From Phycisphaerae bacterium (GTDB taxonomy: Bacteria; Planctomycetota; Phycisphaerae; UBA1845), in NCBI GenBank assembly GCA_013360585.1, contig JABWBH010000012.1:1-64000 (forward strand): a stretch of 64,000 bases of DNA. The letters run 5' to 3'. Below, one piece after another: positions 1 to 64,000 of the stretch. The notes below the pieces were generated by a model. It searched no databases and was not told the origin of the DNA. It was given only the letters and a program-made list of their open reading frames with translations. A program made the translations under genes and the position numbers. The number at the start of each line of letters is the position of its first letter. Positions within the stretch are counted from its first letter, which is position 1.

Positions 1-80
1 TAGTAGCCATCGGGCTCCTCCTGGGAAACGACCTTCGTTTCAAACACACCAGCAGGATGCCCCGCATCCTCAATTTCCAC
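1..80 (-). CDS. possible N-terminal fragment of a gene cut by the window edge
   Basis: Reading the minus strand from a GTG at 80, the frame stays open for 26 codons to the window edge. The residues begin (M/V)EIEDAGHPAGVFE and look like ordinary soluble protein. An AGGAGG lies about 14 bases upstream, rather far for a ribosome binding site. An in-frame TGA precedes the GTG, so the gene would start here. No family can be named from so short a piece. If real, it follows the heme-oxygenase-like gene on the same strand. Confidence 0.3.
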   Translation of the reverse strand, partial: MEIEDAGHPAGVFETKVVSQEEPDGY

Positions 81-90
81 AAGATTTCAG

Positions 91-160
91 GCTACCTCCT
101 GGCTTGCCGCTCGTAGCTTGCTGCTTGTGGCTTGGAGCTTGCGGCCTGGAGCGTGTGACA
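91..160. repeat. low-complexity GCTTG-type repeat tract
   Basis: The stretch repeats degenerate units of the form GCTTGCNGCTTGTGGCTTGGAGCTTGC, with CTTG recurring every 7 to 14 bases. It lies between the stop of the heme-oxygenase-like gene and the fragment at the left edge. The reading frames it opens are compositional artefacts. Similar simple tracts occur at 43230-43255 and 46056-46258 with different units. Confidence 0.55.
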
Positions 161-200
161 GGGGGGCGCGCCGCCTGGCGTGGGTCCAAGTAGCGGTGGA

Positions 201-872
201 CTACGCCGGACAGGTCGCAAGTTCGGCGGCGCTGAGGTCGGCTGCCAAGCCGATGACGGTGCGGAACATTTCCTGCGCCCCGGTGAGCACATCGCCCCGC
301 TCGGCCTCGGTGAACGTCGCCGCATCCATCGCCGCCTTGAACTGCATCCACTTCACCCGCTGGCGGTCACCGTAGGGGTCGAGGAAGCGATCACCGACGC
401 CGGGGGTCAGCGCGTACGCGGCGCGCACGGCCTTGGCGATGAACTTCGCCCCGTTCTTGCTGCCTTCGAGGACGTAATGCTGCCCCAGGAGCGTCAAGGG
501 TCGGTGCGACTCAAGCCAGCACACCGACCGGCGATAGCGCAGCACGGCGGGCAGCGCGGGCGTCTCATCTTCGAACGCCCCGAACGTGTCCAAATCGGCG
601 AGGATGTTGTCTTCCTGAAACTGCTCGTCGTCGACAACGGTGAGGATCTGCGGAACGTGAGGCCGGACGCGGCGCAGCGCCCCTTCCAGGATCCGATGCA
701 CGTGGAGCATCTGCGTCAGGTACGCCGTGTAATCGGAAAGCGGCAGCTCGCCGCGAACCATTGCCTGCTGGAAGGCGCCGCCTTCCGCCTCCGCGTGCAG
801 CGACGCGGTGGTGGTGCGCAGGGCGGTCATGATCGAATTCGGATCGGACGCGGCAGCTCCGTGAGGATGCAT
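201..872 (-). CDS. heme oxygenase-like protein (biliverdin-producing type)
   Basis: The 223-residue product resembles the all-helical heme oxygenase fold, which opens heme to biliverdin, iron and CO. The sequence shows an LHAEAE motif with His about residue 26, where the proximal heme ligand sits in the family, and the motif LLGQHYVLEGSKNGAKFI, matching the distal-helix signature (YVLEGS..GA). Length fits bacterial members (about 190-230). The ATG at 872 is preferred because AAGGAG lies 11 bases upstream; a later ATG at 830 lacks such a site. No phytochrome, TonB receptor or heme transporter gene is adjacent, so its role (iron recovery or bilin supply) is open. A related heme-oxygenase-fold enzyme such as TenA-like is less likely because of the YVLEGS motif. 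Confidence 0.8.
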   Translation of the reverse strand: MHPHGAAASDPNSIMTALRTTTASLHAEAEGGAFQQAMVRGELPLSDYTAYLTQMLHVHRILEGALRRVRPHVPQILTVVDDEQFQEDNILADLDTFGAFEDETPALPAVLRYRRSVCWLESHRPLTLLGQHYVLEGSKNGAKFIAKAVRAAYALTPGVGDRFLDPYGDRQRVKWMQFKAAMDAATFTEAERGDVLTGAQEMFRTVIGLAADLSAAELATCPA

Positions 873-1061
873 CGGTTGCGAAACTCCTTGCGTACCTCCC
901 GACCCGCGCCTCTGACGACGGCGCGCCGATCGGACGGCGGACGGCACATGCTAGTGTCGCTCCCCCGGTCGTCAACCGATCGCGCCTCGCCGATCCCGAT
1001 TCCCGCGGACACGACGCCTTTTACCACCGGAAACCTCTCGATCAGCGCCTTCGGCGCTAAG

Positions 1062-2492
1062 TCAGGGCGTCACGGTCACGTTCTCGGTGGCCAGATCACC
1101 CGAGCAGAGGGTCTCCCCCGCCCCGTCCTTGATCTTCCTGAGCGTGCAGGCGTAGTCCCCGGCCGGAAGGTTTTTGATGACCGCCTTCGCCTTGCCGTCG
1201 GGCTTGATCTTCTTGCTTTTTGAGCCGCTACCGGAGGTTCCCGAGCATTCGACGGTGACCTTGCCGGCGGTCAGCGTGGTTTGCGTCGTCGTCGTGGCTT
1301 TACCGCTGCCGCCCTTCGCCTTGAAACTCTCGAGCACCGGGCAAGCGTCTCCGAGATATACAGCGCGGGCGGTGCGGTCAGCACCGGTGTTCATCTCGAA
1401 GGTGAGCGTCGTCGTGTCGCTGACGCGCTGGCCGTCCAGCGTCCAATACTGAAAGGGGTCTCCGAAGGGGGAGAAGCTGAAGGCGCGCAGCGTCACCGAG
1501 TATCCCTCGGCCGTGGAGAGGGTAAAGGGCGTCGGCTGAAACCCCTGCCCGGCGTCCACGAGCGCCGCCTCCACGTCCGACTCGACAAAGACGGTGCGCT
1601 CGACCAGATCGGTGTACACTGCGGTGGCGGTCCGGTCATCGCCGGTGTTCATCGGGACCGTGATCGCCCGGTTGGACGAGAAGAACTGTCCGTCCAGGTT
1701 CCACTGCACGAAGGGGTCGCCCTGCTGGGAGAACTGGAACGCGGTCAAATTGACGGAGTCCCCTTCCTCCAGACCCGTCACGTCAAAAGGCGTCTCCCGG
1801 TATCCGCCGCCGGCGTCCACCAGCGAACCCGGCTGATCCGACCGGATCATCAGCACTCGCGTGAGATCTTCGGTTTCAAGCACGGCGCGGATGACGAAAT
1901 TCCCGCTGGAGATATTGCACCAATTGACCCAGCCGCCGAGGTTCGGCGCGTACAAGGCGTTCTTCTGCTGCCGACAGGTGCTGATGTCGCGGACGATGCT
2001 GGGTGTGCCGTTGCGGATGTCCGTGCCTTCGGAGAATTCGATCGAAACCACGATCGTCTGCCCCGCGGTGACGGGAATGCGGATCGGATCCTGCTGCTGC
2101 TCGTCCTTGTAGCGGAACTCGTTCAGGTAAAACGGAACCATGTAGGGCGCGGGCAGACGCAGAATTTCGTCGCCCGGGCGCGGAAAGTTGCCGGCCTTGC
2201 GGATCCAGATGTTCTCCTCGATCGTCGGGTCCGCGCCGTTGTCGATCGACCACCAGAGGATCTGCACGGCGATGATGTGCCCGTCGAAAGGCACCGTCAG
2301 CCACGCCGCCGCCTCCTCATGCGGAGCGAAGTCGCCCACAATGTACCCGCTGTCGCCGTCGCGGAGGTTCTCGTTCTGCAGAACGATCTCATCCGCAAGA
2401 ACCGGCGCGGCCGCCAGGATCGCCGAAAGGGAAAGGATCAAGCTTCCGAACGAAGGACCGGCGCAACGCCGGCGCGAACTGTGCAACGACAT
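1062..2492 (-). CDS. secreted protein with two beta-repeat modules
   Basis: The 476-residue product starts with a signal peptide (charged start, then LILSLSAILAAAPVLADE). Residues of about 40-215 form a domain that I do not recognise. Two tandem modules of about 80 residues follow, each running from LVDAGxGxxxTPF through GDPFxxWxLDGQ to MNTGxDRTAxAVY; they resemble the bacterial InlB B-like repeat often found in surface proteins. The C-terminus is a small Gly/Lys-rich domain with four Cys that shares a GKAKA.IK..PAG pattern with the C-terminus of the secreted protein at 14381-15136. The ATG at 2492 puts the signal peptide at the right distance; an upstream TTG at 2510 is possible. Function unknown, probably cell surface. 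Confidence 0.7.
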   Translation of the reverse strand: MSLHSSRRRCAGPSFGSLILSLSAILAAAPVLADEIVLQNENLRDGDSGYIVGDFAPHEEAAAWLTVPFDGHIIAVQILWWSIDNGADPTIEENIWIRKAGNFPRPGDEILRLPAPYMVPFYLNEFRYKDEQQQDPIRIPVTAGQTIVVSIEFSEGTDIRNGTPSIVRDISTCRQQKNALYAPNLGGWVNWCNISSGNFVIRAVLETEDLTRVLMIRSDQPGSLVDAGGGYRETPFDVTGLEEGDSVNLTAFQFSQQGDPFVQWNLDGQFFSSNRAITVPMNTGDDRTATAVYTDLVERTVFVESDVEAALVDAGQGFQPTPFTLSTAEGYSVTLRAFSFSPFGDPFQYWTLDGQRVSDTTTLTFEMNTGADRTARAVYLGDACPVLESFKAKGGSGKATTTTQTTLTAGKVTVECSGTSGSGSKSKKIKPDGKAKAVIKNLPAGDYACTLRKIKDGAGETLCSGDLATENVTVTP

Positions 2493-2703
2493 GCGCGACA
2501 CTTTCGTCAAGCAGCCACCGAAGAGACGGCCGCCTACCGCCTCCAGGTCGCCGCACCGCGATATTCACCTGATTATCCCGCGCCGAACCGCGGATTGCAA
2601 TAAAAAAATCAAAACGGGCACGCAAAGACGAATGCCCGACAGGACGGGCCTCACCGCCGCGGCAACCCTCCGCCGGATCGGACCGACGCTCCGGCGTTCG
2701 AGG

Positions 2704-3219
2704 TCAGCGATGAAACTTCGCCAGCAGTTCGCCGACGCGGGCGAGGTGGTAGTCGTCGTGCTCGCTGTCGAAATACAGGATATCGACGATGCGCATCGGC
2801 TGGCGCAGGCGCGGGTGGATCGCCGACCGACCCCGGTCAGCCTCCGCCACCGCCTCGAACCGTGCGACGCCCGCCAACCGGTTCCGTCGGAACTCGGCGA
2901 GCAGGTCGGCGACGCGACGCGCGTTGTGATCGGCGTCGTTAGTCCCGCGGTTCGAGATGTCCGCCGCGATGAGCGTGGGTTCTCCGGCAAGAATCTGCGC
3001 CAGCCGCCGGACCGGCAGCCCATCCAGATCGATCAGATGTCCGACATTCTGCTTGATCGTCCAGCCGCCGTCGCCACGGGTCAGAACGTCCTCCGGGACG
3101 CCGCGAAGCCGATCCTCCAGCCGGGCGGGGGTTCCACGCCAGCGCTCCAGCAGGTCAGGAAACTTCTCGACCGGATAATCAAAGGAAAACGTGCGCTCCA
3201 GCCACTTCCAGCGGATCAT
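2704..3219 (-). CDS. DinB family protein
   Basis: The 171-residue product matches the DinB/YfiT-like four-helix fold, a superfamily of metal-binding proteins that includes thiol-dependent transferases. Its markers are GGWTIKQNVGHLIDLD, with His61, and near the end EHDDYHLARVGEL, with His154 and His158; these three His are placed as the usual metal triad. The start has GGGGAGGA six bases upstream. The 3' end faces nothing obviously related and the gene is not in a clear operon. The substrate cannot be told from sequence. Confidence 0.85.
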   Translation of the reverse strand: MIRWKWLERTFSFDYPVEKFPDLLERWRGTPARLEDRLRGVPEDVLTRGDGGWTIKQNVGHLIDLDGLPVRRLAQILAGEPTLIAADISNRGTNDADHNARRVADLLAEFRRNRLAGVARFEAVAEADRGRSAIHPRLRQPMRIVDILYFDSEHDDYHLARVGELLAKFHR

Positions 3220-3341
3220 GTCGTCCTCCCCTGCCGCAACTCGTCACGGCGAGCCGGCTCGCCCGCCGATCCTGCCGAATCCTCGCTTCATCCCGACCGT
3301 GAAGGCGCCGGAAATCCCGCGTTCCAAAGTTGCTTGGCAAT

Positions 3342-3368
3342 TATAACGGATTGGCCGATAATATCCGT
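3342..3368 (+). promoter_or_regulatory. candidate -10 region with inverted repeat
   Basis: TATAAC at 3342-3347 lies in an AT-rich patch before the exported-protein gene at 3459. An inverted repeat, ACGGAT (3346-3351) and ATCCGT (3363-3368), overlaps its 3' side and could be an operator. No good -35 hexamer stands at the right spacing, so this is tentative. Confidence 0.3.
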
Positions 3369-3458
3369 GGAGAATACACGCGGACCCGTCGTATCCGCCG
3401 GGGCGGACGAGGGTGTCGCGCAATCGACGAACACCTTTCAAGCAAGGAGCAAGAGAAG

Positions 3459-4589
3459 ATGCGCAAGTTGCACGCAGGTTGGAGCGGAACGCTGTGGGTG
3501 ATCGGAACGCTGGTCGTTCCCATCGCAGCATTCGCGCAGGAGACGGAGACGCTTACGAAGGACAACGTCATCGTCGGAACGATGAACATCGATTTCCGCA
3601 CGCGGACGGAGTTGGACACCAGCGGCGATTACAAGGCCGGGTCGCCCAAGATCGGCGTCAAGGACGAGTACAAGTTCGACATCACCGTGGCGGATACGAC
3701 CCAGTTCACGGGCACGATCACGCGCCAGCCGAACATCTTCACCAAGACGCTGCAGCGCTCCAAGCAGAGCGCGCAGCTCGGTTTCGACGTCTCCCTGACG
3801 GTGATGAACCCGAAGGATCTCAAGCAGAAGAAGGTCGTCGGGAAGTGGGTCGGCACGGTTCCGATCGACACCGCCTCGGGCGCGTACCAGCTCGCCGGCG
3901 GAAAGGCGCAGCAAAGCGCCCTGCGCATCGCCGTGGACGCGATGGGCAAAGCCTCGGCGTTCACCGACGAATTCGCCGGGCGCCTGATGGGCAAAGCGGA
4001 GAAGAAGGAGGGGCTTGCGGCTTACACGTATAAGCGCGTGGTCGGCAAGAAGACGGTCGAGGTCAAGGTGTCGAAGAGCGATCCGATGCGCTTCGACAAC
4101 ATCGTGCTGGGCAAGGGTCCGGCGGAAGTGTACCCGCGCACGACCGTCAACGGCCGCCTCGACTACGATTACGAGACGGGAAACTGGTACACGGACGGCA
4201 TCCGCTTCACGTACAACCTCAACGGTAAGGAGTACGAGGACATCGTGACCGGCTCGATCAAGTGGGTGGAGGATCCGAACCGCGAGAGCAACGGCAAGGG
4301 CTACTACGACTTCAACCTGCGGTTCAACGAGGAAAAGAGCCGCACCGCCAGCGGCGAGTCGGCGGCGTTCGAGAACATGTCCGACGAGGACGCCTTCTTC
4401 GCAGTGGACAACTCGATCCCGTGCATGACCGGCATGATCAGCTACGTTGACACCTTCGGCGGAGACAACGACCTTCCGACGTCCAGCCAGGTGGCGTTCA
4501 ATCTGAACGCGAATCAGTTGACGAAGGCGCAGATCATGAACTTCTTCAAGCTGTGGATGATCTGCATCGGACCGACGAACGACGAGTAA
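3459..4589 (+). CDS. exported protein of unknown function
   Basis: The 376-residue product has a clean signal peptide (MRKLHAGW, hydrophobic core, AFAQ cleavage site). The mature part is rich in beta-strand-like alternation and Lys/Thr/Asp, with no family I recognise; two Cys near the end (..IPCMTGM.. and ..WMICIG..) could pair. AAGGAG ten bases before the ATG fixes the start; the frame is open further upstream but without a signal sequence. A strong hairpin follows the stop (4613-4670), so the gene is probably transcribed alone. Likely periplasmic or surface-attached. Confidence 0.75.
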   Translation: MRKLHAGWSGTLWVIGTLVVPIAAFAQETETLTKDNVIVGTMNIDFRTRTELDTSGDYKAGSPKIGVKDEYKFDITVADTTQFTGTITRQPNIFTKTLQRSKQSAQLGFDVSLTVMNPKDLKQKKVVGKWVGTVPIDTASGAYQLAGGKAQQSALRIAVDAMGKASAFTDEFAGRLMGKAEKKEGLAAYTYKRVVGKKTVEVKVSKSDPMRFDNIVLGKGPAEVYPRTTVNGRLDYDYETGNWYTDGIRFTYNLNGKEYEDIVTGSIKWVEDPNRESNGKGYYDFNLRFNEEKSRTASGESAAFENMSDEDAFFAVDNSIPCMTGMISYVDTFGGDNDLPTSSQVAFNLNANQLTKAQIMNFFKLWMICIGPTNDE

Positions 4590-4612
4590 CCGTCTGACCA
4601 GCGTCTTTCGCC

Positions 4613-4670
4613 GCCGGGCGATCCGGTCTTCGCAGGGGCAGCCCCGCGCGGACCGGGTCGCCCGGCGTGT
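4613..4670 (+). terminator. long-stem terminator after the exported-protein gene
   Basis: Bases 4613-4628 pair with 4651-4666 over 16 positions with one G-T wobble. The 22-base loop contains its own GGGGC/GCCCC hairpin. A short run of four T follows at 4669-4672. It sits 23 bases after the stop of the gene ending at 4589. Confidence 0.6.
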
Positions 4671-4752
4671 TTTCGCCTCAGCCGCCCGGAGACTCGCAAG
4701 CCCCCCGACCCCTGATCCCCCCCGACCCCCCGCCGCGTTATGATCGTCCCCG

Positions 4753-5508
4753 ATGACGCAGGGCAAATCCGGATTTGAGTTGGCGATCGAGACCTCGGGG
4801 CGGCACGGATCCGTCGCCGTGGGGCGCGAAGGGCGCGTCCTCGCCTCGAAGTCCTTTGTCGCCACGCTCAACCACGCGACGCAGCTCGTTCCCGCGATCG
4901 ACGAGATCGTCCGCGCTGCGGGCGCCGCCCCGGACGCGCTGCACTTCGTCTACGTCTCCGGCGGACCCGGCAGCTTCACCGGCCTTCGCGTCGGCGTCGC
5001 GACCGCGCGGATGCTGGCGCTGGCCGTGGGGGCGAAGCTTGTGCGCGTGCCCACGTTTGAAGTGATCGCACGGAACGCTCTCCGTGCCGATCCGCCCCCG
5101 GCGCGCGTCGTCGTCATGTCCGACGCAAAGCGGGGGCACGTCTACGCCGCAACCTTCGCCCTGGTGGGCGACGAATATCATGAGGTTTCACCCGCCGTCG
5201 AGGCCGACGCCGCCGAGTATCTTTCCGCGCACGGCGCGGCCGTCGGTACGGCGGTCATCGGAGACGGCGTCACGGAGCCGCTCGCAAGAGCGCGCCTGGA
5301 GAACTTCCGCATGTTGCCGCCCGACTTCGCCCGCCCCGAAGCCGCGGAGGTTCTGGCGCTAGGTCACGCTCGCGCGCGCCAGAACCGCTTCGACGAACCG
5401 GGGAACCTGATCCCGATCTACGTCCGCCGACCCGAGGCGGAAGAGCGCTGGGAGGCGCGGAACCCGGACAAGCAGCCCGCCCGCCAGGACGAGCGCCCGG
5501 GCGGTTAG
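4753..5508 (+). CDS. tsaB: TsaB, tRNA threonylcarbamoyladenosine biosynthesis protein
   Basis: The 251-residue product is the TsaB partner of TsaD and TsaE, which together place threonylcarbamoyl on A37 of ANN-decoding tRNAs. It shows the ASKHA-fold start LAIETSGRHGSVAVG, the family hallmark SGGPGSFTGLRVGVATARMLAL at about residues 74-95, and the usual length. TsaB lacks catalysis and scaffolds TsaD. The gene lies directly before uvrB (about 260 bases apart) on the same strand; tsaD, tsaC and tsaE are not in the window. The C-terminus is a charged tail (EERWEARNPDKQPARQDER) likely to be disordered. Confidence 0.93.
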   Translation: MTQGKSGFELAIETSGRHGSVAVGREGRVLASKSFVATLNHATQLVPAIDEIVRAAGAAPDALHFVYVSGGPGSFTGLRVGVATARMLALAVGAKLVRVPTFEVIARNALRADPPPARVVVMSDAKRGHVYAATFALVGDEYHEVSPAVEADAAEYLSAHGAAVGTAVIGDGVTEPLARARLENFRMLPPDFARPEAAEVLALGHARARQNRFDEPGNLIPIYVRRPEAEERWEARNPDKQPARQDERPGG

Positions 5509-5766
5509 CCGCGCGGTTCAACCCTCAGCCGCCGTCGCGCCCTACCGCTTGAACAGGTACTCGCCCGCGAGCCTTTCGTTCGGCGCCGCCGACCGGGTCA
5601 TCGAGAGACTCCTCTCCGCAGTGTATCTTTCAGGATCCGCGATCTTCAAGGCCGCGGCGCCCCGGTCGGTCGTTTCGCGTCGAGTTCCGCTCGATCCGAA
5701 GACGTCGTACAATCGCGTTTCAGTCGCCCGACGGCTGCACGCCCGGAAATCAAGGAGTTTCGCCCG

Positions 5767-7830
5767 GTGGACCGCTTCCGCATTCAGACGCCGCTTCAGC
5801 CCGCCGGGGACCAGCCTCGGGCCATCGACGCGCTCAACCGGGGGTTCGTCCACGAGAACCGCACCCGGCAGTGCCTGCTCGGCGTCACCGGATCGGGCAA
5901 GACGTTCACCATGGCGCACGTCATCGAGCGCCTCAACGTCCCGACGCTCATCATCTCGCACAACAAGACCCTCGCCGCTCAGCTCTTCGAGGAGATGCGC
6001 GAGCTTTTTCCGCACAACGCCGTCGAGTATTTCGTCAGCTACTACGACTACTACCAGCCCGAAGCCTACATCCCCCAGCGCGACATCTACATCGAGAAAG
6101 ACGCCTCGCGCAACGAGGACATCGACCTCCTACGCCTCCGCGCCACCAGCTCCCTCGTCTCCCGCCGCGACGTCATCATCGTCGCCAGCGTCTCGTGCAT
6201 CTTCGGTCTCGGGTCGCCGGAAGACTTCAAACGCAGCGTGATCGCCCTGGAGGTCGGCGCGTCCTGCGAGCGGCAGGAGTTTCTGCGGCGTCTCGTCGAG
6301 TTGCAGTACACGCGCAACGACGTCGCCCTGGACCGCAAGACCTTCCGCGCCCGCGGCGATGTCGTCGAGGTCTACCCCGCCGGCGAGGACTTCGTCACCC
6401 GCATCGACCTTTTCGGCGACCAGGTCGAGCGGATTGAGATGATCAACCCCCTCACCGGCGAGTCGCTGGGCATGCTGGACAAGACCTTCATCTTCCCGGC
6501 CGTGCATTACGTCATGCCCGCCGAGCGGATCGAAGGCGCCTGCCGCTCGATCCTCGAGGAACTCGACCAGCGGCTGAAGGAGTTCCGCCGCCTCGGAAAG
6601 CTCCTCGAAGCCCAGCGTCTCTCGGCGCGCACCAAGTACGACGTCGAGATGATCCGCGAAGTCGGCTACTGCTCGGGCATCGAGAATTACACGCGCCACC
6701 TCAACGGCAGCGCGCCGGGAGCGAAACCCTTCACCCTGATCGACTACTTCCCGAAGGACTTCCTGCTCATCCTGGACGAGTCGCACGTCACCGTCCCTCA
6801 ACTCGGCGCGATGTACAACGGCGACCAGGCTCGCAAGCGCACCCTCGTTGAACACGGCTTCCGCCTGCCGAGCTGCCTGGACAACCGCCCGATGCGCTTC
6901 GAGGAGTTCGAGGGGATGTGGAACCGCACGCTCTTCGTCTCTGCGACCCCCGGACCTTATGAGCTGCGCGCCGTCGGAGGCGAGGTCGTCGAGCAGATCA
7001 TCCGCCCCACCGGGCTGGTCGATCCGGAGATTCTCGTGTGTCCGGCGCGCGGACAGGTGCCGGACCTCCTGCACCGCATCGCCGAGCGGGCAGCCGTCGG
7101 CGAGCGCGTGCTGGTGACGACGCTCACGAAACGTCTTGCCGAAGACCTCGCCGCCTACATTCAGCAGGAAGGTCTGCGCGGGCGCTACCTGCACTCGGAC
7201 ATCGACACCCTGGAGCGGATCCAGGTGCTCAAGGGGCTGCGCGAAGGGGAGTTCGACGTGCTCGTCGGCGTCAACCTCCTGCGCGAGGGGCTGGACCTGC
7301 CGGAGGTCTCGCTGGTGGCGATCCTCGACGCAGACAAGGAGGGTTTCCTGCGCAGCGAGACCTCGCTGATCCAGATGATCGGGCGCACGGCGCGCAACGT
7401 GAACGCCCTCGTTGTCCTTTATGCCGACACCGTCACCCCGAGCATGAAACGCGCCATCGACGAAACCAACCGCCGCCGCACGATCCAGCTCGCGTACAAC
7501 GCGGAGCACAACATCACCCCCACGACGATCAAAAAGGCCGTCCGCGCCTCGCTCCTTAACGACGTCAACGCCCGCAAGATCGCCGCCGAGGCCGTCCGCG
7601 CCTCCGAAGGCGACCTCGACCGCCTCGAACTCGTCCGAATGCTGGAGGACGAAATGCTCCAGGCCGCTGAAGCCCTCGACTTCGAACGTGCCGCCAAGCT
7701 TCGTGACCGAATCAAGGAACTCAAAAACCTGCCCGGCCGCGCAACGAAGGCAGGTCCGTCCGAGGCGGCGCCGTCGCGAGACCGCCAGCGCAAACGCCCT
7801 GCCCGCCCCCGCACCGAGCCCCGCCCGTGA
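5767..7830 (+). CDS. uvrB: UvrB, excinuclease ABC subunit B
   Basis: The 687-residue helicase-like protein of nucleotide excision repair verifies damage delivered by UvrA and recruits UvrC. Walker A is GVTGSGKTFTM near the start; the DNA-threading beta-hairpin motif YYDYYQPEAYIP, the LDESHVT box, SATPGPYE and the helicase motif VGVNLLREGLDLPEV all stand in order. The C-terminal UVR motif (LDFERAAKLRDRIKEL) that contacts UvrC is intact. Start is GTG at 5767 with AAGGAG eight bases before it. The last residues (RPARPRTEPRP) are encoded by a copy of a dispersed repeat, so the tail beyond the UVR motif is probably not conserved. Confidence 0.97.
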   Translation: MDRFRIQTPLQPAGDQPRAIDALNRGFVHENRTRQCLLGVTGSGKTFTMAHVIERLNVPTLIISHNKTLAAQLFEEMRELFPHNAVEYFVSYYDYYQPEAYIPQRDIYIEKDASRNEDIDLLRLRATSSLVSRRDVIIVASVSCIFGLGSPEDFKRSVIALEVGASCERQEFLRRLVELQYTRNDVALDRKTFRARGDVVEVYPAGEDFVTRIDLFGDQVERIEMINPLTGESLGMLDKTFIFPAVHYVMPAERIEGACRSILEELDQRLKEFRRLGKLLEAQRLSARTKYDVEMIREVGYCSGIENYTRHLNGSAPGAKPFTLIDYFPKDFLLILDESHVTVPQLGAMYNGDQARKRTLVEHGFRLPSCLDNRPMRFEEFEGMWNRTLFVSATPGPYELRAVGGEVVEQIIRPTGLVDPEILVCPARGQVPDLLHRIAERAAVGERVLVTTLTKRLAEDLAAYIQQEGLRGRYLHSDIDTLERIQVLKGLREGEFDVLVGVNLLREGLDLPEVSLVAILDADKEGFLRSETSLIQMIGRTARNVNALVVLYADTVTPSMKRAIDETNRRRTIQLAYNAEHNITPTTIKKAVRASLLNDVNARKIAAEAVRASEGDLDRLELVRMLEDEMLQAAEALDFERAAKLRDRIKELKNLPGRATKAGPSEAAPSRDRQRKRPARPRTEPRP

Positions 7831-7838
7831 GGGAGCGA
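7809..7838 (-). repeat. 30-bp dispersed repeat, copy A
   Basis: Read on the minus strand this copy has TCGCTCCCTCACG followed by GGCGGGGCTCGGT. It overlaps the uvrB stop codon. The other copies are at 13403, 14351, 38768 and 48403. Confidence 0.65.
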
Positions 7839-8267
7839 GAGATTCCGGTCTTTCAAACGCGGGCTTAAGACCACGTGGGAGGTTCAGAGTTCGGGGTTGG
7901 GGTTGCAGGCGGCGGAAGCGGGCGCGGCCTGAGACATCAGGCGCGTCTTGAATAAACTTTGACATCAGGGAGCGCGGTTACGCTGATTCATCGACGCGCA
8001 CCCCGCAGGTCTGAGGAAGCCGGCTCGACACGGGTGTGGGCGGAGCGTTTATGCCACGTCTGTTGCAGGTGCGGCCGGACGCTGAGGCGGTAGGCGTTGC
8101 GCCGGCTGGCGTGCCGATGCCTTCGCCGGCGACGCGGCGCGTGCTTCTCTCGCGGACGGGCAACGACGGCGACGCCTGGTGGAACGCCTGGCGGAACGCC
8201 TGGCACTGCGTCGGGGTCGGCAGGGTGGAAGAAGTCCGTAGAGTTCGAGTTGCGCGGCGGGTCGCGG
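7839..8267. other. stretch without a supported gene
   Basis: About 430 bases between convergent uvrB and rarA. Several frames are open but their translations are low-complexity (Pro/Arg/His rich) and none has a ribosome binding site plus a plausible protein. A 12-base unit GGAACGCCTGGC is repeated in tandem near 8180-8205. No terminator with a T-run was found for either gene. Confidence 0.5.
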
Positions 8268-9635
8268 CTACGGTGCGGGGAGGTGCGGATCGGGGGGTGT
8301 CGGGATTGCAGCCGAATCCTGTTTCGCCAGAGAGGCGAGGTAGGCCGCAAACCGGGCTTCAGCGCCGCGCGACGTGGGGACGTAGTAGGTGCGGTCGACG
8401 CCGAGGTAGGATTGCTCGACGTAGCCTTCCGGAGCGTCGTGGGGGTAGACGTAGCCTTCGCCGGCGCCGAGGCGCTTTGCACCGGCGTAGCCGGTTGAGC
8501 GGAGCGAGCGGGGGACGGGCAGCGTGCGTCCTTCACGCACGTCCTTCGACGCCTCCCAGATCGCCACAGCCGAGGCGTTCGACTTCGGGGCGCAGGCGAG
8601 GTAGATCGCGGCCTGGGCGAGAATGAGATTGCATTCAGGGAGTCCGACGCGGTCCGTCGCTTCGGCGGCGGCGTTGGCGACGAGCAGTCCGGTCGGATCG
8701 GCGTTGCCGATGTCCTCGGAGGCGGCGATGACGAGCCGGCGCGCGACGTAGCGCGGATCTTCCCCTGCTTCAAGCATGCGGGCGATCCAGTACACGGCGG
8801 CGTCGGGGTCGCTGCCGCGGACGCTCTTGATCATCGCGCTGATTGCGTCGTAGTGGGCGTCGCCGGTGGGGTCGTACTGGATGGCTTTGCGTTGGATGGA
8901 CTCCTGGGCGACGTCAAGATCGACGACGACGCCTTCGGGGCGCGGGCGGCCGTCGCCCTGCGAGAGGACCGCGATCTCCAGCGCGGTCAGGGCCCGCCGG
9001 GCGTCGCCGTCACACGTGACGGCGAGATGCTCGAGGGCGTCGGGCAGAAGCCTGACTTTCCACGCCCCCAGCCCTCGCTCGGCGTCTTCGGCGGCGCGGC
9101 GCAGGAGCAAGCGCACCTCGTCCAGCGACAGCGGCTCGAACTGGAAGATCTGACTGCGCGAGACGAGGGGAGCGTTGACGGCAAAGAAGGGGTTCTCGGT
9201 GGTCGCGCCGATGAGGATGACGATGCCGTCCTCGACGTCGTTGAGGAGGACATCCTGCTGGGCGCGATTGAAGCGGTGCAGTTCGTCGACGAAGAGGACG
9301 GTGCGCTGGGCGGAGGCTTCGAGGCGCTGGCGAGCCTGCGTGAGCACGTCGCGGATCTCCTTGACGCCGACGGCGGCGGCATTGACTTCAACGAAGTAGG
9401 CGCGGGTCGCGTCGGCGATGATGCGGGCGAGCGAGGTCTTTCCCGTGCCGGGCGGGCCGTAGAACAACATGCTGGAGAGGCGGTCGGCCTGAAGGGTGCG
9501 ACGCAGGAGGCGGTCCGGTCCGACGAAGTGCTGCTGGCCGACGAACTCGTCGAGCGTTCGCGGGCGCATGCGCACGGGCAGCGGCGCGACGCCCTCGCGA
9601 TTGCGGCGGCTCTGATCGGCGAAGAGATCCATCAT
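8268..9635 (-). CDS. rarA: RarA/MgsA replication-associated AAA+ ATPase
   Basis: The 455-residue clamp-loader-like ATPase acts at stalled replication forks. Motifs in order: PRTLDEFVGQQHFVG, Walker A YGPPGTGKTSLARI, Walker B VLFVDELHRFNRAQQD, sensor 1 IGATTENPFF, then the family-specific C-terminal MgsA domain (AISAMIKSVRGSDPDAAVYWIARMLEAGEDPRYVARRL, and DAPEGYVEQSYLGV...YYVPTSRG). Length matches the family (about 430-450). Ends with a short Pro-rich tail (IPTPPDPHLPAP). It converges on uvrB, another DNA-maintenance gene, but they do not share an operon. Confidence 0.95.
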   Translation of the reverse strand: MMDLFADQSRRNREGVAPLPVRMRPRTLDEFVGQQHFVGPDRLLRRTLQADRLSSMLFYGPPGTGKTSLARIIADATRAYFVEVNAAAVGVKEIRDVLTQARQRLEASAQRTVLFVDELHRFNRAQQDVLLNDVEDGIVILIGATTENPFFAVNAPLVSRSQIFQFEPLSLDEVRLLLRRAAEDAERGLGAWKVRLLPDALEHLAVTCDGDARRALTALEIAVLSQGDGRPRPEGVVVDLDVAQESIQRKAIQYDPTGDAHYDAISAMIKSVRGSDPDAAVYWIARMLEAGEDPRYVARRLVIAASEDIGNADPTGLLVANAAAEATDRVGLPECNLILAQAAIYLACAPKSNASAVAIWEASKDVREGRTLPVPRSLRSTGYAGAKRLGAGEGYVYPHDAPEGYVEQSYLGVDRTYYVPTSRGAEARFAAYLASLAKQDSAAIPTPPDPHLPAP

Positions 9636-9860
9636 GCAGGCACCCTGGGATCACCGGAACGGTTGTACGACACCGGGCCACGATCATCACCGGCGGGCGA
9701 GTGTCGTGGCACAGCCCTTGCATTGTAAGGGCCTTAATCAGAATCAACCACGGGTTCGATCCGGAAACCCGCGCCGCCGGAAGGGAGAACCGAACGTGGC
9801 GTCCGGAATTCCGAGCGTTGCGGGAGGCATGGGCACGGCGAACTGAAAAAGGAATGAGAC

Positions 9861-10763
9861 ATGCGCCGGGAATATCGGAGAGCGTTTACGCTGATTGAGC
9901 TGCTGGTTGTAATCAGCATCCTCGCGCTGCTGATCGCGGTGCTGATTCCGTCGTTATCGCGGGCGCGTGCGGGATCTCGCGCAACGGTGTGCGCGTCCCG
10001 GCTCCGTGAACTGGCGCGGGGGTTCGTCATGTACGGTGACGGGAACGGAGGGTATCTGGCGCCGATGCGCCCGCCAGACCTCGGAGGCGGAACCGGGAAC
10101 GAACACAACTACTACGACGTGGGGAACGGGAAGAAATACCGTCCGCGCTGGGCGGTCCTGATCGGGAGCTACGTCGGAGCGCACGCCTTTCCATCCCCCG
10201 AGTCGAAGCCGGACCGCGACGATTTCGTTCACGAAGTGTATCACTGTCCCGAGGCGCCGGAGTGGACGGACGAGCGGAACTTCGCTTACGGATACAACTA
10301 CCAGTTTCTGGGCAACAGCCGCACGCTTCCCAGCGGGCGCTTCATCAATTTCCCGGTCAATGTCACCCGCGTGCGCAACGGGCAACTGGTGATCATTGCG
10401 GATGCGATGGGAACGGCCGGCGGATTCCCCGCGCGGGAGCGCGGAGACTACGAAAACGACGGCGCCACGGCGTCGGCGATGGGAAACCACGGGTACACGC
10501 TCGATCCGCCGCGGCTGACCGCGGCGTCCGATCACGGCACGGGCGACGCCAACAGCCGCCGCAGCGCCGTTCATCCGCGGCACATGGGCAAGGTCAACGC
10601 CGTCTTCGCTGATGCCCACGCCGAAGCGCTGACCGATGAGTCGCTCGGATACCGTCGGCATGAGGACGGCCGGTATGTCGATCTCGATTCCGTCGAGAAC
10701 AAGCCGATCAACGTTAAGTTCTCCCTCTCCGGGAGAGACGACGAGCCTCCCCGGAAGCAGTGA
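9861..10763 (+). CDS. pseudopilin-like protein, planctomycete type
   Basis: The 300-residue product opens with a type IV/II pilin-like signal: basic MRREYRRA, then FTLIELLVVISILALLIAVLIPSL, with Phe after the short leader and Glu at position 5 of the mature part. This is the prepilin peptidase site. The rest is the extended globular domain common in Planctomycetota proteins, ending with a HxxHMGKVNAVFADAHAE stretch that resembles the H-X9-DG-type C-terminal motif of DUF1559-like proteins. AAAGGAA stands seven bases before the ATG. These proteins are found in large numbers per planctomycete genome; their specific roles are mostly unknown. A second such gene is at 15222-15962. Confidence 0.85.
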   Translation: MRREYRRAFTLIELLVVISILALLIAVLIPSLSRARAGSRATVCASRLRELARGFVMYGDGNGGYLAPMRPPDLGGGTGNEHNYYDVGNGKKYRPRWAVLIGSYVGAHAFPSPESKPDRDDFVHEVYHCPEAPEWTDERNFAYGYNYQFLGNSRTLPSGRFINFPVNVTRVRNGQLVIIADAMGTAGGFPARERGDYENDGATASAMGNHGYTLDPPRLTAASDHGTGDANSRRSAVHPRHMGKVNAVFADAHAEALTDESLGYRRHEDGRYVDLDSVENKPINVKFSLSGRDDEPPRKQ

Positions 10764-10891
10764 CGTCGCCTTCGGCTCTCGTCCGCGTTGTCTGAAGTCG
10801 TCGGGTTCATCCTCTCCGCGCGGCGCTGAGTTATGATGCTTCCGTGCCGGACGGGCGCGTGCGGCGCGCGTTCGTCGGTCGGGGGGAAGAC

Positions 10892-12151
10892 ATGCATCAG
10901 TTCATGCGTCGGATTCCGCGGATTCTGGTTGTTCTCGCATGCGGTTCTTTCGCCGGCGCGGCGACGCCTCCGGATGCGCAGCCGCGGCGGTTCGAGGAGG
11001 AGGGCGCGGTGTCGCGGTTCGCCGCGGTTCTGGACGCGGTCAAGGCAAGCCCCGCGACGATCCTGGTCGGCGCGGAGCGCTGGGAGAAGCTGGTGGAGGA
11101 GCATCGCGGGGCGATCGAATCCGCGACGACGCACGCGGAGTTCGCGCAGCGCGTCAACGCTTTGTTCGGGGCGACGGGGCAGTCGCACTTCGCCTACGAC
11201 ACGGACGAGGAGTTCGCGTACTGGCACCTGCTCAGCGCCTTTTATCGCACACCGGACACCCTCGTCGAGCACATCGGTTTGTTTCCGGAGCAGATCGAAG
11301 GACGGTGGTTCATCCGCGGCATTCTTGAAGGTTCGCCGGCGGAATCGCTTGACCTGCGTGAGGGCGACGAGCTGGTGTCGGTGGGGGATCGCCCGTTTTC
11401 GCCGATCCGGGCGTTTGCAGGGCTGGCGGGACAGCGCGTGCCGCTGGTCGTGCGGCGCACGCCGGACGCGCAGCACACGGTGACGGTGACGCCGGTGAAG
11501 GAGTCGCTGGCGGATGCCGTGGATCGGGCGATGAAAGCGAGCGTCGCGTACCTGCCTCACCGCGAAGGCATGTTCGCATATGCGCATTTGTGGATGATGC
11601 TCGGCGACGGCGGGGAGTATCAGGCGCTGCTGGCGATGCAGGATCGGGTGGACGGCGTCATTCTTGACCTGCGCGACGGCGTGGGCGGCACGCCGGCGCA
11701 CGGGCGGCAGTTTCTTCTCGGGAAGGATGAACGCGCGGCGCAGAAGGAAGGCGGCGCGGCGGGCGGCGACGTTGAGCGGGCGCGGTCCGGTCGGCCGCTG
11801 CGCACGTGGGTGAAACCGGTCGTGATCCTCATTGCGGACGGCACGCGCAGCGCGAAGGAATTGCTCATTCACGACGCGCGGAAGCAGGGACGCGCGGTTC
11901 TCGTCGGCACGCCGACGCCGGGGCACGTGACGGCGGTCGGCGGGATGCCGCGGGTCGGGGCGGACGCGGTCCTGATCCTGCCCGGCTTCCGCTTCGACCT
12001 CGAAGGCAAGCCGACGCCGCCGGACGTCCACGTCGAGCGCGATCTTCGCTACGCGGCCGGTCGCGACCCGCAACTCGACCGGGCCGCCGAGGTGCTCGCC
12101 GAACTGGTCCGGGAGGCGAAGAAGCAGCAGGCGGCGGCGCCGTCGAATTGA
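10892..12151 (+). CDS. exported PDZ protein with S41 (C-terminal processing) peptidase-like domain
   Basis: The 419-residue product has a signal peptide (RRIPRILVVLACGSFAGAA), a PDZ-like middle (GRWFIRGILEGSPAESLDLREGDELVSVGDRPF) and an S41-like peptidase domain (DGVILDLRDGVGG ... PVVILIADGTRSAKELL ... GRAVLVGTPTPGH). Family peptidases use a Ser-Lys dyad with Lys 25 residues after Ser. Here the Ser aligns with Ser320, but the residue at +25 is His345, not Lys, and the usual SASE is SAKE. The enzyme may be inactive or use another base. ATG 10892 has a GGGGGG run upstream. No processing substrate is evident nearby. Confidence 0.75.
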   Translation: MHQFMRRIPRILVVLACGSFAGAATPPDAQPRRFEEEGAVSRFAAVLDAVKASPATILVGAERWEKLVEEHRGAIESATTHAEFAQRVNALFGATGQSHFAYDTDEEFAYWHLLSAFYRTPDTLVEHIGLFPEQIEGRWFIRGILEGSPAESLDLREGDELVSVGDRPFSPIRAFAGLAGQRVPLVVRRTPDAQHTVTVTPVKESLADAVDRAMKASVAYLPHREGMFAYAHLWMMLGDGGEYQALLAMQDRVDGVILDLRDGVGGTPAHGRQFLLGKDERAAQKEGGAAGGDVERARSGRPLRTWVKPVVILIADGTRSAKELLIHDARKQGRAVLVGTPTPGHVTAVGGMPRVGADAVLILPGFRFDLEGKPTPPDVHVERDLRYAAGRDPQLDRAAEVLAELVREAKKQQAAAPSN

Positions 12152-12214
12152 TCGCGTCGATCAGCAGCCGCATAATCGTCGTGTGCTCTCTCTTGCGACT
12201 TCGCCGTGGATTTC

Positions 12215-13375
12215 ATGAAGATCGACCTTCACACGCACATTCTCCCGGAGTCCTGGCCGGACTTGGACGCCCAGTACGGGTACGGCGAATTCGTGCGGCT
12301 GGAGCGGGACGGCTCGGTCGGCGGAGCCGTTGCTGTCGGCGGAGCGGGCGGGGCAGCGGGGAGTCGGGGCGGGGCGCCCGGGGCGTGTCCCTGCACCGCG
12401 CGGATGATGATCGGAGATCGGCTTTTCCGCGTCATTGAGGACAACTGCTGGAGCCCGGCGCGGCGGATCGAGGACTGCGCGCAGACGGGCGTCACGGCGC
12501 AGGTCTTGTCCACCGTGCCGGTGATGTTCTCGTACTGGGCGAAACCGGCGGACGCGCTGGATCTGTCTCGGATGCTCAACGATCACCTGGCCGGGGTCGT
12601 CGCGGCGCATCCCGCGCGGTTCGCGGGGCTGGGAACGATCCCGCTTCAGGATCCGCACCTCGCGTGCCGGGAGCTGGAGCGATGTGTCACCCCCGTGGCA
12701 CGCGGAGGGCTGGGTTTGTGCGGCGTGCAGATCGGCACGAACGTCGGTCCCAACGAATTCACCGGACGCAGGGAGGCGTGGAATCTCGACGCGGCCGAGC
12801 TTTTCCCGGTGTTTCAGACGGCGGCGGCGCTGGGCGCGGCGGTCTTCGTGCATCCGTGGGACATGCTCGGCAAGGAGCGGATGAGCAGGTACTGGACGCC
12901 GTGGCTGGTGGGCATGCCCGCGGAGACGTGCCTGGCGATCTGCTCGGTGATCTTCGGCGGCGTGCTGGAGCGGCTGCCGACGCTGCGGATCGCCTTCGCG
13001 CACGCGGGCGGGTCGTTCCCCGGTACGATCGGGCGCATCGAGCACGGGTTCCACGCCCGCCCGGACCTGTGCGCGGTGGACAACGCCGTCTCCCCGCGCG
13101 CGTACCTTGCCCGACCCGACGGCCGCGGCGGCGTCCTGCCGGCGCGTTTCTACGTGGATTCGCTCACGCATGACGCCGAGATGCTGCGTTATCTGGTGCG
13201 GTTGCTGGGGGCGGAGCGCATCGCGCTGGGGTCGGATTATCCCTTCCCGCTGGGCGAGGATGTCCCCGGCGCGATGATCGAGGCGATGCTCGATCTCGAC
13301 GCGGCGACGAAGGCGCGACTGCTGGCGGGCACGGCGCTGGAGTTTCTGGGCGTGCCCCGGTCCCGCTTCGCCTGA
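12215..13375 (+). CDS. ACMSD-family amidohydrolase (2-amino-3-carboxymuconate 6-semialdehyde decarboxylase)
   Basis: The 386-residue product matches ACMSD along its length: [96 protein letters not shown] and [10 protein letters not shown]. Zinc ligands are expected at His6, His8, the His of VHPWD and the Asp of GSDYP. In the kynurenine pathway the enzyme decarboxylates ACMS to 2-aminomuconate semialdehyde, steering tryptophan carbon to catabolism instead of NAD. Residues about 35-60 hold a Gly/Ala-rich insertion (near [14 protein letters not shown]) absent from the family. The ATG at 12215 gives the classical MKID start; GTG 12206 is the alternative. Kynureninase lies 44 kb away. Confidence 0.88.
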
Positions 13376-13402
13376 TTCACCGCACACGATCATGCACGCC
13401 TG

Positions 13403-13432
13403 GCGCTCCCTCACGGTCGCGGCTCGGTCATG
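13403..13432 (+). repeat. 30-bp dispersed repeat, copy B
   Basis: Reads GCGCTCCCTCACG then GTCGCGGCTCGGT on the plus strand. It lies between two convergent genes, 24 bases after the 3' end of the dockerin-like gene. Confidence 0.65.
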
Positions 13433-13456
13433 CTGAACCGATGCGCGCGTGAATAC

Positions 13457-14203
13457 CTAACTCCCGAACCGGTTCTGCATTTCCGCTGCGTCGCGCAAAT
13501 CCACGTCGCGGTCCGCGTCGAAGTCGAAGGCGTTGATACACGCCGTCTCGCACGTCGTCACGTCCGGATCCTCCGGTGCGGGACGGGCGGACGGACCGGA
13601 CAGGCACACGATCGCGGCGCGGTGATCGTCGAGATCGACGTCGCCGTCAGGCTCGAAATCGCCGTCGGCGTCGCGCAGAGGCACATTCGTGAAGCTCATC
13701 GTGAAGGGGGCGGAGTCGCTGTGCCGCCCGTTGTCGTCGTGAAGGATGAAAGTCGCATCCCAGATGCACTGCTCCGGGTCGAAATCCGCGTCGCGGTCGT
13801 CGATGTGCCAGATGAGGTGCGTGTGCAGGTTCTCGTTGCCGAGGCGCGCGGCCTCGCCGGGGTCGTCGAAGACGTTGAAGCTTCCGTCGATGACGCGGAA
13901 GGCCGGATCGATCGCGTCGATGATGAGGAAGATATTCGCGCCGCTGCGCATGCGGAAGAGGTCCCTGTCGGGGTCGTCGGTGATGACGCGGTCGAAACCG
14001 GGGTTGTTGTCCGCCCAGCCGTGAAGAATGCCGTCGGAGGGCGGCAGATAGACCAGATTCAGGCTGACGGGGAACCCCGCGTGCTTCAGATGATCAGCCG
14101 CGCTTCGACCGACAAAGACGTCTCCGGTGTGCTGCGCCATCGCGACCGGAACAACCAGCCAGATGGTCAGGCACGTGAGACGGAATCCTGTGCATGCAGA
14201 CAT
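13457..14203 (-). CDS. secreted protein ending in dockerin-like calcium loops
   Basis: The 248-residue product has a signal peptide ending AMAQ, then a domain shared with the neighbour at 14381-15136: both begin QHxxGDVxVG, both contain LHxHxxWxIDxxxxxxDxxxxxWxxTFxLxD and xDSAPxxxxFT. The C-terminal part instead shows two calcium-loop segments, DADGDFEPDGDVDLDDHRA and FDFDADRDVDLRDAAE, the pattern of a dockerin domain, with two Cys pairs around. Dockerins bind cohesins in cellulosomes, but in planctomycetes they are widespread on secreted proteins with unknown partners. AAGGAG eight bases upstream supports the start. Possibly a surface-display module. Confidence 0.8.
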   Translation of the reverse strand: MSACTGFRLTCLTIWLVVPVAMAQHTGDVFVGRSAADHLKHAGFPVSLNLVYLPPSDGILHGWADNNPGFDRVITDDPDRDLFRMRSGANIFLIIDAIDPAFRVIDGSFNVFDDPGEAARLGNENLHTHLIWHIDDRDADFDPEQCIWDATFILHDDNGRHSDSAPFTMSFTNVPLRDADGDFEPDGDVDLDDHRAAIVCLSGPSARPAPEDPDVTTCETACINAFDFDADRDVDLRDAAEMQNRFGS

Positions 14204-14350
14204 CGTGAAACTCCTTGAAATCGGGGCGAGCGTGGTTGATCCCTTATCCGGCGAGCGTCGGACCGCGGCGGAGCGCGGCGAACCGCGCCCCGCCGGGCCG
14301 ACCTTCCCCCTCCGTCAGTTCGTTGCTCCTGCGTCGCCGCACGTTTGAAC

Positions 14351-14380
14351 CCGCTTGCTCACGCGCGCGGTTCGGTTACG
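14351..14380 (+). repeat. 30-bp dispersed repeat, copy C
   Basis: Reads CCGCTTGCTCACG then CGCGCGGTTCGGT on the plus strand. It abuts the last base of the stop codon of the secreted gene that ends at 14381. Confidence 0.65.
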
Positions 14381-15136
14381 TTACGGACAGACGGTGTTGT
14401 CGGTGGTTCCGCATTCCACGACTTCAACCTGGTGCGGGCCATCGGCAACCCTCTTGAACTTCGCCCTGCCCTTTCCGCGGTCGTTGACGTGAAGCTCGGC
14501 GTCGGTGTTCGCGTCGCCGTCGAGACGCGCGGTCAGTTCCGCATCGACGCGGCCGCCCCTGAGCTTCGCCACGATCTTGTCTCCACCGCGGCAGGCCACG
14601 GTCAGCGTCTGCCCCGGCTTGCAGGCCGGGGTGAAGGCGATCACGATCGGCGCGGAGTCCGCGTAACCAGTCGCGCCTTCATCGAGGAGCGTGAACGTCC
14701 CGGACCACGCCTCCTGATCCGCGTCGTATTGCGGACTGTCCGCGTCGATGAACCAGAGGGCGTGCTCGTGCAGGTCGTGCCCGCCGAGCAGGATCGCCCC
14801 GCCAACGTGTATTTCGTTCAATCCGCCGTCGAACACCCGCAGCGCGTCGTCCAGCGCGTCCACGCGCAGCCAGACCTCACAACCCTCCGCGAGCGGGAGG
14901 AGGTTCTCCTCCGCTTTCTCGATCGCCTCGAAGCCCGGCTCGTCGCCCAGCCAGCCCTCAAGCCCGAACGCGGCGAAGGGATAAAGGACGGACGGCGCGT
15001 CCTGCTCGAAGATCGCCCCGAGCCTGCCCTCAGCCGTTGCGCCGACTTCGACGTCTCCTTCGTGCTCATGCTGCGCCAGCGCCGCAGGCGCCGCCGCGCC
15101 CAACAACAGAACCCCCCACAGTTTTCGTCGCCTCAT
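14381..15136 (-). CDS. secreted paralogue of the dockerin-bearing neighbour
   Basis: The 251-residue product has a signal peptide (LWGVLLLGAAAPAALAQ) and an N-terminal 165-residue domain homologous to that of the gene at 13457-14203 (QHEHEGDVEVG; LHEHALWFIDADSPQYDADQEAW; YADSAPIVIAFT). The C-terminus differs: in place of calcium loops it carries about 75 residues starting CKPGQTLTVACRGG, with GKGRAKFKRVADGPHQVEVVEC, resembling the end of the secreted protein at 1062-2492. AAGGAGA precedes the ATG. Tandem duplication followed by exchange of the C-terminal module is the simplest reading. Function unknown; export outside the cytoplasm is clear. Confidence 0.75.
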   Translation of the reverse strand: MRRRKLWGVLLLGAAAPAALAQHEHEGDVEVGATAEGRLGAIFEQDAPSVLYPFAAFGLEGWLGDEPGFEAIEKAEENLLPLAEGCEVWLRVDALDDALRVFDGGLNEIHVGGAILLGGHDLHEHALWFIDADSPQYDADQEAWSGTFTLLDEGATGYADSAPIVIAFTPACKPGQTLTVACRGGDKIVAKLRGGRVDAELTARLDGDANTDAELHVNDRGKGRAKFKRVADGPHQVEVVECGTTDNTVCP

Positions 15137-15221
15137 TGCTTGTCTCCTTTCCTCTCAGAACCTCTGAAACCCACGGCGGACGAAGCCCGCCCTACGATCC
15201 GAACCCTGAACCTCTGATCCT

Positions 15222-15962
15222 TCAGCGCCCGAGCAGCGGGTCGTACTTGTTGACGAGGAACTCGACGGGGAACGTCTCCGGCTTCACGAGGTACGTCTCG
15301 TTGAAGCGCAGACGATCGACGTGTCCGTCGAGGAAGCCGTAATTCGCCTTATCCCTGTGCCGCCGAACTTCGATCTCCCGTCCCGCCAGCTCCTCGGAGT
15401 CGCCGAACCACCAGTTTTCCGGGTGTACGTGGTCGCTGACCGCGAAGTCGCCTTGCTCCGCGAGCTCGACCCAGAAGATCGTCGAGCCGGGGCGGGTGAT
15501 GCGGTCGAGGAGGTCATAAGGGCCGCGATCGCCGATCTCGTAAGCGGTGTATCCGTTGCTGGCGAAGCTGGTGCGGCGCAGGAAGCTCTCGCCGCTGACG
15601 ACCAGCGGCGCGTCCCAGATTTCGCTCTCGTCGGCGGGACACCGCGCGATGTCGCGGTTTTTTCCGTATTCCTCCGCGAGCGTGTTCACCCACGACTTGT
15701 GCTCGTCGCTCCCGGATCCGCCGTGCGTCAGTCCCGCACCGGGGAGCCGGCCGTCGTAAGCGTCGGCGTACATCCGGACGGCGACACCGAGGCCGTGCAG
15801 GTGCGCCGCGCACGCCGCCGCCTTCGCCTGCTCCCGCGCGCCGCGCAGCGACGGCAGCAGGATCGAGATCAGGAGGGCGATGATGGCGATCACGACCAGC
15901 AGCTCGATCAGCGTGAACGCGCCGCGCCGCGGTGCGGGCGCTCTGACGCCTGTGCGTTTCAT
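15222..15962 (-). CDS. pseudopilin-like protein, planctomycete type
   Basis: The 246-residue product begins MKRTGVRAPAPRRG followed by the prepilin helix AFTLIELLVVIAIIALLISILLPSL, then a globular domain with CAAHLHGLGVAVRMYADAYDGRLPG, typical of planctomycete DUF1559-like proteins. Near the C-terminus, RHRDKANYGFLDGHVDRL is the H-x-DG motif, here clearly ending in DGH. GGAGG seven bases before the ATG at 15962 settles the start; the frame is open 41 codons upstream without sense. It belongs to the same strand and cluster as the two secreted paralogues at 13457-15136. Confidence 0.87.
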   Translation of the reverse strand: MKRTGVRAPAPRRGAFTLIELLVVIAIIALLISILLPSLRGAREQAKAAACAAHLHGLGVAVRMYADAYDGRLPGAGLTHGGSGSDEHKSWVNTLAEEYGKNRDIARCPADESEIWDAPLVVSGESFLRRTSFASNGYTAYEIGDRGPYDLLDRITRPGSTIFWVELAEQGDFAVSDHVHPENWWFGDSEELAGREIEVRRHRDKANYGFLDGHVDRLRFNETYLVKPETFPVEFLVNKYDPLLGR

Positions 15963-16253
15963 GTTCAAACCTCCGGCGCGCCGACCCTCCGAAGTGGACC
16001 GGGCGCGAGTATGAAAGTTTTCTTCGATCTCCGGCCTCGCCTGGCGCTGCGTGCGCCGTCGCGCGGACGGTGGATCATGCAACAAGAAAACGAGGTGTTA
16101 CGGGTTGACGTGTCGCGGCGGACGTTCGCCGGTCGCACCAGCCGGACATCCCGGCGCAGCCGACGATGCGTAACCCCTCACGGGAATCAGCGCACTCCGC
16201 GTGCTTCAAGGCGCGGCATCGGCGCAGCTACGACACGCAATTGAAGAGGGAAG

Positions 16254-16610
16254 TCAGGCTGGCGGGGCGCGGGCCTGCAACGAACCGAGGACGCGGGACG
16301 CAGGAGCCCGCAGGACCGGAAGTTCGACAGCGGCTTCGGGCGCCTCAAACGTAACCGGATCGCCGGTGGGGAACGTCGCCGCGACAAGGTGCGCGGCGAG
16401 GCACAGGTGGCAAGACCCCTGATCGTCGTGCGAGTGCGGCGCAGGCGTCGATCGCTCGGGGTGACAGGCGTCGGTCGCCGCGGGAAGGGCGTCGCACGCG
16501 GGGACGGTCTCGTGATGATGCCAGATCGCCGCCGGAAACGCCGCCCCGACGACCAGCACCGTCGCCAGCACGCGCGTCAACCAGCAGGATTTTCCGCGAA
16601 AACCGCTCAT
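16254..16610 (-). CDS. small His/Cys-rich membrane or exported protein (DUF2946-like)
   Basis: The 118-residue product has one hydrophobic segment (LTRVLATVLVVGAAFPAAIW) directly followed by HHHETVPAC, then a second cluster, HSHDDQGSCHLCLAAH. The layout of N-terminal membrane segment, His-rich stretch and C-x2-C near a hydrophobic stretch resembles small metal-associated periplasmic proteins such as DUF2946, often near copper genes. No metal transporter is adjacent here. The ribosome binding site is weak. Metal binding is inference. Confidence 0.55.
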   Translation of the reverse strand: MSGFRGKSCWLTRVLATVLVVGAAFPAAIWHHHETVPACDALPAATDACHPERSTPAPHSHDDQGSCHLCLAAHLVAATFPTGDPVTFEAPEAAVELPVLRAPASRVLGSLQARAPPA

Positions 16611-17066
16611 GTTTCAGGCTGCGCCGCTCATCGGCGGCGGTTGTTCCTCATCCGGCGTGCGTGTTTCACATTCAGCGCCTTCACTACGGATGATACCCCC
16701 TCCCGCCGGGCGGTTCAAGAGCCGAAACCGGGTCGCTCGATGAGGAGAGGCGTCATCTTTCATTCATGTCGAACCGGCTTCGGTTGACCTGAGTCTCCAC
16801 CTGGCTCCGGTTGCGGGGTGTTGAAATCGCATGACCTTAGCATGGCGCGATCCTGCGAGGAGGAGCAACGGGAGGTGTTGTGCCCCAGCACGCCAGTGCT
16901 GGGAAGCCCGCGCGGGGAAACCGAAGTCCCGGAGGGACGGAAGAAGCCCGCAAGGACGCCAGCCCGGCGCAACGGTCCGGATGCGTCAAGAGAGGATCGG
17001 AATGTTCCTCGTCGTACGGATCCTTTGCGAGGGATTCCCGGTTTGCCGCATCGGGACATGGATTCA
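16611..17066. other. intergenic stretch with hairpin-rich element
   Basis: About 450 bases without a supported gene. At 16884-16903 an 8-bp perfect stem, CCCAGCAC/GTGCTGGG, closes a GCCA loop, and at 16926-16938 GTCCC/GGGAC closes a GGA loop. The spacing and GC-rich linker suggest one structured element of roughly 16870-16960. Open frames across it look like artefacts. Confidence 0.45.
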
Positions 17067-17651
17067 TCAGGTGAGCTTCCGTTTGCCGTCGCTCAGTTCG
17101 TTGATGAGTTCCCGGATGCGCCGCATCACCCGATGCTTGGCGATGTACACCTGGTTGAGCTTCATGCCCAAGTCGCTCGCCACGGCGTCGGCGGGCCTTC
17201 CCTCGATGGCGTGGGCGCAGAAGGCCGCGAACGTGTGAGGCGCAACCTCATTCCGCACGTGCATCGCGCAGATACGAAGCAGCTCCGCACACCACTGCCG
17301 ATCCCACAGCGTTGTCAGTGGCGGATCGTCGGAGGGTTGAGCCTCCAGAACTGCGGTCGTCGCCTGAGTCTCCCGCCGCCTGCGGAAATGATCCCGCACG
17401 CGCCGTTCGATGATGAGGCGCAGCCAAGCTCGGAAGCCGCCCTCCTGCCGGTGTTTGTAGCTCGTCAGACCTCGTAGAACCCCCTCGTTGGTCTGTTGGA
17501 CGATGTCGTCGGCGTCAGCGGGCTGCATGCCTCGGGCCAGGGCATACTGGACCATCATGGGCCGATAGATCCGGTCAAACTCCCGCCACGCGGAATGGTC
17601 GGAAGGATCCCTGATGCGCTGCAAAAGAGTTGATTGCGTCGCCTCCGCCAC
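17067..17651 (-). CDS. ECF-type RNA polymerase sigma factor
   Basis: The 194-residue product shows the sigma-2 region (WREFDRIYRPMMVQYALARGMQPADADDIVQQTNEGVLRGLTSYKHRQEGGFRAWLRLIIERRVRDHFRR) and a C-terminal sigma-4 region (HAIEGRPADAVASDLGMKLNQVYIAKHRVMRRIREL). The DADDIVQQ and the long linker are typical of planctomycete ECF groups. The start is GTG at 17651 with GGAGG seven bases before it; an ATG further upstream lacks a site. It is divergent from the large exported protein at 17917, which it might control. No anti-sigma gene is adjacent. Confidence 0.88.
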   Translation of the reverse strand: MAEATQSTLLQRIRDPSDHSAWREFDRIYRPMMVQYALARGMQPADADDIVQQTNEGVLRGLTSYKHRQEGGFRAWLRLIIERRVRDHFRRRRETQATTAVLEAQPSDDPPLTTLWDRQWCAELLRICAMHVRNEVAPHTFAAFCAHAIEGRPADAVASDLGMKLNQVYIAKHRVMRRIRELINELSDGKRKLT

Positions 17652-17916
17652 GGCACAACCTCCGGCCGGTCTGAACCCGTTGCGGGAATTAATCATCGCA
17701 TTATACATCAAGCCCACCGGTGTCAAGAAAACGGCATCAAACCCCTGATTTCACGCGAATTCTCACCTTCGGATCAGATTGTCTGATCCAACCTGAAAAA
17801 TGCGCGTAAGGATTCTGGGCCGCCCGCGATCCAGATACTGGGAGAAGGGCCGGAAACGGGCCTCAAACCGACTCTTTCTGAACGGCACACGGACGGATGT
17901 TGCGGGGAGAAGGGCC

Positions 17917-20628
17917 ATGAAAACTGTCAAAAAGGTTTGTGCCTGTTTCGTCGGATTGGGACTGACCGTGCCCCTGGCGGCGCAGGAGTGGACCACGACC
18001 TGGTGGATCGACGGATGGTGCAGCCCGGAGAGCTGGGCGAACTACTTCAGTCTTGCCGTGGACCCCGACGGGAACGTCATCGACGGCGCCACGGCCGGTC
18101 GATGCAGCTCTATCACCACAACAAGAAAGATCGATGGCGAATCGGGCAATCGGCTGTGGTTCAACAGTTATTCGTATAATAACATGTGGGTGGACGTCTT
18201 GCCCATCGCGGTCGATCCGGACACGAAAGATGTCTATCACGGGCGAATAGCTGCTGGCTGGCCATGGTTTCTCCACCTGCTTCAGAAACTCGACGGCGAG
18301 ACTGGCGCTATCATCTGGGAGCAGGTGTACTGGCTGTATTCCGCAGTGCGTCCGACGCAGATCATTCCCCATGGCGGGTCGCTCTACGTGGCGTACAACA
18401 GTGAGAGCAGCCCGCTGGGCGCCGTGCGTTGTTTTGATGCGGAAACCGGCGGGATGATCTGGGAGCTGGGATTCGGCGATCTCGGACTGCCCGGCGCGGT
18501 CCCGGTCACTTTCAATATCGACCAAGGCCCGGATGCGCATTGGGGTCTGGGATTCATCGCCGGAACGTACATGGACGGAAGAAAGCCGGCGATCTGGGTG
18601 ATGGCCATCCAGCTTTCCGACGGGAGCCGCCGCTGGCTGAAAACCTACGTCCCCGAAACGCGCTACGCATCCGTCGTGGTCGACCCAAGTCTGGCGGTCC
18701 ACGACGTCACCGGCAACGTCTACGCGGTCACGACCTTCAAGCGTTTTGATGGCCAGCAGGAGTACCTCGTCGTCCATCTGCGCACCACGGGTGACATCCA
18801 GTGGACCGCTCCGGCGAAGCACCCGCATCAGCACGGTCCGCTGGCCATCCACTTCGGCGACCTCGTTGTCGCCGGGCACTCGCCGCGCACGGCCGCCGGC
18901 GACGAATCTCTCCTCGACGTCGTGATGTACTCGGCCTTCAACGGCAGCCGGAAGTGGGAAACCAAGATCAACCTGATGAACGCCGGGCATCACTCCACGG
19001 TCGCCACGGGCAGCGGCCCGCGGTCCTTCCTCCAGCGCAACTGGAAGCAGGAGTTTGCGCTGCTGACCACCGCGCCGGGCGTGGGCCACATTAATTATCC
19101 TGAGACGAAAAACCCCTCCACGGCGCTGATCTGGCTCGACGCCTACGGCAGGCAGATATCCACCAGCACCCGGCTCGAAGTGGTGGGGTGGACCAGAAAC
19201 GGATGGGGGGAAATAGTCCCCTTCAGCACCACCCCGCGCGCCCTGGCGGTGGACCTGAACGGAGACGCGGCGTTCACGGCGCTATACCAGCAATACATGG
19301 TCCTCCCAACAGCCCACGCCGCGAAGCGTTCCTCGCCGGACGTGGAAATGGGCGACACCCTCCTCACCGGCCAACCGTACGTGCGTCAGCCGGTGGCCCG
19401 TCCGTGGCGCGTGCTCAAGGGCGAAACCGTCAGCCGGGGGGCCTTCGGCTGGAACTCCTACCTGCCCTGCCACTCGTGGTGGGGCTGGGGCATCAACCGC
19501 CTGTATGACGAGGAGTTGCCTCGCATATTACTTCCGAGTCATGGCGATTGGCTCTATCCCGTGCGGAATATGTATAGCGGTCGATGCCTGCTCACCCTGA
19601 ATCAGTGCTTCAGCGGTGGGTTCCTTGACGATCTCGATGATTCCGGGATCAGTCCGTTCGTCGTCATGGCGTCGTCGGCGTGGAACCGGCTCGCCTTCGG
19701 GCGCGACGCCGACGAGACCGACTCGCCCTGGCTGGACGCCGACCCGAAGACGCCGCGGATGTTCTTCGCCTACGCGTGGTGGTCGGTGATCCATCCGGCT
19801 CCGGTGACGAATATGCGGACCGCGTATTCATCCTTCGCCGGGTATCCGCCCCCCTATCGCCCCGTGGACCGGCCGCAGTACTACGCCCGCCCCACCAGCA
19901 GCGGCGACGCCACGCTCGAGGACACCGCCGCCAACAACATCCTCATCGTCGTCGGTGACGACCGCGCACCCGACGGCCGGCGGGTCACGCACTTCTATGA
20001 CGACGCCCGGCGCCTGTACGACACGCTCGTGCGCTATGGGCATACGAACATCGAGGTGTACTACTGCGACGGCACGCCGCCGCCGAATCCCACCGACATG
20101 CCCGGCGTCCTGCCGCTACCGATCCACGACATGGCGGAGGAATACTACATTGCCCGCTCACAGTGGGTTCACACCAACGCGCAGAAGTTCATCTGGTTCA
20201 GCGGCAACGGCGGACTCAGCGCCCGTTTCAGCGGCCTGCTGCGACTCACCGCTGCGGACGGCGGCGGCGTGGACGCCACGATCTCCGAGGAACTCGGTCC
20301 GGTGGTCAAGCGCCTCTATCGACCGGGCGACGAGGTGCATCCACCGAGATTGCGTATCGGCGCGCTGAACCTGCCACAGAACGCCGGCGACCTGAAGGCT
20401 TACGTCAATGACCACCTGGTTGCGGACGGCATCCGCAACCCCGGCGGCGAATACGTCTTCGACGCCGCGCTGTTCAAAAACAACGAGAACACGATTCGCT
20501 TCGTCTGCGACAACGACGGCGGCGGGACGGTGGAGGTGGGCGAGTTCGAAATCCTGATCGAGGGCCACAAGGGCGGCGCGAAAACGCGTGAGGTGCATGC
20601 GCACGGCGGCCCGATTCCGGTTCCCTGA
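17917..20628 (+). CDS. exported beta-propeller protein with caspase-like segments
   Basis: The 903-residue product has a signal peptide (MKTVKKVCACFVGLGLTVPLAAQ). Residues about 40-450 repeat PQQ-like blades (LDGETGAIIWEQ, FDAETGGMIWEL, LSDGSRRWLK, FNGSRKWE). Then LTLNQCFSGGFLDDL, with Cys564, matches the active-site strand of C13/caspase-like peptidases, with His542 (PSHG) 22 residues before it. Only afterwards come a first-strand-like segment NILIVVGDD (from residue 674), a helix YDDARRLYDTLVRYG, and FIWFSGNGG about 89 residues on, where such proteins carry the catalytic His but this one has Asn764. The order thus looks circularly permuted. A beta-rich C-terminal domain ends the protein. 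Probably surface exposed; peptidase activity uncertain. Confidence 0.75.
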   Translation: MKTVKKVCACFVGLGLTVPLAAQEWTTTWWIDGWCSPESWANYFSLAVDPDGNVIDGATAGRCSSITTTRKIDGESGNRLWFNSYSYNNMWVDVLPIAVDPDTKDVYHGRIAAGWPWFLHLLQKLDGETGAIIWEQVYWLYSAVRPTQIIPHGGSLYVAYNSESSPLGAVRCFDAETGGMIWELGFGDLGLPGAVPVTFNIDQGPDAHWGLGFIAGTYMDGRKPAIWVMAIQLSDGSRRWLKTYVPETRYASVVVDPSLAVHDVTGNVYAVTTFKRFDGQQEYLVVHLRTTGDIQWTAPAKHPHQHGPLAIHFGDLVVAGHSPRTAAGDESLLDVVMYSAFNGSRKWETKINLMNAGHHSTVATGSGPRSFLQRNWKQEFALLTTAPGVGHINYPETKNPSTALIWLDAYGRQISTSTRLEVVGWTRNGWGEIVPFSTTPRALAVDLNGDAAFTALYQQYMVLPTAHAAKRSSPDVEMGDTLLTGQPYVRQPVARPWRVLKGETVSRGAFGWNSYLPCHSWWGWGINRLYDEELPRILLPSHGDWLYPVRNMYSGRCLLTLNQCFSGGFLDDLDDSGISPFVVMASSAWNRLAFGRDADETDSPWLDADPKTPRMFFAYAWWSVIHPAPVTNMRTAYSSFAGYPPPYRPVDRPQYYARPTSSGDATLEDTAANNILIVVGDDRAPDGRRVTHFYDDARRLYDTLVRYGHTNIEVYYCDGTPPPNPTDMPGVLPLPIHDMAEEYYIARSQWVHTNAQKFIWFSGNGGLSARFSGLLRLTAADGGGVDATISEELGPVVKRLYRPGDEVHPPRLRIGALNLPQNAGDLKAYVNDHLVADGIRNPGGEYVFDAALFKNNENTIRFVCDNDGGGTVEVGEFEILIEGHKGGAKTREVHAHGGPIPVP

Positions 20629-20645
20629 TTCACGGGCTTCCCGAT

Positions 20646-20691
20646 CCGCCTGACGAATCCCACGGTGCGGGCCGGGCGATTCGTCAGGCGG
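20646..20691 (+). terminator. 14-bp inverted repeat after the caspase-like gene
   Basis: Bases 20646-20659 pair perfectly with 20678-20691 around an 18-base loop, starting 18 bases after the stop codon. No T-run follows, so it may be a Rho-assisted end or an RNA-protecting hairpin. Confidence 0.45.
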
Positions 20692-20793
20692 GCGACTGAT
20701 TCGGCGATGGTTCCCCGGTATTCTCCCGCACCCAGATGGCGCGGTCCTGTTTCGGGGGTCCGCCTGATATTGCCGTTGCGCCATCCTCCCGTC

Positions 20794-21552
20794 ATGCTGT
20801 CCGATGGATGGGACACAGCCCGGACCGACGAGCCGGCGGTGACCCGCCTGGGAACCCAGATGCCGATCTCAGGAATTGACGACCTGCCGCTGCGGTACCG
20901 GACGCCTCGCGCGTGGGCCGACGGCGTGCTCGAGGCGCCGCTTGCGCTGCTGAACGATCATGCGCATCTTGAGAAAAAAGCCGCCGCCAACGCGCTCGAA
21001 CTGCTTAATCGATGGCCCGAACCGAACCCGCCGGAGAACTGGGTCGCGGCGATGACCGCCGTCGCGCGCGACGAGGTTGAGCATCTGGCCCTCGTGGTTC
21101 GCCTGCTGGCGCGACGCGGCGGACGCCTGACACGGACCCACGCCAACCCCTACGCCGCCGCGCTGCGCGACCTCGTCCGCTACGGCGACGGTCCGGACGA
21201 ACTCGTCGATCGTCTGCTCGTCAGCGCCCTGATCGAGGCCCGATCCTGCGAGCGCTTCGCCCTGCTCGCCGACGCCTGCACCGACCGGGCGCTCGCCCGC
21301 GTGTACCGCGGATTGTGGGCGTCCGAAGCCGGGCATTACCTCAGCTTCCTGAACCTCGCCCGCGAACTGCGGCAGAATGAAAGCGACTCGCGACTCTCCG
21401 ACCGTCCGCGCGGTCGCGGAAAAGGCAGCGCTCGGCACACGGGCGTGGACGATCGCTGGTCGTGGATGCTCGAACGCGAGGCGCGCCTCATCGCCGATCA
21501 ACCGCCGGGACCGCGCATGCACAGCGGTGTCGGTGTGCGGAAGGCGGGTTGA
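20794..21552 (+). CDS. miaE: MiaE, tRNA-(2-methylthio-N6-isopentenyl-A37) hydroxylase
   Basis: The 252-residue product is a ferritin-like diiron monooxygenase that hydroxylates the isopentenyl group of ms2i6A37 in tRNA. Iron-ligand motifs are all present: LNDHAHLEKKAAANALELL, ARDEVEHLALVVRLL, ALIEARSCERFALLA and WASEAGHYLSFLNLA. The segment RGGRLTRTHANPYAAALRDL is also typical. The C-terminus carries a polar extension. The start is uncertain: ATG 20794 and ATG 20860 both lack a clear ribosome binding site. The miaA and miaB genes, needed to make the substrate, are not in the window. Confidence 0.9.
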   Translation: MLSDGWDTARTDEPAVTRLGTQMPISGIDDLPLRYRTPRAWADGVLEAPLALLNDHAHLEKKAAANALELLNRWPEPNPPENWVAAMTAVARDEVEHLALVVRLLARRGGRLTRTHANPYAAALRDLVRYGDGPDELVDRLLVSALIEARSCERFALLADACTDRALARVYRGLWASEAGHYLSFLNLARELRQNESDSRLSDRPRGRGKGSARHTGVDDRWSWMLEREARLIADQPPGPRMHSGVGVRKAG

Positions 21553-21786
21553 CCGGCCAGTTGGTGGGGGTGAGAACGTAGGAGTGAGACGGGGGTGCTC
21601 GCGCGTGCACGGCACTCGTGGCTGCATTTTTTCGTTTCACACTGACTTCGCCGATGGCGCTTGGCGAAGTGCGACAAGGTAGAATCAAGGTGGCGGGAGT
21701 GACGCGGACCGAAGTATGCGGGTTCGAGTCGCGTCTGCCGAACAAGACATATCCGCCGAGTTTTTCATCATGAGGAGGACTTACGT

Positions 21787-23856
21787 ATGAGACGATGGGT
21801 GCTCGGATGCGCGCTGCTCGGGTTGGTCGGATGCGGAGACGGGTCGCTGATCTGGGATCCACCGGAGGAACCGACCGAGACGGGCGCGGCGCAGCTTCGG
21901 CGGTTTCAGTCGGACAACGAGCTGGTGAGCTACTTCCGACAGGAGGCGTCGCGGACGGAGCGGTTCTCGGGCGACGTGGCGCTGGAGGATTCGTCGGATG
22001 ATGCAAGCGGCGGGGCGGGGGCGGGAGCGCCTCCGGGTGCCGAGGGACCGGCAGCGGACGGCGGATTGCAGGGCGACGCGGACGCCGACGGGTTGGGACA
22101 CTCCGGAACGACGATCCAGGAGGAAGGCGTGGACGAACCGGACGTGGTCAAGACGGACGGGTCGCATCTTTACATCCTGGATTCCGGCCTGCTGCGGATC
22201 GTCAGCGTGGGGGACGCGCAGGTCGCAGAAGTCAGCCGCGTAGAGCTGGAAGGCGGGGGGCAGGACATGTTCCTCATCGGCGACACCGTCGTGGCGCTCA
22301 CGCAGGAGTGGAGCTGGTTCTATCCGGACGTGCTTTTCCTGGCTGACGGATCGGCCAGCGGTGGCGGGAGCGCCGGCGCGGCGGAAGGTGACGACGCGGT
22401 GGCGCCGACGGGACCGAGCGTAATCGCCACCGTGATAGACGTGGCGGACCGGGCGGCGCCGCGCGTTCTTTCGACGACGCGGTTCGAGGGAAACCTCGTG
22501 TCCGCGCGGATGATCGGCCGGCGGATGCACCTGGCGCTGGCGATCTACCCGCACGACCTGGGGGAAGTTTTCCCGGTGGGCGGGTCGCGGATGAAGTCGC
22601 TGACGCTGAAGGCGGCGGACGTGCTGCCGAACTTTGAATGCACCGACGCCTCCGGCGAGACGATCACCGGGGAACTGCTGACGTACGACCGCGTGTTCCG
22701 TCCGGCGGACCCGGACGGTTACGGGATGGTCAGCGTCATCAGTCTCGACGTGGACGCGCCCGCGCAGTTTCACGCGATCGGGGTGATGGCCAACCCCGGA
22801 CTGACCTACGCCTCGCTGGACGCCTTCTACCTGACGGACACGCAGTGGACGTTCTGGGGCGACGAGCGTCAGACGACGGACATTTACAAGTTCGCGTATA
22901 CCGAGACCGGCGTCGAGTTGGCCGGGGTAGGCGTGGTCGACGGGCGCGTGCTGAACTCGTATTCGCTGGGCGAGCACGAGGGCCGGCTGCGCGTGGCGAC
23001 GACCACCTCGACGTTCGACGAAAACGGGTTCTCTTCGGGCAATCACGTTTACGTGCTCGCGCAGAACGGCGAGGCGCTGGAAGTGGTGGGCAAGCTCGAG
23101 AACCTGGCGCCGGGGGAGACGATCCAGTCGGCGCGGTTCATCGGCGATCGAGGGTACCTGGTGACGTTCGAGCAGGTGGACCCGTTGTTCACGCTGGACC
23201 TTTCCGATCCGGCCGATCCGAAGGTTGTGGGCGAACTGAAGGTGCCGGGGTTCTCGACGTTCATCGTTCCGATGGACGAGCATCACCTGCTGACGGTGGG
23301 TCAACATATTCCGGACGACGGTTCGTGGATGTGGGGCGTGCAGCTTTCGATCTTCGACGTGACGGACTTCGCCGCGCCGCAGCTTAAGCATCAGGCGGTG
23401 CTGGCGGACGGAGCGTGGTCGGAGGCGTTGTACAACCCGAAGGCGTTCACGTACTTCGCCGAAGGCGGCGTCGTGGCGCTGCCGGTGACGATCCCGACGA
23501 TCGTCGCGTTCGATGAAGACGTGATGATCGAGGATGACGGGAGCGGATCCCCGCCGATGTGGGACGCGCCGATGTACCGGGACGAGTTTCAGGGCGTGGT
23601 GGTGTACCGCGTGTCTTCGGAGAGCGGGTTCGCGGAGGCCCTGAGACTGGACACGCGTCAGGGGGACGACCTCTGGACGTGGTGGCCGTCGTTCACGCGG
23701 GGCGTGTTCATCGGCACCCAGGTGTACGCGGTGACGAACGCAGGGGTGGTCTCGGCGTCGCTGGATGCGCCGGAGGAGCCGGGGCCTTCAATGAAGTTCG
23801 AGCAGCCGGAATCCACTGAGGATGCGGATCACTGGTTCTGGCACATGATGCGGTAG
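21787..23856 (+). CDS. beta-propeller domain lipoprotein
   Basis: The 689-residue product has a lipoprotein signal (LGCALLGLVGCGDG, Cys in the lipobox). The phrase QEEGVDEPDVVKTDGSHLYIL at about residue 115 is the hallmark of the secreted beta-propeller family PF09826, often seen with a C-terminal region as here (RDEFQGVVVYRVSSESGF). Blades recur with VVDVAD-like and SLDVDAP-like strands. GAGGAGG lies close before the ATG. A strong terminator follows. Family members are predicted cell-surface proteins without known activity. An acidic Gly/Ser linker (residues 68-110) separates anchor from propeller. Confidence 0.85.
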   Translation: MRRWVLGCALLGLVGCGDGSLIWDPPEEPTETGAAQLRRFQSDNELVSYFRQEASRTERFSGDVALEDSSDDASGGAGAGAPPGAEGPAADGGLQGDADADGLGHSGTTIQEEGVDEPDVVKTDGSHLYILDSGLLRIVSVGDAQVAEVSRVELEGGGQDMFLIGDTVVALTQEWSWFYPDVLFLADGSASGGGSAGAAEGDDAVAPTGPSVIATVIDVADRAAPRVLSTTRFEGNLVSARMIGRRMHLALAIYPHDLGEVFPVGGSRMKSLTLKAADVLPNFECTDASGETITGELLTYDRVFRPADPDGYGMVSVISLDVDAPAQFHAIGVMANPGLTYASLDAFYLTDTQWTFWGDERQTTDIYKFAYTETGVELAGVGVVDGRVLNSYSLGEHEGRLRVATTTSTFDENGFSSGNHVYVLAQNGEALEVVGKLENLAPGETIQSARFIGDRGYLVTFEQVDPLFTLDLSDPADPKVVGELKVPGFSTFIVPMDEHHLLTVGQHIPDDGSWMWGVQLSIFDVTDFAAPQLKHQAVLADGAWSEALYNPKAFTYFAEGGVVALPVTIPTIVAFDEDVMIEDDGSGSPPMWDAPMYRDEFQGVVVYRVSSESGFAEALRLDTRQGDDLWTWWPSFTRGVFIGTQVYAVTNAGVVSASLDAPEEPGPSMKFEQPESTEDADHWFWHMMR

Positions 23857-23921
23857 GCGGCCGCGCGGAGCGGGTTTCACCGGCGGAGCGGCTTGTCCGC
23901 GCCTGTTCCGGATGCGATAAA

Positions 23922-23965
23922 CGCGGGAGGGACCGGACCGTCCGGTCCCTCCCGCGGTTTTTTTT
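23922..23965 (+). terminator. strong intrinsic terminator
   Basis: A perfect 16-bp stem (23922-23937 with 23941-23956) closes a CCG loop and is followed by eight T (23958-23965). It stands 65 bases after the stop of the propeller lipoprotein gene and 27 bases before the start of the cyclase gene. Confidence 0.95.
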
Positions 23966-23992
23966 CGATATCGACGTCTGCGGAGTCAAGGA

Positions 23993-26947
23993 TTGTCTCG
24001 CGCATTTCGATCGACGGATCCGGCGGAACGGCGCGCTGGCGCGCCGCGCATCGGAGCGTGGGCGGTGGGCGCAGCGGCGACGCTGGTCGGCGTTCTGCTT
24101 CATGCGTCGGGCGCGCTGGATCGGCTGGACGCCGCGGGGTACGACGCGCTGATGCGCGCGGGGTGTGCGGTTGAAGCTGATCCGCGGATCGTGGTCGTGG
24201 GGATCGACGATGCGACGCTGGAACGCGTCGGGCGGTGGCCTTGGCCGCGGCGAACGCTGGCCGGACTGATCGACGCCTTAGCCGCCCACGGCGCAACGCA
24301 GATCGTGCTTGATCTTACCTTCACGGCGCCGCAGGAACTGCGCGTCGAGCCGCCGACGGTTGTCGATCCGCACTCGGCGAACGACCTCGCGAGGCTTGAG
24401 GTTACCGGGGCAATCATTCCGGACGATCTCGAGCTGGCGGCGGCGATGCGCCGCGCGGGCAACGTGATCATCGGGGTGCGTGCTGAGGGCGAGGGGCTGA
24501 CGTCCCAGGAAACGCCGGAGGACGTGGCGAGGCAGACGATCGTTGCGGGGGCGGCGGAGGCACTGGTGGACGACTTCTCGCTTACGCGGCAGGATCTGGA
24601 GCGCGTGACAGGCTGGCGCGAAGGCACGCCGTTTCCGGTTGCGGAAGCGAAGAAACTCGCCGCGCGGCGTCTGAGCGAAGCCTTTCTCAACCGCGAGCCG
24701 CAAGGCGGACTTTCGGAGTTTCTTGCGTCGGCGCCAGGTCTTTCGGCTGCACCCGTCAACTCGGCGGATGCGGACGAATTGCGTCGCGCGTTTGATCGCG
24801 AGACGGCGAAGCGGTCGTTGCTGGCCCGGTGGCCTGCGGCGCACGCCTCTGTGCTCGGCGTCGTGCCTCGTCTTGACGAACTGGCGCCGCCGATTCCGGT
24901 GCTGGCGGACGCGGCGCGTGATGCAGGCGGCGTCGTTGTTCATCCTCAGGGGACGGATCCGGTCCTGCGCAGCATCCCTCTGACAGCGGTCTCGAAGGAT
25001 CGGCTGGTCGCGGCGCTTTCCTTGCAGGCGGCGGCGCGGATATGTGGATTCGACCTGGCGCAAGCTCGAATTGAGCGCGGATCGCTGGTGCTGCCGCGTC
25101 GCGGCCACGTCGCGCCCGGCGAAGCGTACGACCCCTTGCAGATCCCGCTGGTGTCCGGAGGCGAGGCGCTGATTCCCTGGGCTGCGGCTGAGCGTTCCGG
25201 CGCGCCGCATCGCTGGGAAAACACGTTCCGTCAGCTTCCGGCGGCAAGCGTTCTGCGCTGGGTAAACCGCCGGGAGGCGCTGGAAGCGAACGAGGTGCGG
25301 CGGCAGTGGATGCTTTCGAGAGTCGTCGAGGCTGCGGCGCGAAGCACGCCGGAGGTCTTCGCGGCTTATGCGGCGCGCGTTCGTGAGCGCAATGCGCTCC
25401 GGCGCAAAAGACGGCTGGCGGACTCTCGGGATGAGCGTGAGCGGCTCGACGGGCGGATTACCGCGCTGTCGGCGGAGATGTCCGACGTGGAGGCGCGGGC
25501 CCTGGAGTGGCTGGACATGATCCGGGCGTCCTGCCGCGAGCAAGACAACGGGGCTGAGACGCCCCCTGAGTGCGCCGAGGTCGCCGCGTACGAGGCGCAT
25601 TTCACTTCGGAAGGCGCTCGTGCGTTCGAGGACATGCAGGCGCGCATTCGCGAGGAGATCGCGGTCATCGAATCCGAGTTGCGGCCGGTCCTGGCGGGTG
25701 GGATCTGCCTTGTCGGTCTGGTCGGCAGCGGCGTGGGGGATTTTGTTCCGACGCCGGTAGATGAGCGCTGTCCGGGCGTGGTGGCGCATGCGCATGCGCT
25801 TAACGCGCTGCTGACCGGTCAGCTCCTGATTCCGCTCTCACCCGTCGCGCAGTCGGTGCTGCTGGTGATGGCTGGCGTGCTGGCGACGATCGCGGGAGCG
25901 CGGTTGCGGAGCGGCGCGAGCATTGTGTGCGCGGGGTTGATCGCCGCGGCGTGCGCCATCGTCGCGTGGTTGATGTTGCGGTGGAACCTGACGGTCTTCA
26001 GTTGGGCGCCGGCGTGTGCGACGGCGGGAGCGGCGTGGGTTTCGGTCCTTGCGTACCGGCAGGCGACGGAGGAGCGGGCGCGGCGGGCGATGACGCGCGT
26101 TCTGGGACAATACACGTCGCCGGCGGTCGCCGCCGGGATCGCCGCGCAGGCGCGGGAAGGCGCATTTGAGCCGGCGCGTCGCAACGTGACGTGTTTTTTC
26201 AGCGACCTGGCGGACTCGACCCGGATCGGCGAGCAACTCGGTCCGGACGCGGCGCGACGCTGGCTGCAACCTTACCTGGCGACGGTCAGCGACGTGTTGA
26301 TCGCGGAACAGGCGCTGGTGAACAAGTTTGTCGGCGACGGGGTCTTCGCATTCTTCAACGCCCCGCTGCTGCCCTGTCCGGACGCGCCGGTGCGGGCGTG
26401 TCGCGCGGCGCTGACCTGTCTTCAACGCATGCGTGCGGTCCGCTCAGACCTGCCGGCGTGGCGCCTGCGCATCGGCATCGCCACCGGCGACGCCGCGGTC
26501 GGTGATTTCGGCACGGAGCGCAAGAAGGATTACACGTCGATCGGCGATCCGGTCAACGTCGCGGCGCGACTCGAGCGGGCGAACAAGGCGCTCGGGACGC
26601 ACGTCCTCGTGGATGCGGCAACTCATCGCGATGCGGGCAGCGCATTCCGGTTCCGCTGCGTCGGCCTGCTCGCAGTGGAAGGCCGGTCCGCGCCGGTTGA
26701 GGCGTTCGAACTTCTCGACGAAGCGTCAGCTTCACAGGCCGATCTCGGCGCCGTGGAAGCGCTGGCGGAGGCGCTGCTTGCGTTTCAGCGGCGGGACTGG
26801 GATGTTGCGGAGCGCACGCTCATTGCGCTGGCGGAGGCAGCTCCGACGGACGGAGTCGTCGCGTTCTACCGGGCAAGGATCGCCCGGTTTCGCTCGCAGC
26901 CGCCGCCGCAGGACTGGCGCGGCGAGGTCGCCGTCGGCGGGGCGTAG
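23993..26947 (+). CDS. CHASE2-domain class III adenylate cyclase
   Basis: The 984-residue product has an N-terminal membrane segment, an extracytoplasmic CHASE2 sensor (DPRIVVVGIDDATLERVGRWPWPRRTLAGLIDAL ... HGATQIVLDLTF), further membrane helices (about residues 600-700) and a cyclase domain. Metal-binding Asp residues are in FFSDLADST and VNKFVGDGVFAFF; the transition-state Asn/Arg are in DPVNVAARLE. The Lys of VNKF and the Asp of IGDPVN favour ATP over GTP. The start is TTG at 23993 with GGAG seven bases upstream. A coiled, Arg-rich stretch (about 430-510) interrupts CHASE2. It senses an unknown outside signal and makes cAMP. Confidence 0.92.
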   Translation: MSRAFRSTDPAERRAGAPRIGAWAVGAAATLVGVLLHASGALDRLDAAGYDALMRAGCAVEADPRIVVVGIDDATLERVGRWPWPRRTLAGLIDALAAHGATQIVLDLTFTAPQELRVEPPTVVDPHSANDLARLEVTGAIIPDDLELAAAMRRAGNVIIGVRAEGEGLTSQETPEDVARQTIVAGAAEALVDDFSLTRQDLERVTGWREGTPFPVAEAKKLAARRLSEAFLNREPQGGLSEFLASAPGLSAAPVNSADADELRRAFDRETAKRSLLARWPAAHASVLGVVPRLDELAPPIPVLADAARDAGGVVVHPQGTDPVLRSIPLTAVSKDRLVAALSLQAAARICGFDLAQARIERGSLVLPRRGHVAPGEAYDPLQIPLVSGGEALIPWAAAERSGAPHRWENTFRQLPAASVLRWVNRREALEANEVRRQWMLSRVVEAAARSTPEVFAAYAARVRERNALRRKRRLADSRDERERLDGRITALSAEMSDVEARALEWLDMIRASCREQDNGAETPPECAEVAAYEAHFTSEGARAFEDMQARIREEIAVIESELRPVLAGGICLVGLVGSGVGDFVPTPVDERCPGVVAHAHALNALLTGQLLIPLSPVAQSVLLVMAGVLATIAGARLRSGASIVCAGLIAAACAIVAWLMLRWNLTVFSWAPACATAGAAWVSVLAYRQATEERARRAMTRVLGQYTSPAVAAGIAAQAREGAFEPARRNVTCFFSDLADSTRIGEQLGPDAARRWLQPYLATVSDVLIAEQALVNKFVGDGVFAFFNAPLLPCPDAPVRACRAALTCLQRMRAVRSDLPAWRLRIGIATGDAAVGDFGTERKKDYTSIGDPVNVAARLERANKALGTHVLVDAATHRDAGSAFRFRCVGLLAVEGRSAPVEAFELLDEASASQADLGAVEALAEALLAFQRRDWDVAERTLIALAEAAPTDGVVAFYRARIARFRSQPPPQDWRGEVAVGGA

Positions 26948-26999
26948 CGCGCGATCGAACGCAAACCGCGCCGTTTCCTACGAACGACGGATCGCGCCG

Positions 27000-27656
27000 T
27001 CACGCGGACGGATCGTGCGGAAAGCCCTCCAGCGGACATCCTTCGCAGCGGGCCTTCGCGCGGCAATGCCGCTTGCTCAGTTCGACGATCAAGGCGTGAT
27101 ACTCGTGGTACACGTCGAGGTTGGCGGGCACCTTCTCGTGAAACCGAGCTTGCAGGTCGTCGTAGCCGTCCCGGCGGGTCGCCAACTGGTGCCGGACGAG
27201 AACGCGCCGGGTGTACGCGTCGATGACGAAGGTCGCATGCCTGCCTGCATAAAGCAGGATCGCATCGGCGGTCTCAGGACCGACGCCGTGGATGCGCAGC
27301 AGCGCCGCCCGCGCCTGCGGAAGGGGCAGGCCGAGCAAGGCTTCGAGCGAACCCGCGAACTCGCGTTGAACCGATCGAACGAATGCCTTGATGCGCCGGG
27401 CTTTAACGCGGAAGGTACCGGAGGAGCGGATGATTTCGGCGAGGTGGGGTTCGTTGATCGCGTCGAGGGCGGCGAGGTCGACGAGTCTCGCGCGATAAAG
27501 CGCCGCCAGCGCGCGTCGGACGTTCTCCCACGCCGTGTTCTGCGTCAGCACCGCTCCGAGCACGATTTCGAGGCGGGCCTGAGCAGGCGTCGCGGCGTCA
27601 CGGCTGACCGGCCACCAGCCCTGAGGCCCGAGCGCGTTTTTCAAGGTTTCGAACAT
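27000..27656 (-). CDS. HhH-GPD DNA glycosylase, endonuclease III-related (MagIII-like)
   Basis: The 218-residue product starts with LKNALGPQGWWPV and VLGAVLTQNTAWENVRRAL, marks of the endonuclease III-related subfamily that includes the 3-methyladenine glycosylase MagIII. The HhH is LRIHGVGPETADAILLYAG; the catalytic Asp lies in FVIDAYTRRVL. Where Nth has a Lys (for AP-lyase) this has Glu (GPETAD), so it is probably monofunctional. The iron-sulfur region shows only three Cys (C-x5-C-x2-C). The frame is open to 27785, but ATG 27656 fits the family start and leaves room for promoters. It is divergent from the CPBP gene. Confidence 0.85.
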   Translation of the reverse strand: MFETLKNALGPQGWWPVSRDAATPAQARLEIVLGAVLTQNTAWENVRRALAALYRARLVDLAALDAINEPHLAEIIRSSGTFRVKARRIKAFVRSVQREFAGSLEALLGLPLPQARAALLRIHGVGPETADAILLYAGRHATFVIDAYTRRVLVRHQLATRRDGYDDLQARFHEKVPANLDVYHEYHALIVELSKRHCRAKARCEGCPLEGFPHDPSA

Positions 27657-27783
27657 TCCGTCGAGCGTCAACCGGGCGCGGGAAGCGGTCGCGCCGTCGA
27701 GGGACGGGTCGCTGTTGCGACGACGGCGCGGTGCGGGTCGGCGTATTGCTTGCGACATGACGAGGGGGCAAGATACCTCCGTC

Positions 27784-28497
27784 ATGCAGCAACGTCGAAC
27801 GGATTCGACCGCCGCGCCGCCCGCGCCCGGTCCGGAGCGGGGTCTTTTCGTTCAACCCCTGACGGATCTGGTTGCGCTGCTGCCGTGGCTGCTCTTCCAC
27901 GCCGTGGTGACGCGCGTACATCCGACGGATGAGGCGATGTTCGGAGATTTTCGGCGATTCTCGCGGAGCGTCTCTCCGCAGGCGTGGTGGTTGCCCGGCG
28001 TCATCGTGATCGGCGTGCTGCTGCTGGCGCAGGTGGTGCGGGGGCGTCCGTGGAAGACGGGGGCGACGCAGGTTCTCACGCTGCACGTCGAGGCGGCGGC
28101 GTGGGCGCTTCCGCTGTGGGTCATCAACCGGGCGACGCTGCTTTCCGCGGAAGGTCTGGCGGTGCAGCCCTGGGCGATGCAGATCGCGCAGCGCGTCGGG
28201 GCGGCGATATATGAGGAATTCGTGTTCCGCGTGCTGCTGGTGACGCTGGTCGTCGGGCTGGGCGCGTCGTTGCTGCGGTTGCCCCGGGGGAAGGTCGCAC
28301 TGATTGCGATCGTCGCCGGCGGAGTGATGTTCTCCGCCTACCACCACCTCCCGGATTTCGCGGGGATGCTGGGCAGTCGCGTGTTTCTGTTCCGGTCGAT
28401 CGCCGGCGTTTATCTCGGCGCGGTGTACTGGTACCGAGGCTACGGCGCGGCGGCCGGGGCGCACCTCGTGTACAATCTTGGAGTTTCAGCCTTTTAA
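27784..28497 (+). CDS. CPBP family intramembrane metalloprotease
   Basis: The 237-residue integral membrane protein carries the three CPBP/Rce1 motifs: YEEFVFR (Glu-Glu...Arg), FSAYHH (Phe-x3-His) and AHLVYN (His-x3-Asn). At least five hydrophobic helices are visible. Family members cleave prenylated or leaderless peptides or act in self-immunity. No bacteriocin genes are adjacent, so its substrate is unknown. The start could also be ATG 27757; neither has a good ribosome binding site. Its 5' end would overlap that of the glycosylase gene if that gene started at 27785. Confidence 0.88.
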   Translation: MQQRRTDSTAAPPAPGPERGLFVQPLTDLVALLPWLLFHAVVTRVHPTDEAMFGDFRRFSRSVSPQAWWLPGVIVIGVLLLAQVVRGRPWKTGATQVLTLHVEAAAWALPLWVINRATLLSAEGLAVQPWAMQIAQRVGAAIYEEFVFRVLLVTLVVGLGASLLRLPRGKVALIAIVAGGVMFSAYHHLPDFAGMLGSRVFLFRSIAGVYLGAVYWYRGYGAAAGAHLVYNLGVSAF

Positions 28498-28524
28498 GCC
28501 GCGGTGGGAAACGGCGCAGCGTGG

Positions 28525-29925
28525 TCAGCGCCGTGGCGCGACGGCGTCACCGCCGCGCGGGTCGAGCCACGTTCCCAGGACGTCCGACAGGCGCCATCCC
28601 GGGAAGATCGGCAGGCGTCCCAACGCCGCCCTCCACCCCTGGCGAGGGGGTTCGCTGATATCCTGCGCCATCCTCCGGGCGACGCGGGCGATCGTCTTCG
28701 CGGGGAGGGTCGGCATATCCAGCACGCTTCGATCCTCCGCGAAGCACACCTCGCCGCGGTTGCTCATCCAGCCCATCTCCTCCGCGATGCCGGCTGCCCT
28801 GGTATTCGGAAAGGGGTAGTAGACCCTGACCTGAACGAAATCCGGTTTGAGACGGCGGTTGAGGCGGACGGTGTCGGACTCGGTGATCTCGCTGCTGTAA
28901 GGCGCGCCGACGTAGTTGATGCTGCGCGTGCGGATTCCGCGGTCGCCGAGCAGTTCGAAGGCTCGCTCGATCTGGCGGGCGCTGGTGTCCATCTCGAGGA
29001 TTTCGTTGCGGATGAAGTTGCTGCCGCTGACGATCTCAATCTCGGCCTCGTCGCACCCGGCCGCGTCAAGCGCCTCGACCGTCGGTTCGTCCACGCTGTT
29101 GGCGCGGAGGTGACAGGAAAACGGCAGTCCGCATCGGTGGGCGTAGACGTCGGCGAACGATTCCAGCCAGGCGTAGTCGAGGGCGAAGGCGTGATCCGGA
29201 AAACGCAGGCGCTGCGTCTCGGGGAAGTTCATGCACAACTCGTCGATCTCGTCGCAGACGTGGTCCGGCGATCGGCGGCGGACGAACCCGGGCGGGTCAT
29301 CATGCAGCCCGCGCAGCGCGTCGTTCGTGCAGTAGGCGCAGCGCATCGGACACCCCCGGCTCGTCACGATGTCGAAGCAGGGGTGCGACGGCGGATATCC
29401 GAAGATCGACCGGTCCGCCGGGGGAAGCGCGTCAAGGTCGTCGATCAGGGGGGCGGGGCGGAACGTCGCCGGACGCCCCTCGCTGCGGAGCATGACGCCA
29501 GGGACGCGACTGTCCGACGCGGAGCCGCTCAGCCCCGAGCGGACCCAGCCGCGGAACGCTTCCTCGACTTCGCCGACAATGACGGCGTTGACGGCGGGCA
29601 TGCTCAGCGCCGTCGAGGGCATCAGCGTGGCGAACGTTCCGGCGGCGACGATCGGTGGCGGACCAGTCTCGGCGAGCGCCCCGAGCGTCCTCCGCGCCAG
29701 ATCGACGGCGGTTCCGTCGATGTGGACGAGGACGACATCGGGACAAGCCTCCTTCAGCGCCGCGCCCAGCGCGGCGGCGTCGAAGTGCGTGACGGGAATC
29801 AGCCGGGTCGTATGCCCGTCTGCCTTGAGCATCGCCGAAAGCACGCCGAGGGACGCCTCGTAGCGCGGTCCGACCGGTTCGCCCGGCGGTCGGCGGTAGC
29901 ATTGCAGGAACAGGACGCGGCTCAT
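28525..29925 (-). CDS. B12-binding-type radical SAM protein
   Basis: The 466-residue product has an N-terminal Rossmann-like B12-binding-type domain (VLFLQCYRRPPGEPVGPRYEASLGVLSAMLKADGH ... VVLVHIDG ... IVAAGTFATLMP) and a radical SAM core with the CxxxCxxC cluster TSRGCPMRCAYC at about residue 190. The His of DxHxxG is absent, so cobalamin would bind base-off without His. Later motifs (FSCHLRANSVDEPTVEALDAAGCDEAEIEIVSGS and YYPFPNTRA) match BchE/HpnJ-like enzymes that act on lipids or tetrapyrroles. The gene stands alone; the substrate cannot be named. Confidence 0.88.
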   Translation of the reverse strand: MSRVLFLQCYRRPPGEPVGPRYEASLGVLSAMLKADGHTTRLIPVTHFDAAALGAALKEACPDVVLVHIDGTAVDLARRTLGALAETGPPPIVAAGTFATLMPSTALSMPAVNAVIVGEVEEAFRGWVRSGLSGSASDSRVPGVMLRSEGRPATFRPAPLIDDLDALPPADRSIFGYPPSHPCFDIVTSRGCPMRCAYCTNDALRGLHDDPPGFVRRRSPDHVCDEIDELCMNFPETQRLRFPDHAFALDYAWLESFADVYAHRCGLPFSCHLRANSVDEPTVEALDAAGCDEAEIEIVSGSNFIRNEILEMDTSARQIERAFELLGDRGIRTRSINYVGAPYSSEITESDTVRLNRRLKPDFVQVRVYYPFPNTRAAGIAEEMGWMSNRGEVCFAEDRSVLDMPTLPAKTIARVARRMAQDISEPPRQGWRAALGRLPIFPGWRLSDVLGTWLDPRGGDAVAPRR

Positions 29926-30326
29926 GCGTCGCTCCGGTGCGGGTCAGCGCGGTTGAACGTGCCGCGGAACGGTCGTCTCGAACCCCGGTAACGGTGTTGG
30001 GCGGACCCTGTCGAACCCGCGTGCAAACCCTGGAACGATGCTTCTTCCCACTCCCGGCCTCCCCCCATCTGAGGCGCCCAGGTGCGGGGCCGGCGCCCTT
30101 CTGCGATAAGCGTAGACACTTGATTCGCCCAATTCAAGCGCGGAAGCGTAAATCCGCCGCCAAGAAAGTCTCCCCGCCCCTGTTTCGCTCCTGCGGGACC
30201 GTGATCGCCACGATGACGATGACGCCGGTTTGGCGCTTTCACCTCGGATGCGAACTCGCTAGGATGCTCCGCTTCCGCCCGATCGGGATCGGGTGGATCA
30301 ACCAGGTTCACACAGGGATTTCAGCA
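29926..30326. other. intergenic stretch between divergent genes
   Basis: About 400 bases between the radical SAM gene (minus) and the LolA-like gene (plus), so promoters of both should lie here. Open frames have no ribosome binding site with a plausible product. No convincing promoter pair or structured RNA was recognised. Confidence 0.45.
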
Positions 30327-31064
30327 ATGTTGCGCACAAGATCGGCGGGGTATGCATTGGTGATCGCGGGGCTGATCGGCGGGGTGTCCCGCGCCGAAAC
30401 GATCGAGGAGATCGAGAAGAAGCTGACGGAGGCGTATGCGAAGGTGACCAGTTACACGGCGAAGGTCACGGTGGACATGAACATGGACACCGGCGACGGC
30501 AACCGCACGACCTCCAAATCCGAGTCCACGATGGAGTGGATGCGCAAGGGCGACAAGGTGCTCATGCGCGCGGACTCGAAGACCTCAACGACCGCCAACT
30601 ACGGCGGACAGGAAATGAAGATGGACAACGTCGGCACGATGATCTGTGACGGCGAGTTCCTTTACAGCGTTTCCGAAATGATGGGGCAGAAGTCGGCCGT
30701 GAAGATGGCCTACGACCCGAAGGCCGCCGGCGACGTCGCGGGCATGTTCAAAACGCTGCGGGAGCAGGCCGAGTTGAAGGTGCTTCCGGACGAGAAGGTC
30801 GGCGACGAGGACTGCTACGTCATCGAGTCGACGCCGAAGTCGACCGGCGCCAGCCCGATGCCCGGGGGCGGTGCGATGCGCATGTACTTCAGCAAGAAGT
30901 CCGGCATCAATCTCAAAGCCGTCGCTCTCGACGACAAGGGCAAACCCTTCAGCACGACGCTGACGACCGACGTGAAGATCGGGGCGAGCATCGCCGCGGA
31001 CCGCTTCGTCTTCAAGGCGCCTGAAGGCGTGCAGGTGATGGACATGACGAAGCAGCAGCCGTAA
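30327..31064 (+). CDS. LolA-like exported protein
   Basis: The 245-residue product has a signal peptide (SAGYALVIAGLIGGVSRAE) and a mature part of the LolA/LolB-like lipoprotein-sorting fold: a helix (TIEEIEKKLTEAYAKVTSYTAKVTVDM) followed by antiparallel strands with GDKVLMRADSK, MICDGEFLYSVSEMMGQKSAVKM and DCYVIESTPK. Many planctomycete genomes carry several such proteins beside the true LolA. Periplasmic binding of a lipidated or hydrophobic partner is likely but the ligand is unknown. It is followed by a terminator hairpin and stands alone. Confidence 0.75.
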   Translation: MLRTRSAGYALVIAGLIGGVSRAETIEEIEKKLTEAYAKVTSYTAKVTVDMNMDTGDGNRTTSKSESTMEWMRKGDKVLMRADSKTSTTANYGGQEMKMDNVGTMICDGEFLYSVSEMMGQKSAVKMAYDPKAAGDVAGMFKTLREQAELKVLPDEKVGDEDCYVIESTPKSTGASPMPGGGAMRMYFSKKSGINLKAVALDDKGKPFSTTLTTDVKIGASIAADRFVFKAPEGVQVMDMTKQQP

Positions 31065-31130
31065 CGCCGCAACCGGTGCCGCCCGCACGACGATGCGGCA
31101 TCCGGCGGATGAGCGAACTGAAGCGCATGC

Positions 31131-31167
31131 GGGGCGGCCTGATCAATCAGGCCGCCCCACCGCTTTT
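31131..31167 (+). terminator. bidirectional terminator between convergent genes
   Basis: A perfect 12-bp stem (31131-31142 with 31147-31158) closes a TCAA loop and is followed by ACCGCTTTT. It lies 67 bases after the LolA-like stop and 34 bases beyond the convergent gene's stop. Confidence 0.75.
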
Positions 31168-31200
31168 CGCCCCGTGCCCCCAGCCGTATCAGCTCCGCGG

Positions 31201-32409
31201 TTACTGCTCGCGGAGCACTTCGTTGATCATCCGCTGAATGTCCTGAGGCTGAAACTGCGTTCCCGTGCTCATCGGCGGGACGTGATACTCATCCACGCCG
31301 CCGAAGAAGCTCAGCAGCGGGATGCCCGCCGCAAGATCGGCGACCGACCCCGTGAAAACGTCGCTGCTTTGACGCAGGGCGACGCGGTCCGCATGCGCCT
31401 GCATCATCGCGTGAAGGTCGAGCACCGGCGCGGAATTGAAGTGCGGGACATCCGCCGTCAGGTCCGCTGTGTTGTAAATCGCCGTGTATCGGGTCTGACC
31501 GTCCTCGCCGACGAATTCGGGACCGCGATAAAGCAGCCCGTCCGCCCACGCGGCGCGCATGCGCGTCAGTTCCGCCCAGTCCGGCGGGTACGTGATGATC
31601 CGATTCCAGATCGCCGGATCCTCACCCCAGCGGGCCAGGCACGACTGCTCGTAGGCGGCGAACTGCGCGTCAACCCGGACAGGTCCGCTGCGCAGCCCGA
31701 TGCCCACCTCCAGATTTGTGCCGGCGTCGGAGGAGGGATGCGGAGGTTCCGATGTCGCGGGGGCTGCGCTCTGCGCGGCGGCTTGCCGCGTTGTCCCGTC
31801 AGCAGGTGTTCCGTCGTTCGTTCCCAGATCCGAAATCGTGTGCGGTGTCGAACGACGGGCCGGGCCTGCCGCCACCGCGGTCGGCTGCGAACGTGCCTGA
31901 GCCTTGACGACCTCAAGGGACGCGCGAAGCGCATCCCGGTCGGCATCCGTCGGAAGCGCGGCGAGCTTGTCCAGCGCGGCGTTCGCGGCCGTAACGGCAT
32001 CATCAACGCGCCCCTGCGCAAGACGGGCGCGAGCCCTCAGCAGTCCCAGGTGAATCTCGCCGATCGCCAGTTCCGACTCCGCCCGCGCCTGCGCCTTCAG
32101 CGCCGAAAGCACGGCGGCCTCATCCGGGGTTAACGCCCCGCGAGCCTCCTTGACGGTGTAGTATTCCAGGTCCAGCGCTTCACCCGGACCCCCGCGCGTG
32201 CGTTCGCGCTCCAGCAGCAGGAAGGCGTCATCCAACTGACCGGCCTCTCGCAGCACGCGGCTTGCCTGAATCACCGCGGCCCGCGGGTCGGCTGCGTAAG
32301 TCTGGATTCTCGACGGCGCCTCCTCTGGTCTCGCCGCCCCCCGGACCACCTCTGCGCTCAGCAACCCCAACGCCAGCGACCCACAGATTCCCGCAATTCC
32401 TCGGACCAT
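31201..32409 (-). CDS. exported helical-repeat protein of unknown function
   Basis: The 402-residue product begins with a signal peptide (GICGSLALGLLSAEVVRGA). Residues about 40-170 are helical and TPR-like (AAVIQASRVLREAGQLDDAFLLLERER ... AIGEIHLGLLRARARLAQGRVDDAVTAANAALDKL). A Thr/Ala/Pro-rich linker of about 60 residues leads to a C-terminal region with several aromatic residues (YPPDWAELTRMRAAWADGL ... LLSFFGGVDEYHVPPMSTGTQF) that I do not recognise. GGGAGGA precedes the ATG. Likely a periplasmic scaffold; no partner is evident. Confidence 0.7.
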   Translation of the reverse strand: MVRGIAGICGSLALGLLSAEVVRGAARPEEAPSRIQTYAADPRAAVIQASRVLREAGQLDDAFLLLERERTRGGPGEALDLEYYTVKEARGALTPDEAAVLSALKAQARAESELAIGEIHLGLLRARARLAQGRVDDAVTAANAALDKLAALPTDADRDALRASLEVVKAQARSQPTAVAAGPARRSTPHTISDLGTNDGTPADGTTRQAAAQSAAPATSEPPHPSSDAGTNLEVGIGLRSGPVRVDAQFAAYEQSCLARWGEDPAIWNRIITYPPDWAELTRMRAAWADGLLYRGPEFVGEDGQTRYTAIYNTADLTADVPHFNSAPVLDLHAMMQAHADRVALRQSSDVFTGSVADLAAGIPLLSFFGGVDEYHVPPMSTGTQFQPQDIQRMINEVLREQ

Positions 32410-32802
32410 CTCGATCCTCCCGCCTTGATCGTTGCCCTTCCGTCGACTCCCGGAGGCGTTCCCGCTGTGGTATGAATCGGATCATGATCGCTCGCCCCGA
32501 ACATTATTGGTCCAGACCAGCAGGCCGATCAACCGACCTCCCGTCGTCAAATTGAATCGGTCAGCCCAAGGAATCCACGTCGGTTTGATGCAAACGCAGC
32601 GAAATGAGACCGGCATTCGCTCCCCTGCTTAGGGGGACGGGATCATCGGGCGTTCCGGGGAGAATAAATCATCAACGATCATGGGGGCGATTACCTGAAA
32701 AAGCACCTACTTCCTGTAATACCCCCCTTTTAAGACCGCCGTGTGAGTTCTGGAAAGGCTTCCTAAATCTGAGGCATTTTTCTGTCGGATGGGCATATTT
32801 TT
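32410..32802. other. intergenic stretch, relatively AT-rich
   Basis: Together with the promoter just downstream, about 470 bases between divergent genes hold no supported gene. From about 32640 the base composition is clearly richer in A and T than the surroundings. Short open frames here have no ribosome binding site and no recognisable product. Confidence 0.45.
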
Positions 32803-32831
32803 CTGGCAACTCGCTCAAAGTCCCCTATAAT
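32803..32831 (+). promoter_or_regulatory. candidate sigma-70-type promoter
   Basis: CTGGCA at 32803-32808 (four of six matches to the -35 consensus) and a perfect TATAAT at 32826-32831 are separated by 17 bases. The start codon of the DUF2617-like gene follows at 32878. Confidence 0.6.
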
Positions 32832-32877
32832 TGGTGAGTACGGCGGCAAGGATGCTGGCGCCGGCCTCTAACCTAGG

Positions 32878-33456
32878 ATGCGAGTGCAAAAAGTGGAACG
32901 TGGACAGACTCAACTACGTGTAGATGACCTTCATTTTTATCTGTATGAGCGGACGCTTCATCCGGAACTCTTTCAGATAAATAAAATTGCGCGCCTGCAG
33001 CAGCGGCGGTATTCGGCGGAAATCTGGGCGCTCGGGCTTGCGCACCTCGTGACGTTTCAGTTCGAGAGCGGCTTCGTCACCGAGTTGGTCTGCCCGCACA
33101 ACGAAATCCTGCCGAAAGGCGGGCTTTCGACCAGCTTCCGGTTCCGCGGCGAGCGTGATCACACGCAAACGCTCGACAACGGGCTGACGTACATTCTGTC
33201 GAGCCAGGTCGAGCGGTTGACGCCGCAGGTGTTCCCGTCCACGCATCGGGATCTGGTGCGGCACGCGCAGCGCAAGGGTCTGTTCGTAACGTTCCCGGAT
33301 CTGGAGATCGACGGCGTCGCGCCTTTCACCTACGTCGACTACGAGGCGCGGGACCACGAGTTCCACGTCTACGCGTATCACTCCTTCCCGGACGATCTGA
33401 CGATCCTGAAGACGCAGTCGATCTTCGAGCTTCAACCGGAGCGGCGCTCGCGGTAG
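32878..33456 (+). CDS. conserved hypothetical protein, possibly DUF2617 family
   Basis: The 192-residue soluble protein shows LHFYLYERTLHPELF near the start, ITSxGH-like IWALGLAHLVTFQ, and VDYEARDHEFHVYAYHSFPDDLTILKTQSIFE near the end. The FYLYERTLHPELF phrase recalls DUF2617 proteins of planctomycetes; this is from memory of the family and moderately sure. No catalytic motif or membrane segment is visible. It has a good promoter upstream and runs towards purC on the opposite strand. Confidence 0.65.
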   Translation: MRVQKVERGQTQLRVDDLHFYLYERTLHPELFQINKIARLQQRRYSAEIWALGLAHLVTFQFESGFVTELVCPHNEILPKGGLSTSFRFRGERDHTQTLDNGLTYILSSQVERLTPQVFPSTHRDLVRHAQRKGLFVTFPDLEIDGVAPFTYVDYEARDHEFHVYAYHSFPDDLTILKTQSIFELQPERRSR

Positions 33457-33493
33457 AGGCGGACGTCTCGGGACGCGGCGCCTGCGTTCACGA

Positions 33494-34393
33494 TCAGCGA
33501 CCCGCGATCCGATCGACGGCTTCGGCGTATTTCAGTGCGGTATTGCGCACGATCTCCTCAGGCAGCGTCGGACCGGGGGGCGTCTTGTCCCACCGGCCTT
33601 GCTCGACGAGCGTCGTCAGGTAGTTGCGGACGTACTGCTTGTCGAAGCTGTCCTGATCGCGTCCCGGCTCATACCGGTCGGCCGGCCAGAAGCGAGAGGA
33701 ATCCGGCGTGAGCACTTCGTCGATGAGAATCAGTTCACCGCCGCGCTGTCCGAATTCAAACTTGGTGTCGGCGATGATGATGCCGCGCGACGCGGCGAAT
33801 TCGGCGGCGTGAAGGTAGATCGCCAGGCTGCGGTCGCGCAGCGTCGTCATCACGTCGGCGCCGACCAACTCGCAGGCCCGCTCGAACGAAATGTTCTGAT
33901 CGTGCCCCACCTCCTCCTTCGTCGCGGGCGTGAAGATCGGTTCAGGGAGTTTCTCGCACTGGCGCAGTCCTTTCGGAAGCGCGATCCCGCAGACGGCGCC
34001 GGTCTTCCGGTATTCACTCCAGCCGCTGCCCGCCAGATAGCCGCGGACGACGCATTCGATCGGAACGACCTTGGTTTTCCGGCATCGGATTGTGCGGCCG
34101 GCGAGTTCCGGCAGGTGCGCTTCCAGTCCCGCCGGAGCGCGATTTCGGATGACCTCGATCAGGTGGTGCGGGGTGATCCGATCAAGCTGTCCGAACCAGA
34201 ATTCGGACAACCGGGTGAGCATTTCGCCTTTCCCGGGGATCGGCGTGGGAAGGACCACGTCGTAGGCACTGATCCGATCGGTGGCGACCAGCAGCAGTTC
34301 ATCGCCGAGGTCGTAGACGTCGCGGACTTTTCCCCGCCGGACGGGAAGGTCGCCGATCTGGGTTCTGACCACCGGTTCACGTAGCATGCTCAT
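33494..34393 (-). CDS. purC: PurC, SAICAR synthase
   Basis: The 299-residue enzyme joins CAIR and aspartate with ATP in purine synthesis. Motifs: RRGKVRDVYDLGDELLLVATDRISAYDVVLP, KVVPIECVVRGYLAGSGWSEY, NISFERAC, and IIIADTKFEFGQRGGELILIDEVLTPDSSRFW. Length fits the long (eukaryote/planctomycete) form. The ATG at 34393 has GAGGAA nine bases upstream; the frame extends upstream without sense and overlaps the next gene's region. guaA, another purine gene, is at the right end of the window but far away. Confidence 0.96.
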   Translation of the reverse strand: MSMLREPVVRTQIGDLPVRRGKVRDVYDLGDELLLVATDRISAYDVVLPTPIPGKGEMLTRLSEFWFGQLDRITPHHLIEVIRNRAPAGLEAHLPELAGRTIRCRKTKVVPIECVVRGYLAGSGWSEYRKTGAVCGIALPKGLRQCEKLPEPIFTPATKEEVGHDQNISFERACELVGADVMTTLRDRSLAIYLHAAEFAASRGIIIADTKFEFGQRGGELILIDEVLTPDSSRFWPADRYEPGRDQDSFDKQYVRNYLTTLVEQGRWDKTPPGPTLPEEIVRNTALKYAEAVDRIAGR

Positions 34394-34559
34394 GCTGATA
34401 TTCCTCGTAAGCGGCGCGTTCCTCGACGGCGCCACGTTCGCGTGGCATAATAAGCTCAGGGTCGTACTCGTCCATCCCCAGCGCGGATCGCCTACGAGGG
34501 CGGCCCGGGGTTCCCGCGGGGGCGACGATTCCGCGGTCGGGAGATCTGCACGCATACTG

Positions 34560-36020
34560 ATGCTGACGTTTGCCGTTCATCTGGAAAGCGACGGGTCCGG
34601 ACCGCGGGCGCCTCTTCCCGGCGTCCACCTGATCGGGTCGGACGACGTTCCGCTGCGCGCGGAAATCACGTACCGGGACGGACTTCTGACCTGCCGGAAG
34701 CGCGCCGCCGGGCCTGCGGGCTTGACTGTGTTGTGGCCGATCGAGGGAGTCGGGCGGTTTCTCCTCGAAACCGCGCGTCTGATGGAAAGAACGAAGCCCT
34801 ACGTTCTTCAACTGGAGTTGGCCCGCGGGCGCCTCATCCGTCTGTTTCAGAAGGTGGAGGAGTGGGGTCTGGCGGATCTCGACAAAACGGGCGCCTTCTC
34901 CACGCAACTGGCCGCGGCCCGCAAACTCCTGCTCGAGGGCATGCTCGCCGAGTCCGAGCGCGAGGCGGCGCGGCTGGGCGATCAGGCGGTCGCCGCCGCC
35001 GTCCGTCTCAGCGAGGAAATGACCGCGGCTTATTCGAGCGCTGCGCTCGAACGCCGGCGGTCGGCGCAGACCGGCGCCCGGCATTGGCTCGGCGTCACCC
35101 TGAAAGTGCAGGAGGACGGTTCGTTCTCACCGCCTCTTGAAGGGGTGGATTTCACGACGCTCGCCCTGCCCTGGCGCGTCCTTGAACCGGCGCACCAGAA
35201 GGTCTTGCTGAAACCTGCGGATGACGCCTTCGCCGCACTCGGAGCGAAGAAGGCGCCGGTGCGCGTCGGTCCCGTGCTGGATCTGTCCCCGGAAGGCGCG
35301 CCGCCCTGGTTAAACCGGTTTGAGGCGGATTTCGAGGGGATGCGCGACGCCGCGCACGACCACGTCAAGCGCGTCGTCAGCCGGTATGCCTCGCGCGTTC
35401 ACTCCTGGGTCATCGTGTCCGGTTTGAACGCCGGGACGACGCTTCCTTTGACGTTTGAGCAAATCATGGAGCTGACGCGGATGTCAGCCGCCCTGGCCAA
35501 GCGTCTCGCCCCCGCCAGCCAGGTGCTGATCGAGATCGCCGCACCCTGGGGGGAATACTACGCTGACAACCCGCGCAGCATTCCCCCCAACCTTTATGCG
35601 GAGATGGTCACGCAGAGCGGCGTCGCGTTTGACGGATTCTGCATCGACCTGCGCTACCGTTACGGATTGAGGGATTTCTTCCAGATCGCAACGATGCTGG
35701 ATCGTTTCAGCGTGTTCAACAAACCGGTGCATGTCACCGGCGTGCAGGCGCCGGCGGCCGCGTCCCCGGAGTGGATCGAGACGCACGGGTACTGGTCCCG
35801 TCCCTGGAATGAGACCACGCAGGCGGCGTACGTGCGTCGGTTTGTCGAGGTGGCGATGGGCAAGCCGTTCGTCGAGTCCGTCTGCTACGGACCGGTGGAC
35901 GACGCGGCGTCGCCGGGCGACCCGCCGTGCGGTTTGCGTAATTCGAAGGGCGTCGCGCGACCCGCGCTGCGGGCGTGGTCGGCGTGCCGCGGCGCCCCCC
36001 CCCCTGCTCGCGGCGCATGA
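34560..36020 (+). CDS. GH10-like (xylanase-fold) protein, probably not a glycosidase
   Basis: The 486-residue product resembles a planctomycete group annotated as glycoside hydrolase family 10: an N-terminal beta domain and helix (LARGRLIRLFQKVEEWGLADLD ... LLLEGMLAESEREAARLGDQAVAAAVRLSEEMTAAYS), then a barrel. GH10 enzymes carry catalytic Glu in W..VNE and in TELD. Here the matching strands read VHSWVIVSGLNAG and KPVHVTGVQAP, with no Glu, so glycoside hydrolysis is unlikely. There is no signal peptide. The 3' end contains a run of ten C (35995-36004), and the TGA overlaps the ATG of the ComEA-like gene. Start uncertain. Confidence 0.65.
   Translation: MLTFAVHLESDGSGPRAPLPGVHLIGSDDVPLRAEITYRDGLLTCRKRAAGPAGLTVLWPIEGVGRFLLETARLMERTKPYVLQLELARGRLIRLFQKVEEWGLADLDKTGAFSTQLAAARKLLLEGMLAESEREAARLGDQAVAAAVRLSEEMTAAYSSAALERRRSAQTGARHWLGVTLKVQEDGSFSPPLEGVDFTTLALPWRVLEPAHQKVLLKPADDAFAALGAKKAPVRVGPVLDLSPEGAPPWLNRFEADFEGMRDAAHDHVKRVVSRYASRVHSWVIVSGLNAGTTLPLTFEQIMELTRMSAALAKRLAPASQVLIEIAAPWGEYYADNPRSIPPNLYAEMVTQSGVAFDGFCIDLRYRYGLRDFFQIATMLDRFSVFNKPVHVTGVQAPAAASPEWIETHGYWSRPWNETTQAAYVRRFVEVAMGKPFVESVCYGPVDDAASPGDPPCGLRNSKGVARPALRAWSACRGAPPPARGA
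35995..36004 (+). repeat. ten-base C homopolymer within the GH10-like gene
   Basis: An uninterrupted run of ten C lies five codons before the stop. A slip of one base would change the last residues and the overlap with the following gene. It may also mark a sequencing uncertainty. Confidence 0.7.
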
Positions 36021-36466
36021 AGCCCCGGCGGCAAGGAGCGGAGGCGTTGCAACAGCCGGATCCAGCGAATCTCCCAGCGCCGACGGTTTCCCCGGCGTCG
36101 CCACCCGCGAGCTTCAACGTCGCGCTGGGCATCGTCCTGGCGGCGATCCTGCTTCACGCGGTTCACCTGGCGACCGTGAAAGATGATCCTCCACCACCTG
36201 GAACGGATCGGGCTTTGTGCATCGACCCCAACCGGGCGACATGGACGGAGCTGGCGGTGGTTCCGGGGCTGGGGCCGGTCCGGGCGCTGACGATCGTTCG
36301 GCATCGTCAAAGCCTCGTGGCGGCGAGTTCCTCCGTGGCGTTCCGGAACGTCTCGGCGCTGGATCCGGTCGCCGGCGTCGGACCCGCGACGATCGAAGAC
36401 GTCCGCCGATACCTTCGCTTCACGGATGACGGATCCGCCCGGTCGACAGAGGCGGACGGACCGTAA
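36017..36466 (+). CDS. ComEA-like helix-hairpin-helix protein
   Basis: The 149-residue product has one membrane helix (FNVALGIVLAAILLHAVHL), then a double helix-hairpin-helix: CIDPNRATWTELAVVPGLGPVRALTIVRHR and FRNVSALDPVAGVGPATIEDVRRYLRF. This matches ComEA, which binds incoming DNA outside the inner membrane in natural transformation; similar small HhH proteins also occur in other settings. The ATGA overlap with the preceding gene suggests translational coupling. No comEC or other uptake genes are in the window. Confidence 0.75.
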   Translation: MKPRRQGAEALQQPDPANLPAPTVSPASPPASFNVALGIVLAAILLHAVHLATVKDDPPPPGTDRALCIDPNRATWTELAVVPGLGPVRALTIVRHRQSLVAASSSVAFRNVSALDPVAGVGPATIEDVRRYLRFTDDGSARSTEADGP

Positions 36467-36515
36467 CCTCGCCCTGCAAAAGCGGGTCAACCGTTGCAGC
36501 GCCCGTGACCGGGGT

Positions 36516-37718
36516 TTATCGCGGCGCCGGGGCCTTGGTCTTGCGCCCGAAGATTTTTCCGAACAACCCTTCGCCTTCGCCCAAGGCGGGATTCTCCTCC
36601 CCGCCGACGAGGCGCTTGGCCATCTGCTGGATGGCGAGGCGGGCGGGACTGTTGGGTGCGTCCGCGACGATCGGGTGCCCCAGATCCAGCGCCGTCATCA
36701 CCCGCTTGTAATCGTTGGGGATGATGGCGAAGGCGGGCTTGCCGAAATGCTGCTCGACATCGGCCTGTTTCAGCCTCTCGAAGCTCGCCTGGCAGCGGTT
36801 GAGCACCAACTCGATGCTGTCTTCCGGAACGTCCATCTGAAGGAGGCAGTCGCGGATGCGGATCGCGTTGCGGACGAAGGGCACGCCGAGCTGCGTAACG
36901 ATCAGCACACGCTCCGCATGAAGCAGGGCCGCGCTGTTGAGGAAGTTGAAACCTCGCGGCAGATCCACGACGACGTTGGGAAAGGTCTCCGCCAGAAGCC
37001 GGAACGTCCGATCGACGTTCTCCGGACTGATCAGCCGGGCGTCCTCCAGGCGCTCCGGACGGGCGAGGAGGGACACCTTGCACGGAAGTTCGTGCAGCGC
37101 CTGTCCGACCATCATCCGGTCCGGCTCCATCCCCTCGCGGCAGACGTCCGCCAGCGTGTATTTCGGGGTCACGTCGAAGGCGCAGGCGACGTCGCCGAAC
37201 TCGACGTTCAGGTCCACCAGCGCCGTGGGGCGCTCGGTCAGATGGGCCAGCTCCATCGAAAGATTGCACGCGACCGTGGTAGCGCCCGATCCGCCGGACG
37301 ATCCGACGACGCAGATGCGCCGTGACTTGTGCGTGGCGTTCAGGCGGCTGGCGCGGATCTGGTTGATCGCGGACTTGAGGTCTTCCGGGTCGATCGGCCA
37401 GCAGACGAACTGCGCACATCCGGACCGCATGGCGCCGATGATGCTCGCCGGGTCGGTCGCCCGGCTGACGCCGATGATCGCCACCTGCGGCGCCGTGCGC
37501 ACGATGCGCTCGACGACGCCCAGTCCGATGTTCCCGTCGTCGTCCAGGCTGACCGCAGCCATGTCCACCGCGGATTCCCGAACCCACTCCGAAAGATCCT
37601 CCCACTTCTGGAAGAGTCCGACGACTTGAAGCTGTCCGGTCGCCTCGAAGGGTTTGTTGAACGGTTCTCCGGGAACCGGCGAGGCCTCGAAAAGTGCGAT
37701 CTTGATGTTTGCCACCAC
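36516..37718 (-). CDS. CpaE/TadZ-like pilus assembly ATPase
   Basis: The 400-residue product joins an N-terminal receiver-like domain (VDMAAVSLDDDGNIGLGVVERIVRTAPQVAIIGVSRATDPASIIGAMRSGCAQFVCWPIDPEDLKSAI) with a MinD/ParA-type ATPase (CVVGSSGGSGATTVACNLSMELA ... TALVDLNVEFGDVACAFDV ... VVVDLPRG). The P-loop reads GGSGATT, lacking the signature Lys of ParA, as in many CpaE. CpaE/TadZ places the Tad pilus machine at the pole. It stands alone without other tad genes. Start is GTG 37718 with a weak site. The C-terminal GLFGKIFGRK may be an amphipathic anchor. Confidence 0.85.
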   Translation of the reverse strand: MVANIKIALFEASPVPGEPFNKPFEATGQLQVVGLFQKWEDLSEWVRESAVDMAAVSLDDDGNIGLGVVERIVRTAPQVAIIGVSRATDPASIIGAMRSGCAQFVCWPIDPEDLKSAINQIRASRLNATHKSRRICVVGSSGGSGATTVACNLSMELAHLTERPTALVDLNVEFGDVACAFDVTPKYTLADVCREGMEPDRMMVGQALHELPCKVSLLARPERLEDARLISPENVDRTFRLLAETFPNVVVDLPRGFNFLNSAALLHAERVLIVTQLGVPFVRNAIRIRDCLLQMDVPEDSIELVLNRCQASFERLKQADVEQHFGKPAFAIIPNDYKRVMTALDLGHPIVADAPNSPARLAIQQMAKRLVGGEENPALGEGEGLFGKIFGRKTKAPAPR

Positions 37719-38434
37719 CGCGCCCTCAAAAAATAATTGCAGCTTGTGTTTAAAACGCCGGGCTTTCCAGAAATCATATCGACGAACCAGGGGCGGCGTT
37801 CCAGTTTCCTCTTCCAGGGGGCTGGGGAGGCGGGGGGCTTGACAGGGCAGCGATAAGCCTCAAACTACCTCCTGCTTTCAAGGAACCTGGTCACCTGACG
37901 ACGGTTTGTCGCGGGCCGGTTCAGCAGGGTGTCAGACGGGGATCTTTGGGAATTGCTCAAGGAGTTGTGCCCGGATACCCGATAATGGCGAGAATGCCGG
38001 GTTCGGGCGAAAGCTGCGGACATACGCTGCAAACCCTCGTTGGCGCGGGGGGTGGTCGGCTGGGCGGGGGTGAATCCCGACTGCCGTGGGAAAGCGGTCC
38101 GGAGCGTCGCTTGACAAGGTGAAGCCCGTCGTAAGAATGTTGACCGTCGCCCGTAGGCGCGGTGCAGCCGGAAGTTTCCGGCTGACATCGGAGGCGGCAA
38201 AGCAGGTTGGGTTCGTGGCGCGGTGATAGTTGGATCCGGAACCTGCGATTTCGTAATGCAGCGGATCGGTCCGGGTGTTTCGGACCGGAAGCTGGGTTTG
38301 TTTTTGTGTTGATAGGTAGGCCAGACGAGGTGTCTGGTTAGGCGCTTCTGTTCGGCCACGTGCGGGTCGGCCCCGAGTCGGGCGGTACCGCAGCAATGCC
38401 GACAGTATTCTCTCTTTTAAGGAGGTCGTTTACG
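37719..38434. other. 716-base stretch without protein gene; possible leader or structured RNA
   Basis: The stretch between cpaE-like and the small lipoprotein gene holds several hairpins: CAGCCGGA/TCCGGCTG (38165-38184), CGGTCCG/CGGACCG (38267-38287) and CCAGAC/GTCTGG (38321-38337). TTGACA at 38111-38116 stands 16 bases from AAGAAT (38133-38138), a possible promoter. Reading frames, also the 154-codon minus frame at 37932-38396, look non-protein in composition. Confidence 0.45.
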
Positions 38435-38617
38435 ATGAAGAAGACGATGAAGAGCGCTGCGTTGGCGGCTCTGTGCGGCACCGTTCTCGGCAGCGGCTGC
38501 CTCGGGATCAACTGGCAGACCCTCCTGTGGGGTTCGGCCCTGTATGCCGGTCTCGAGTTCGTGACCGACAACGACGGCGTGTTCGACCTGTTCGAGAGCG
38601 GCAACGTCGCCGAGTAA
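38435..38617 (+). CDS. 60-residue lipoprotein
   Basis: The tiny product starts MKKTMKSAALAALCGTVLGSGC, a lipoprotein signal with LGSGC as lipobox, and its mature part is only about 39 residues: INWQTLLWGSALYAGL, which is hydrophobic, then acidic EFVTDNDGVFDLFE. AAGGAGG nine bases upstream is one of the best ribosome binding sites in the window and a strong terminator follows (38698-38730), so the gene is clearly real and probably well expressed. No known family; an envelope peptide by its signal. Confidence 0.85.
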   Translation: MKKTMKSAALAALCGTVLGSGCLGINWQTLLWGSALYAGLEFVTDNDGVFDLFESGNVAE

Positions 38618-38697
38618 CTCACGCAACAAGTCAGAAGCCCAGAGTGCGGTCGCGGTGGCCGAATAAGTCTCCGCGATGCATTCAACGGCGGAATCGA

Positions 38698-38730
38698 GAG
38701 AACCGGGAGCAATCCCGGTTCTCTTTTTTT
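38698..38730 (+). terminator. strong intrinsic terminator
   Basis: An 11-bp stem (38698-38708 with 38713-38723) closes a GCAA tetraloop and runs into seven T (38724-38730). It ends the transcript of the 60-residue lipoprotein. Confidence 0.93.
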
Positions 38731-38767
38731 CGCCCGTCGGACGCCGACATCAACGTGGATGCTCTTA

Positions 38768-38797
38768 CAGAACCGAACCGCGCCCGTAAAAAAGCGG
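38768..38797 (-). repeat. 30-bp dispersed repeat, copy E
   Basis: Reads CCGCTTTTTTACG then GGCGCGGTTCGGT on the minus strand. It lies 38 bases after the terminator of the 60-residue lipoprotein gene. Confidence 0.6.
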
Positions 38798-38898
38798 AAT
38801 CCAAGGTAGGATTTCAGATTTCGGACTCGGCCTGTCGCATCAGCGCCCGATCCGAAGCCTCACACCCGAACCCGTCAACTATGCTCTGAGCCGCGCCC

Positions 38899-40080
38899 CT
38901 ACTGGACGGGGACGACGATCCGGGCCTGGACTTCGCCGGGCGAACCCGGGCGGAACAGCGTCAGCGTCGCGGCGCCCTCTCCCGGAGGCCGGTCGGTGAT
39001 GAAACGGAAGTTGTACAGCGTGGACCAGCGGAGGGCGTTCGCGTTGACGTTCTGGTCAAACGTCTCCGCAGCCCAGCGGACGCCCGTTGAAGTGCGCGCC
39101 GCCAGCCAGTCCTGTCCGGAGAGGCCTTCGCCGCCCTCGCCCTCCTTCGAGCGGTAGGTGACGTCGTGAAACCCGGGGCTTTCGAGGAGTGCGTCGTCCG
39201 GCAGCGGAACCTCGAAGGCCTGCGCCGCCCGATGAGAGTTGTAGTTGAACACCGCGTACTCGTAGGCCCAGCGGCCCTGCCCGGCGGGCTTCGCCGTCCC
39301 GGCGACGTAGAAGCGCCCGTCGTCGGGAACATCGACGACGACGACCTGCACCTGCGGATCCGCCGCCGCCCAGGCGAGGATCGCCGGCTCGGTGCGCACG
39401 GTCTCGAACCGCGGGTCGATGAGAATGCGCATGCGGTTGCGACGGTTGTACACCAGCGCGCGTCGCCACGAGGCGTTGTTGTCATCATTGCCCCACGCGG
39501 CGTCGTCGGCGGTGACGTAATGCCCCTCGACGATGTACATCGCGCCGGGGTTCCGCGCCGGGTCGAGGTCGGTCTTTTCCACCATCAGGCGGCGCTGCTT
39601 CAGCGCCCCGTAGCGGAACCGGTAGGGAAACTCGAACTCGCCGGTCGAGGCGTTCACGGGAGTCCTCGGGCCGAGTTCATAAACGTCGCCGTTGACGTCG
39701 CCGCTGTAGGGGTCCGCGCAGTGGACGCCGAGCTCGCGCCCGTGCGTGTTGGCCTGGCAGTCGTCGAAGCAGAGGTTCTCCGACAGGGCGTAATACCCGT
39801 GCTTCAGCCAGCTCAGCCCGATCTGCTCGAAGCGCCCGTCCTTGAGGCGGTACATGTTCTGGGCGATGACCGGGTGCCGCGGCGTCTCATACTCCCACGC
39901 CAGCGGCATGTCGCCGATGTTGCACGACCACGTCCCGATCGCCAGCCCCACCGGGTCGCTCTTCCCGTTGAACCGCACGATCTCGTCGATGTCGCCGACG
40001 ATGACGTCAGGTCCGACCTGCGCCCGCGCCGCCCCGACGATCAACCACCACGCAACCCCCCCCGCGATGATCCGCCGCAT
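38899..40080 (-). CDS. secreted protein of unknown function
   Basis: The 393-residue product has a signal peptide (AGGVAWWLIVGAARAQ) and then begins VGPDVIVGDIDEI. It contains four early Cys (TWSCNIG, ENLCFDDC, VHCADP) and a NYNSHRAAQAFEVPLP region. The C-terminal FRPGSPGEVQARIVVPVQ is beta-like. I recognise it as a type of secreted protein frequent in planctomycetes, but no function is known to me. It may carry cargo-like surface folds. No adjacent gene gives a hint. Confidence 0.7.
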   Translation of the reverse strand: MRRIIAGGVAWWLIVGAARAQVGPDVIVGDIDEIVRFNGKSDPVGLAIGTWSCNIGDMPLAWEYETPRHPVIAQNMYRLKDGRFEQIGLSWLKHGYYALSENLCFDDCQANTHGRELGVHCADPYSGDVNGDVYELGPRTPVNASTGEFEFPYRFRYGALKQRRLMVEKTDLDPARNPGAMYIVEGHYVTADDAAWGNDDNNASWRRALVYNRRNRMRILIDPRFETVRTEPAILAWAAADPQVQVVVVDVPDDGRFYVAGTAKPAGQGRWAYEYAVFNYNSHRAAQAFEVPLPDDALLESPGFHDVTYRSKEGEGGEGLSGQDWLAARTSTGVRWAAETFDQNVNANALRWSTLYNFRFITDRPPGEGAATLTLFRPGSPGEVQARIVVPVQ

Positions 40081-40182
40081 TGCCCGTCCCTCCTCCGGTG
40101 CGCCCCGAAGGCGCGCGGGCCGGCGCGCCTTCGGGAGTGCGACCTATTGTAGGGACGAGTCCCGCGAATCTCCACGGAAAAA

Positions 40183-41562
40183 TCAGAACCGCTGGCGGGT
40201 CGCCTCCGCCACGCGGCGCAGGGCGACCACGTACGCCGCGACGCGCATCGGCAGCCCGGAGGCGTCGTACTCCGCGTACACCGCATTCCACGCCGCCAGC
40301 ATCCGCGCCTCCAGCTTCGCGTTCACTTCCTCCAGCGACCAGTGAAACTGCTGGAGGTTCTGCACCCACTCGAAATACGAAACCGTCACGCCCCCGGCGT
40401 TCACCAGAATGTCCGGAACCACCGCAATGTCTCGCTCGCGCAGGATCTCGTCCGCGCACGGCGTCACCGGCGAGTTCGCGGCCTCGATCACCAGCTTCGC
40501 CTTCACCTCGTCGGCGTTGTCGCCGTCAATGACGCCGCCCAGCGCCGCGGGCACGAGGATGTCCACCGGCAGCGTGATCAGATCGTCGTTCGACACCGCC
40601 TGCGTCCCCGGGAAATCCACCACCGAGCCGGTCTTGTTGCGGTGCTGAATGAGCGCGGGGATGTCCAGCCCGCCGTCGTTGCGCACGCCGCCGCGCACGT
40701 CCGACACCGCCACGATCCGCCCGCCCAGCTCGCTGATGAACTTCGCCGCGAACGAGCCCACATTGCCGAACCCCTGCACCGCCACGCGCGCGCCCTTCAG
40801 CGGAATCCCCAGCGTCCGGCAGGCCTCGCGGGTGATGATGCTCGTGCCGCGCCCGGTCGCCTCCTCGCGCCCCAGCGATCCGCCCAGCGACAGCGGCTTG
40901 CCGGTGACGATCGCCGGCGTGTACCCGTGCTTCTTGCCGTACTCGTCCATGATCCAGGCCATCACCTGGGCGTTGGTGTTCACGTCCGGCGCGGGGATGT
41001 CGCGGTAGACGCCGAGGCACATGTCGATCTTCTGCGTGAACCCGCGGGTCAGCGCCTGAAGCTCGGAGCGCGACATGTTCGTCGGGTCGCAGGTGATCCC
41101 GCCTTTCGCCCCGCCGAAGGGAATGTCCACCAGCGCCGTCTTCCACGTCATCAGCGCCGCCAGCGAGCGCACCTCGGACAGGTCCACCTCCGGGTGGAAC
41201 CGCAGACCGCCCTTGTAAGGCCCGCGCACGCCGTTGTGCTGCACGCGATACCCGTGGAACATCCGCAGCCTCCCGTCGCCCATCCGCACCGGAATCTGCA
41301 CGATCAGCTCCCGGTACGGCGTGATCAGAAGCTGGCGGATGTCCTCCTCCAGCTTCATGTGCTCCGCCGCCGCGAGGAACTGCGTGTCGGTGATGCGGTT
41401 GAAGTCGATCGGACCGTGCCGCCCCTGCGCCCCGTCGCCGGACGGAGTCCCACCGCCGGGTTTCCCTGCGGCGGATGACGCTCCCGAAGGCGGGTTGGCG
41501 ACGGCGGACGTGGACGAGGATCGCTTTCGAGACGGAGATGCAATCACCGGCGCATTCGGCAT
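40183..41562 (-). CDS. glutamate dehydrogenase (Glu/Leu/Phe/Val dehydrogenase family)
   Basis: The 459-residue enzyme interconverts glutamate and 2-oxoglutarate. It shows FHGYRVQHNGVRGPYKGGLRFHPEV, the catalytic Lys in IPFGGAKGGI, DIPAPDVNTN, and the nucleotide fold AVQGFGNVGSFAAKFI. The N-terminal 50 residues are low-complexity (Ser/Gly/Pro). AGGAG stands eight bases before the ATG. The GFGNVGS fold and a following Asp (AVSDVRGG) may indicate NAD preference, though this is weak. Isolated gene; no regulator adjacent. Confidence 0.95.
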   Translation of the reverse strand: MPNAPVIASPSRKRSSSTSAVANPPSGASSAAGKPGGGTPSGDGAQGRHGPIDFNRITDTQFLAAAEHMKLEEDIRQLLITPYRELIVQIPVRMGDGRLRMFHGYRVQHNGVRGPYKGGLRFHPEVDLSEVRSLAALMTWKTALVDIPFGGAKGGITCDPTNMSRSELQALTRGFTQKIDMCLGVYRDIPAPDVNTNAQVMAWIMDEYGKKHGYTPAIVTGKPLSLGGSLGREEATGRGTSIITREACRTLGIPLKGARVAVQGFGNVGSFAAKFISELGGRIVAVSDVRGGVRNDGGLDIPALIQHRNKTGSVVDFPGTQAVSNDDLITLPVDILVPAALGGVIDGDNADEVKAKLVIEAANSPVTPCADEILRERDIAVVPDILVNAGGVTVSYFEWVQNLQQFHWSLEEVNAKLEARMLAAWNAVYAEYDASGLPMRVAAYVVALRRVAEATRQRF

Positions 41563-42461
41563 ATACGGCTCCTGAAAGAAACGGCGAATCCGTCCACGAG
41601 ATCGGCCTTCCGCCGGATCGGGTCATGCGCAACCCCGGTATCGGACCCAGGGGATGTTGTGCCTCCCGATAAAGCCTGTTTACGTGGTAGGAACGCGCCT
41701 TCGTGGTGTTCGGCGCAGGCGCGTCGGTCGCCGACTCCTCCCCGCTCCGACGAAGCATGTTCACACAGGGTTGTTTACACAGGGTACCGCCTCTCTCCGA
41801 GATGCGGCGTCAACGATCTGTCGAAGTGCAATGCCCGTTGAGATGGAAAGCCCGATGGGTTTCCGGATGCTTCAGTTCAGGCTGCCTCTTGGCTGTCGGT
41901 CGGTCCGTCCCCCCTTCCGCACTGATGCTGTAATTGTTCTTCCAATTCGGTGAGCACGCTCCGTTGCAGCGTTCAGCCGGAAGTCTCTGGCCGGTCTGCC
42001 CACGGTCGTCTCCAGGCGACGGGCCGTGGTGCACGCGCTCCGGACCGTTTCGTTGCGCGGGATCGGCGCGGCAGAAGATGCAGGAGCGATGCACGAAATG
42101 CGCTGCGCGGCGTCGGGTTCGGGTCGGACCGCCGGCGGGACGCGAAATCGGCGGGCAGATTGTAAGATGCTGCAAATACATGGGTTATATCTTGCGTGCG
42201 ACCCGCGTGCGGCGTCGGTTCGGGGCGCCGCGGAGATTGTGGCACGCGACGTGACTAGGGACAGCCCGACGCGGGCCAGGAGGGCGCGCGGGTTGGACAG
42301 CGAGCGAACATGAGGACAGGACGCCTCAACTCGACAGACCTCACTTTCACGAGCGCGCTTACGCGCCGGACTCGCGTTCGCGGGTTCGACACGGCGCGAG
42401 GTGCATTCTTCGCCGTCGCGCCGTGCGGCTTGAACTGCGGCCGTCGGAAGGAGGCAAGACG
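41563..42461. other. 900-base stretch before the flagellar cluster, no protein gene
   Basis: No open frame here has both a ribosome binding site and a plausible protein; the several frames of 60-120 codons look like composition artefacts. An AT-rich patch at 42157-42193 includes TATATC (42186-42191) and may hold the promoter of the flagellar cluster. No sigma-54 or sigma-28 box was recognised. Confidence 0.5.
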
Positions 42462-43226
42462 GTGATTTACGGGCTGTATCTGTCGACCGCGGGGATGGAG
42501 GCCAACGAGTACCGCCAGAACGTGCTGGCGAACAACCTGGCCAACGCGGAGACCTACGGGTTCAAGCACGACCTTGCGGTGTTCTCGCAGCGTCCGACGG
42601 CGAGCCGCGTTGCGCCGGGGGGCATGCGCTTCGTCCACCCGGTGCTCGACGGGATGAGCGGCGGGCTGACGACGAAGCCGACGTATCACGCGCACGTGCA
42701 AGGCTCGATCGAGCACACGGATCAGCCGCTGGACGTGGCGATCGAGGGCGACGGGTTCTTCGCGATTCGGGATGGCGACCGGGTGCGGTTCACGCGCGAC
42801 GGGCGAATGACGTTCAACGCCGACGGCGAGATGGTGCTGGCGGCGGGCGGCGGGCGGTTGCGCGTGCTCGATCAGGGCGGTGCGCCGATCCGTCGGATCG
42901 AGGGCGGCCCGGAGGCGCGGATCGACGGGGACGGCGTCGTGCGTCAAGGCGACCTGGAGATCGGTCGCCTCGGCGTCACGTCGTTCGCCGACCTCGATCG
43001 GCTGACCAAGGTCGGGCGGAACCTCTTCGAGGCCGGGGACGAGCCGGCGATTCCGCCGCAAGGGCGAATCATTCCCCAGGCGCTGGAGCGATCGACATTC
43101 GATCCGGTGACGGGTCTGGTGTCGATGATCGAGGCACAGCGGGCGTATGAGCTGAACGCACGGGTGCTGTCGCTTCAGGACGAGTCGATGGGCGAGGCGA
43201 TCAACCGGGTGGGCAGGGTGGCGTAA
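42462..43226 (+). CDS. flgF: FlgF-type flagellar proximal rod protein
   Basis: The 254-residue product has the rod-protein N-terminus (YLSTAGMEANEYRQNVLANNLANAETYGFK), the FlgF/G middle (TDQPLDVAIEGDGFFAIRDGDRVRFTRDGRMTFNADGEMV) and the C-terminal signature (GLVSMIEAQRAYELNARVLSLQDESMGEAINRVG). It is shorter than FlgG in the middle and precedes it, so FlgF is the natural call. Start is GTG 42462 after AAGGAGG, eight bases away. It opens the flagellar cluster. A 100-base spacer with a small simple repeat separates it from flgG. Confidence 0.9.
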   Translation: MIYGLYLSTAGMEANEYRQNVLANNLANAETYGFKHDLAVFSQRPTASRVAPGGMRFVHPVLDGMSGGLTTKPTYHAHVQGSIEHTDQPLDVAIEGDGFFAIRDGDRVRFTRDGRMTFNADGEMVLAAGGGRLRVLDQGGAPIRRIEGGPEARIDGDGVVRQGDLEIGRLGVTSFADLDRLTKVGRNLFEAGDEPAIPPQGRIIPQALERSTFDPVTGLVSMIEAQRAYELNARVLSLQDESMGEAINRVGRVA

Positions 43227-43326
43227 GCATGACAAATGACGAATTGCAAATGCCGCACGGCAAAGGTTTCTTCGTAATGCGTCAGTTGACGATTGTGGCT
43301 TCACTTAAGGAAGGCGTGACCGTTCG

Positions 43327-44136
43327 ATGGGTGTGACCGCACTACATTCCGCTGCGTCGGGCATGAGGTCGCTGGACGAGAAGCTCAACGTGGTCGCCAA
43401 CAACCTGGCGAACATCAACACGGTGGGCTTCAAGCGCTCGCGGGTGAACTTTGAGGATCTGGTCTACCAGGTGAAGCGCGAGCCGGGCATCCCGAACCTC
43501 GACGATGAGCCGATCCCTCACGGCATCCTCGTGGGCACCGGGGTCAAGGTGTCGGGGACGCAGATCGACTTCAGCCAGGGATCGGTGGACACGGGCCGGC
43601 CTTATGACCTTCAGATCGAAGGTCAGGGCTTTTTCCAGGTTCGGACGGTGCACGATGGTCAGGAGGTCGTCGCGTACACGCGGGCGGGGAACTTCGTGCG
43701 CAATCCCGAGGGCAACATGGTGCTCGCCAACAGCGACGGAGCGATCCTCGACCCGCCGATCAACATCCCCTCGGAAGTCGGCGACGGGGACATCGTGGTC
43801 GGGCGCAACGGAGAGGTGCGCGTCCGCCAGCCGGGCAGCAGCGCCCTGACGACGATCGGGAACATTCAGCTCGCGCGGTTCGTGAACTCGGAAGGGTTGA
43901 AGCAGATCGGGCGCAATCTCTTCATCGAGACGGACGCCTCGGGGGCGCCGATCACGGGCGAAGCGAACCAGGACGGGATGGGGGCGATCAACCAGGGACA
44001 GCTCGAAATGAGCAACGTGGACCCGGTGCGCGAGCTGATCGACCTGATTCAGACGCAACGTGCGTTCGAGTTGAACAGTCAGTCGATCCAGACCGCGGAC
44101 GAGTCGCTGCAGGTGGTGTCCACGCTGCGGCGGTAA
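43327..44136 (+). CDS. flgG: FlgG, flagellar distal rod protein
   Basis: The 269-residue product is close to classic FlgG: MGVTALHSAASGMRSLDEKLNVVANNLANINTVGFKRSRVNFEDLVYQ, then GVKVSGTQIDFSQGSVDTGRPYDLQIEGQGFFQV, and the end VDPVRELIDLIQTQRAFELNSQSIQTADESLQVVSTLRR. FlgG polymerises to form the distal rod that crosses peptidoglycan, with the P and L rings around it. The rod-length-determining FlgG-specific segment appears intact. AAGGAAGG precedes the ATG. Confidence 0.97.
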   Translation: MGVTALHSAASGMRSLDEKLNVVANNLANINTVGFKRSRVNFEDLVYQVKREPGIPNLDDEPIPHGILVGTGVKVSGTQIDFSQGSVDTGRPYDLQIEGQGFFQVRTVHDGQEVVAYTRAGNFVRNPEGNMVLANSDGAILDPPINIPSEVGDGDIVVGRNGEVRVRQPGSSALTTIGNIQLARFVNSEGLKQIGRNLFIETDASGAPITGEANQDGMGAINQGQLEMSNVDPVRELIDLIQTQRAFELNSQSIQTADESLQVVSTLRR

Positions 44137-44197
44137 CGGGGAGGCGCGCTAAGCCGCGCCTCAGGCAAGGCCTTTGAAGGCGGACAGGGACGTCGGC

Positions 44198-45328
44198 ATG
44201 AGTTACGCAAGCACAAGGAAGCGGCATCGGGCGCTGAGCGTCATCGCAAGGACGACGGTTGTCCTCGCCGTCGCGGCGCCAACCTTTGCGGAAGAGGTGC
44301 GCGTATACGCTTCCGCGGTGGTGACGGACGAGGTCATCCGGGTGCGCGACGTGGCGTCGGGGGATCTCGGGGCCGAGCCACTCTCGGTCGTCATCACCGA
44401 GGCTCCGGCGCCGGGCGAGCAGCGGCGGGTGGACGCAAACATGATCCGCACCTGCCTGCGCGATCACGGGGTGAACCTCGCCCGGATTCGGCTTCGGGGG
44501 TCGAGCGTCTGTCTCGTGTCGCGTCCGGTCGCGCTGCGACAGGAGGCGCCGAACGTGTTTCCGCAACGCCTCTCCGGCGAAACTCCCACGTCGGTCGACG
44601 GCGAAAGCGAGGCGGACTCGCAGTCCCTTCGAGCGTTTCTTGAGGCTGCGGCGACGCAGGAGCTGGCCCGTTACGGCGGGCGTGCGGAAGTGTCGTTTGA
44701 GGCGGATTCGCAGGCGTTCCTGGATCTGACGTCGCCGCCGATGACGTTCAAACTCGCGCGGCGGACGGGCGCGGTACCCGGGCTGGCGACGTTCGAGGTT
44801 GAGGTGTCGCAGGACGGGCGCGTGCTTCAGACGGTGGCGGTGAAGGCGACGGTGACGATGGTGCGCGAGGCGGTGGTGGCGTCGCGTCCGATCGTGAAGG
44901 GGACGATCGTGCTGCCGGAGGACGTGCGGGTGGAGTCGATCACGGCGCGGAGCGTTCAACAGGCGGTCGCGGGGGATCCCGTGCTGGTCGTGGGACGACG
45001 TGCGGAGCGGTTCTTCGCCGAGGGGGAACCGCTCGATCCGCAACAGCTTTCGGCGGTTCCGATCGTGTCGCGTCAGCAGGTTGTGCGCGTGGTCGCGGTG
45101 GTGGGCGGGGTGCGGCTGGAGAGCGTCGGTTGGGCGCTGGACGAGGCGGCGGGCGGACAGCTCGTTCGTGTGAAGCTGGCGGACCGACCTGACGAACCGC
45201 TGTCGGGCGTAGCGACGGCGCCGGGGGTGGTGACCGTCGGCGAGGCGCCGGCGGCGGTTGCGGCGGTGGACGGGAATGCCGCGGGAAGGCCTCAGGCGCG
45301 TCCCGCAATCCTGAAGGAGGGAGCGTAA
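44198..45328 (+). CDS. flgA: FlgA, P-ring assembly chaperone
   Basis: The 376-residue product has a signal peptide (RTTVVLAVAAPTFAEE) and a C-terminal SAF-like domain (REAVVASRPIVKGTIVLPEDVRVESITARSV ... VVGRRAERFFAEGEPL), then the FlgA end (PIVSRQQVVRVVAVVGGVRLESVGWALDEAAGGQLVRVKLA). It assists FlgI folding into the P ring. It is longer than enteric FlgA (about 220) by an N-terminal extra domain. The ATG at 44198 has CAGGGA seven bases before; a TTG lies upstream. flgH starts three bases after the stop. Confidence 0.9.
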   Translation: MSYASTRKRHRALSVIARTTVVLAVAAPTFAEEVRVYASAVVTDEVIRVRDVASGDLGAEPLSVVITEAPAPGEQRRVDANMIRTCLRDHGVNLARIRLRGSSVCLVSRPVALRQEAPNVFPQRLSGETPTSVDGESEADSQSLRAFLEAAATQELARYGGRAEVSFEADSQAFLDLTSPPMTFKLARRTGAVPGLATFEVEVSQDGRVLQTVAVKATVTMVREAVVASRPIVKGTIVLPEDVRVESITARSVQQAVAGDPVLVVGRRAERFFAEGEPLDPQQLSAVPIVSRQQVVRVVAVVGGVRLESVGWALDEAAGGQLVRVKLADRPDEPLSGVATAPGVVTVGEAPAAVAAVDGNAAGRPQARPAILKEGA

Positions 45329-45331
45329 GGC

Positions 45332-46054
45332 ATGAGCGCAGCGCGGACAGCCGCTTTGATGATTCTGATGTCGGGGGTGTTCGCCGCCTCCGCATCGGCG
45401 CAGACGTCGTCGCTGGGGAAGCGGACGGAAGCGAAGATTCGCTCTGAATCCGAACCTGACGGGGAGCGGGCGGCGTCGGCGCCGACACCGCGGACGCACC
45501 CGGCGATCGAGCGGCGGTCGCTGATCGCCGTCGAGCCGCGTCCGCCGAAGACGTACGCGATCGGCGACCACGTCACGGTGATCGTGCGCGAGCAGCTTAC
45601 GTTCGAGGCGGATCAGGACACGGAGTCGAAGAACAATTACGAGGTGTCGAGCGAGATTTCGGCGTTCGCCAAGCCGATCGACGGCGGGCTGGGGGCGACG
45701 ACGTTCGCGCGGGGGCGCCCGAACATCGACTACAAATTCGAGCAGGACCGTCGCAATGAGGCGGACGTGTCGAGCCAGAACCGTCTCGTGACGCGACTGA
45801 CGGCGGAGATCATCGACGTCAAGCCCAACGGGAACCTGGTCATCGCCGGCAAGGCGGAGATCAAGCACGGCGAGGAGGTGAGCCTCATCACGCTGACGGG
45901 CACATGCAGCAAGAAGAAACTCTCGCTGGACGACAGCGTGCTGAGCACGGACATCGCGGACAAGCAGATCACCGTGGTGAATCGCGGGTCGGTGCAGGAC
46001 GGGGCGAAGCGCGGGTGGTTGTCGCGGATCATCGACACGGTGAGGCCGTTCTAG
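45332..46054 (+). CDS. flgH: FlgH, flagellar L-ring protein
   Basis: The 240-residue product carries FlgH motifs: YAIGDHVTVIVREQLTFEADQDTESK, then LVTRLTAEIIDVKPNGNLVIAGKAEIKHGEEVSLITLTGTC. FlgH forms the L ring in the outer membrane. Classic FlgH is a lipoprotein; here the signal ends SASAQTSS without a Cys, so it is cleaved by signal peptidase I and is not lipidated. The start lies in the end of flgA, whose last codons contain AAGGAGGG. Confidence 0.92.
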   Translation: MSAARTAALMILMSGVFAASASAQTSSLGKRTEAKIRSESEPDGERAASAPTPRTHPAIERRSLIAVEPRPPKTYAIGDHVTVIVREQLTFEADQDTESKNNYEVSSEISAFAKPIDGGLGATTFARGRPNIDYKFEQDRRNEADVSSQNRLVTRLTAEIIDVKPNGNLVIAGKAEIKHGEEVSLITLTGTCSKKKLSLDDSVLSTDIADKQITVVNRGSVQDGAKRGWLSRIIDTVRPF

Positions 46055-46055
46055 G

Positions 46056-46258
46056 GAATGAAGAATGCGGAATGAAGAATGCGGAATGCCCGGAACGGAG
46101 GCTGGATGATGAGTTCGGAACGCAGATATGACGTGACCGCAATTGCTTTCCGGGGCGGCACCACGAAAAGAAGGGCATCGGAAACGAAAATGAAGAATGA
46201 ACCACCGAATTCGATCCGCGTCATTCAGCCTTCCGCCTTCAGCCTTCCGCATTCGGCG
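46056..46258. repeat. simple-repeat block at the flgH-flgI junction
   Basis: Two perfect 14-base units, GAATGAAGAATGCG, stand in tandem at 46056-46083 with a third begun. Near 46187 AAAATGAAGAATG recurs, and 46226-46258 carries the inverse type, CCTTCCGCCTTCAGCCTTCC and GCATTC. The block runs into the 5' end of flgI and encodes PSAFSLPHSAF. Confidence 0.7.
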
Positions 46259-47416
46259 TTCGCTCGGGTCCGCGTGGGGGTCGTCGCGGTTGCCGCGCTG
46301 ATTGTCATCGCGCCGGTCGCGTCCGCGCAGAGCGTGACCGCCCGCGTGGGCGATGTGACGCGCGTGCAGGGGCTGGGGAAGAACACGCTGATCGGGATGG
46401 GGCTGGTGACGGGTCTGAAGCAGAGCGGCGACGGGGCGAAGTTCCTGCCGACGATGCAGGCGCTGGCGCAGGAGCTGGGCTACTTTTCGGCGGGGGTGGA
46501 GGCGCTGGAGGACATCAAGGACGCGAAGGACGTGGCGATCGTGCGGCTGATCGCGACGGTTCCGGAGCACGGGGCGCGCGAGGGGGAGCAGATCGACGTT
46601 CATGTCTCGGCGTATGCGGCGAAGAGTCTGGAGGGGGGGCATCTGCTGGTGACGCCGCTGGTGTATGACGATCCGTCGGTGACGGCGATCCTGGCGAAGG
46701 CGGTGGGGCCGATTGAGGTTCAGGATCCGAAGCATCCGACGACGGGAATCATCCGCGGCGGCGCGCGGATCGAGGAGGACGTGTTTCACAGCGTGGTGGT
46801 GTCCGGCGCGGAACTTCAGCGCGCGGGCCTGACCAACGGGTGGATCCGCTCGGATCGCCGGTACATCACGTTCGTGCTGTCGGAGTCGCACGCGGGGTGG
46901 AGCACGGCTGCGGCGGTGGCGACGACGGTGGATCATGAGGTTCTTCCGGTGCTGGGGGACGAGGAGGCGCTGGCGGCGGGCGGTCGGGCGGCGTTGGCGG
47001 TGGATTCGAAGAACGTCGTGGTGATGCTGCCGGAGCATCAGCACGCGGACCCGGCGAGCTTCATCCGGGATCTGACGCAGTTGCCGCTTCTGATGGACTC
47101 GAACGAGGCGCGGGTGACGATCAACCGACGGCTCGAGACGATCGTCGTGTCGGGGGACGTGAAGATTTCGCCGACGGTGGTCTCCCATCAGGGGTTGACG
47201 CTGACCATCGCGCCGCCGGCTGCGGCGGGACAGACGGGGGCCGTCGAGCAGCAGGTGTTTGTTCCGCTGGATTCCGCGGGGCAGCGCGGGAGCAACATGG
47301 TGCAACTGCTGGAGGCGCTGAACCGCCTGAAAGTGCCCTTTGAGAACCGGGTGCAGATTCTGACGACGCTGAAGCAGTCGGGGTCGCTGCATGCGCGGGT
47401 GAGCGAGGAGTCCTGA
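46190..47416 (+). CDS. flgI: FlgI, flagellar P-ring protein
   Basis: The 408-residue product forms the peptidoglycan P ring. FlgI marks: RVGDVTRVQGLGKNTLIGMGLVTGLKQSGDG, DVAIVRLIATVPEHGAREGEQIDVHVSA, GGHLLVTPLVYDD, and TVVSHQGLTLTI. The signal core is VGVVAVAALIVIAPVASAQ, but the ATG at 46190 adds about 25 preceding residues coded by simple repeats. This is odd for an otherwise conserved protein; a GTG at 46273 would leave too short an N-region. Followed by flgJ. Confidence 0.95.
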   Translation: MKNEPPNSIRVIQPSAFSLPHSAFARVRVGVVAVAALIVIAPVASAQSVTARVGDVTRVQGLGKNTLIGMGLVTGLKQSGDGAKFLPTMQALAQELGYFSAGVEALEDIKDAKDVAIVRLIATVPEHGAREGEQIDVHVSAYAAKSLEGGHLLVTPLVYDDPSVTAILAKAVGPIEVQDPKHPTTGIIRGGARIEEDVFHSVVVSGAELQRAGLTNGWIRSDRRYITFVLSESHAGWSTAAAVATTVDHEVLPVLGDEEALAAGGRAALAVDSKNVVVMLPEHQHADPASFIRDLTQLPLLMDSNEARVTINRRLETIVVSGDVKISPTVVSHQGLTLTIAPPAAAGQTGAVEQQVFVPLDSAGQRGSNMVQLLEALNRLKVPFENRVQILTTLKQSGSLHARVSEES

Positions 47417-47453
47417 CGGCGCCCGGAGCGCCGTCAAGCTGGAGGGCTGAGAC

Positions 47454-47768
47454 ATGATCGGTTTCGTGCAGGGGGAGTTGCCGCCGCCGGAGTCGCCGGG
47501 ACTGCGGAAGGCGGCGCAGGAGATCGTTGGCCGGACGTTTTACGGAACGCTTCTGGCACAGGCGCGGCAGTCTTCGTTGAAGACGGGACTGATGGACGGG
47601 GGTCGGATGGAGGAGGCGTTCGGAGCTCAGCTCGACGCGATCTACGCGGAGAGCCTCGGGGCGTGGGAGAAGCGCGGGCTGGGCGAGGCGCTGTACCGGC
47701 GGCTGGTGGACCAGCAGGTCCGGATCGACGCGGCATCGGGCCGGAAAGGAAACGAGACGGGCGCATGA
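47454..47768 (+). CDS. flgJ: FlgJ-type rod-binding protein, no muramidase domain
   Basis: The 104-residue product is only the N-terminal rod-capping domain of FlgJ: LRKAAQEIVGRTFYGTLLAQARQ, then GGRMEEAFGAQLDAIYAESLGAWEKRGLGEALYRRL. The enteric enzyme's muramidase half is absent, as in many bacteria with a separate lytic enzyme. Overlaps flgN by four bases (ATGA), which implies translational coupling. It guides rod assembly in the periplasm. Confidence 0.85.
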   Translation: MIGFVQGELPPPESPGLRKAAQEIVGRTFYGTLLAQARQSSLKTGLMDGGRMEEAFGAQLDAIYAESLGAWEKRGLGEALYRRLVDQQVRIDAASGRKGNETGA

Positions 47769-48283
47769 CGACGACGCTTTCACAACGTCTGCGGGATCTG
47801 GTGCGTCTTCTGGACGACATGCACGCGCTGCACGGCGAACTGCTTTCGGCGGTGCAGGACAAGATCGGCGCGATGCGGCGAGCGGACCGGGAGGGGGTTG
47901 CGACGGTCATCGAGCGGGAGCAGGCGCTCATCGAGCGTGTGCAGGAGCGCGAGTCGTGCCGGCGGATGTTGATGGATGCGATCGGGCGCGAGCTGGGGAT
48001 GTCGCCGGCGGCGGCGCGGAAGATGAACGCGGCGGCGCTGGCGGAGCGGCTGGACCGGCCCAGCGGCGCGCGTCTGCTGACGGCGGCGCGATCGTTGCGT
48101 GAGGCGGCGTCAGAACTGGCGAAGGTGAACCGCGTGGCCGGGCGGATGAGCCGGGAGATCGTCGCGCACCTTCAGCGGGTGTTCGAGTCGATCCGGGAGG
48201 TCGGGGCGGAACCGATCGGGTACGCCCCGACGGGGACTCGGACGTCCAGCCTGGAGCAGCGGCTCGTGGATGCGGTGGGGTAG
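47765..48283 (+). CDS. flgN: FlgN, chaperone for hook-associated proteins
   Basis: The 172-residue product is helical and coiled-coil throughout (LRDLVRLLDDMHALHGELLSAVQDKIGAMRRADREGVATVIEREQALIERVQERE), the FlgN pattern. The family keeps FlgK and FlgL unfolded and export-ready in the cytoplasm. Its place directly before flgK and flgL supports the call more than sequence alone does. The ATG overlaps the flgJ stop. Confidence 0.82.
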   Translation: MTTTLSQRLRDLVRLLDDMHALHGELLSAVQDKIGAMRRADREGVATVIEREQALIERVQERESCRRMLMDAIGRELGMSPAAARKMNAAALAERLDRPSGARLLTAARSLREAASELAKVNRVAGRMSREIVAHLQRVFESIREVGAEPIGYAPTGTRTSSLEQRLVDAVG

Positions 48284-48402
48284 ACGAAATGCGGAACGGT
48301 GTGACGGAAGGCCGAGGGCGCTGAGACGTCCTGCGCGGCAACGAATCAGAGAGAAGACGAGTCCTGTGTCATTCCGGCGGCGCTCAGAAGAGATGGAGCC
48401 CC

Positions 48403-48432
48403 CCGCTTCCCCGCGGGCGCGGCTCGGTTCAG
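48403..48432 (+). repeat. 30-bp dispersed repeat, copy D
   Basis: Reads CCGCTTCCCCGCG then GGCGCGGCTCGGT on the plus strand. It lies 120 bases after flgN and ends 25 bases before the flgK start, so its orientation relative to the upstream gene is opposite to the other copies. Confidence 0.55.
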
Positions 48433-48457
48433 GAACAACGAGTAAGGCGAGAACACG

Positions 48458-50176
48458 ATGGGGTTGATGAATTCAGCGTTGCACATCGGCCGGAACGCGC
48501 TGCTGGGGTATCAGGGGGCGCTTCAGGTTGTCGGCAGCAACATCAGCGGCGCGGGCAGCGCGGATTACACGCGGCTGACGCCGCAGTTGGACTCGCTGCC
48601 GAACCTCGGCGGGGTCGCGCTTCAGCCTGGGGCGGGGGTCGCGCTGACGGACATCCGGCGGAACATCGACCTGGCGCTGGAAAACCGGTTGCGGCTGTCG
48701 ACGGCGGAAGTCGAGTCGCTGTCGAAGCAGCAGGCGGCGCTGGCGGAGATCGAGACGTACTTCGACGATCTGGACGGCACGGGGATCCCGACGCTCCTGT
48801 CGGAATTTTTCGGGGGATTCGAGGCGGTCGGCAGCGATCCGGAGGCGGACCGGGGGCTGGTGGTGCGCAAGGGGGAGGAACTGGCTGGGCGGCTGAAGGC
48901 GCTGCGGGGGAAGCTCGGGGAGCTGGGCGAGGGGCTGGATTCGCAGATCGAAGAGCTTGCCGTGGTGGCGGACGATCTGGCGGAGCGGATCGCGGAGTTG
49001 AACGGGCGCATCACGGTGGCGGAGGCGCGATCGCGCGGAGACGCCTCCGGATTGCGCGATCAGCGCGACGCCTTGTTGCGCAAGCTCGGGGAGCTGGTGG
49101 ACGTAACGGCGCGGGAGCAGCCGAACGGCGTGATGAACGTCTACATCGGCAGCGAAGCGCTGGTGCAGGGCGGATATGCGCGCGGTCTGACGACGGCGAC
49201 GCAGGTGGTGGACGGGTTCCGCCGGACGAGCGTGGTGTTTGCGGACAGCGGCGCGGTGGTTCGTCCGCAGGGCGGGCAGATCGCGGGGTTGATGCAGGCG
49301 CGGGACGTGCAGGCGTTCGGACGGATTCAGGAGCTTGACGCGTTTGCACAGGGCCTGATTCAAGCGGTGAACCGCGTACATGCGGACGGACAGGGGCTTT
49401 CCGGTTTCTCGTCGCTGACGGGCACGTACGGCGCGCTGGCGACGGACGCGGCGCTGAACAGCGCCTCCGCGGGACTCCCCTCCCCGGTGCAGAACGGCGC
49501 CTTCCACGTCGTGGTCAGCGACGGGACGCGCGTCGGGTCACGGGTTCACGTCGTCGCGGTGGACCTGGACGGGCTGAACGGGGATGACACGACGCTGGCA
49601 TCGCTTGTCGAGCGGTTGAACGCGATCGATCACCTTGAAGCCACGCTGACTCCGGACAACCGTGTTTCGCTGACGGCGGACGCGGGGTTCACGTTCTCGT
49701 TCGGGCATGACGGGCAGCGAGCGCGCAGCGACACCTCGGGAGCGCTGGCGGCGCTGGGGTTAAACACGTTTTTCGACGGCACGAACGCCGCGGACATCGC
49801 CGTCAACGACGCGGTCGGCGGGGATGCGCAGAAACTGGCGGCGTCCACCGTGTTCCGGTCGGGACAGGGGGACAACGCGGCGGCGCTGGCGCAGTTGCTG
49901 GACACGGCCGGCGCGGGCTTCAACACCCCGCCGGTGCAGGCGCGCTGGGACGCGATGGCGGGGGACGTCGCGGTGAGCGCGGCGGCGGTGAATTCGGCGC
50001 TGGAAGGCGCGGACGGAATCCGGTCGTCGCTTCAGGCCCAGCGGGAAAGCATCAGCGGCGTCAGTCTCGATGAGGAGGCGATCGAGATGATCAAGTATGA
50101 GCGCGCGTTTCAAGGCGCGGCGCGGTACGTCAGCGTGGTGGATCAGTTGATCAACGAAGTGATGAACATCGTGTAA
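48458..50176 (+). CDS. flgK: FlgK, hook-associated protein 1
   Basis: The 572-residue product has the conserved N-terminus (LHIGRNALLGYQGALQVVGSNISGAGSADYTRL) and C-terminus (SGVSLDEEAIEMIKYERAFQGAARYVSVVDQLINEVMNIV), both coiled in the axial core. A middle region includes a hook-IN-like segment (GTRVGSRVHVVAVDLDG ... LVERLNAIDHLEATLT). FlgK joins hook to filament together with FlgL. Slightly unusual Gly-rich GSNISGAGSAD replaces the common NIANVNTPGY. Confidence 0.94.
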   Translation: MGLMNSALHIGRNALLGYQGALQVVGSNISGAGSADYTRLTPQLDSLPNLGGVALQPGAGVALTDIRRNIDLALENRLRLSTAEVESLSKQQAALAEIETYFDDLDGTGIPTLLSEFFGGFEAVGSDPEADRGLVVRKGEELAGRLKALRGKLGELGEGLDSQIEELAVVADDLAERIAELNGRITVAEARSRGDASGLRDQRDALLRKLGELVDVTAREQPNGVMNVYIGSEALVQGGYARGLTTATQVVDGFRRTSVVFADSGAVVRPQGGQIAGLMQARDVQAFGRIQELDAFAQGLIQAVNRVHADGQGLSGFSSLTGTYGALATDAALNSASAGLPSPVQNGAFHVVVSDGTRVGSRVHVVAVDLDGLNGDDTTLASLVERLNAIDHLEATLTPDNRVSLTADAGFTFSFGHDGQRARSDTSGALAALGLNTFFDGTNAADIAVNDAVGGDAQKLAASTVFRSGQGDNAAALAQLLDTAGAGFNTPPVQARWDAMAGDVAVSAAAVNSALEGADGIRSSLQAQRESISGVSLDEEAIEMIKYERAFQGAARYVSVVDQLINEVMNIV

Positions 50177-50275
50177 CGCGGGGCAAGGAGCGCGGAGAAA
50201 TCCGGAGTTGCTTGCGGCGAAGCCGGCGGAGCGGTCCGCCTGTGCGGGTTTGTTGCGAAAAAGGCAGGCAAGACG

Positions 50276-52222
50276 ATGGCCGTCAGTCCCGTCAATCTAG
50301 CGAGAATCAGCCAGAATCTGCGGTTGAACCTGACCGTGGATGCGATCACGCGCGGTCAGCGGGCGCTTTACATGAACGAAGTGCGGATCGCCGCGGGGCG
50401 ATCGTTCGTGACGCCCAGCGAGGATCCGGTGGCGGCGGCGCGGGCGCGCGAGTTGCACAATCAGCTCGCCCGCCAGAGTCAGTTGTCCGCGAATCTTCAG
50501 GCGGGTTCGGACCTGCTGACGGCGGCGGACGGGGCGCTGACCGACGTCGGCGATCTCCTGATCCGGGCACAGGCGGTGGCGAGCCAGAACATCAGCAACC
50601 TGACCAGCGAAGCGGAGCGGGAGTCGGAAGCGGAAGTCATCGCTTCGATCCTGCACGAACTGGTGAACGTGGGGAACCGTCAGTTCGGCGACCGCCGACT
50701 TTTCGCGGGGCGCGACAGCGGGGTGGCGCCGTTTGTCGAGGGCGGCGGCGGAATTCTGTACCAGGGAGACACGGAACCGCTGCGGATTCATGTCGGCGAC
50801 GGTCGGATGGAAGTGGTGTCAATGCCGGGGCACGAGCTTTACGGGGCGGCGAGCGCGTCGGTAGCGGGCGGCGCGGACCTGACTCCGACGCTGCTGCCGG
50901 ACACGCGGCTGGAAGACCTTGACGGAGCGCTGGGCAAGGGCATCCGCAAGGGCGTCCTGACGTTCAACGACGTGGGCGGCGCCGGGGTGTTCAACGTTGA
51001 CCTGACGACGGCGGACACGATCGGGGACGTCGTGGATTTCATCAATGCGGCGGCGCAGTCGGTCGGCGCGAGCCTCACGGTTTCACTGACGGAGACGGGG
51101 TTGCGGCTGGATCCGGGAAGCGGCGAGGTGCTGATTGAGGACTCGGGATCAGCGGACCTGGCGGCGGACCTGGGCCTGACGATCCGGGAGCGGATTGAAG
51201 ATGTGCTGGACGGAACGACGCTGCGTCCGAGGCTGACGCCGCTGACGCCGGTGAGCGCGTTGGGGCTGGGCGAGGCGCTCGACCTGGAGAGCGGGCTGAT
51301 CATCAGCAACGGTCCGAACACGGCGACGATCGATCTGTCCACGGCGGAAACGGTTGAAGACGTGCTGGCGGCGATCAACAGCGCGGGGGTGTTCGTCGAG
51401 GCGCGGATCAGCGAAGACGGGCGCTCGATCGACCTTTTCAGCCGGGTGTCGGGGGTCGATCTTCGGGTCACGGAGAACGGCGGCACGACGGCGACGGACC
51501 TCGGCTTGCGAACGATGTCGGAAACGACGCTGCTGTCCGAGCTGAATTACGGGCGCGGCGTCGAGATGAACACGGATCCTGACGGATCGGACCTGGTGAT
51601 CAAAGATGACACCGGCGCGACTTTGTTCGAGGTGCGTCTCGCCGGGGCGCTGACGCTCGGCGACGTGGTGGATCGGATCAATGAGGCGGCGGAGGAGGCG
51701 TCGGCGTCGGTGCGGGCTGAGCTTTCGGCGGATCACAATGCGATCCGGTTGTTCGACGGCGGCTCGATCGGACGGACGCTGGCGGTGGAAAACGCGGTCG
51801 GATCGTATGCGGCGGAGGATCTCGGGTTGACGCGGGCGACGAGCGGTCCGCTGGGGGGCGTGATCGGGCGCGACGTGCATCCGGTGACGGCGCCCGGGGT
51901 GCTGGACGCGCTGATCCGCCTGGAGGGGGCGTTGCGCGGCGACGACGACAAGGAGCTGTCGATCGCGGCGGAGCGGGTCGAGACGATCGTGGACGAGCTG
52001 ATCCGCGAGCACGGGATCATCGGCGCGCGGGCGGCGGCGCTGAACGCCGAAGTGAGCCAGATGAAGGATGCGTCGATTTCGACGGAGGTGTTCCTGTCGC
52101 AGGTGGAAGACCTGGATTTCACGAAGGCGATCAGTGAATTGCAGTCGGCGCAGACGGTGCTTCAGGCGAGCCTGATGACCAACTCGCGTCTGCTGAACGT
52201 GTCCTTGATGGATTACTTGTAA
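50276..52222 (+). CDS. flgL: FlgL, hook-associated protein 3, enlarged
   Basis: The 648-residue product is twice the enteric length (317). The N-terminus (NLRLNLTVDAITRGQRALYMNEVRIAAGRSFVTPSEDPVAAARARELHNQLARQSQLSANLQAG) and the C-terminus (SQMKDASISTEVFLSQVEDLDFTKAISELQSAQTVLQASLMTNSRLLNVSLMDYL) are typical. Between them, around residues 245-300, 355-410 and 460-525, are three hook-IN-type modules, each with a TxGDVVDxIN-like start and an xxDLGL end. The extra modules probably decorate the surface of the hook-filament junction. Confidence 0.93.
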   Translation: MAVSPVNLARISQNLRLNLTVDAITRGQRALYMNEVRIAAGRSFVTPSEDPVAAARARELHNQLARQSQLSANLQAGSDLLTAADGALTDVGDLLIRAQAVASQNISNLTSEAERESEAEVIASILHELVNVGNRQFGDRRLFAGRDSGVAPFVEGGGGILYQGDTEPLRIHVGDGRMEVVSMPGHELYGAASASVAGGADLTPTLLPDTRLEDLDGALGKGIRKGVLTFNDVGGAGVFNVDLTTADTIGDVVDFINAAAQSVGASLTVSLTETGLRLDPGSGEVLIEDSGSADLAADLGLTIRERIEDVLDGTTLRPRLTPLTPVSALGLGEALDLESGLIISNGPNTATIDLSTAETVEDVLAAINSAGVFVEARISEDGRSIDLFSRVSGVDLRVTENGGTTATDLGLRTMSETTLLSELNYGRGVEMNTDPDGSDLVIKDDTGATLFEVRLAGALTLGDVVDRINEAAEEASASVRAELSADHNAIRLFDGGSIGRTLAVENAVGSYAAEDLGLTRATSGPLGGVIGRDVHPVTAPGVLDALIRLEGALRGDDDKELSIAAERVETIVDELIREHGIIGARAAALNAEVSQMKDASISTEVFLSQVEDLDFTKAISELQSAQTVLQASLMTNSRLLNVSLMDYL

Positions 52223-52369
52223 GAACGATCGTCAGCGCCGCAGGCGTGGCCCGGCGGCGCGGGCGAGTGCAAGGCCTCCCGCCGCGTGCGGGGACCGCGC
52301 GATGGATGCGCGGGTGCGGACCTCGGGGTTCGCGGGCTTTCAGGGAAGGGCCGCACGGAGTTTCGGGTT

Positions 52370-52819
52370 ATGATCATTCAGACGTCCCGTTTCGGTCAGC
52401 TCGTGGTGGACGACGCCCGGCTGATCACGTTCCCCGAGGGCATTCTCGGGTTTCCGCAGCAGCGTGAATACGCGCTGATTCAGACCGGGGAGGGGAGCGC
52501 GTTTTACTGGCTGCAGTCCGTGGACCGTCCGGAGCTGGCGTTCGTGGTATGCGACCCGCGTTTGTTCGTGTCGGATTACCAGGTGCCGGTGAACCGTGAG
52601 GAGCTGGCGGGGATCGGGATCTCGGATTCGTCGGACGCGCAGGTGTTCATCATCGTGAACAAGGTCAACGGCATGTTGACCGGTAATCTTCAGGGTCCGC
52701 TGGTGATCAACGTGGCCAGCCGCCAGGCCCGGCAGTGGGTGCTGTCGGACCGGCGTTACGGGACGAGGCATCCTCTGATGCGTCTGCCCGAACCTGCGGC
52801 GATGGAGCTGAGTGCGTAG
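52370..52819 (+). CDS. fliW: FliW, flagellin-binding assembly factor and CsrA antagonist
   Basis: The 149-residue product is FliW: QTSRFGQLVVDDARLITFPEGILGFPQQREYALIQ, then FYWLQSVDRPELAFVVCDPRLFV, and NLQGPLVINVASRQARQWVLSDRRY. FliW binds either flagellin or CsrA. When flagellin is exported, FliW is free to pull CsrA off the flagellin mRNA. It lies directly before csrA and fliC, the arrangement that suits this switch. ATG 52370 is preferred. Confidence 0.96.
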   Translation: MIIQTSRFGQLVVDDARLITFPEGILGFPQQREYALIQTGEGSAFYWLQSVDRPELAFVVCDPRLFVSDYQVPVNREELAGIGISDSSDAQVFIIVNKVNGMLTGNLQGPLVINVASRQARQWVLSDRRYGTRHPLMRLPEPAAMELSA

Positions 52820-52971
52820 GCATTCTGACTCGCGTCGGAGTTTCGGGGAAGGGAAGAAGGAACCGCGAAGCCGCGGGTCGGGACCGGCGTGCCGTCCTTT
52901 CAGGGCGTGGGCGCGGGGTTCGGCGGGCGGGTTTCGCAAGGCGCCCTTGCGCATCAGGAAGGAGCCGAACA

Positions 52972-53364
52972 ATGCTGGTGCTCTCACGAACGTGTGATGA
53001 AGCAATCATGATCGGTGACGAGATCCGAGTCACCGTGGTGGATATACGAGGAGACAAGGTGAGGCTCGGCGTGACGGCGCCCCGTCACGTCAAGGTTCAC
53101 CGACAGGAAGTGTTTGACGCGATCCAGCGGGAGAACCTCGAGGCGGCGCGTCTCGAACCCGGGCAGATCGGCGTGGTGTTCGAAGGATACGTTGAACCGA
53201 ATCCGGCGTCGGGCGCGTCGATCGTGGAGGCGTCTTCGGGGTCGATCGAGACGAGCGTCGCCCGGGCGCGCCGTCGGGAGCCGGAAGGTCAGGGTTTGCG
53301 TGCGCGTCAGAAAACGCCGGCGAGGCGGATGACGTCGGACGTGGAGTGCGCGGCGAAAGGATAA
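52972..53364 (+). CDS. csrA: CsrA, RNA-binding translational regulator, with C-terminal extension
   Basis: Residues 1-60 are a full CsrA (MLVLSRTCDEAIMIGDEI, DKVRLGVTAPRHVKVHRQEVFDAIQRENLEA), a dimer that binds GGA in mRNA leaders. RxxE-like residues needed for RNA contact (LSR near the start, VHRQEV) are kept. About 70 extra residues follow (PGQIGVVFEGYVEPNPASGASIVEASSGSIETS, then a very basic Arg-rich tail); usual CsrA has about 60-75 residues in all. AAGGAG lies close before the ATG. It is between fliW and flagellin. Confidence 0.95.
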   Translation: MLVLSRTCDEAIMIGDEIRVTVVDIRGDKVRLGVTAPRHVKVHRQEVFDAIQRENLEAARLEPGQIGVVFEGYVEPNPASGASIVEASSGSIETSVARARRREPEGQGLRARQKTPARRMTSDVECAAKG

Positions 53365-53474
53365 AGAAACAGGAGCCCCCGCGCCGGGGACCGCGGTGAT
53401 GGAAGCCTCTCAGAAGGGCGAACCGCGGCGGCGACGCCGGGATCCGCTGGTGGGTCGAAGGCGTGGACGGGGAT

Positions 53475-53485
53475 GTCAGGGAGGA
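53475..53485 (+). promoter_or_regulatory. candidate CsrA binding site over the flagellin ribosome binding site
   Basis: GTCAGGGAGGA matches the published CsrA consensus RUCANGGANGU at ten of eleven positions. It contains the Shine-Dalgarno of fliC, six bases before the ATG. Additional GGA triplets lie upstream at about 53466 and 53471, so a CsrA dimer could bridge two. Confidence 0.65.
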
Positions 53486-53491
53486 TTGCTC

Positions 53492-54916
53492 ATGTCAACA
53501 ATTAACTCGAATGTTCCGGCGGTCATTGCGCAGCGGCACCTGTCGCAGTCGCAACGGGCGCTGGCGCAGTCGCTCGAACGTCTGTCGAGCGGTCTGCGGA
53601 TCAACAAGGGGTCGGACGATCCGGCGGGGCTGATCGTCTCGGAGCGGCTTCGGGCGGAGATATCCGCGGTCAATCAGTCGATCGACAACACGTCCCGCGC
53701 GATCAACGTCATTGCGACGACGGAGGGCGCGCTGGACGAGGTGGCGGCGCTGCTGATCGACATCAAGGGTCTGATCGTGGAGGCGGCGAACCGGGGCGCT
53801 TTCTCCGACGAGGAGATCGAGGCGAACCAGCTTCAGATCGACTCGGCGATCGAGTCGATCTCTCGGATCGCCAACACGTCGACGTTCGCGGGTCGGAAGC
53901 TTCTGAACGGACAGCTCGACTACGTGACCAGCGGGATCAACACGGCGGATCTGGCGGACGTCAACGTGCTGTCGGCCAAGTTCGGCAACCGGGACTACAT
54001 CCCGGTGAACGTCAACGTCTCGCAGTCGGCGCTGACGGCGCAATTGAGCTTCGCCAACGTGCCGCTGCCGAGCGCCGTGACGATCGACCTGTCGGGTCCG
54101 GACGGGATCGTGACGCTGACGTTCCCGGCCAACGCCAGCGCCGTGGACATTGTCACGTCGATCAACGCCCAGGTGGACGCGACGGGGATCAGCGCCGTCG
54201 CCAGCGGGACGACCGGCGTGAACATCAACAGTCAACGTTACGGATCGGAGGCCTTCGTCAGCGTTTCGAAGGTGAGCGACGGGGGCAGCTTCGACGTGAC
54301 GGACCGCAGCGGCGCGACGGTGAACCGGACGGTCGGGCGCGATGCGCTGGCGACCATCAACGGCGTGCAGTCGATCGCGGACGGTCTGAAGCTGTCGATC
54401 AGTTCGCCGCTGCTGAAGCTGGAGCTGACGCTCGATCCGGACTTTGGCGCGGGATTGACGGACTTTGCGGTGACGGGCGGCGGGGCGCTGTTCCAGCTCG
54501 GGCCGGACGTCAACACGAACCAGCAGGAGAACATCGGGGTCAAGGCGATGCAGGCCAACAAACTGGGCAACCGCATCGTCGGCTACCTGTCGCAATTGCA
54601 GAGCGGACAGGAATACGCACTGCGGGAAGGTGAATTCAAACAGGCGAGCGACATTCTCAACGAAGTGATCACGCAGGTGTCCGTCCTTCGCGGACGGCTG
54701 GGGGCGTTCGAGCGCAATACGCTGCGCACGAACATCAACGCCCTGCAAATCACGAGCGAGAACCTGACGTCGTCGGAATCGACGATCCGGGACACCGACT
54801 TTGCGCAGGAGACGTCCGAATTGACGCGGGCGCAGATCCTCGTGCAGGCGGGCAACTCGATCCTGGCGATCGCCAACGCACAGTCGCAGAACGTCCTGAC
54901 GCTGCTGGGCGGGTAA
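53492..54916 (+). CDS. fliC: flagellin
   Basis: The 474-residue product has the flagellin N-terminal D0/D1 helices (MSTINSNVPAVIAQRHLSQSQRALAQSLERLSSGLRINKGSDDPAGLIVSERLRAEI) and C-terminal ones (RDTDFAQETSELTRAQILVQAGNSILAIANAQSQNVLTLLGG). The central part contains a hook-IN-type module (NASAVDIVTSINAQVDATGISAVASGTTGVNIN). It is the filament subunit. The ATG lies after AGGGAGGA. A terminator follows 40 bases later. It ends the flagellar cluster on this strand. Confidence 0.97.
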   Translation: MSTINSNVPAVIAQRHLSQSQRALAQSLERLSSGLRINKGSDDPAGLIVSERLRAEISAVNQSIDNTSRAINVIATTEGALDEVAALLIDIKGLIVEAANRGAFSDEEIEANQLQIDSAIESISRIANTSTFAGRKLLNGQLDYVTSGINTADLADVNVLSAKFGNRDYIPVNVNVSQSALTAQLSFANVPLPSAVTIDLSGPDGIVTLTFPANASAVDIVTSINAQVDATGISAVASGTTGVNINSQRYGSEAFVSVSKVSDGGSFDVTDRSGATVNRTVGRDALATINGVQSIADGLKLSISSPLLKLELTLDPDFGAGLTDFAVTGGGALFQLGPDVNTNQQENIGVKAMQANKLGNRIVGYLSQLQSGQEYALREGEFKQASDILNEVITQVSVLRGRLGAFERNTLRTNINALQITSENLTSSESTIRDTDFAQETSELTRAQILVQAGNSILAIANAQSQNVLTLLGG

Positions 54917-54958
54917 GCGGCCGTCGCGTCAACATAGACGGGCAGGTCTGACAACTTG

Positions 54959-55000
54959 AAGAACCGGGAGCGGCGGACGCGGGGGCTCCCGGTTCTTCTT
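54959..55000 (+). terminator. terminator of the flagellar cluster
   Basis: A perfect 13-bp stem (54959-54971 with 54985-54997) around a 13-base loop, then CTTCTGTT. It is 43 bases after the flagellin stop. Confidence 0.8.
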
Positions 55001-55065
55001 CTGTTACCGAAAGCGCATGATCTCTTCCTGATCGCGAGGTGGATCGCTTAAACGTCGGGCATGCT

Positions 55066-55908
55066 TCAATCGGGGTTAAGCGAAACCAGTTGAGGTCGAG
55101 TGTCGCGGAAACAGGCGACATAAGACAGGCCGCTGGTACGAGCGAGAAGGATGGCGTCGTCGAAGCCGGCGCCGATGTCATCCGCGCGGTGGGCGTCGGA
55201 GCCGAGGGAGATCGCGCGGCCGCCCAGTTCCGCGTAACGGCGAAGCACGGCGGGGCCGGGCATCGGCTCGTCGAGTCCCTGGCGCCAGGTGGAGGTGTTG
55301 ATTTCAGGGATCAGACCGGCGTCGAGGCAGGCGCGGAGGATGCGATCGATAACATCCGCGTTGGCATCGACGCTCTCGTCGGCGAAGAACCGGCGCGTGT
55401 AACGTTTCACCAGGTCGAGGTGGCCGAGGATGTTGAAGACCGGCCTGCCTCGTCGGTTGACGTCACGGGCGAACTCGACGGCTTCGAGCAGGTGTGCGAA
55501 GTACCGGCGCGAGCCTTCCGGCACGGAGAGGTTCTCCCAGGATTCCCGCAGGTGAAGGAGGCGGTGGTCGATCGCGTGTAAACTGAGAATCACGCAGTCG
55601 AAGTCGCCGTCTGCGAGGAAGTCGAGGGTGAAATCGAGGCGCTCGCGGTAGTAACCGACTTCGACGCCCTGTCCGATGAAGATGCGTTCGCCGAATTCCT
55701 CACGCAGGCGGCGGATCGTCCCGGTGTACGCCTGATGATCGTAGACGCACTCGCGCCACTCCTCGGGGTGCGGGTCGAAGTGTTCGGTGAAGATGAGTCC
55801 GGCGAGTCCGCGGTCGATTGCGGCGCGGACGTTGTCCTCCGGCGGCGTCTGACAATCGAAGGAATGCCGGGAGTGCAAATGCTGGTCGTAACAGAAGTCG
55901 AGTTTCAT
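55066..55908 (-). CDS. PHP-family histidinol-phosphatase
   Basis: The 280-residue product carries the PHP metal motifs: DQHLHSRHSFD, FTEHFDPHP, VILSLHAID, FNILGHLDLVKRY, and ISLGSDAHR. These match HisJ/HisK-type histidinol-phosphate phosphatases, which perform the penultimate step of histidine synthesis. Other PHP phosphoesterases have similar motifs, so the substrate is likely but not certain. No other his genes are in the window. It converges on the flagellar cluster. Confidence 0.85.
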   Translation of the reverse strand: MKLDFCYDQHLHSRHSFDCQTPPEDNVRAAIDRGLAGLIFTEHFDPHPEEWRECVYDHQAYTGTIRRLREEFGERIFIGQGVEVGYYRERLDFTLDFLADGDFDCVILSLHAIDHRLLHLRESWENLSVPEGSRRYFAHLLEAVEFARDVNRRGRPVFNILGHLDLVKRYTRRFFADESVDANADVIDRILRACLDAGLIPEINTSTWRQGLDEPMPGPAVLRRYAELGGRAISLGSDAHRADDIGAGFDDAILLARTSGLSYVACFRDTRPQLVSLNPD

Positions 55909-56082
55909 GTCCGGCGGACGTCCCGCGCGATCGGCGTGCCGGGCTGACGCCCCGCCTTCGCCTTCGCCCGCAGGGGATCGTAGCGACTTTCGCGGTGCGT
56001 GGAAACGCGGAATACCTGCCGTGGCGATGACGGGCGCAGCGATCCGACGTACACTCGAGGCGTGAAGCGTGATCGCGTGGGC

Positions 56083-57831
56083 ATGACGGATCGGATCCTC
56101 GCTAGGTTAGCGAAGATGCATGTGCGCGGGCAGATGCGGCGGTTCTTCCGCGCTGCGGAACGTGCCTCGAAGGTTCAGCAGGAAGGTCTCCTGCGTCTGC
56201 TGCGGCGGCGTGCGGGCAGCGCGTTCGGGGTCGAACACGGATTCAGCGACATTTGCAACGTGAGGGACTTTCAGTCGCGCGTTCCGGTGCGGACGTATGA
56301 GGAGTTCGCACCTTATCTGGACCGGGTGCGGCGGGGTGAGACGACCGCCCTTCTCGCTCCGGATGAACCCATCTTGATGTTTGCGACAACCAGCGGGAGC
56401 ACCGACCGGCCGAAGCACGTGCCGGTGACGCCGTCGTTCATTGCGGACTACCGGCGGGGGTGGAACATCTTCGGACTTAAGGCGCTGCTGGACCACCCGG
56501 ATTGCTTTCTTCGGGGGATCGTTCAGGTCGTCTCCCGGATGGACGAGTCGCGGACGGAACTGGGCGTTCCCTGCGGGTCGATCTCCGGACTGCTGGCCGC
56601 GACGCAGAAGCGGCTGGTGCGGAAGTATTACGTCGTGCCGTCGCAGACTGCGCTGATCGCGGATCCGACGGCGCGGTACTACGCGGTGATGCGTTTTGCG
56701 GTCCCGAGGGACGTGAGCTGGATCGTGACGGCAAGTCCGGCGACACCGCTGAAGCTTGCGAAAACGGCCTCGGAACATGCCGAGCGCCTCATCCGCGACC
56801 TCCGGGACGGAACGCTCTCACCGCCGGGAGAGCGGGTGCCGGCGCATGTTCTGGCGCTGCTGTCCGAGGGTCTCAAACCCGATGCGGAAGCCGCGCGACG
56901 GTTGGAGGACATCCTGACGCGTGAAGGCGTGTTGCGACCCTCGCATTACTGGCGGCTGGGGTTTCTGGCGAACTGGACGGGCGGGACGCTGGGGCATCAC
57001 CTCCGAGAGTTTCCGACGTGGTTCGGGGCGACGCCGGTCCGGGACATCGGTCTGCTGGCGACCGAGGGGCGTGTGACGTTCGGGATCGCGGACGGCACGT
57101 CGTCGGGGGTGCTGGACGTGGAAGGCGGGTTCTTCGAGTTCCTGCCGTCCGAGGAAAGCGCGGGAGGAGGAGGGCACGCGCTGACCTGCGAAGCGCTCGA
57201 GGTCGGCGCGGAGTACCGCGTGATTCTGACGAACGCTTCCGGGCTGGTGCGGTACGACATCGGCGACCGGGTGCGCGTCACGGGCTACGTCGGAACGGCG
57301 CCGTTGCTGGAGTTTCTGCACCGCGGGGCGAACGTAGCGAGCGTCACGGGAGAGAAGCTGACGGAGTGGCAGGTGGTGCAGGCGTACGCGCGAGCGCGGG
57401 GCTCAAGCGGCGAGATAGGCGATGTCTTCGTGCTGTCGCCGCAGTGGGGGGATCCGCCGTGGTACCGTCTTCATGTGGAGCCGGGCTGCAACGAGATACC
57501 CGCCGCACGACTGGCCGCTGCGGTGGATGAACAACTCTCCGCACTGAACGTCGAGTACGCACAGAAGCGGCGGTCGGGGCGGTTGGGGGCGGTGGAGGTC
57601 AACGTCGTGCCGACCGGTTTTCTGACATCCCTGGACCGCGAACGTCAGGCGGCGCGCGGCGGCGCGCATGAGCAGTTCAAGCATCAGTATCTTCATGCGT
57701 CGCCGGGGCTGGACTCGGGGATTCCGGTGGGGACGGAGGCGCCAGGCTCACCGAGCGGCGCGGCGTGCAGCCCCGCGCCTGTCCCCTCTGGGGCACGAGA
57801 CCCGCGTCGCGTACAATCCCGGAATGACTGA
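56083..57831 (+). CDS. GH3-family acyl-acid amido synthetase
   Basis: The 582-residue product matches the GH3 family (auxin-responsive GH3 in plants, firefly-luciferase superfamily), which adenylates small carboxylic acids and joins them to amino acids. Motifs: the ATP loop FATTSGSTDRPKHVPVT, YYAVMRFAVPRDVSWIVTASPA, LTNASGLVRYDIGDRVRVTGY, and ASVTGEKLTEWQV. The stop TGA overlaps the kynureninase ATG by eight bases, indicating coupled translation. The start may be GTG 56062. Bacterial GH3 substrates are largely unknown. The last 45 residues are Pro/Ala-rich and probably run past the fold. Confidence 0.88.
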   Translation: MTDRILARLAKMHVRGQMRRFFRAAERASKVQQEGLLRLLRRRAGSAFGVEHGFSDICNVRDFQSRVPVRTYEEFAPYLDRVRRGETTALLAPDEPILMFATTSGSTDRPKHVPVTPSFIADYRRGWNIFGLKALLDHPDCFLRGIVQVVSRMDESRTELGVPCGSISGLLAATQKRLVRKYYVVPSQTALIADPTARYYAVMRFAVPRDVSWIVTASPATPLKLAKTASEHAERLIRDLRDGTLSPPGERVPAHVLALLSEGLKPDAEAARRLEDILTREGVLRPSHYWRLGFLANWTGGTLGHHLREFPTWFGATPVRDIGLLATEGRVTFGIADGTSSGVLDVEGGFFEFLPSEESAGGGGHALTCEALEVGAEYRVILTNASGLVRYDIGDRVRVTGYVGTAPLLEFLHRGANVASVTGEKLTEWQVVQAYARARGSSGEIGDVFVLSPQWGDPPWYRLHVEPGCNEIPAARLAAAVDEQLSALNVEYAQKRRSGRLGAVEVNVVPTGFLTSLDRERQAARGGAHEQFKHQYLHASPGLDSGIPVGTEAPGSPSGAACSPAPVPSGARDPRRVQSRND

Positions 57832-59125
57832 ATCCGAACCCGCCGCGTTCCGAGCTGACGAGTCCTGCGCCCGCGCGCTTGACGCGGCGGATGTCCTGAT
57901 GAGGTATCGGGCGTTGTTTCACATTCCGAAGCGAGATGACGGGTCTGCCGTCATCTACTTCTGCGGAAACTCGCTGGGGTTGCAGCCGAAATCGGTGCGC
58001 GGATCGATCGAGCAAGAGTTGGAGGACTGGGCACGGCTGGCGGTGGACGCGCATTTCGACGGGCGCACGCCGTGGTACTCGTATCACGAGGTTTTCCGGG
58101 AAAGCGGCGCGCGGCTGGTGGGTGGGCGTCCGGGCGAAGTCGTCTACATGAACGGCCTGACGGTAAACCTTCACCTGCTGATGATCAGCTTTTACCGGCC
58201 TTCGCGATCGCGTCCCTGCATTCTGATGGAGGACACGGCTTTTCCGTCGGACACTTACGCGGCGCGAACGCAGATCCGGCTTCACGGCTTCGATCCGGAA
58301 GAGGCGCTGCTGATCGCGAAGCCTCGATCCGGCGAATACTCGCTGCGTACCGAGGATCTTGAGTCGCTGATCGATCGGGAGGGGGATCGGATCGCGCTGG
58401 TGCTTTTCGGCGGCGTGAATTACTTCACGGGTCAGGTCTTCGACATCGAGCGGATCGTTCGCGCGGCGCGGGCACGGGGTTGTGTCGTGGGTTTTGATCT
58501 GGCGCATGCGGCGGGCAACGTGCCGCTGCGGCTGCATGACTGGGGCGTGGACTTCGCGGCGTGGTGTACGTACAAGTATCTGAACTGCGGTCCGGGATCG
58601 GTGGCGGGTGCGTTCGTACATCAGCGGCATCACCGGTCGGCGTCGCTGCCTCGGCTTGGGGGGTGGTGGGGCAACGATCCGGCGACGCGTTTCCGGATGC
58701 ACCTGAACACGGAGTTTGTTCCGGTCGAGAGCGCGGAGGCGTGGCAGGTGTCGAACCCTCCGATCCTCTCGCTGGCGGCGCTGAAGGCGTCGCTGGCGAT
58801 CTTCGACGAGGTCGGGATGGCGGCGTTGCGGGCGAAATCAGAGCGTCTGACGGGCTATCTCGCACACCTGATCGACGAGCTGGGGCGCGACCGGACGGGT
58901 TCTCCGCGCTACGAAGTCATTACACCCCGCGATCCTGCCCGTCGGGGATGCCAACTTTCAATCCTCGTGCATGACCGGCCGAAGGATTTGTTCCGGGCGC
59001 TTCAGGCCGAAGGCGTGGTGTGCGACTTCCGGGAGCCGAACGTCGTCCGGGTGGCTCCGGTTCCGTTGTACAACACGTTTCACGAGGCGTGGCGTTTCGC
59101 GCAGGTGCTGGCGCGGCACGGCTGA
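57824..59125 (+). CDS. kynU: kynureninase
   Basis: The 433-residue PLP enzyme cleaves kynurenine or 3-hydroxykynurenine to anthranilate or 3-hydroxyanthranilate plus alanine. It shows FCGNSLGLQPKSVRGSIEQELEDWA, PWYSYHEVFRESGARLVGGRPGEVVYMNGLTVNLHLLM, VGFDLAHAAGNVPLRLHDWGVDFAAWCTYKYLNCGPGSVAGAFVH with the PLP-Lys in TYKYLN, and the C-terminal LYNTFHEAWRFAQVL. The start overlaps the GH3 gene. The rest of the kynurenine pathway (tryptophan dioxygenase, formamidase, 3-HAO) is not in the window, except the ACMSD-like gene at 12215. Confidence 0.95.
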   Translation: MTESEPAAFRADESCARALDAADVLMRYRALFHIPKRDDGSAVIYFCGNSLGLQPKSVRGSIEQELEDWARLAVDAHFDGRTPWYSYHEVFRESGARLVGGRPGEVVYMNGLTVNLHLLMISFYRPSRSRPCILMEDTAFPSDTYAARTQIRLHGFDPEEALLIAKPRSGEYSLRTEDLESLIDREGDRIALVLFGGVNYFTGQVFDIERIVRAARARGCVVGFDLAHAAGNVPLRLHDWGVDFAAWCTYKYLNCGPGSVAGAFVHQRHHRSASLPRLGGWWGNDPATRFRMHLNTEFVPVESAEAWQVSNPPILSLAALKASLAIFDEVGMAALRAKSERLTGYLAHLIDELGRDRTGSPRYEVITPRDPARRGCQLSILVHDRPKDLFRALQAEGVVCDFREPNVVRVAPVPLYNTFHEAWRFAQVLARHG

Positions 59126-59347
59126 TGCGTGGTTCGACGGTTGACGGCGACACCGAAGCGATGGGCGACGCACCTGGGCTGCATTGCCGGTTGGGGATCG
59201 GCAAGTAAACTAGCGGCGGCAGGATGAAGACGTTGGGCGTAAACCGGTCAGCACCCCGGCCTCGGGAGAAGAAACGAGCTGCTGCTTCACAGGCGAGGTT
59301 CAGTTTTGCGGTAAGCGTCAAAGGCGACGCGATCTCGGGAAAGTCAA

Positions 59348-61204
59348 ATGCTTCAGCAAAGGTGGTCGCGGTTTTTCGGGCTGGCAGCCGTGGCGGGATG
59401 CGTCGTCCCGGCGTGCGGGCAGATATCGGCGGAGCGTTTTCAGGCCCACGTAAAGTATCTGGCGTCTGACGAACTGGAGGGTCGGGGGCTGGGAACCCCT
59501 GGAATTCAAAAGGCGGCGAACTACATCGCGGCGCAGTTCCGCGAGATCGGGCTGGAGCCGGGCGTCGGCGGAACAAGTTATTTTCAGACGTTCGAGGTGG
59601 CGACGCGCAAAGAAATGACGGCGGACACGCGGCTCACTGTCGCGCCGCTTCAAGGGGCGATCTCAGCCGGAACGGATTATGTGCCGCTGCCTTTCTCCTC
59701 GGACGCGGCGTTCGACGGTCCGGTGGTGTTCTGCGGATACGGGATCGACTTTGAGGAGCGGAAGCAGACGGATTTCGCCCACCTCGACCTGGGGGGCAAG
59801 GTGGCGTTGATGTTCCGTGGCGCCCCGAACACGTGGTCTGACGACACGGAGACGATGCGGCACGCGATGGCGCGAACGAAAGTTTACGCCTGCCGGGACC
59901 GCGGCGCGGCGGCGGTGTTGTTCGTCTCCCCGATCCCGAAGGAGGGAGCGCCGGAAGGATTGCCGTCGTTCGACGGGTCGGTTCCGGACGCTTACGGACT
60001 TCCGGCGATGCAGGTTTCGCGGGAGCTTGCCGATCGGATGCTGATTGCGGCGAAGATGGACACGCTTGAGGCGCTCCAGCGGCGGATTGAGAAAGGGGAG
60101 GTGGTTTCCGGAGCGCTGGCGGAGGTGAAAGCCTCGGGCCGGGCGGGAGTCAAGCAGCTCAAGGCGGAAGTTCACAACGTCGTGGGGGTGCTTCGCGGGA
60201 GCGCGACGACCACCGTCGAGTACATCGTCATCGGGGCGCATTACGATCACCTCGGGAAGACGATCCCCTGGCAGCGCACGTTCAAGGCGGGTCAGCTCGC
60301 GGAAGCTGAGCAGGCGCCGCAGATTCATAACGGCGCAGACGACAATGCCTCGGGAACGGCCGGGGTGATTGAGTTAGCGCGGAAGTTCGCCGCCGGACCG
60401 AAACCGAAACGAAGCGTGGCGTTTGTGGCGTTCACGGCGGAGGAGTCTGGGCTGCACGGAAGCCAGTATTTCGTCGATCACCCGCCTCTGCCGGGGCTTG
60501 AGAACCCTCACTCGGGGGCGAGGATGGTCGCGATGGTGAACATGGACATGATCGGGCGGCTGTCGTCGGACGCTCTGCTCGAGGTGTTCGGAGCGGAATC
60601 GGCGGAGGATTTTCCGGGGCTGCTGGACCGGCTGGGAGGAAAATCAGGGCTGACGTTGAAGCGGGTGTCTGCGACGAGCAACCGCAGCGACGACGCGAGC
60701 TTCTACCGAGCAGGCGTCCCCGCTCTGCACTTTTACACGGGGACGCACCAGGATTATCACAAGCCCAGCGACGACGCTGACCGGATCAACGCGCCGGGCG
60801 CCGTGCAGGTTCTGAACTTCATCTTCGCGGTCGCGTCGGACCTGGCGCATGCGGAGACCTCGCCGAAATACGTGGCGAAGCTCAAGTCTTCGTCTCCGGC
60901 GGCGGGCGGGACGCCGGTATACCGCGTCGTGATGGGGGTTTCTCCGAGTTACGCGGAGGAAGACGAGCCGGGCATGAGGATCATGGACGTCAATAAGGAC
61001 GGTCCGGCGGAACTGGCGGGGCTTAAGCCCGGCGACAGGATCGTACGCATCGGTGCGATGACGGTGAACAACATTTATGATTACATGGGCGCCTTGGCGA
61101 AGAACAAGGCGGGCGACGTCGTGGACGTCGAGGTGGTGCGCGAGGGCGAGCGAAAAACGTTCAAGGTGACGCTCGCCGGAGCGCAACCGATCAAGCCGCA
61201 GTAG
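59348..61204 (+). CDS. exported M28 metallopeptidase with PA insert and PDZ domain
   Basis: The 618-residue product has an N-terminal signal (FFGLAAVAGCVVPACGQ), possibly a lipoprotein, a PA domain (YGIDFEERKQTDFAHLDLGGKVALMFRGAP), a M28 peptidase domain and a C-terminal PDZ domain (GMRIMDVNKDGPAELAGLKPGDRIVRIGAMTV). Zinc ligands: IGAHYDHLG (His), NGADDNASG (Asp), TAEESGLHG (Glu), VNMDMIG (Asp) and GTHQDYHKPSDD (His). This is a di-zinc aminopeptidase likely to act on peptides outside the cytoplasm. A lipobox (PACGQ) is possible. Confidence 0.92.
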   Translation: MLQQRWSRFFGLAAVAGCVVPACGQISAERFQAHVKYLASDELEGRGLGTPGIQKAANYIAAQFREIGLEPGVGGTSYFQTFEVATRKEMTADTRLTVAPLQGAISAGTDYVPLPFSSDAAFDGPVVFCGYGIDFEERKQTDFAHLDLGGKVALMFRGAPNTWSDDTETMRHAMARTKVYACRDRGAAAVLFVSPIPKEGAPEGLPSFDGSVPDAYGLPAMQVSRELADRMLIAAKMDTLEALQRRIEKGEVVSGALAEVKASGRAGVKQLKAEVHNVVGVLRGSATTTVEYIVIGAHYDHLGKTIPWQRTFKAGQLAEAEQAPQIHNGADDNASGTAGVIELARKFAAGPKPKRSVAFVAFTAEESGLHGSQYFVDHPPLPGLENPHSGARMVAMVNMDMIGRLSSDALLEVFGAESAEDFPGLLDRLGGKSGLTLKRVSATSNRSDDASFYRAGVPALHFYTGTHQDYHKPSDDADRINAPGAVQVLNFIFAVASDLAHAETSPKYVAKLKSSSPAAGGTPVYRVVMGVSPSYAEEDEPGMRIMDVNKDGPAELAGLKPGDRIVRIGAMTVNNIYDYMGALAKNKAGDVVDVEVVREGERKTFKVTLAGAQPIKPQ

Positions 61205-61250
61205 CGGCAAACTTTTGGGCGACGTCGTCGAATCAAATAAGGATGATCGC

Positions 61251-61781
61251 ATGAAACGATCAAGGTGGGTCGTGCGGAAGGCGGGGATCTGGGCGGTCGT
61301 TGCGGCGGCGGGGGTTTGCGTCGCCGGGTGTCGGAATGTCTACGAGGATCCCTTCGTGGACCCTGTCTCACAGCGCGGACCGGTGACCACGGCATCGGCG
61401 ACGCGCATCTCGGAGCAATCCGGCGTCCGAGAGCAAAGACATCGGGATCACGCTCCGCTGAAGACCGCTGCGCCGGTGACGCACGTCGATCACGGTCCGC
61501 TTTATTTTGAGGATCCGTTTGAGCACCGGGGCAGCGACGACGGGCGCTTCGCGTGGACGTGGGAGGATTACTTCGCGTTCGCATACGGCGACGGGCGGTG
61601 GCTGGTGAACAATATGTTCATCCCTCTGAGCCTTGTGGTGGATCCGTTCTGGACGACGGCGTACACGCGAGGGGATCGGCCGGGGCCGTCGCGACGCACG
61701 CCGGACGGATCTGCACCTTCGGACTGGTGCGCGGAGACGGATCGTCAAGAGACAGCAGACGCGGCGACTCCCGGAGCATAA
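61251..61781 (+). CDS. lipoprotein of unknown function
   Basis: The 176-residue product has a lipoprotein signal (IWAVVAAAGVCVAGC, Cys after AG). The mature part is Arg/Asp-rich and has YFEDPFEHRGSDDGRFAWTWEDYFAFAYGDGRW followed by a hydrophobic stretch (LVNNMFIPLSLVVDPFWTTAYTRG). No family recognised. AAGGA seven bases before the ATG sets the start. The stop is followed after nine bases by the next gene; the two may share a transcript with the M28 peptidase. Confidence 0.7.
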   Translation: MKRSRWVVRKAGIWAVVAAAGVCVAGCRNVYEDPFVDPVSQRGPVTTASATRISEQSGVREQRHRDHAPLKTAAPVTHVDHGPLYFEDPFEHRGSDDGRFAWTWEDYFAFAYGDGRWLVNNMFIPLSLVVDPFWTTAYTRGDRPGPSRRTPDGSAPSDWCAETDRQETADAATPGA

Positions 61782-61790
61782 GACGCTGGC

Positions 61791-62762
61791 ATGACGACTC
61801 CCGCCCCGGCTGAAGCTGATGTGCGCGAAGGTCCGGTCCCGGCGGTGCGGGACGTTCGGCGTTGTCCGGCCTGCGGACAGCGTTTTCATCCGCCGCCCCC
61901 ACCGCGATGCGATCTGTGTGAGTATCCGCTGACGGAGCCTGCGACGACGAACGTGGATACGACGCCTTTCGCGCGGGCGTATTCGGAGGGTCGTCGTGCG
62001 TGGTGGGCGATGGCGGCGTGGATCTGCCTGGCGAGCGGGGAGCGTGTGCGCCACCTGATGCTGATGCGGTCCTCGGCGGCTTCGCGGCGGTTTTTTCTGG
62101 TGGGCGTGTTGTGGTTGGCGCTGGCCGCGGCCCTGGTGCACGTGGCGTGGATCGGGTGGCGGGAGTCGATTCCGGAACAGGCGACGCAGCGCGGCGCGGG
62201 GTGGGTGGTTGTGGCGTCTCCGCCGCAGTCGGGTCCGGTGCTGGCGTCGCAGAAGATGCCGCTGGTGTTGTGGTGGAACGTGCGGCTGGCGGGGATGGTG
62301 CTGGGGATCAGCTTCGTGACGGCGCTTTTTCTGGCGTGGCTGGTACTGGTGACGCTGCGAGGGTTGGCGGAAGGCTTTCTTGACGCGGGGCATCGCGGAG
62401 AGGGACGGATGACTGCGGCGTGGCACTACGCGGCGGGCTGGTTTCCGCCGCTGGTGCTGGGCGGCCTGTGCTTCGCGCTGTATCCGGTCGCGCGGGCGAG
62501 CGCTCTGGGCGGCTGGGGGGTGATGATTTCGCCGGAGGCGGTGGTGGCGACGGCGGGCGTTCTGGCGGCGCTGGGCGTCGCCGGGGCGTGGTTCTACGTG
62601 CTTCGCTTGTCGGCTGGGGCGCCGGTGCGAGCGCGGAGAAAGATGCTTGTTTTTGCGGGGATCATCACCCCGGGGGTGACGGCGGCTGCGGCCGCGGGGT
62701 GGCACTTCGGGCTGGAGCTGATGTACGCGGAGCTGACGCGGTCGCTGGGTTGGGGCTTTTGA
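61791..62762 (+). CDS. zinc-ribbon membrane protein
   Basis: The 323-residue product has an N-terminal zinc ribbon (RRCPACGQRFHPPPPPRCDLCEYPL, CxxC twice) and five to six hydrophobic helices. The ribbon presumably stands in the cytoplasm, and the helices start after residue 65. Function unknown; many planctomycete proteins join a zinc ribbon and a membrane domain. It follows the lipoprotein gene by nine bases and precedes guaA by about 64 bases. Confidence 0.75.
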   Translation: MTTPAPAEADVREGPVPAVRDVRRCPACGQRFHPPPPPRCDLCEYPLTEPATTNVDTTPFARAYSEGRRAWWAMAAWICLASGERVRHLMLMRSSAASRRFFLVGVLWLALAAALVHVAWIGWRESIPEQATQRGAGWVVVASPPQSGPVLASQKMPLVLWWNVRLAGMVLGISFVTALFLAWLVLVTLRGLAEGFLDAGHRGEGRMTAAWHYAAGWFPPLVLGGLCFALYPVARASALGGWGVMISPEAVVATAGVLAALGVAGAWFYVLRLSAGAPVRARRKMLVFAGIITPGVTAAAAAGWHFGLELMYAELTRSLGWGF

Positions 62763-62826
62763 GAAATTCAGTCCCGTGTGATGAGATGAAAGGAGTACCG
62801 GCGGCGGATCGGAGCCGGGCAGGAGC

Positions 62827-64000
62827 ATGATCACACCGACGATCCTCGTCGTGGACTTCGGCAGCCAGTATGTTCAATTGATTGCGCGCCGGGTGCGCGA
62901 GCAGCACGTTCACAGCATCATCGTCCCTCCGACCATCACCGCCGAACAGGTCCGCGAGCACCGGACCGTGGGGATCATCCTCTCCGGCGGACCGTCGAGC
63001 GTGTACGCGGACGGCGCGCCGAAGCTGGCGGACCCTCGCGTGCTGGAGATGGGGCTGCCGACCCTGGGCATCTGCTACGGATTACAACTCGCGTGTCAGA
63101 TGCTGGGCGGCGCGGTCAGTGCTGCGTCGGCGCGCGAGTTCGGCCGGACTCACCTGACGGTGACGCGGGAAGACCCGCTCCTGGCGCATATTGCGCCGCA
63201 CTCGGTGGTCTGGATGAGCCACGGCGACGTGGTGGACCGGATTTCCGAGGACTTCATCGAACTGGCGCGGACGGACAACTCGCCCTTCGCGGCGGTGCGC
63301 CACCGGACGCGCCCCTTCTGGGGGGTTCAGTTTCACCCGGAAGTGACGCACACGCCGTGCGGCGAGCAAATATTCCGCAATTTTCTTTATGACATCTGCC
63401 GGTGCGAGGGAGACTGGCAGGTCGGTAACTTCACGCAGGATATCATCGAAGGCATCCGCGAGCGCGTCGGTCCGAAGGCGCGGGTGATCTGCGGGCTTTC
63501 GGGCGGAGTGGACAGCAGCGTCGCGGCGGTGCTGATACACAAGGCGATCGGCGAGCGGTTGACGTGCATTTTCGTGGACAACGGTTTGCTGCGCAACCGT
63601 GAGACCGAGTTAGTCGAGTCCACCTTCCGGCGGCACTTTCACATCGACCTGCGCGTCGCGGACGCCGCTGAGGCGTTCCTGCAGCGTCTCGACGGCGTTA
63701 CCGATCCGCAGCAGAAGCGCATCATCATCGGTCACGAGTTCATTGATGTTTTTCGTCGCGAAGCCGAGCAGCTTCCCGGTGTCGAGTTCCTCGCACAAGG
63801 GACGCTTTACCCGGACGTGATCGAGTCCGGGCACAGCGTGGGCGGACACGCGGTGGGGATCAAGCTGCATCACAACGTGGGCGGGCTTCCGGCTGAGCTG
63901 GGGTTCAAGCTGCTCGAACCGCTGCGCGATTTGTTCAAGGATGAGGTGCGGCGTGTCGGCGAACACCTGGGGCTGCCGGAGGAGATTGTCTGGCGGCATC
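62827..64000 (+). CDS. guaA: GuaA, GMP synthase (glutamine-hydrolysing), truncated by the window edge
   Basis: The first 391 codons are present. The glutamine amidotransferase part has TILVVDFGSQYVQLIARRVRE, the Cys in LGICYGLQLACQ and His/Glu in VQFHPEV; the synthetase part has the PP-loop VICGLSGGVDSSVAAVL and the later AQGTLYPDVIESG. The enzyme converts XMP to GMP. The C-terminal dimerisation domain is beyond the edge. The start ATG follows AGGAG by one base only, so an imperfect start context. Confidence 0.97.
   Translation, partial: MITPTILVVDFGSQYVQLIARRVREQHVHSIIVPPTITAEQVREHRTVGIILSGGPSSVYADGAPKLADPRVLEMGLPTLGICYGLQLACQMLGGAVSAASAREFGRTHLTVTREDPLLAHIAPHSVVWMSHGDVVDRISEDFIELARTDNSPFAAVRHRTRPFWGVQFHPEVTHTPCGEQIFRNFLYDICRCEGDWQVGNFTQDIIEGIRERVGPKARVICGLSGGVDSSVAAVLIHKAIGERLTCIFVDNGLLRNRETELVESTFRRHFHIDLRVADAAEAFLQRLDGVTDPQQKRIIIGHEFIDVFRREAEQLPGVEFLAQGTLYPDVIESGHSVGGHAVGIKLHHNVGGLPAELGFKLLEPLRDLFKDEVRRVGEHLGLPEEIVWRH

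Follow-up and report, generated by a model that had tools for sequence, protein, structure and literature searches.

In the window, by which we mean the whole 64,000-nucleotide stretch of DNA analysed here, one gene raises the question of how a caspase-like domain comes to carry its catalytic segments in reverse order. The gene encodes an exported-type protein of 903 amino acids, and its start at 17917 is the equivalent of the methionine with which its orthologue L002 begins (Table 1). An earlier note on this DNA had pointed out that the strand motif of the presumed catalytic cysteine, LNQCFSGGF, stands before the first-strand segment NILIVVGDD and before the motif FIWFSGNGG, in which Asn takes the place of the catalytic His. 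It had offered two readings, either a permutation of the domain together with an altered active site or a fusion of two partial domains. The observation itself was accurate: LNQCFSGGF occupies residues 561-569 (from 19597) with the cysteine at residue 564, NILIVVGDD follows from residue 674 (19936) and FIWFSGNGG from residue 758 (20188), with Asn764 at the histidine position. In the N-terminal part, Pfam PQQ_2 (PF13360) covers residues 123-356 above its gathering cut-off (E 8e-7; 29.4 bits against 27.6), which identifies the propeller. With the window protein alone as query, no family match for its C-terminal half was found in Pfam, NCBIfam or PDB sequences, and Pfam Peptidase_C14 was not found in the protein's own genome. 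A gene that looks by eye like a sigma factor (17067-17726, minus strand) lies divergently about 190 bases upstream of the start, and the downstream ORF (20665-21552, plus strand) is one which we take to resemble the tRNA hydroxylase MiaE.

Table 1. Features of the window protein and its gene (positions in the window).
Feature	Position	Strand	Basis
Window protein: signal peptide, beta-propeller, permuted caspase-like domain, C-terminal beta-rich domain	17917..20625	+	
Probable signal peptide MKTVKKVCACFVGLGLTVPLAAQ	17917..17985	+	Read from sequence; L002 N-terminus similar
PQQ/BamB-like beta-propeller region	17986..19356 (ends approximate)	+	PF13360 PQQ_2
Cys-half of permuted domain, first in chain	19441..19911	+	Half-HMM E 9.8e-29
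Cys564 codon, equivalent of catalytic Cys	19606..19608	+	Invariant, 22/22 permuted relatives
Linker, ancestral C-terminus to ancestral N-terminus	19912..19935 (ends approximate)	+	
His-half of permuted domain (strands 1, 2, 3), second in chain	19936..20235	+	Half-HMM E 1.5e-17
Asn764 codon (AAC), catalytic His position	20206..20208	+	His in 20/22 permuted relatives
Putative C-terminal beta-rich domain	20236..20625	+	Weak alignment with relatives

The same order of segments was found in other proteins. A search of 150 related genomes recovered an 86% identical orthologue (L002; also L004) in the BroJett003 MAG; this orthologue was the sole match in a scan of genome contigs, and a scan of viral contigs found no relatives of the window protein. 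A protein from another family of the same order (L003; 31% identity, E 2e-23) is without the propeller and has its histidine intact: an apparent signal peptide leads directly into the Cys-half (MAQCYGGGF), followed by strand 1 (VALIFVGED), the motif FIWTSGHGG, a beta-rich region and a dockerin-like end. An order-wide profile search revealed a second exported permuted protein in the window's own genome (L011:1402-2778, on G000:C48 at about 40.8-42.2 kb), in which both catalytic residues are intact. Near-identical copies occur in two congeners (L009, L010), and in all three the Cys-half comes first and DHG last. Class-wide searches added L016-L019, L021, L023, L024, L027, L031, L083-L087, L095, L098 and L100, while L008, L032 and L034, weak matches of the first round, turned out to be unrelated proteins and were dropped. 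Since the Cys-first order is common to L002, to the His-intact and propeller-less L003 and to 22 distinct ORFs, it is not a product of chance. Judged by these comparisons of sequence, the permutation is a trait of a family and not a peculiarity of the window gene. Nor does a scrambled contig or an annotation error offer an explanation: nothing was found in favour of such an artefact, the order recurs in independent assemblies and many families, and the reading frame is open and free of stops, so that we give this possibility practically no weight.

The proteins differ in what surrounds the domain. After the His-half, a beta-rich region similar in appearance to that of the window protein is present in L003, L011, L017, L019 and L021, as seen in a weak alignment. 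The permuted protein L016:1399-3513 (G731:C373) carries a PDZ-like stretch towards its C-terminus (PF13180 at E 5e-4, under the cut-off), and besides the dockerin-like end of L003 there are PEP-CTERM-like ends in L017 and L019. Sorting signals thus appear to vary among permuted members, because their C-terminal ends differ (PDZ-like, dockerin-like or PEP-CTERM-like). In one genus-level group (L027, L031, L083, L084), long DxNxNGxPDxC-like repeats, which resemble calcium-binding repeats, precede the permuted domain. The gene neighbourhoods of nine permuted loci, inspected by eye, had no partner gene in common.

To place the two segments relative to ordinary domains, we split a 14-sequence alignment of permuted proteins (A5) into a Cys-half and a His-half, built an HMM from each and ran the two separately against all fetched ORFs. 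The half-HMMs were then iterated; the ORFs of ordinary order were all absent from the first training set. Twenty-two distinct ORFs had the Cys-half first (plus L087, recognised by eye), and about 50 had the ordinary order. In the ordinary proteins, the end of the His-half and the start of the Cys-half are mostly separated by only about 0-12 residues. Because the halves abut in this way, the two termini of the permuted domain map to a single loop in the ordinary one, namely that which immediately follows the catalytic His. Indeed, a profile made from permuted sequences only matched single ordinary proteins (G234, G186 and G357) in two adjacent, swapped blocks; in G234:C95, for example, positions 3893-4210 correspond to model positions 153-242 and positions 4211-4639 to model positions 3-149. 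When half-fragments of ordinary proteins were aligned with MAFFT without being placed beforehand, the HG of every His-half fragment fell on N256, and the catalytic Cys of nearly every Cys-half fragment on C56 (both in window-domain numbering). In an earlier mixed alignment (A7), where the half-fragments were long, their tails came out scattered, and A8 took its place.

Known structures gave the same swapped pattern. Against PDB sequences, the permuted profile matched metacaspase-4 as two separate segments (E 5.3e-11), with 173-257 aligned to 16-89 and 24-73 to 110-154; legumains and plant asparaginyl endopeptidases were matched in a likewise swapped manner, with E-values as low as 3.4e-10. With the family profile of the His-half alone, the regions matched were N-terminal, both in metacaspases (E 8.8e-8) and in legumains (E 0.005); matches of the Cys-half profile alone to metacaspases or asparaginyl endopeptidases were weak (best E 0.0013). 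In Pfam, C13 (PF01650) matched six of the 14 permuted members at E<1 and did not match the window domain. In L017, PF01650 was above its cut-off over part of the profile, with profile positions 147-233 lying N-terminal to the His-half. One C13-like protein of ordinary order, L005:1489-3051 on the minus strand (G266:C98; PF01650 E 9e-10), seemingly has a propeller-like N-terminal region like that of the window protein.

We turned to structure prediction, which the earlier note had proposed as a check, naming segments that belong to different folds as the outcome contrary to a permuted domain. With permuted sequences only, AlphaFold2 gave a weak model (pTM 0.59), for which Foldseek and VIA returned mostly Rossmann-like and phosphoribosyltransferase structures. 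With half-fragments of ordinary proteins added, the model reached pTM 0.77 and pLDDT 73 and was best around C56 and N256, although the added fragments, which carried no pairing between the halves, may bias each half towards the caspase fold; residues 79-146 of this second model are less sure. In VIA, it was most similar to an engineered, circularly permuted caspase-2, cpCasp2 (8vp4_B, Z 8.9, 158 residues aligned at 3.6 A; 9c2y_C, Z 8.7; model residues 67-260). Next came human legumain (4awb_A, Z 7.1, model residues 4-162 on 150-286), followed by plant legumains and the catalytic subunit of GPI transamidase. That an engineered permuted caspase stands above all natural ones among the matches listed is a strong independent sign of a permuted topology in the model. 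Foldseek found no significant match for the second model, as is to be expected, since that search depends on sequence order and the target structures are mostly unpermuted. The predicted model and the profile matches of both halves together point to the caspase/haemoglobinase fold of clan CD. The permuted reading was therefore not refuted by structure prediction, and of the two options in the earlier note, the first is supported by the swapped-block profile matches, the compact model and the structural matches to cpCasp2.

The second option, in which partial domains from two different caspase-like domains have been joined and form no single fold within the chain, is not favoured. A linker does connect the halves, and an origin by tandem duplication would itself have passed through such a state. 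However, each permuted ORF contains exactly one Cys-half and one His-half, with no significant match to a second copy of either; the prediction is one compact domain with those 158 residues aligned to the engineered permuted caspase-2; and a very diverged family has conserved both the catalytic Cys and the catalytic His, which is best explained if the two residues meet. We consider a fusion of this kind very improbable. It is also quite improbable that the Cys-half packs on the His-half of another chain, such that the active domain would be an intermolecular, domain-swapped dimer. Short linkers would suit this arrangement, the half-profile matches being separated by 7-25 residues in nearly all permuted relatives, and caspases work as dimers (PMC4357240), whereas the second model (pTM 0.77) is a compact monomer and legumain, from one of the nearest families with solved structures, is enzymatically active in monomeric form (PMC4357240).

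We conclude that the segment is very probably one caspase/legumain-type domain (clan CD, C13-like) which was circularly permuted in evolution, with its ends just after the catalytic His. The Cys-half comprises strand 4 with the Cys, strand 5 and the C-terminal part of the ordinary domain, so that the chain would run through strand 4 (Cys), strand 5, the linker, strand 1, strand 2 and strand 3 (His). The catalytic order is Cys-His because the cut falls between the His and Cys strands. The two halves would pack into one active-site fold in which Cys and His meet as in ordinary clan CD peptidases. An ordinary gene was probably duplicated in tandem, after which the outer halves were lost. Sampling of 397 genomes from the window's class yielded permuted members in about 20, and the 22 ORFs come from about eight families (f1, f4, f10, f11, f17, f19, f21 and f22). 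All loci fetched from outside the class, in a phylum-wide sample, had the ordinary order or one recognisable half only. In a tree with both halves joined in ordinary order, three label changes were needed, and a tree with a single origin was not rejected (lnL difference 1.9, p-AU 0.43). A cut point that is the same throughout would also favour a single origin. Through sequence comparison and modelling, we could thus demonstrate the permutation, its cut point, a family limited to one class in our sample and the near-universal retention of both catalytic residues.

The Cys is kept in 22 of 22 permuted ORFs and precedes the His position in every one of them, the reverse of the His-before-Cys order of clan CD, and the His is kept in 20, mostly as DHG or GHG. 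The clan CD His/Cys dyad is therefore present in the permuted family at large and absent from the window protein and L002, the only two with Asn at the His position. By comparison of sequences, the replacement of His by Asn is an event of its own, confined to this lineage. Their fold, motifs and signal peptides make it most likely that permuted members in which both residues are present work as exported cysteine peptidases. Between the window protein and L002, dN/dS is 0.27 for the whole gene and 0.19 for the His-half (Nei-Gojobori counts), and the former value indicates purifying selection, by which the His-less protein is maintained. As this selection persists despite the loss of His, we tend to see a pseudopeptidase without proteolytic function in the window protein and its orthologue, and it may bind a peptide or protein partner jointly with the fused propeller. 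Retention of the Cys and purifying selection could also speak for a peptidase still at work through Asn764 or some other residue in place of His. However, Asn is not expected to serve as a general base, and the two nearby candidates for a substitute were rejected: His542 (SHGDW) is Asn in L002, and the His of PCHSW is not conserved there. A working peptidase thus seems quite improbable. Because the new N-terminus adjoins the catalytic His, the permutation might even be a control device, where removal of the signal peptide or N-terminal domain at export forms or frees the active site and turns the peptidase on only extracellularly; the window lineage would then have its propeller at that end of an enzyme that is now a pseudopeptidase. 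We regard this as an unlikely, speculative possibility.

Clan CD peptidases include caspases, legumain, gingipains and separase, and the position of His ahead of Cys is part of what assigns a peptidase to the clan. That a diverged family of natural bacterial proteins has the dyad reversed indicates that this order is not fixed and that the clan CD fold can be opened between the two strands bearing the catalytic residues. Annotation based on motifs or their order would miss the permuted proteins, for which NCBIfam has no matching model and Pfam covers a partial domain in some. They offer natural, single-chain permuted legumain-like proteins for study, together with a testable example of a probable pseudoenzyme that derives from them. 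In the open-access literature searched, we found no earlier description of a natural circular permutation of this type in caspases, metacaspases, legumains or clan CD.

To conclude, how does this family compare with known systems? Clan CD families are assigned by the dyad's order and type and by what surrounds it (PMC4357240). The permuted family is most like C13 (legumain/asparaginyl endopeptidase; PF01650) and the bacterial C13-like exported proteins: both halves match in profile and fold, the QC-x-GG and [DG]HG motifs are shared, the proteins are exported, and C13-like relatives of ordinary order occur in the same phylum and class. It differs from C13 in that the halves are swapped, Cys then His, that no legumain-type C-terminal prodomain was recognised and that the window member is without the His. 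Loss of a catalytic residue with retention of the protein has parallels in the pseudo-orthocaspases, where Tyr/Ser replace His/Cys (PMC6426788), and in inactive prokaryotic caspase homologues, of which Planctomycetes have only 64% His-Cys conservation (PMC3501461), although no permutation is described there. Circular permutation of a caspase fold without loss of activity is known from cpCasp2 (PMC7760212; PDB 8vp4, 9c2y). That protein is man-made, whereas the permuted family is natural and cut between His and Cys. The cpCasp2 construct is reportedly cut between the large and small subunit. Among natural proteins, the type III metacaspases of algae also have a rearranged caspase-like domain, in which p10 precedes p20 (PMC5756287). 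However, type III metacaspases keep p20 whole, with both catalytic residues, His then Cys; the permuted family, being bacterial, exported and C13-like, has no such p10 N-terminal to an intact p20, but is cut inside the p20 equivalent, which reverses the dyad. Its Cys-His order is unlike that of the known clan CD families, type III metacaspases included.
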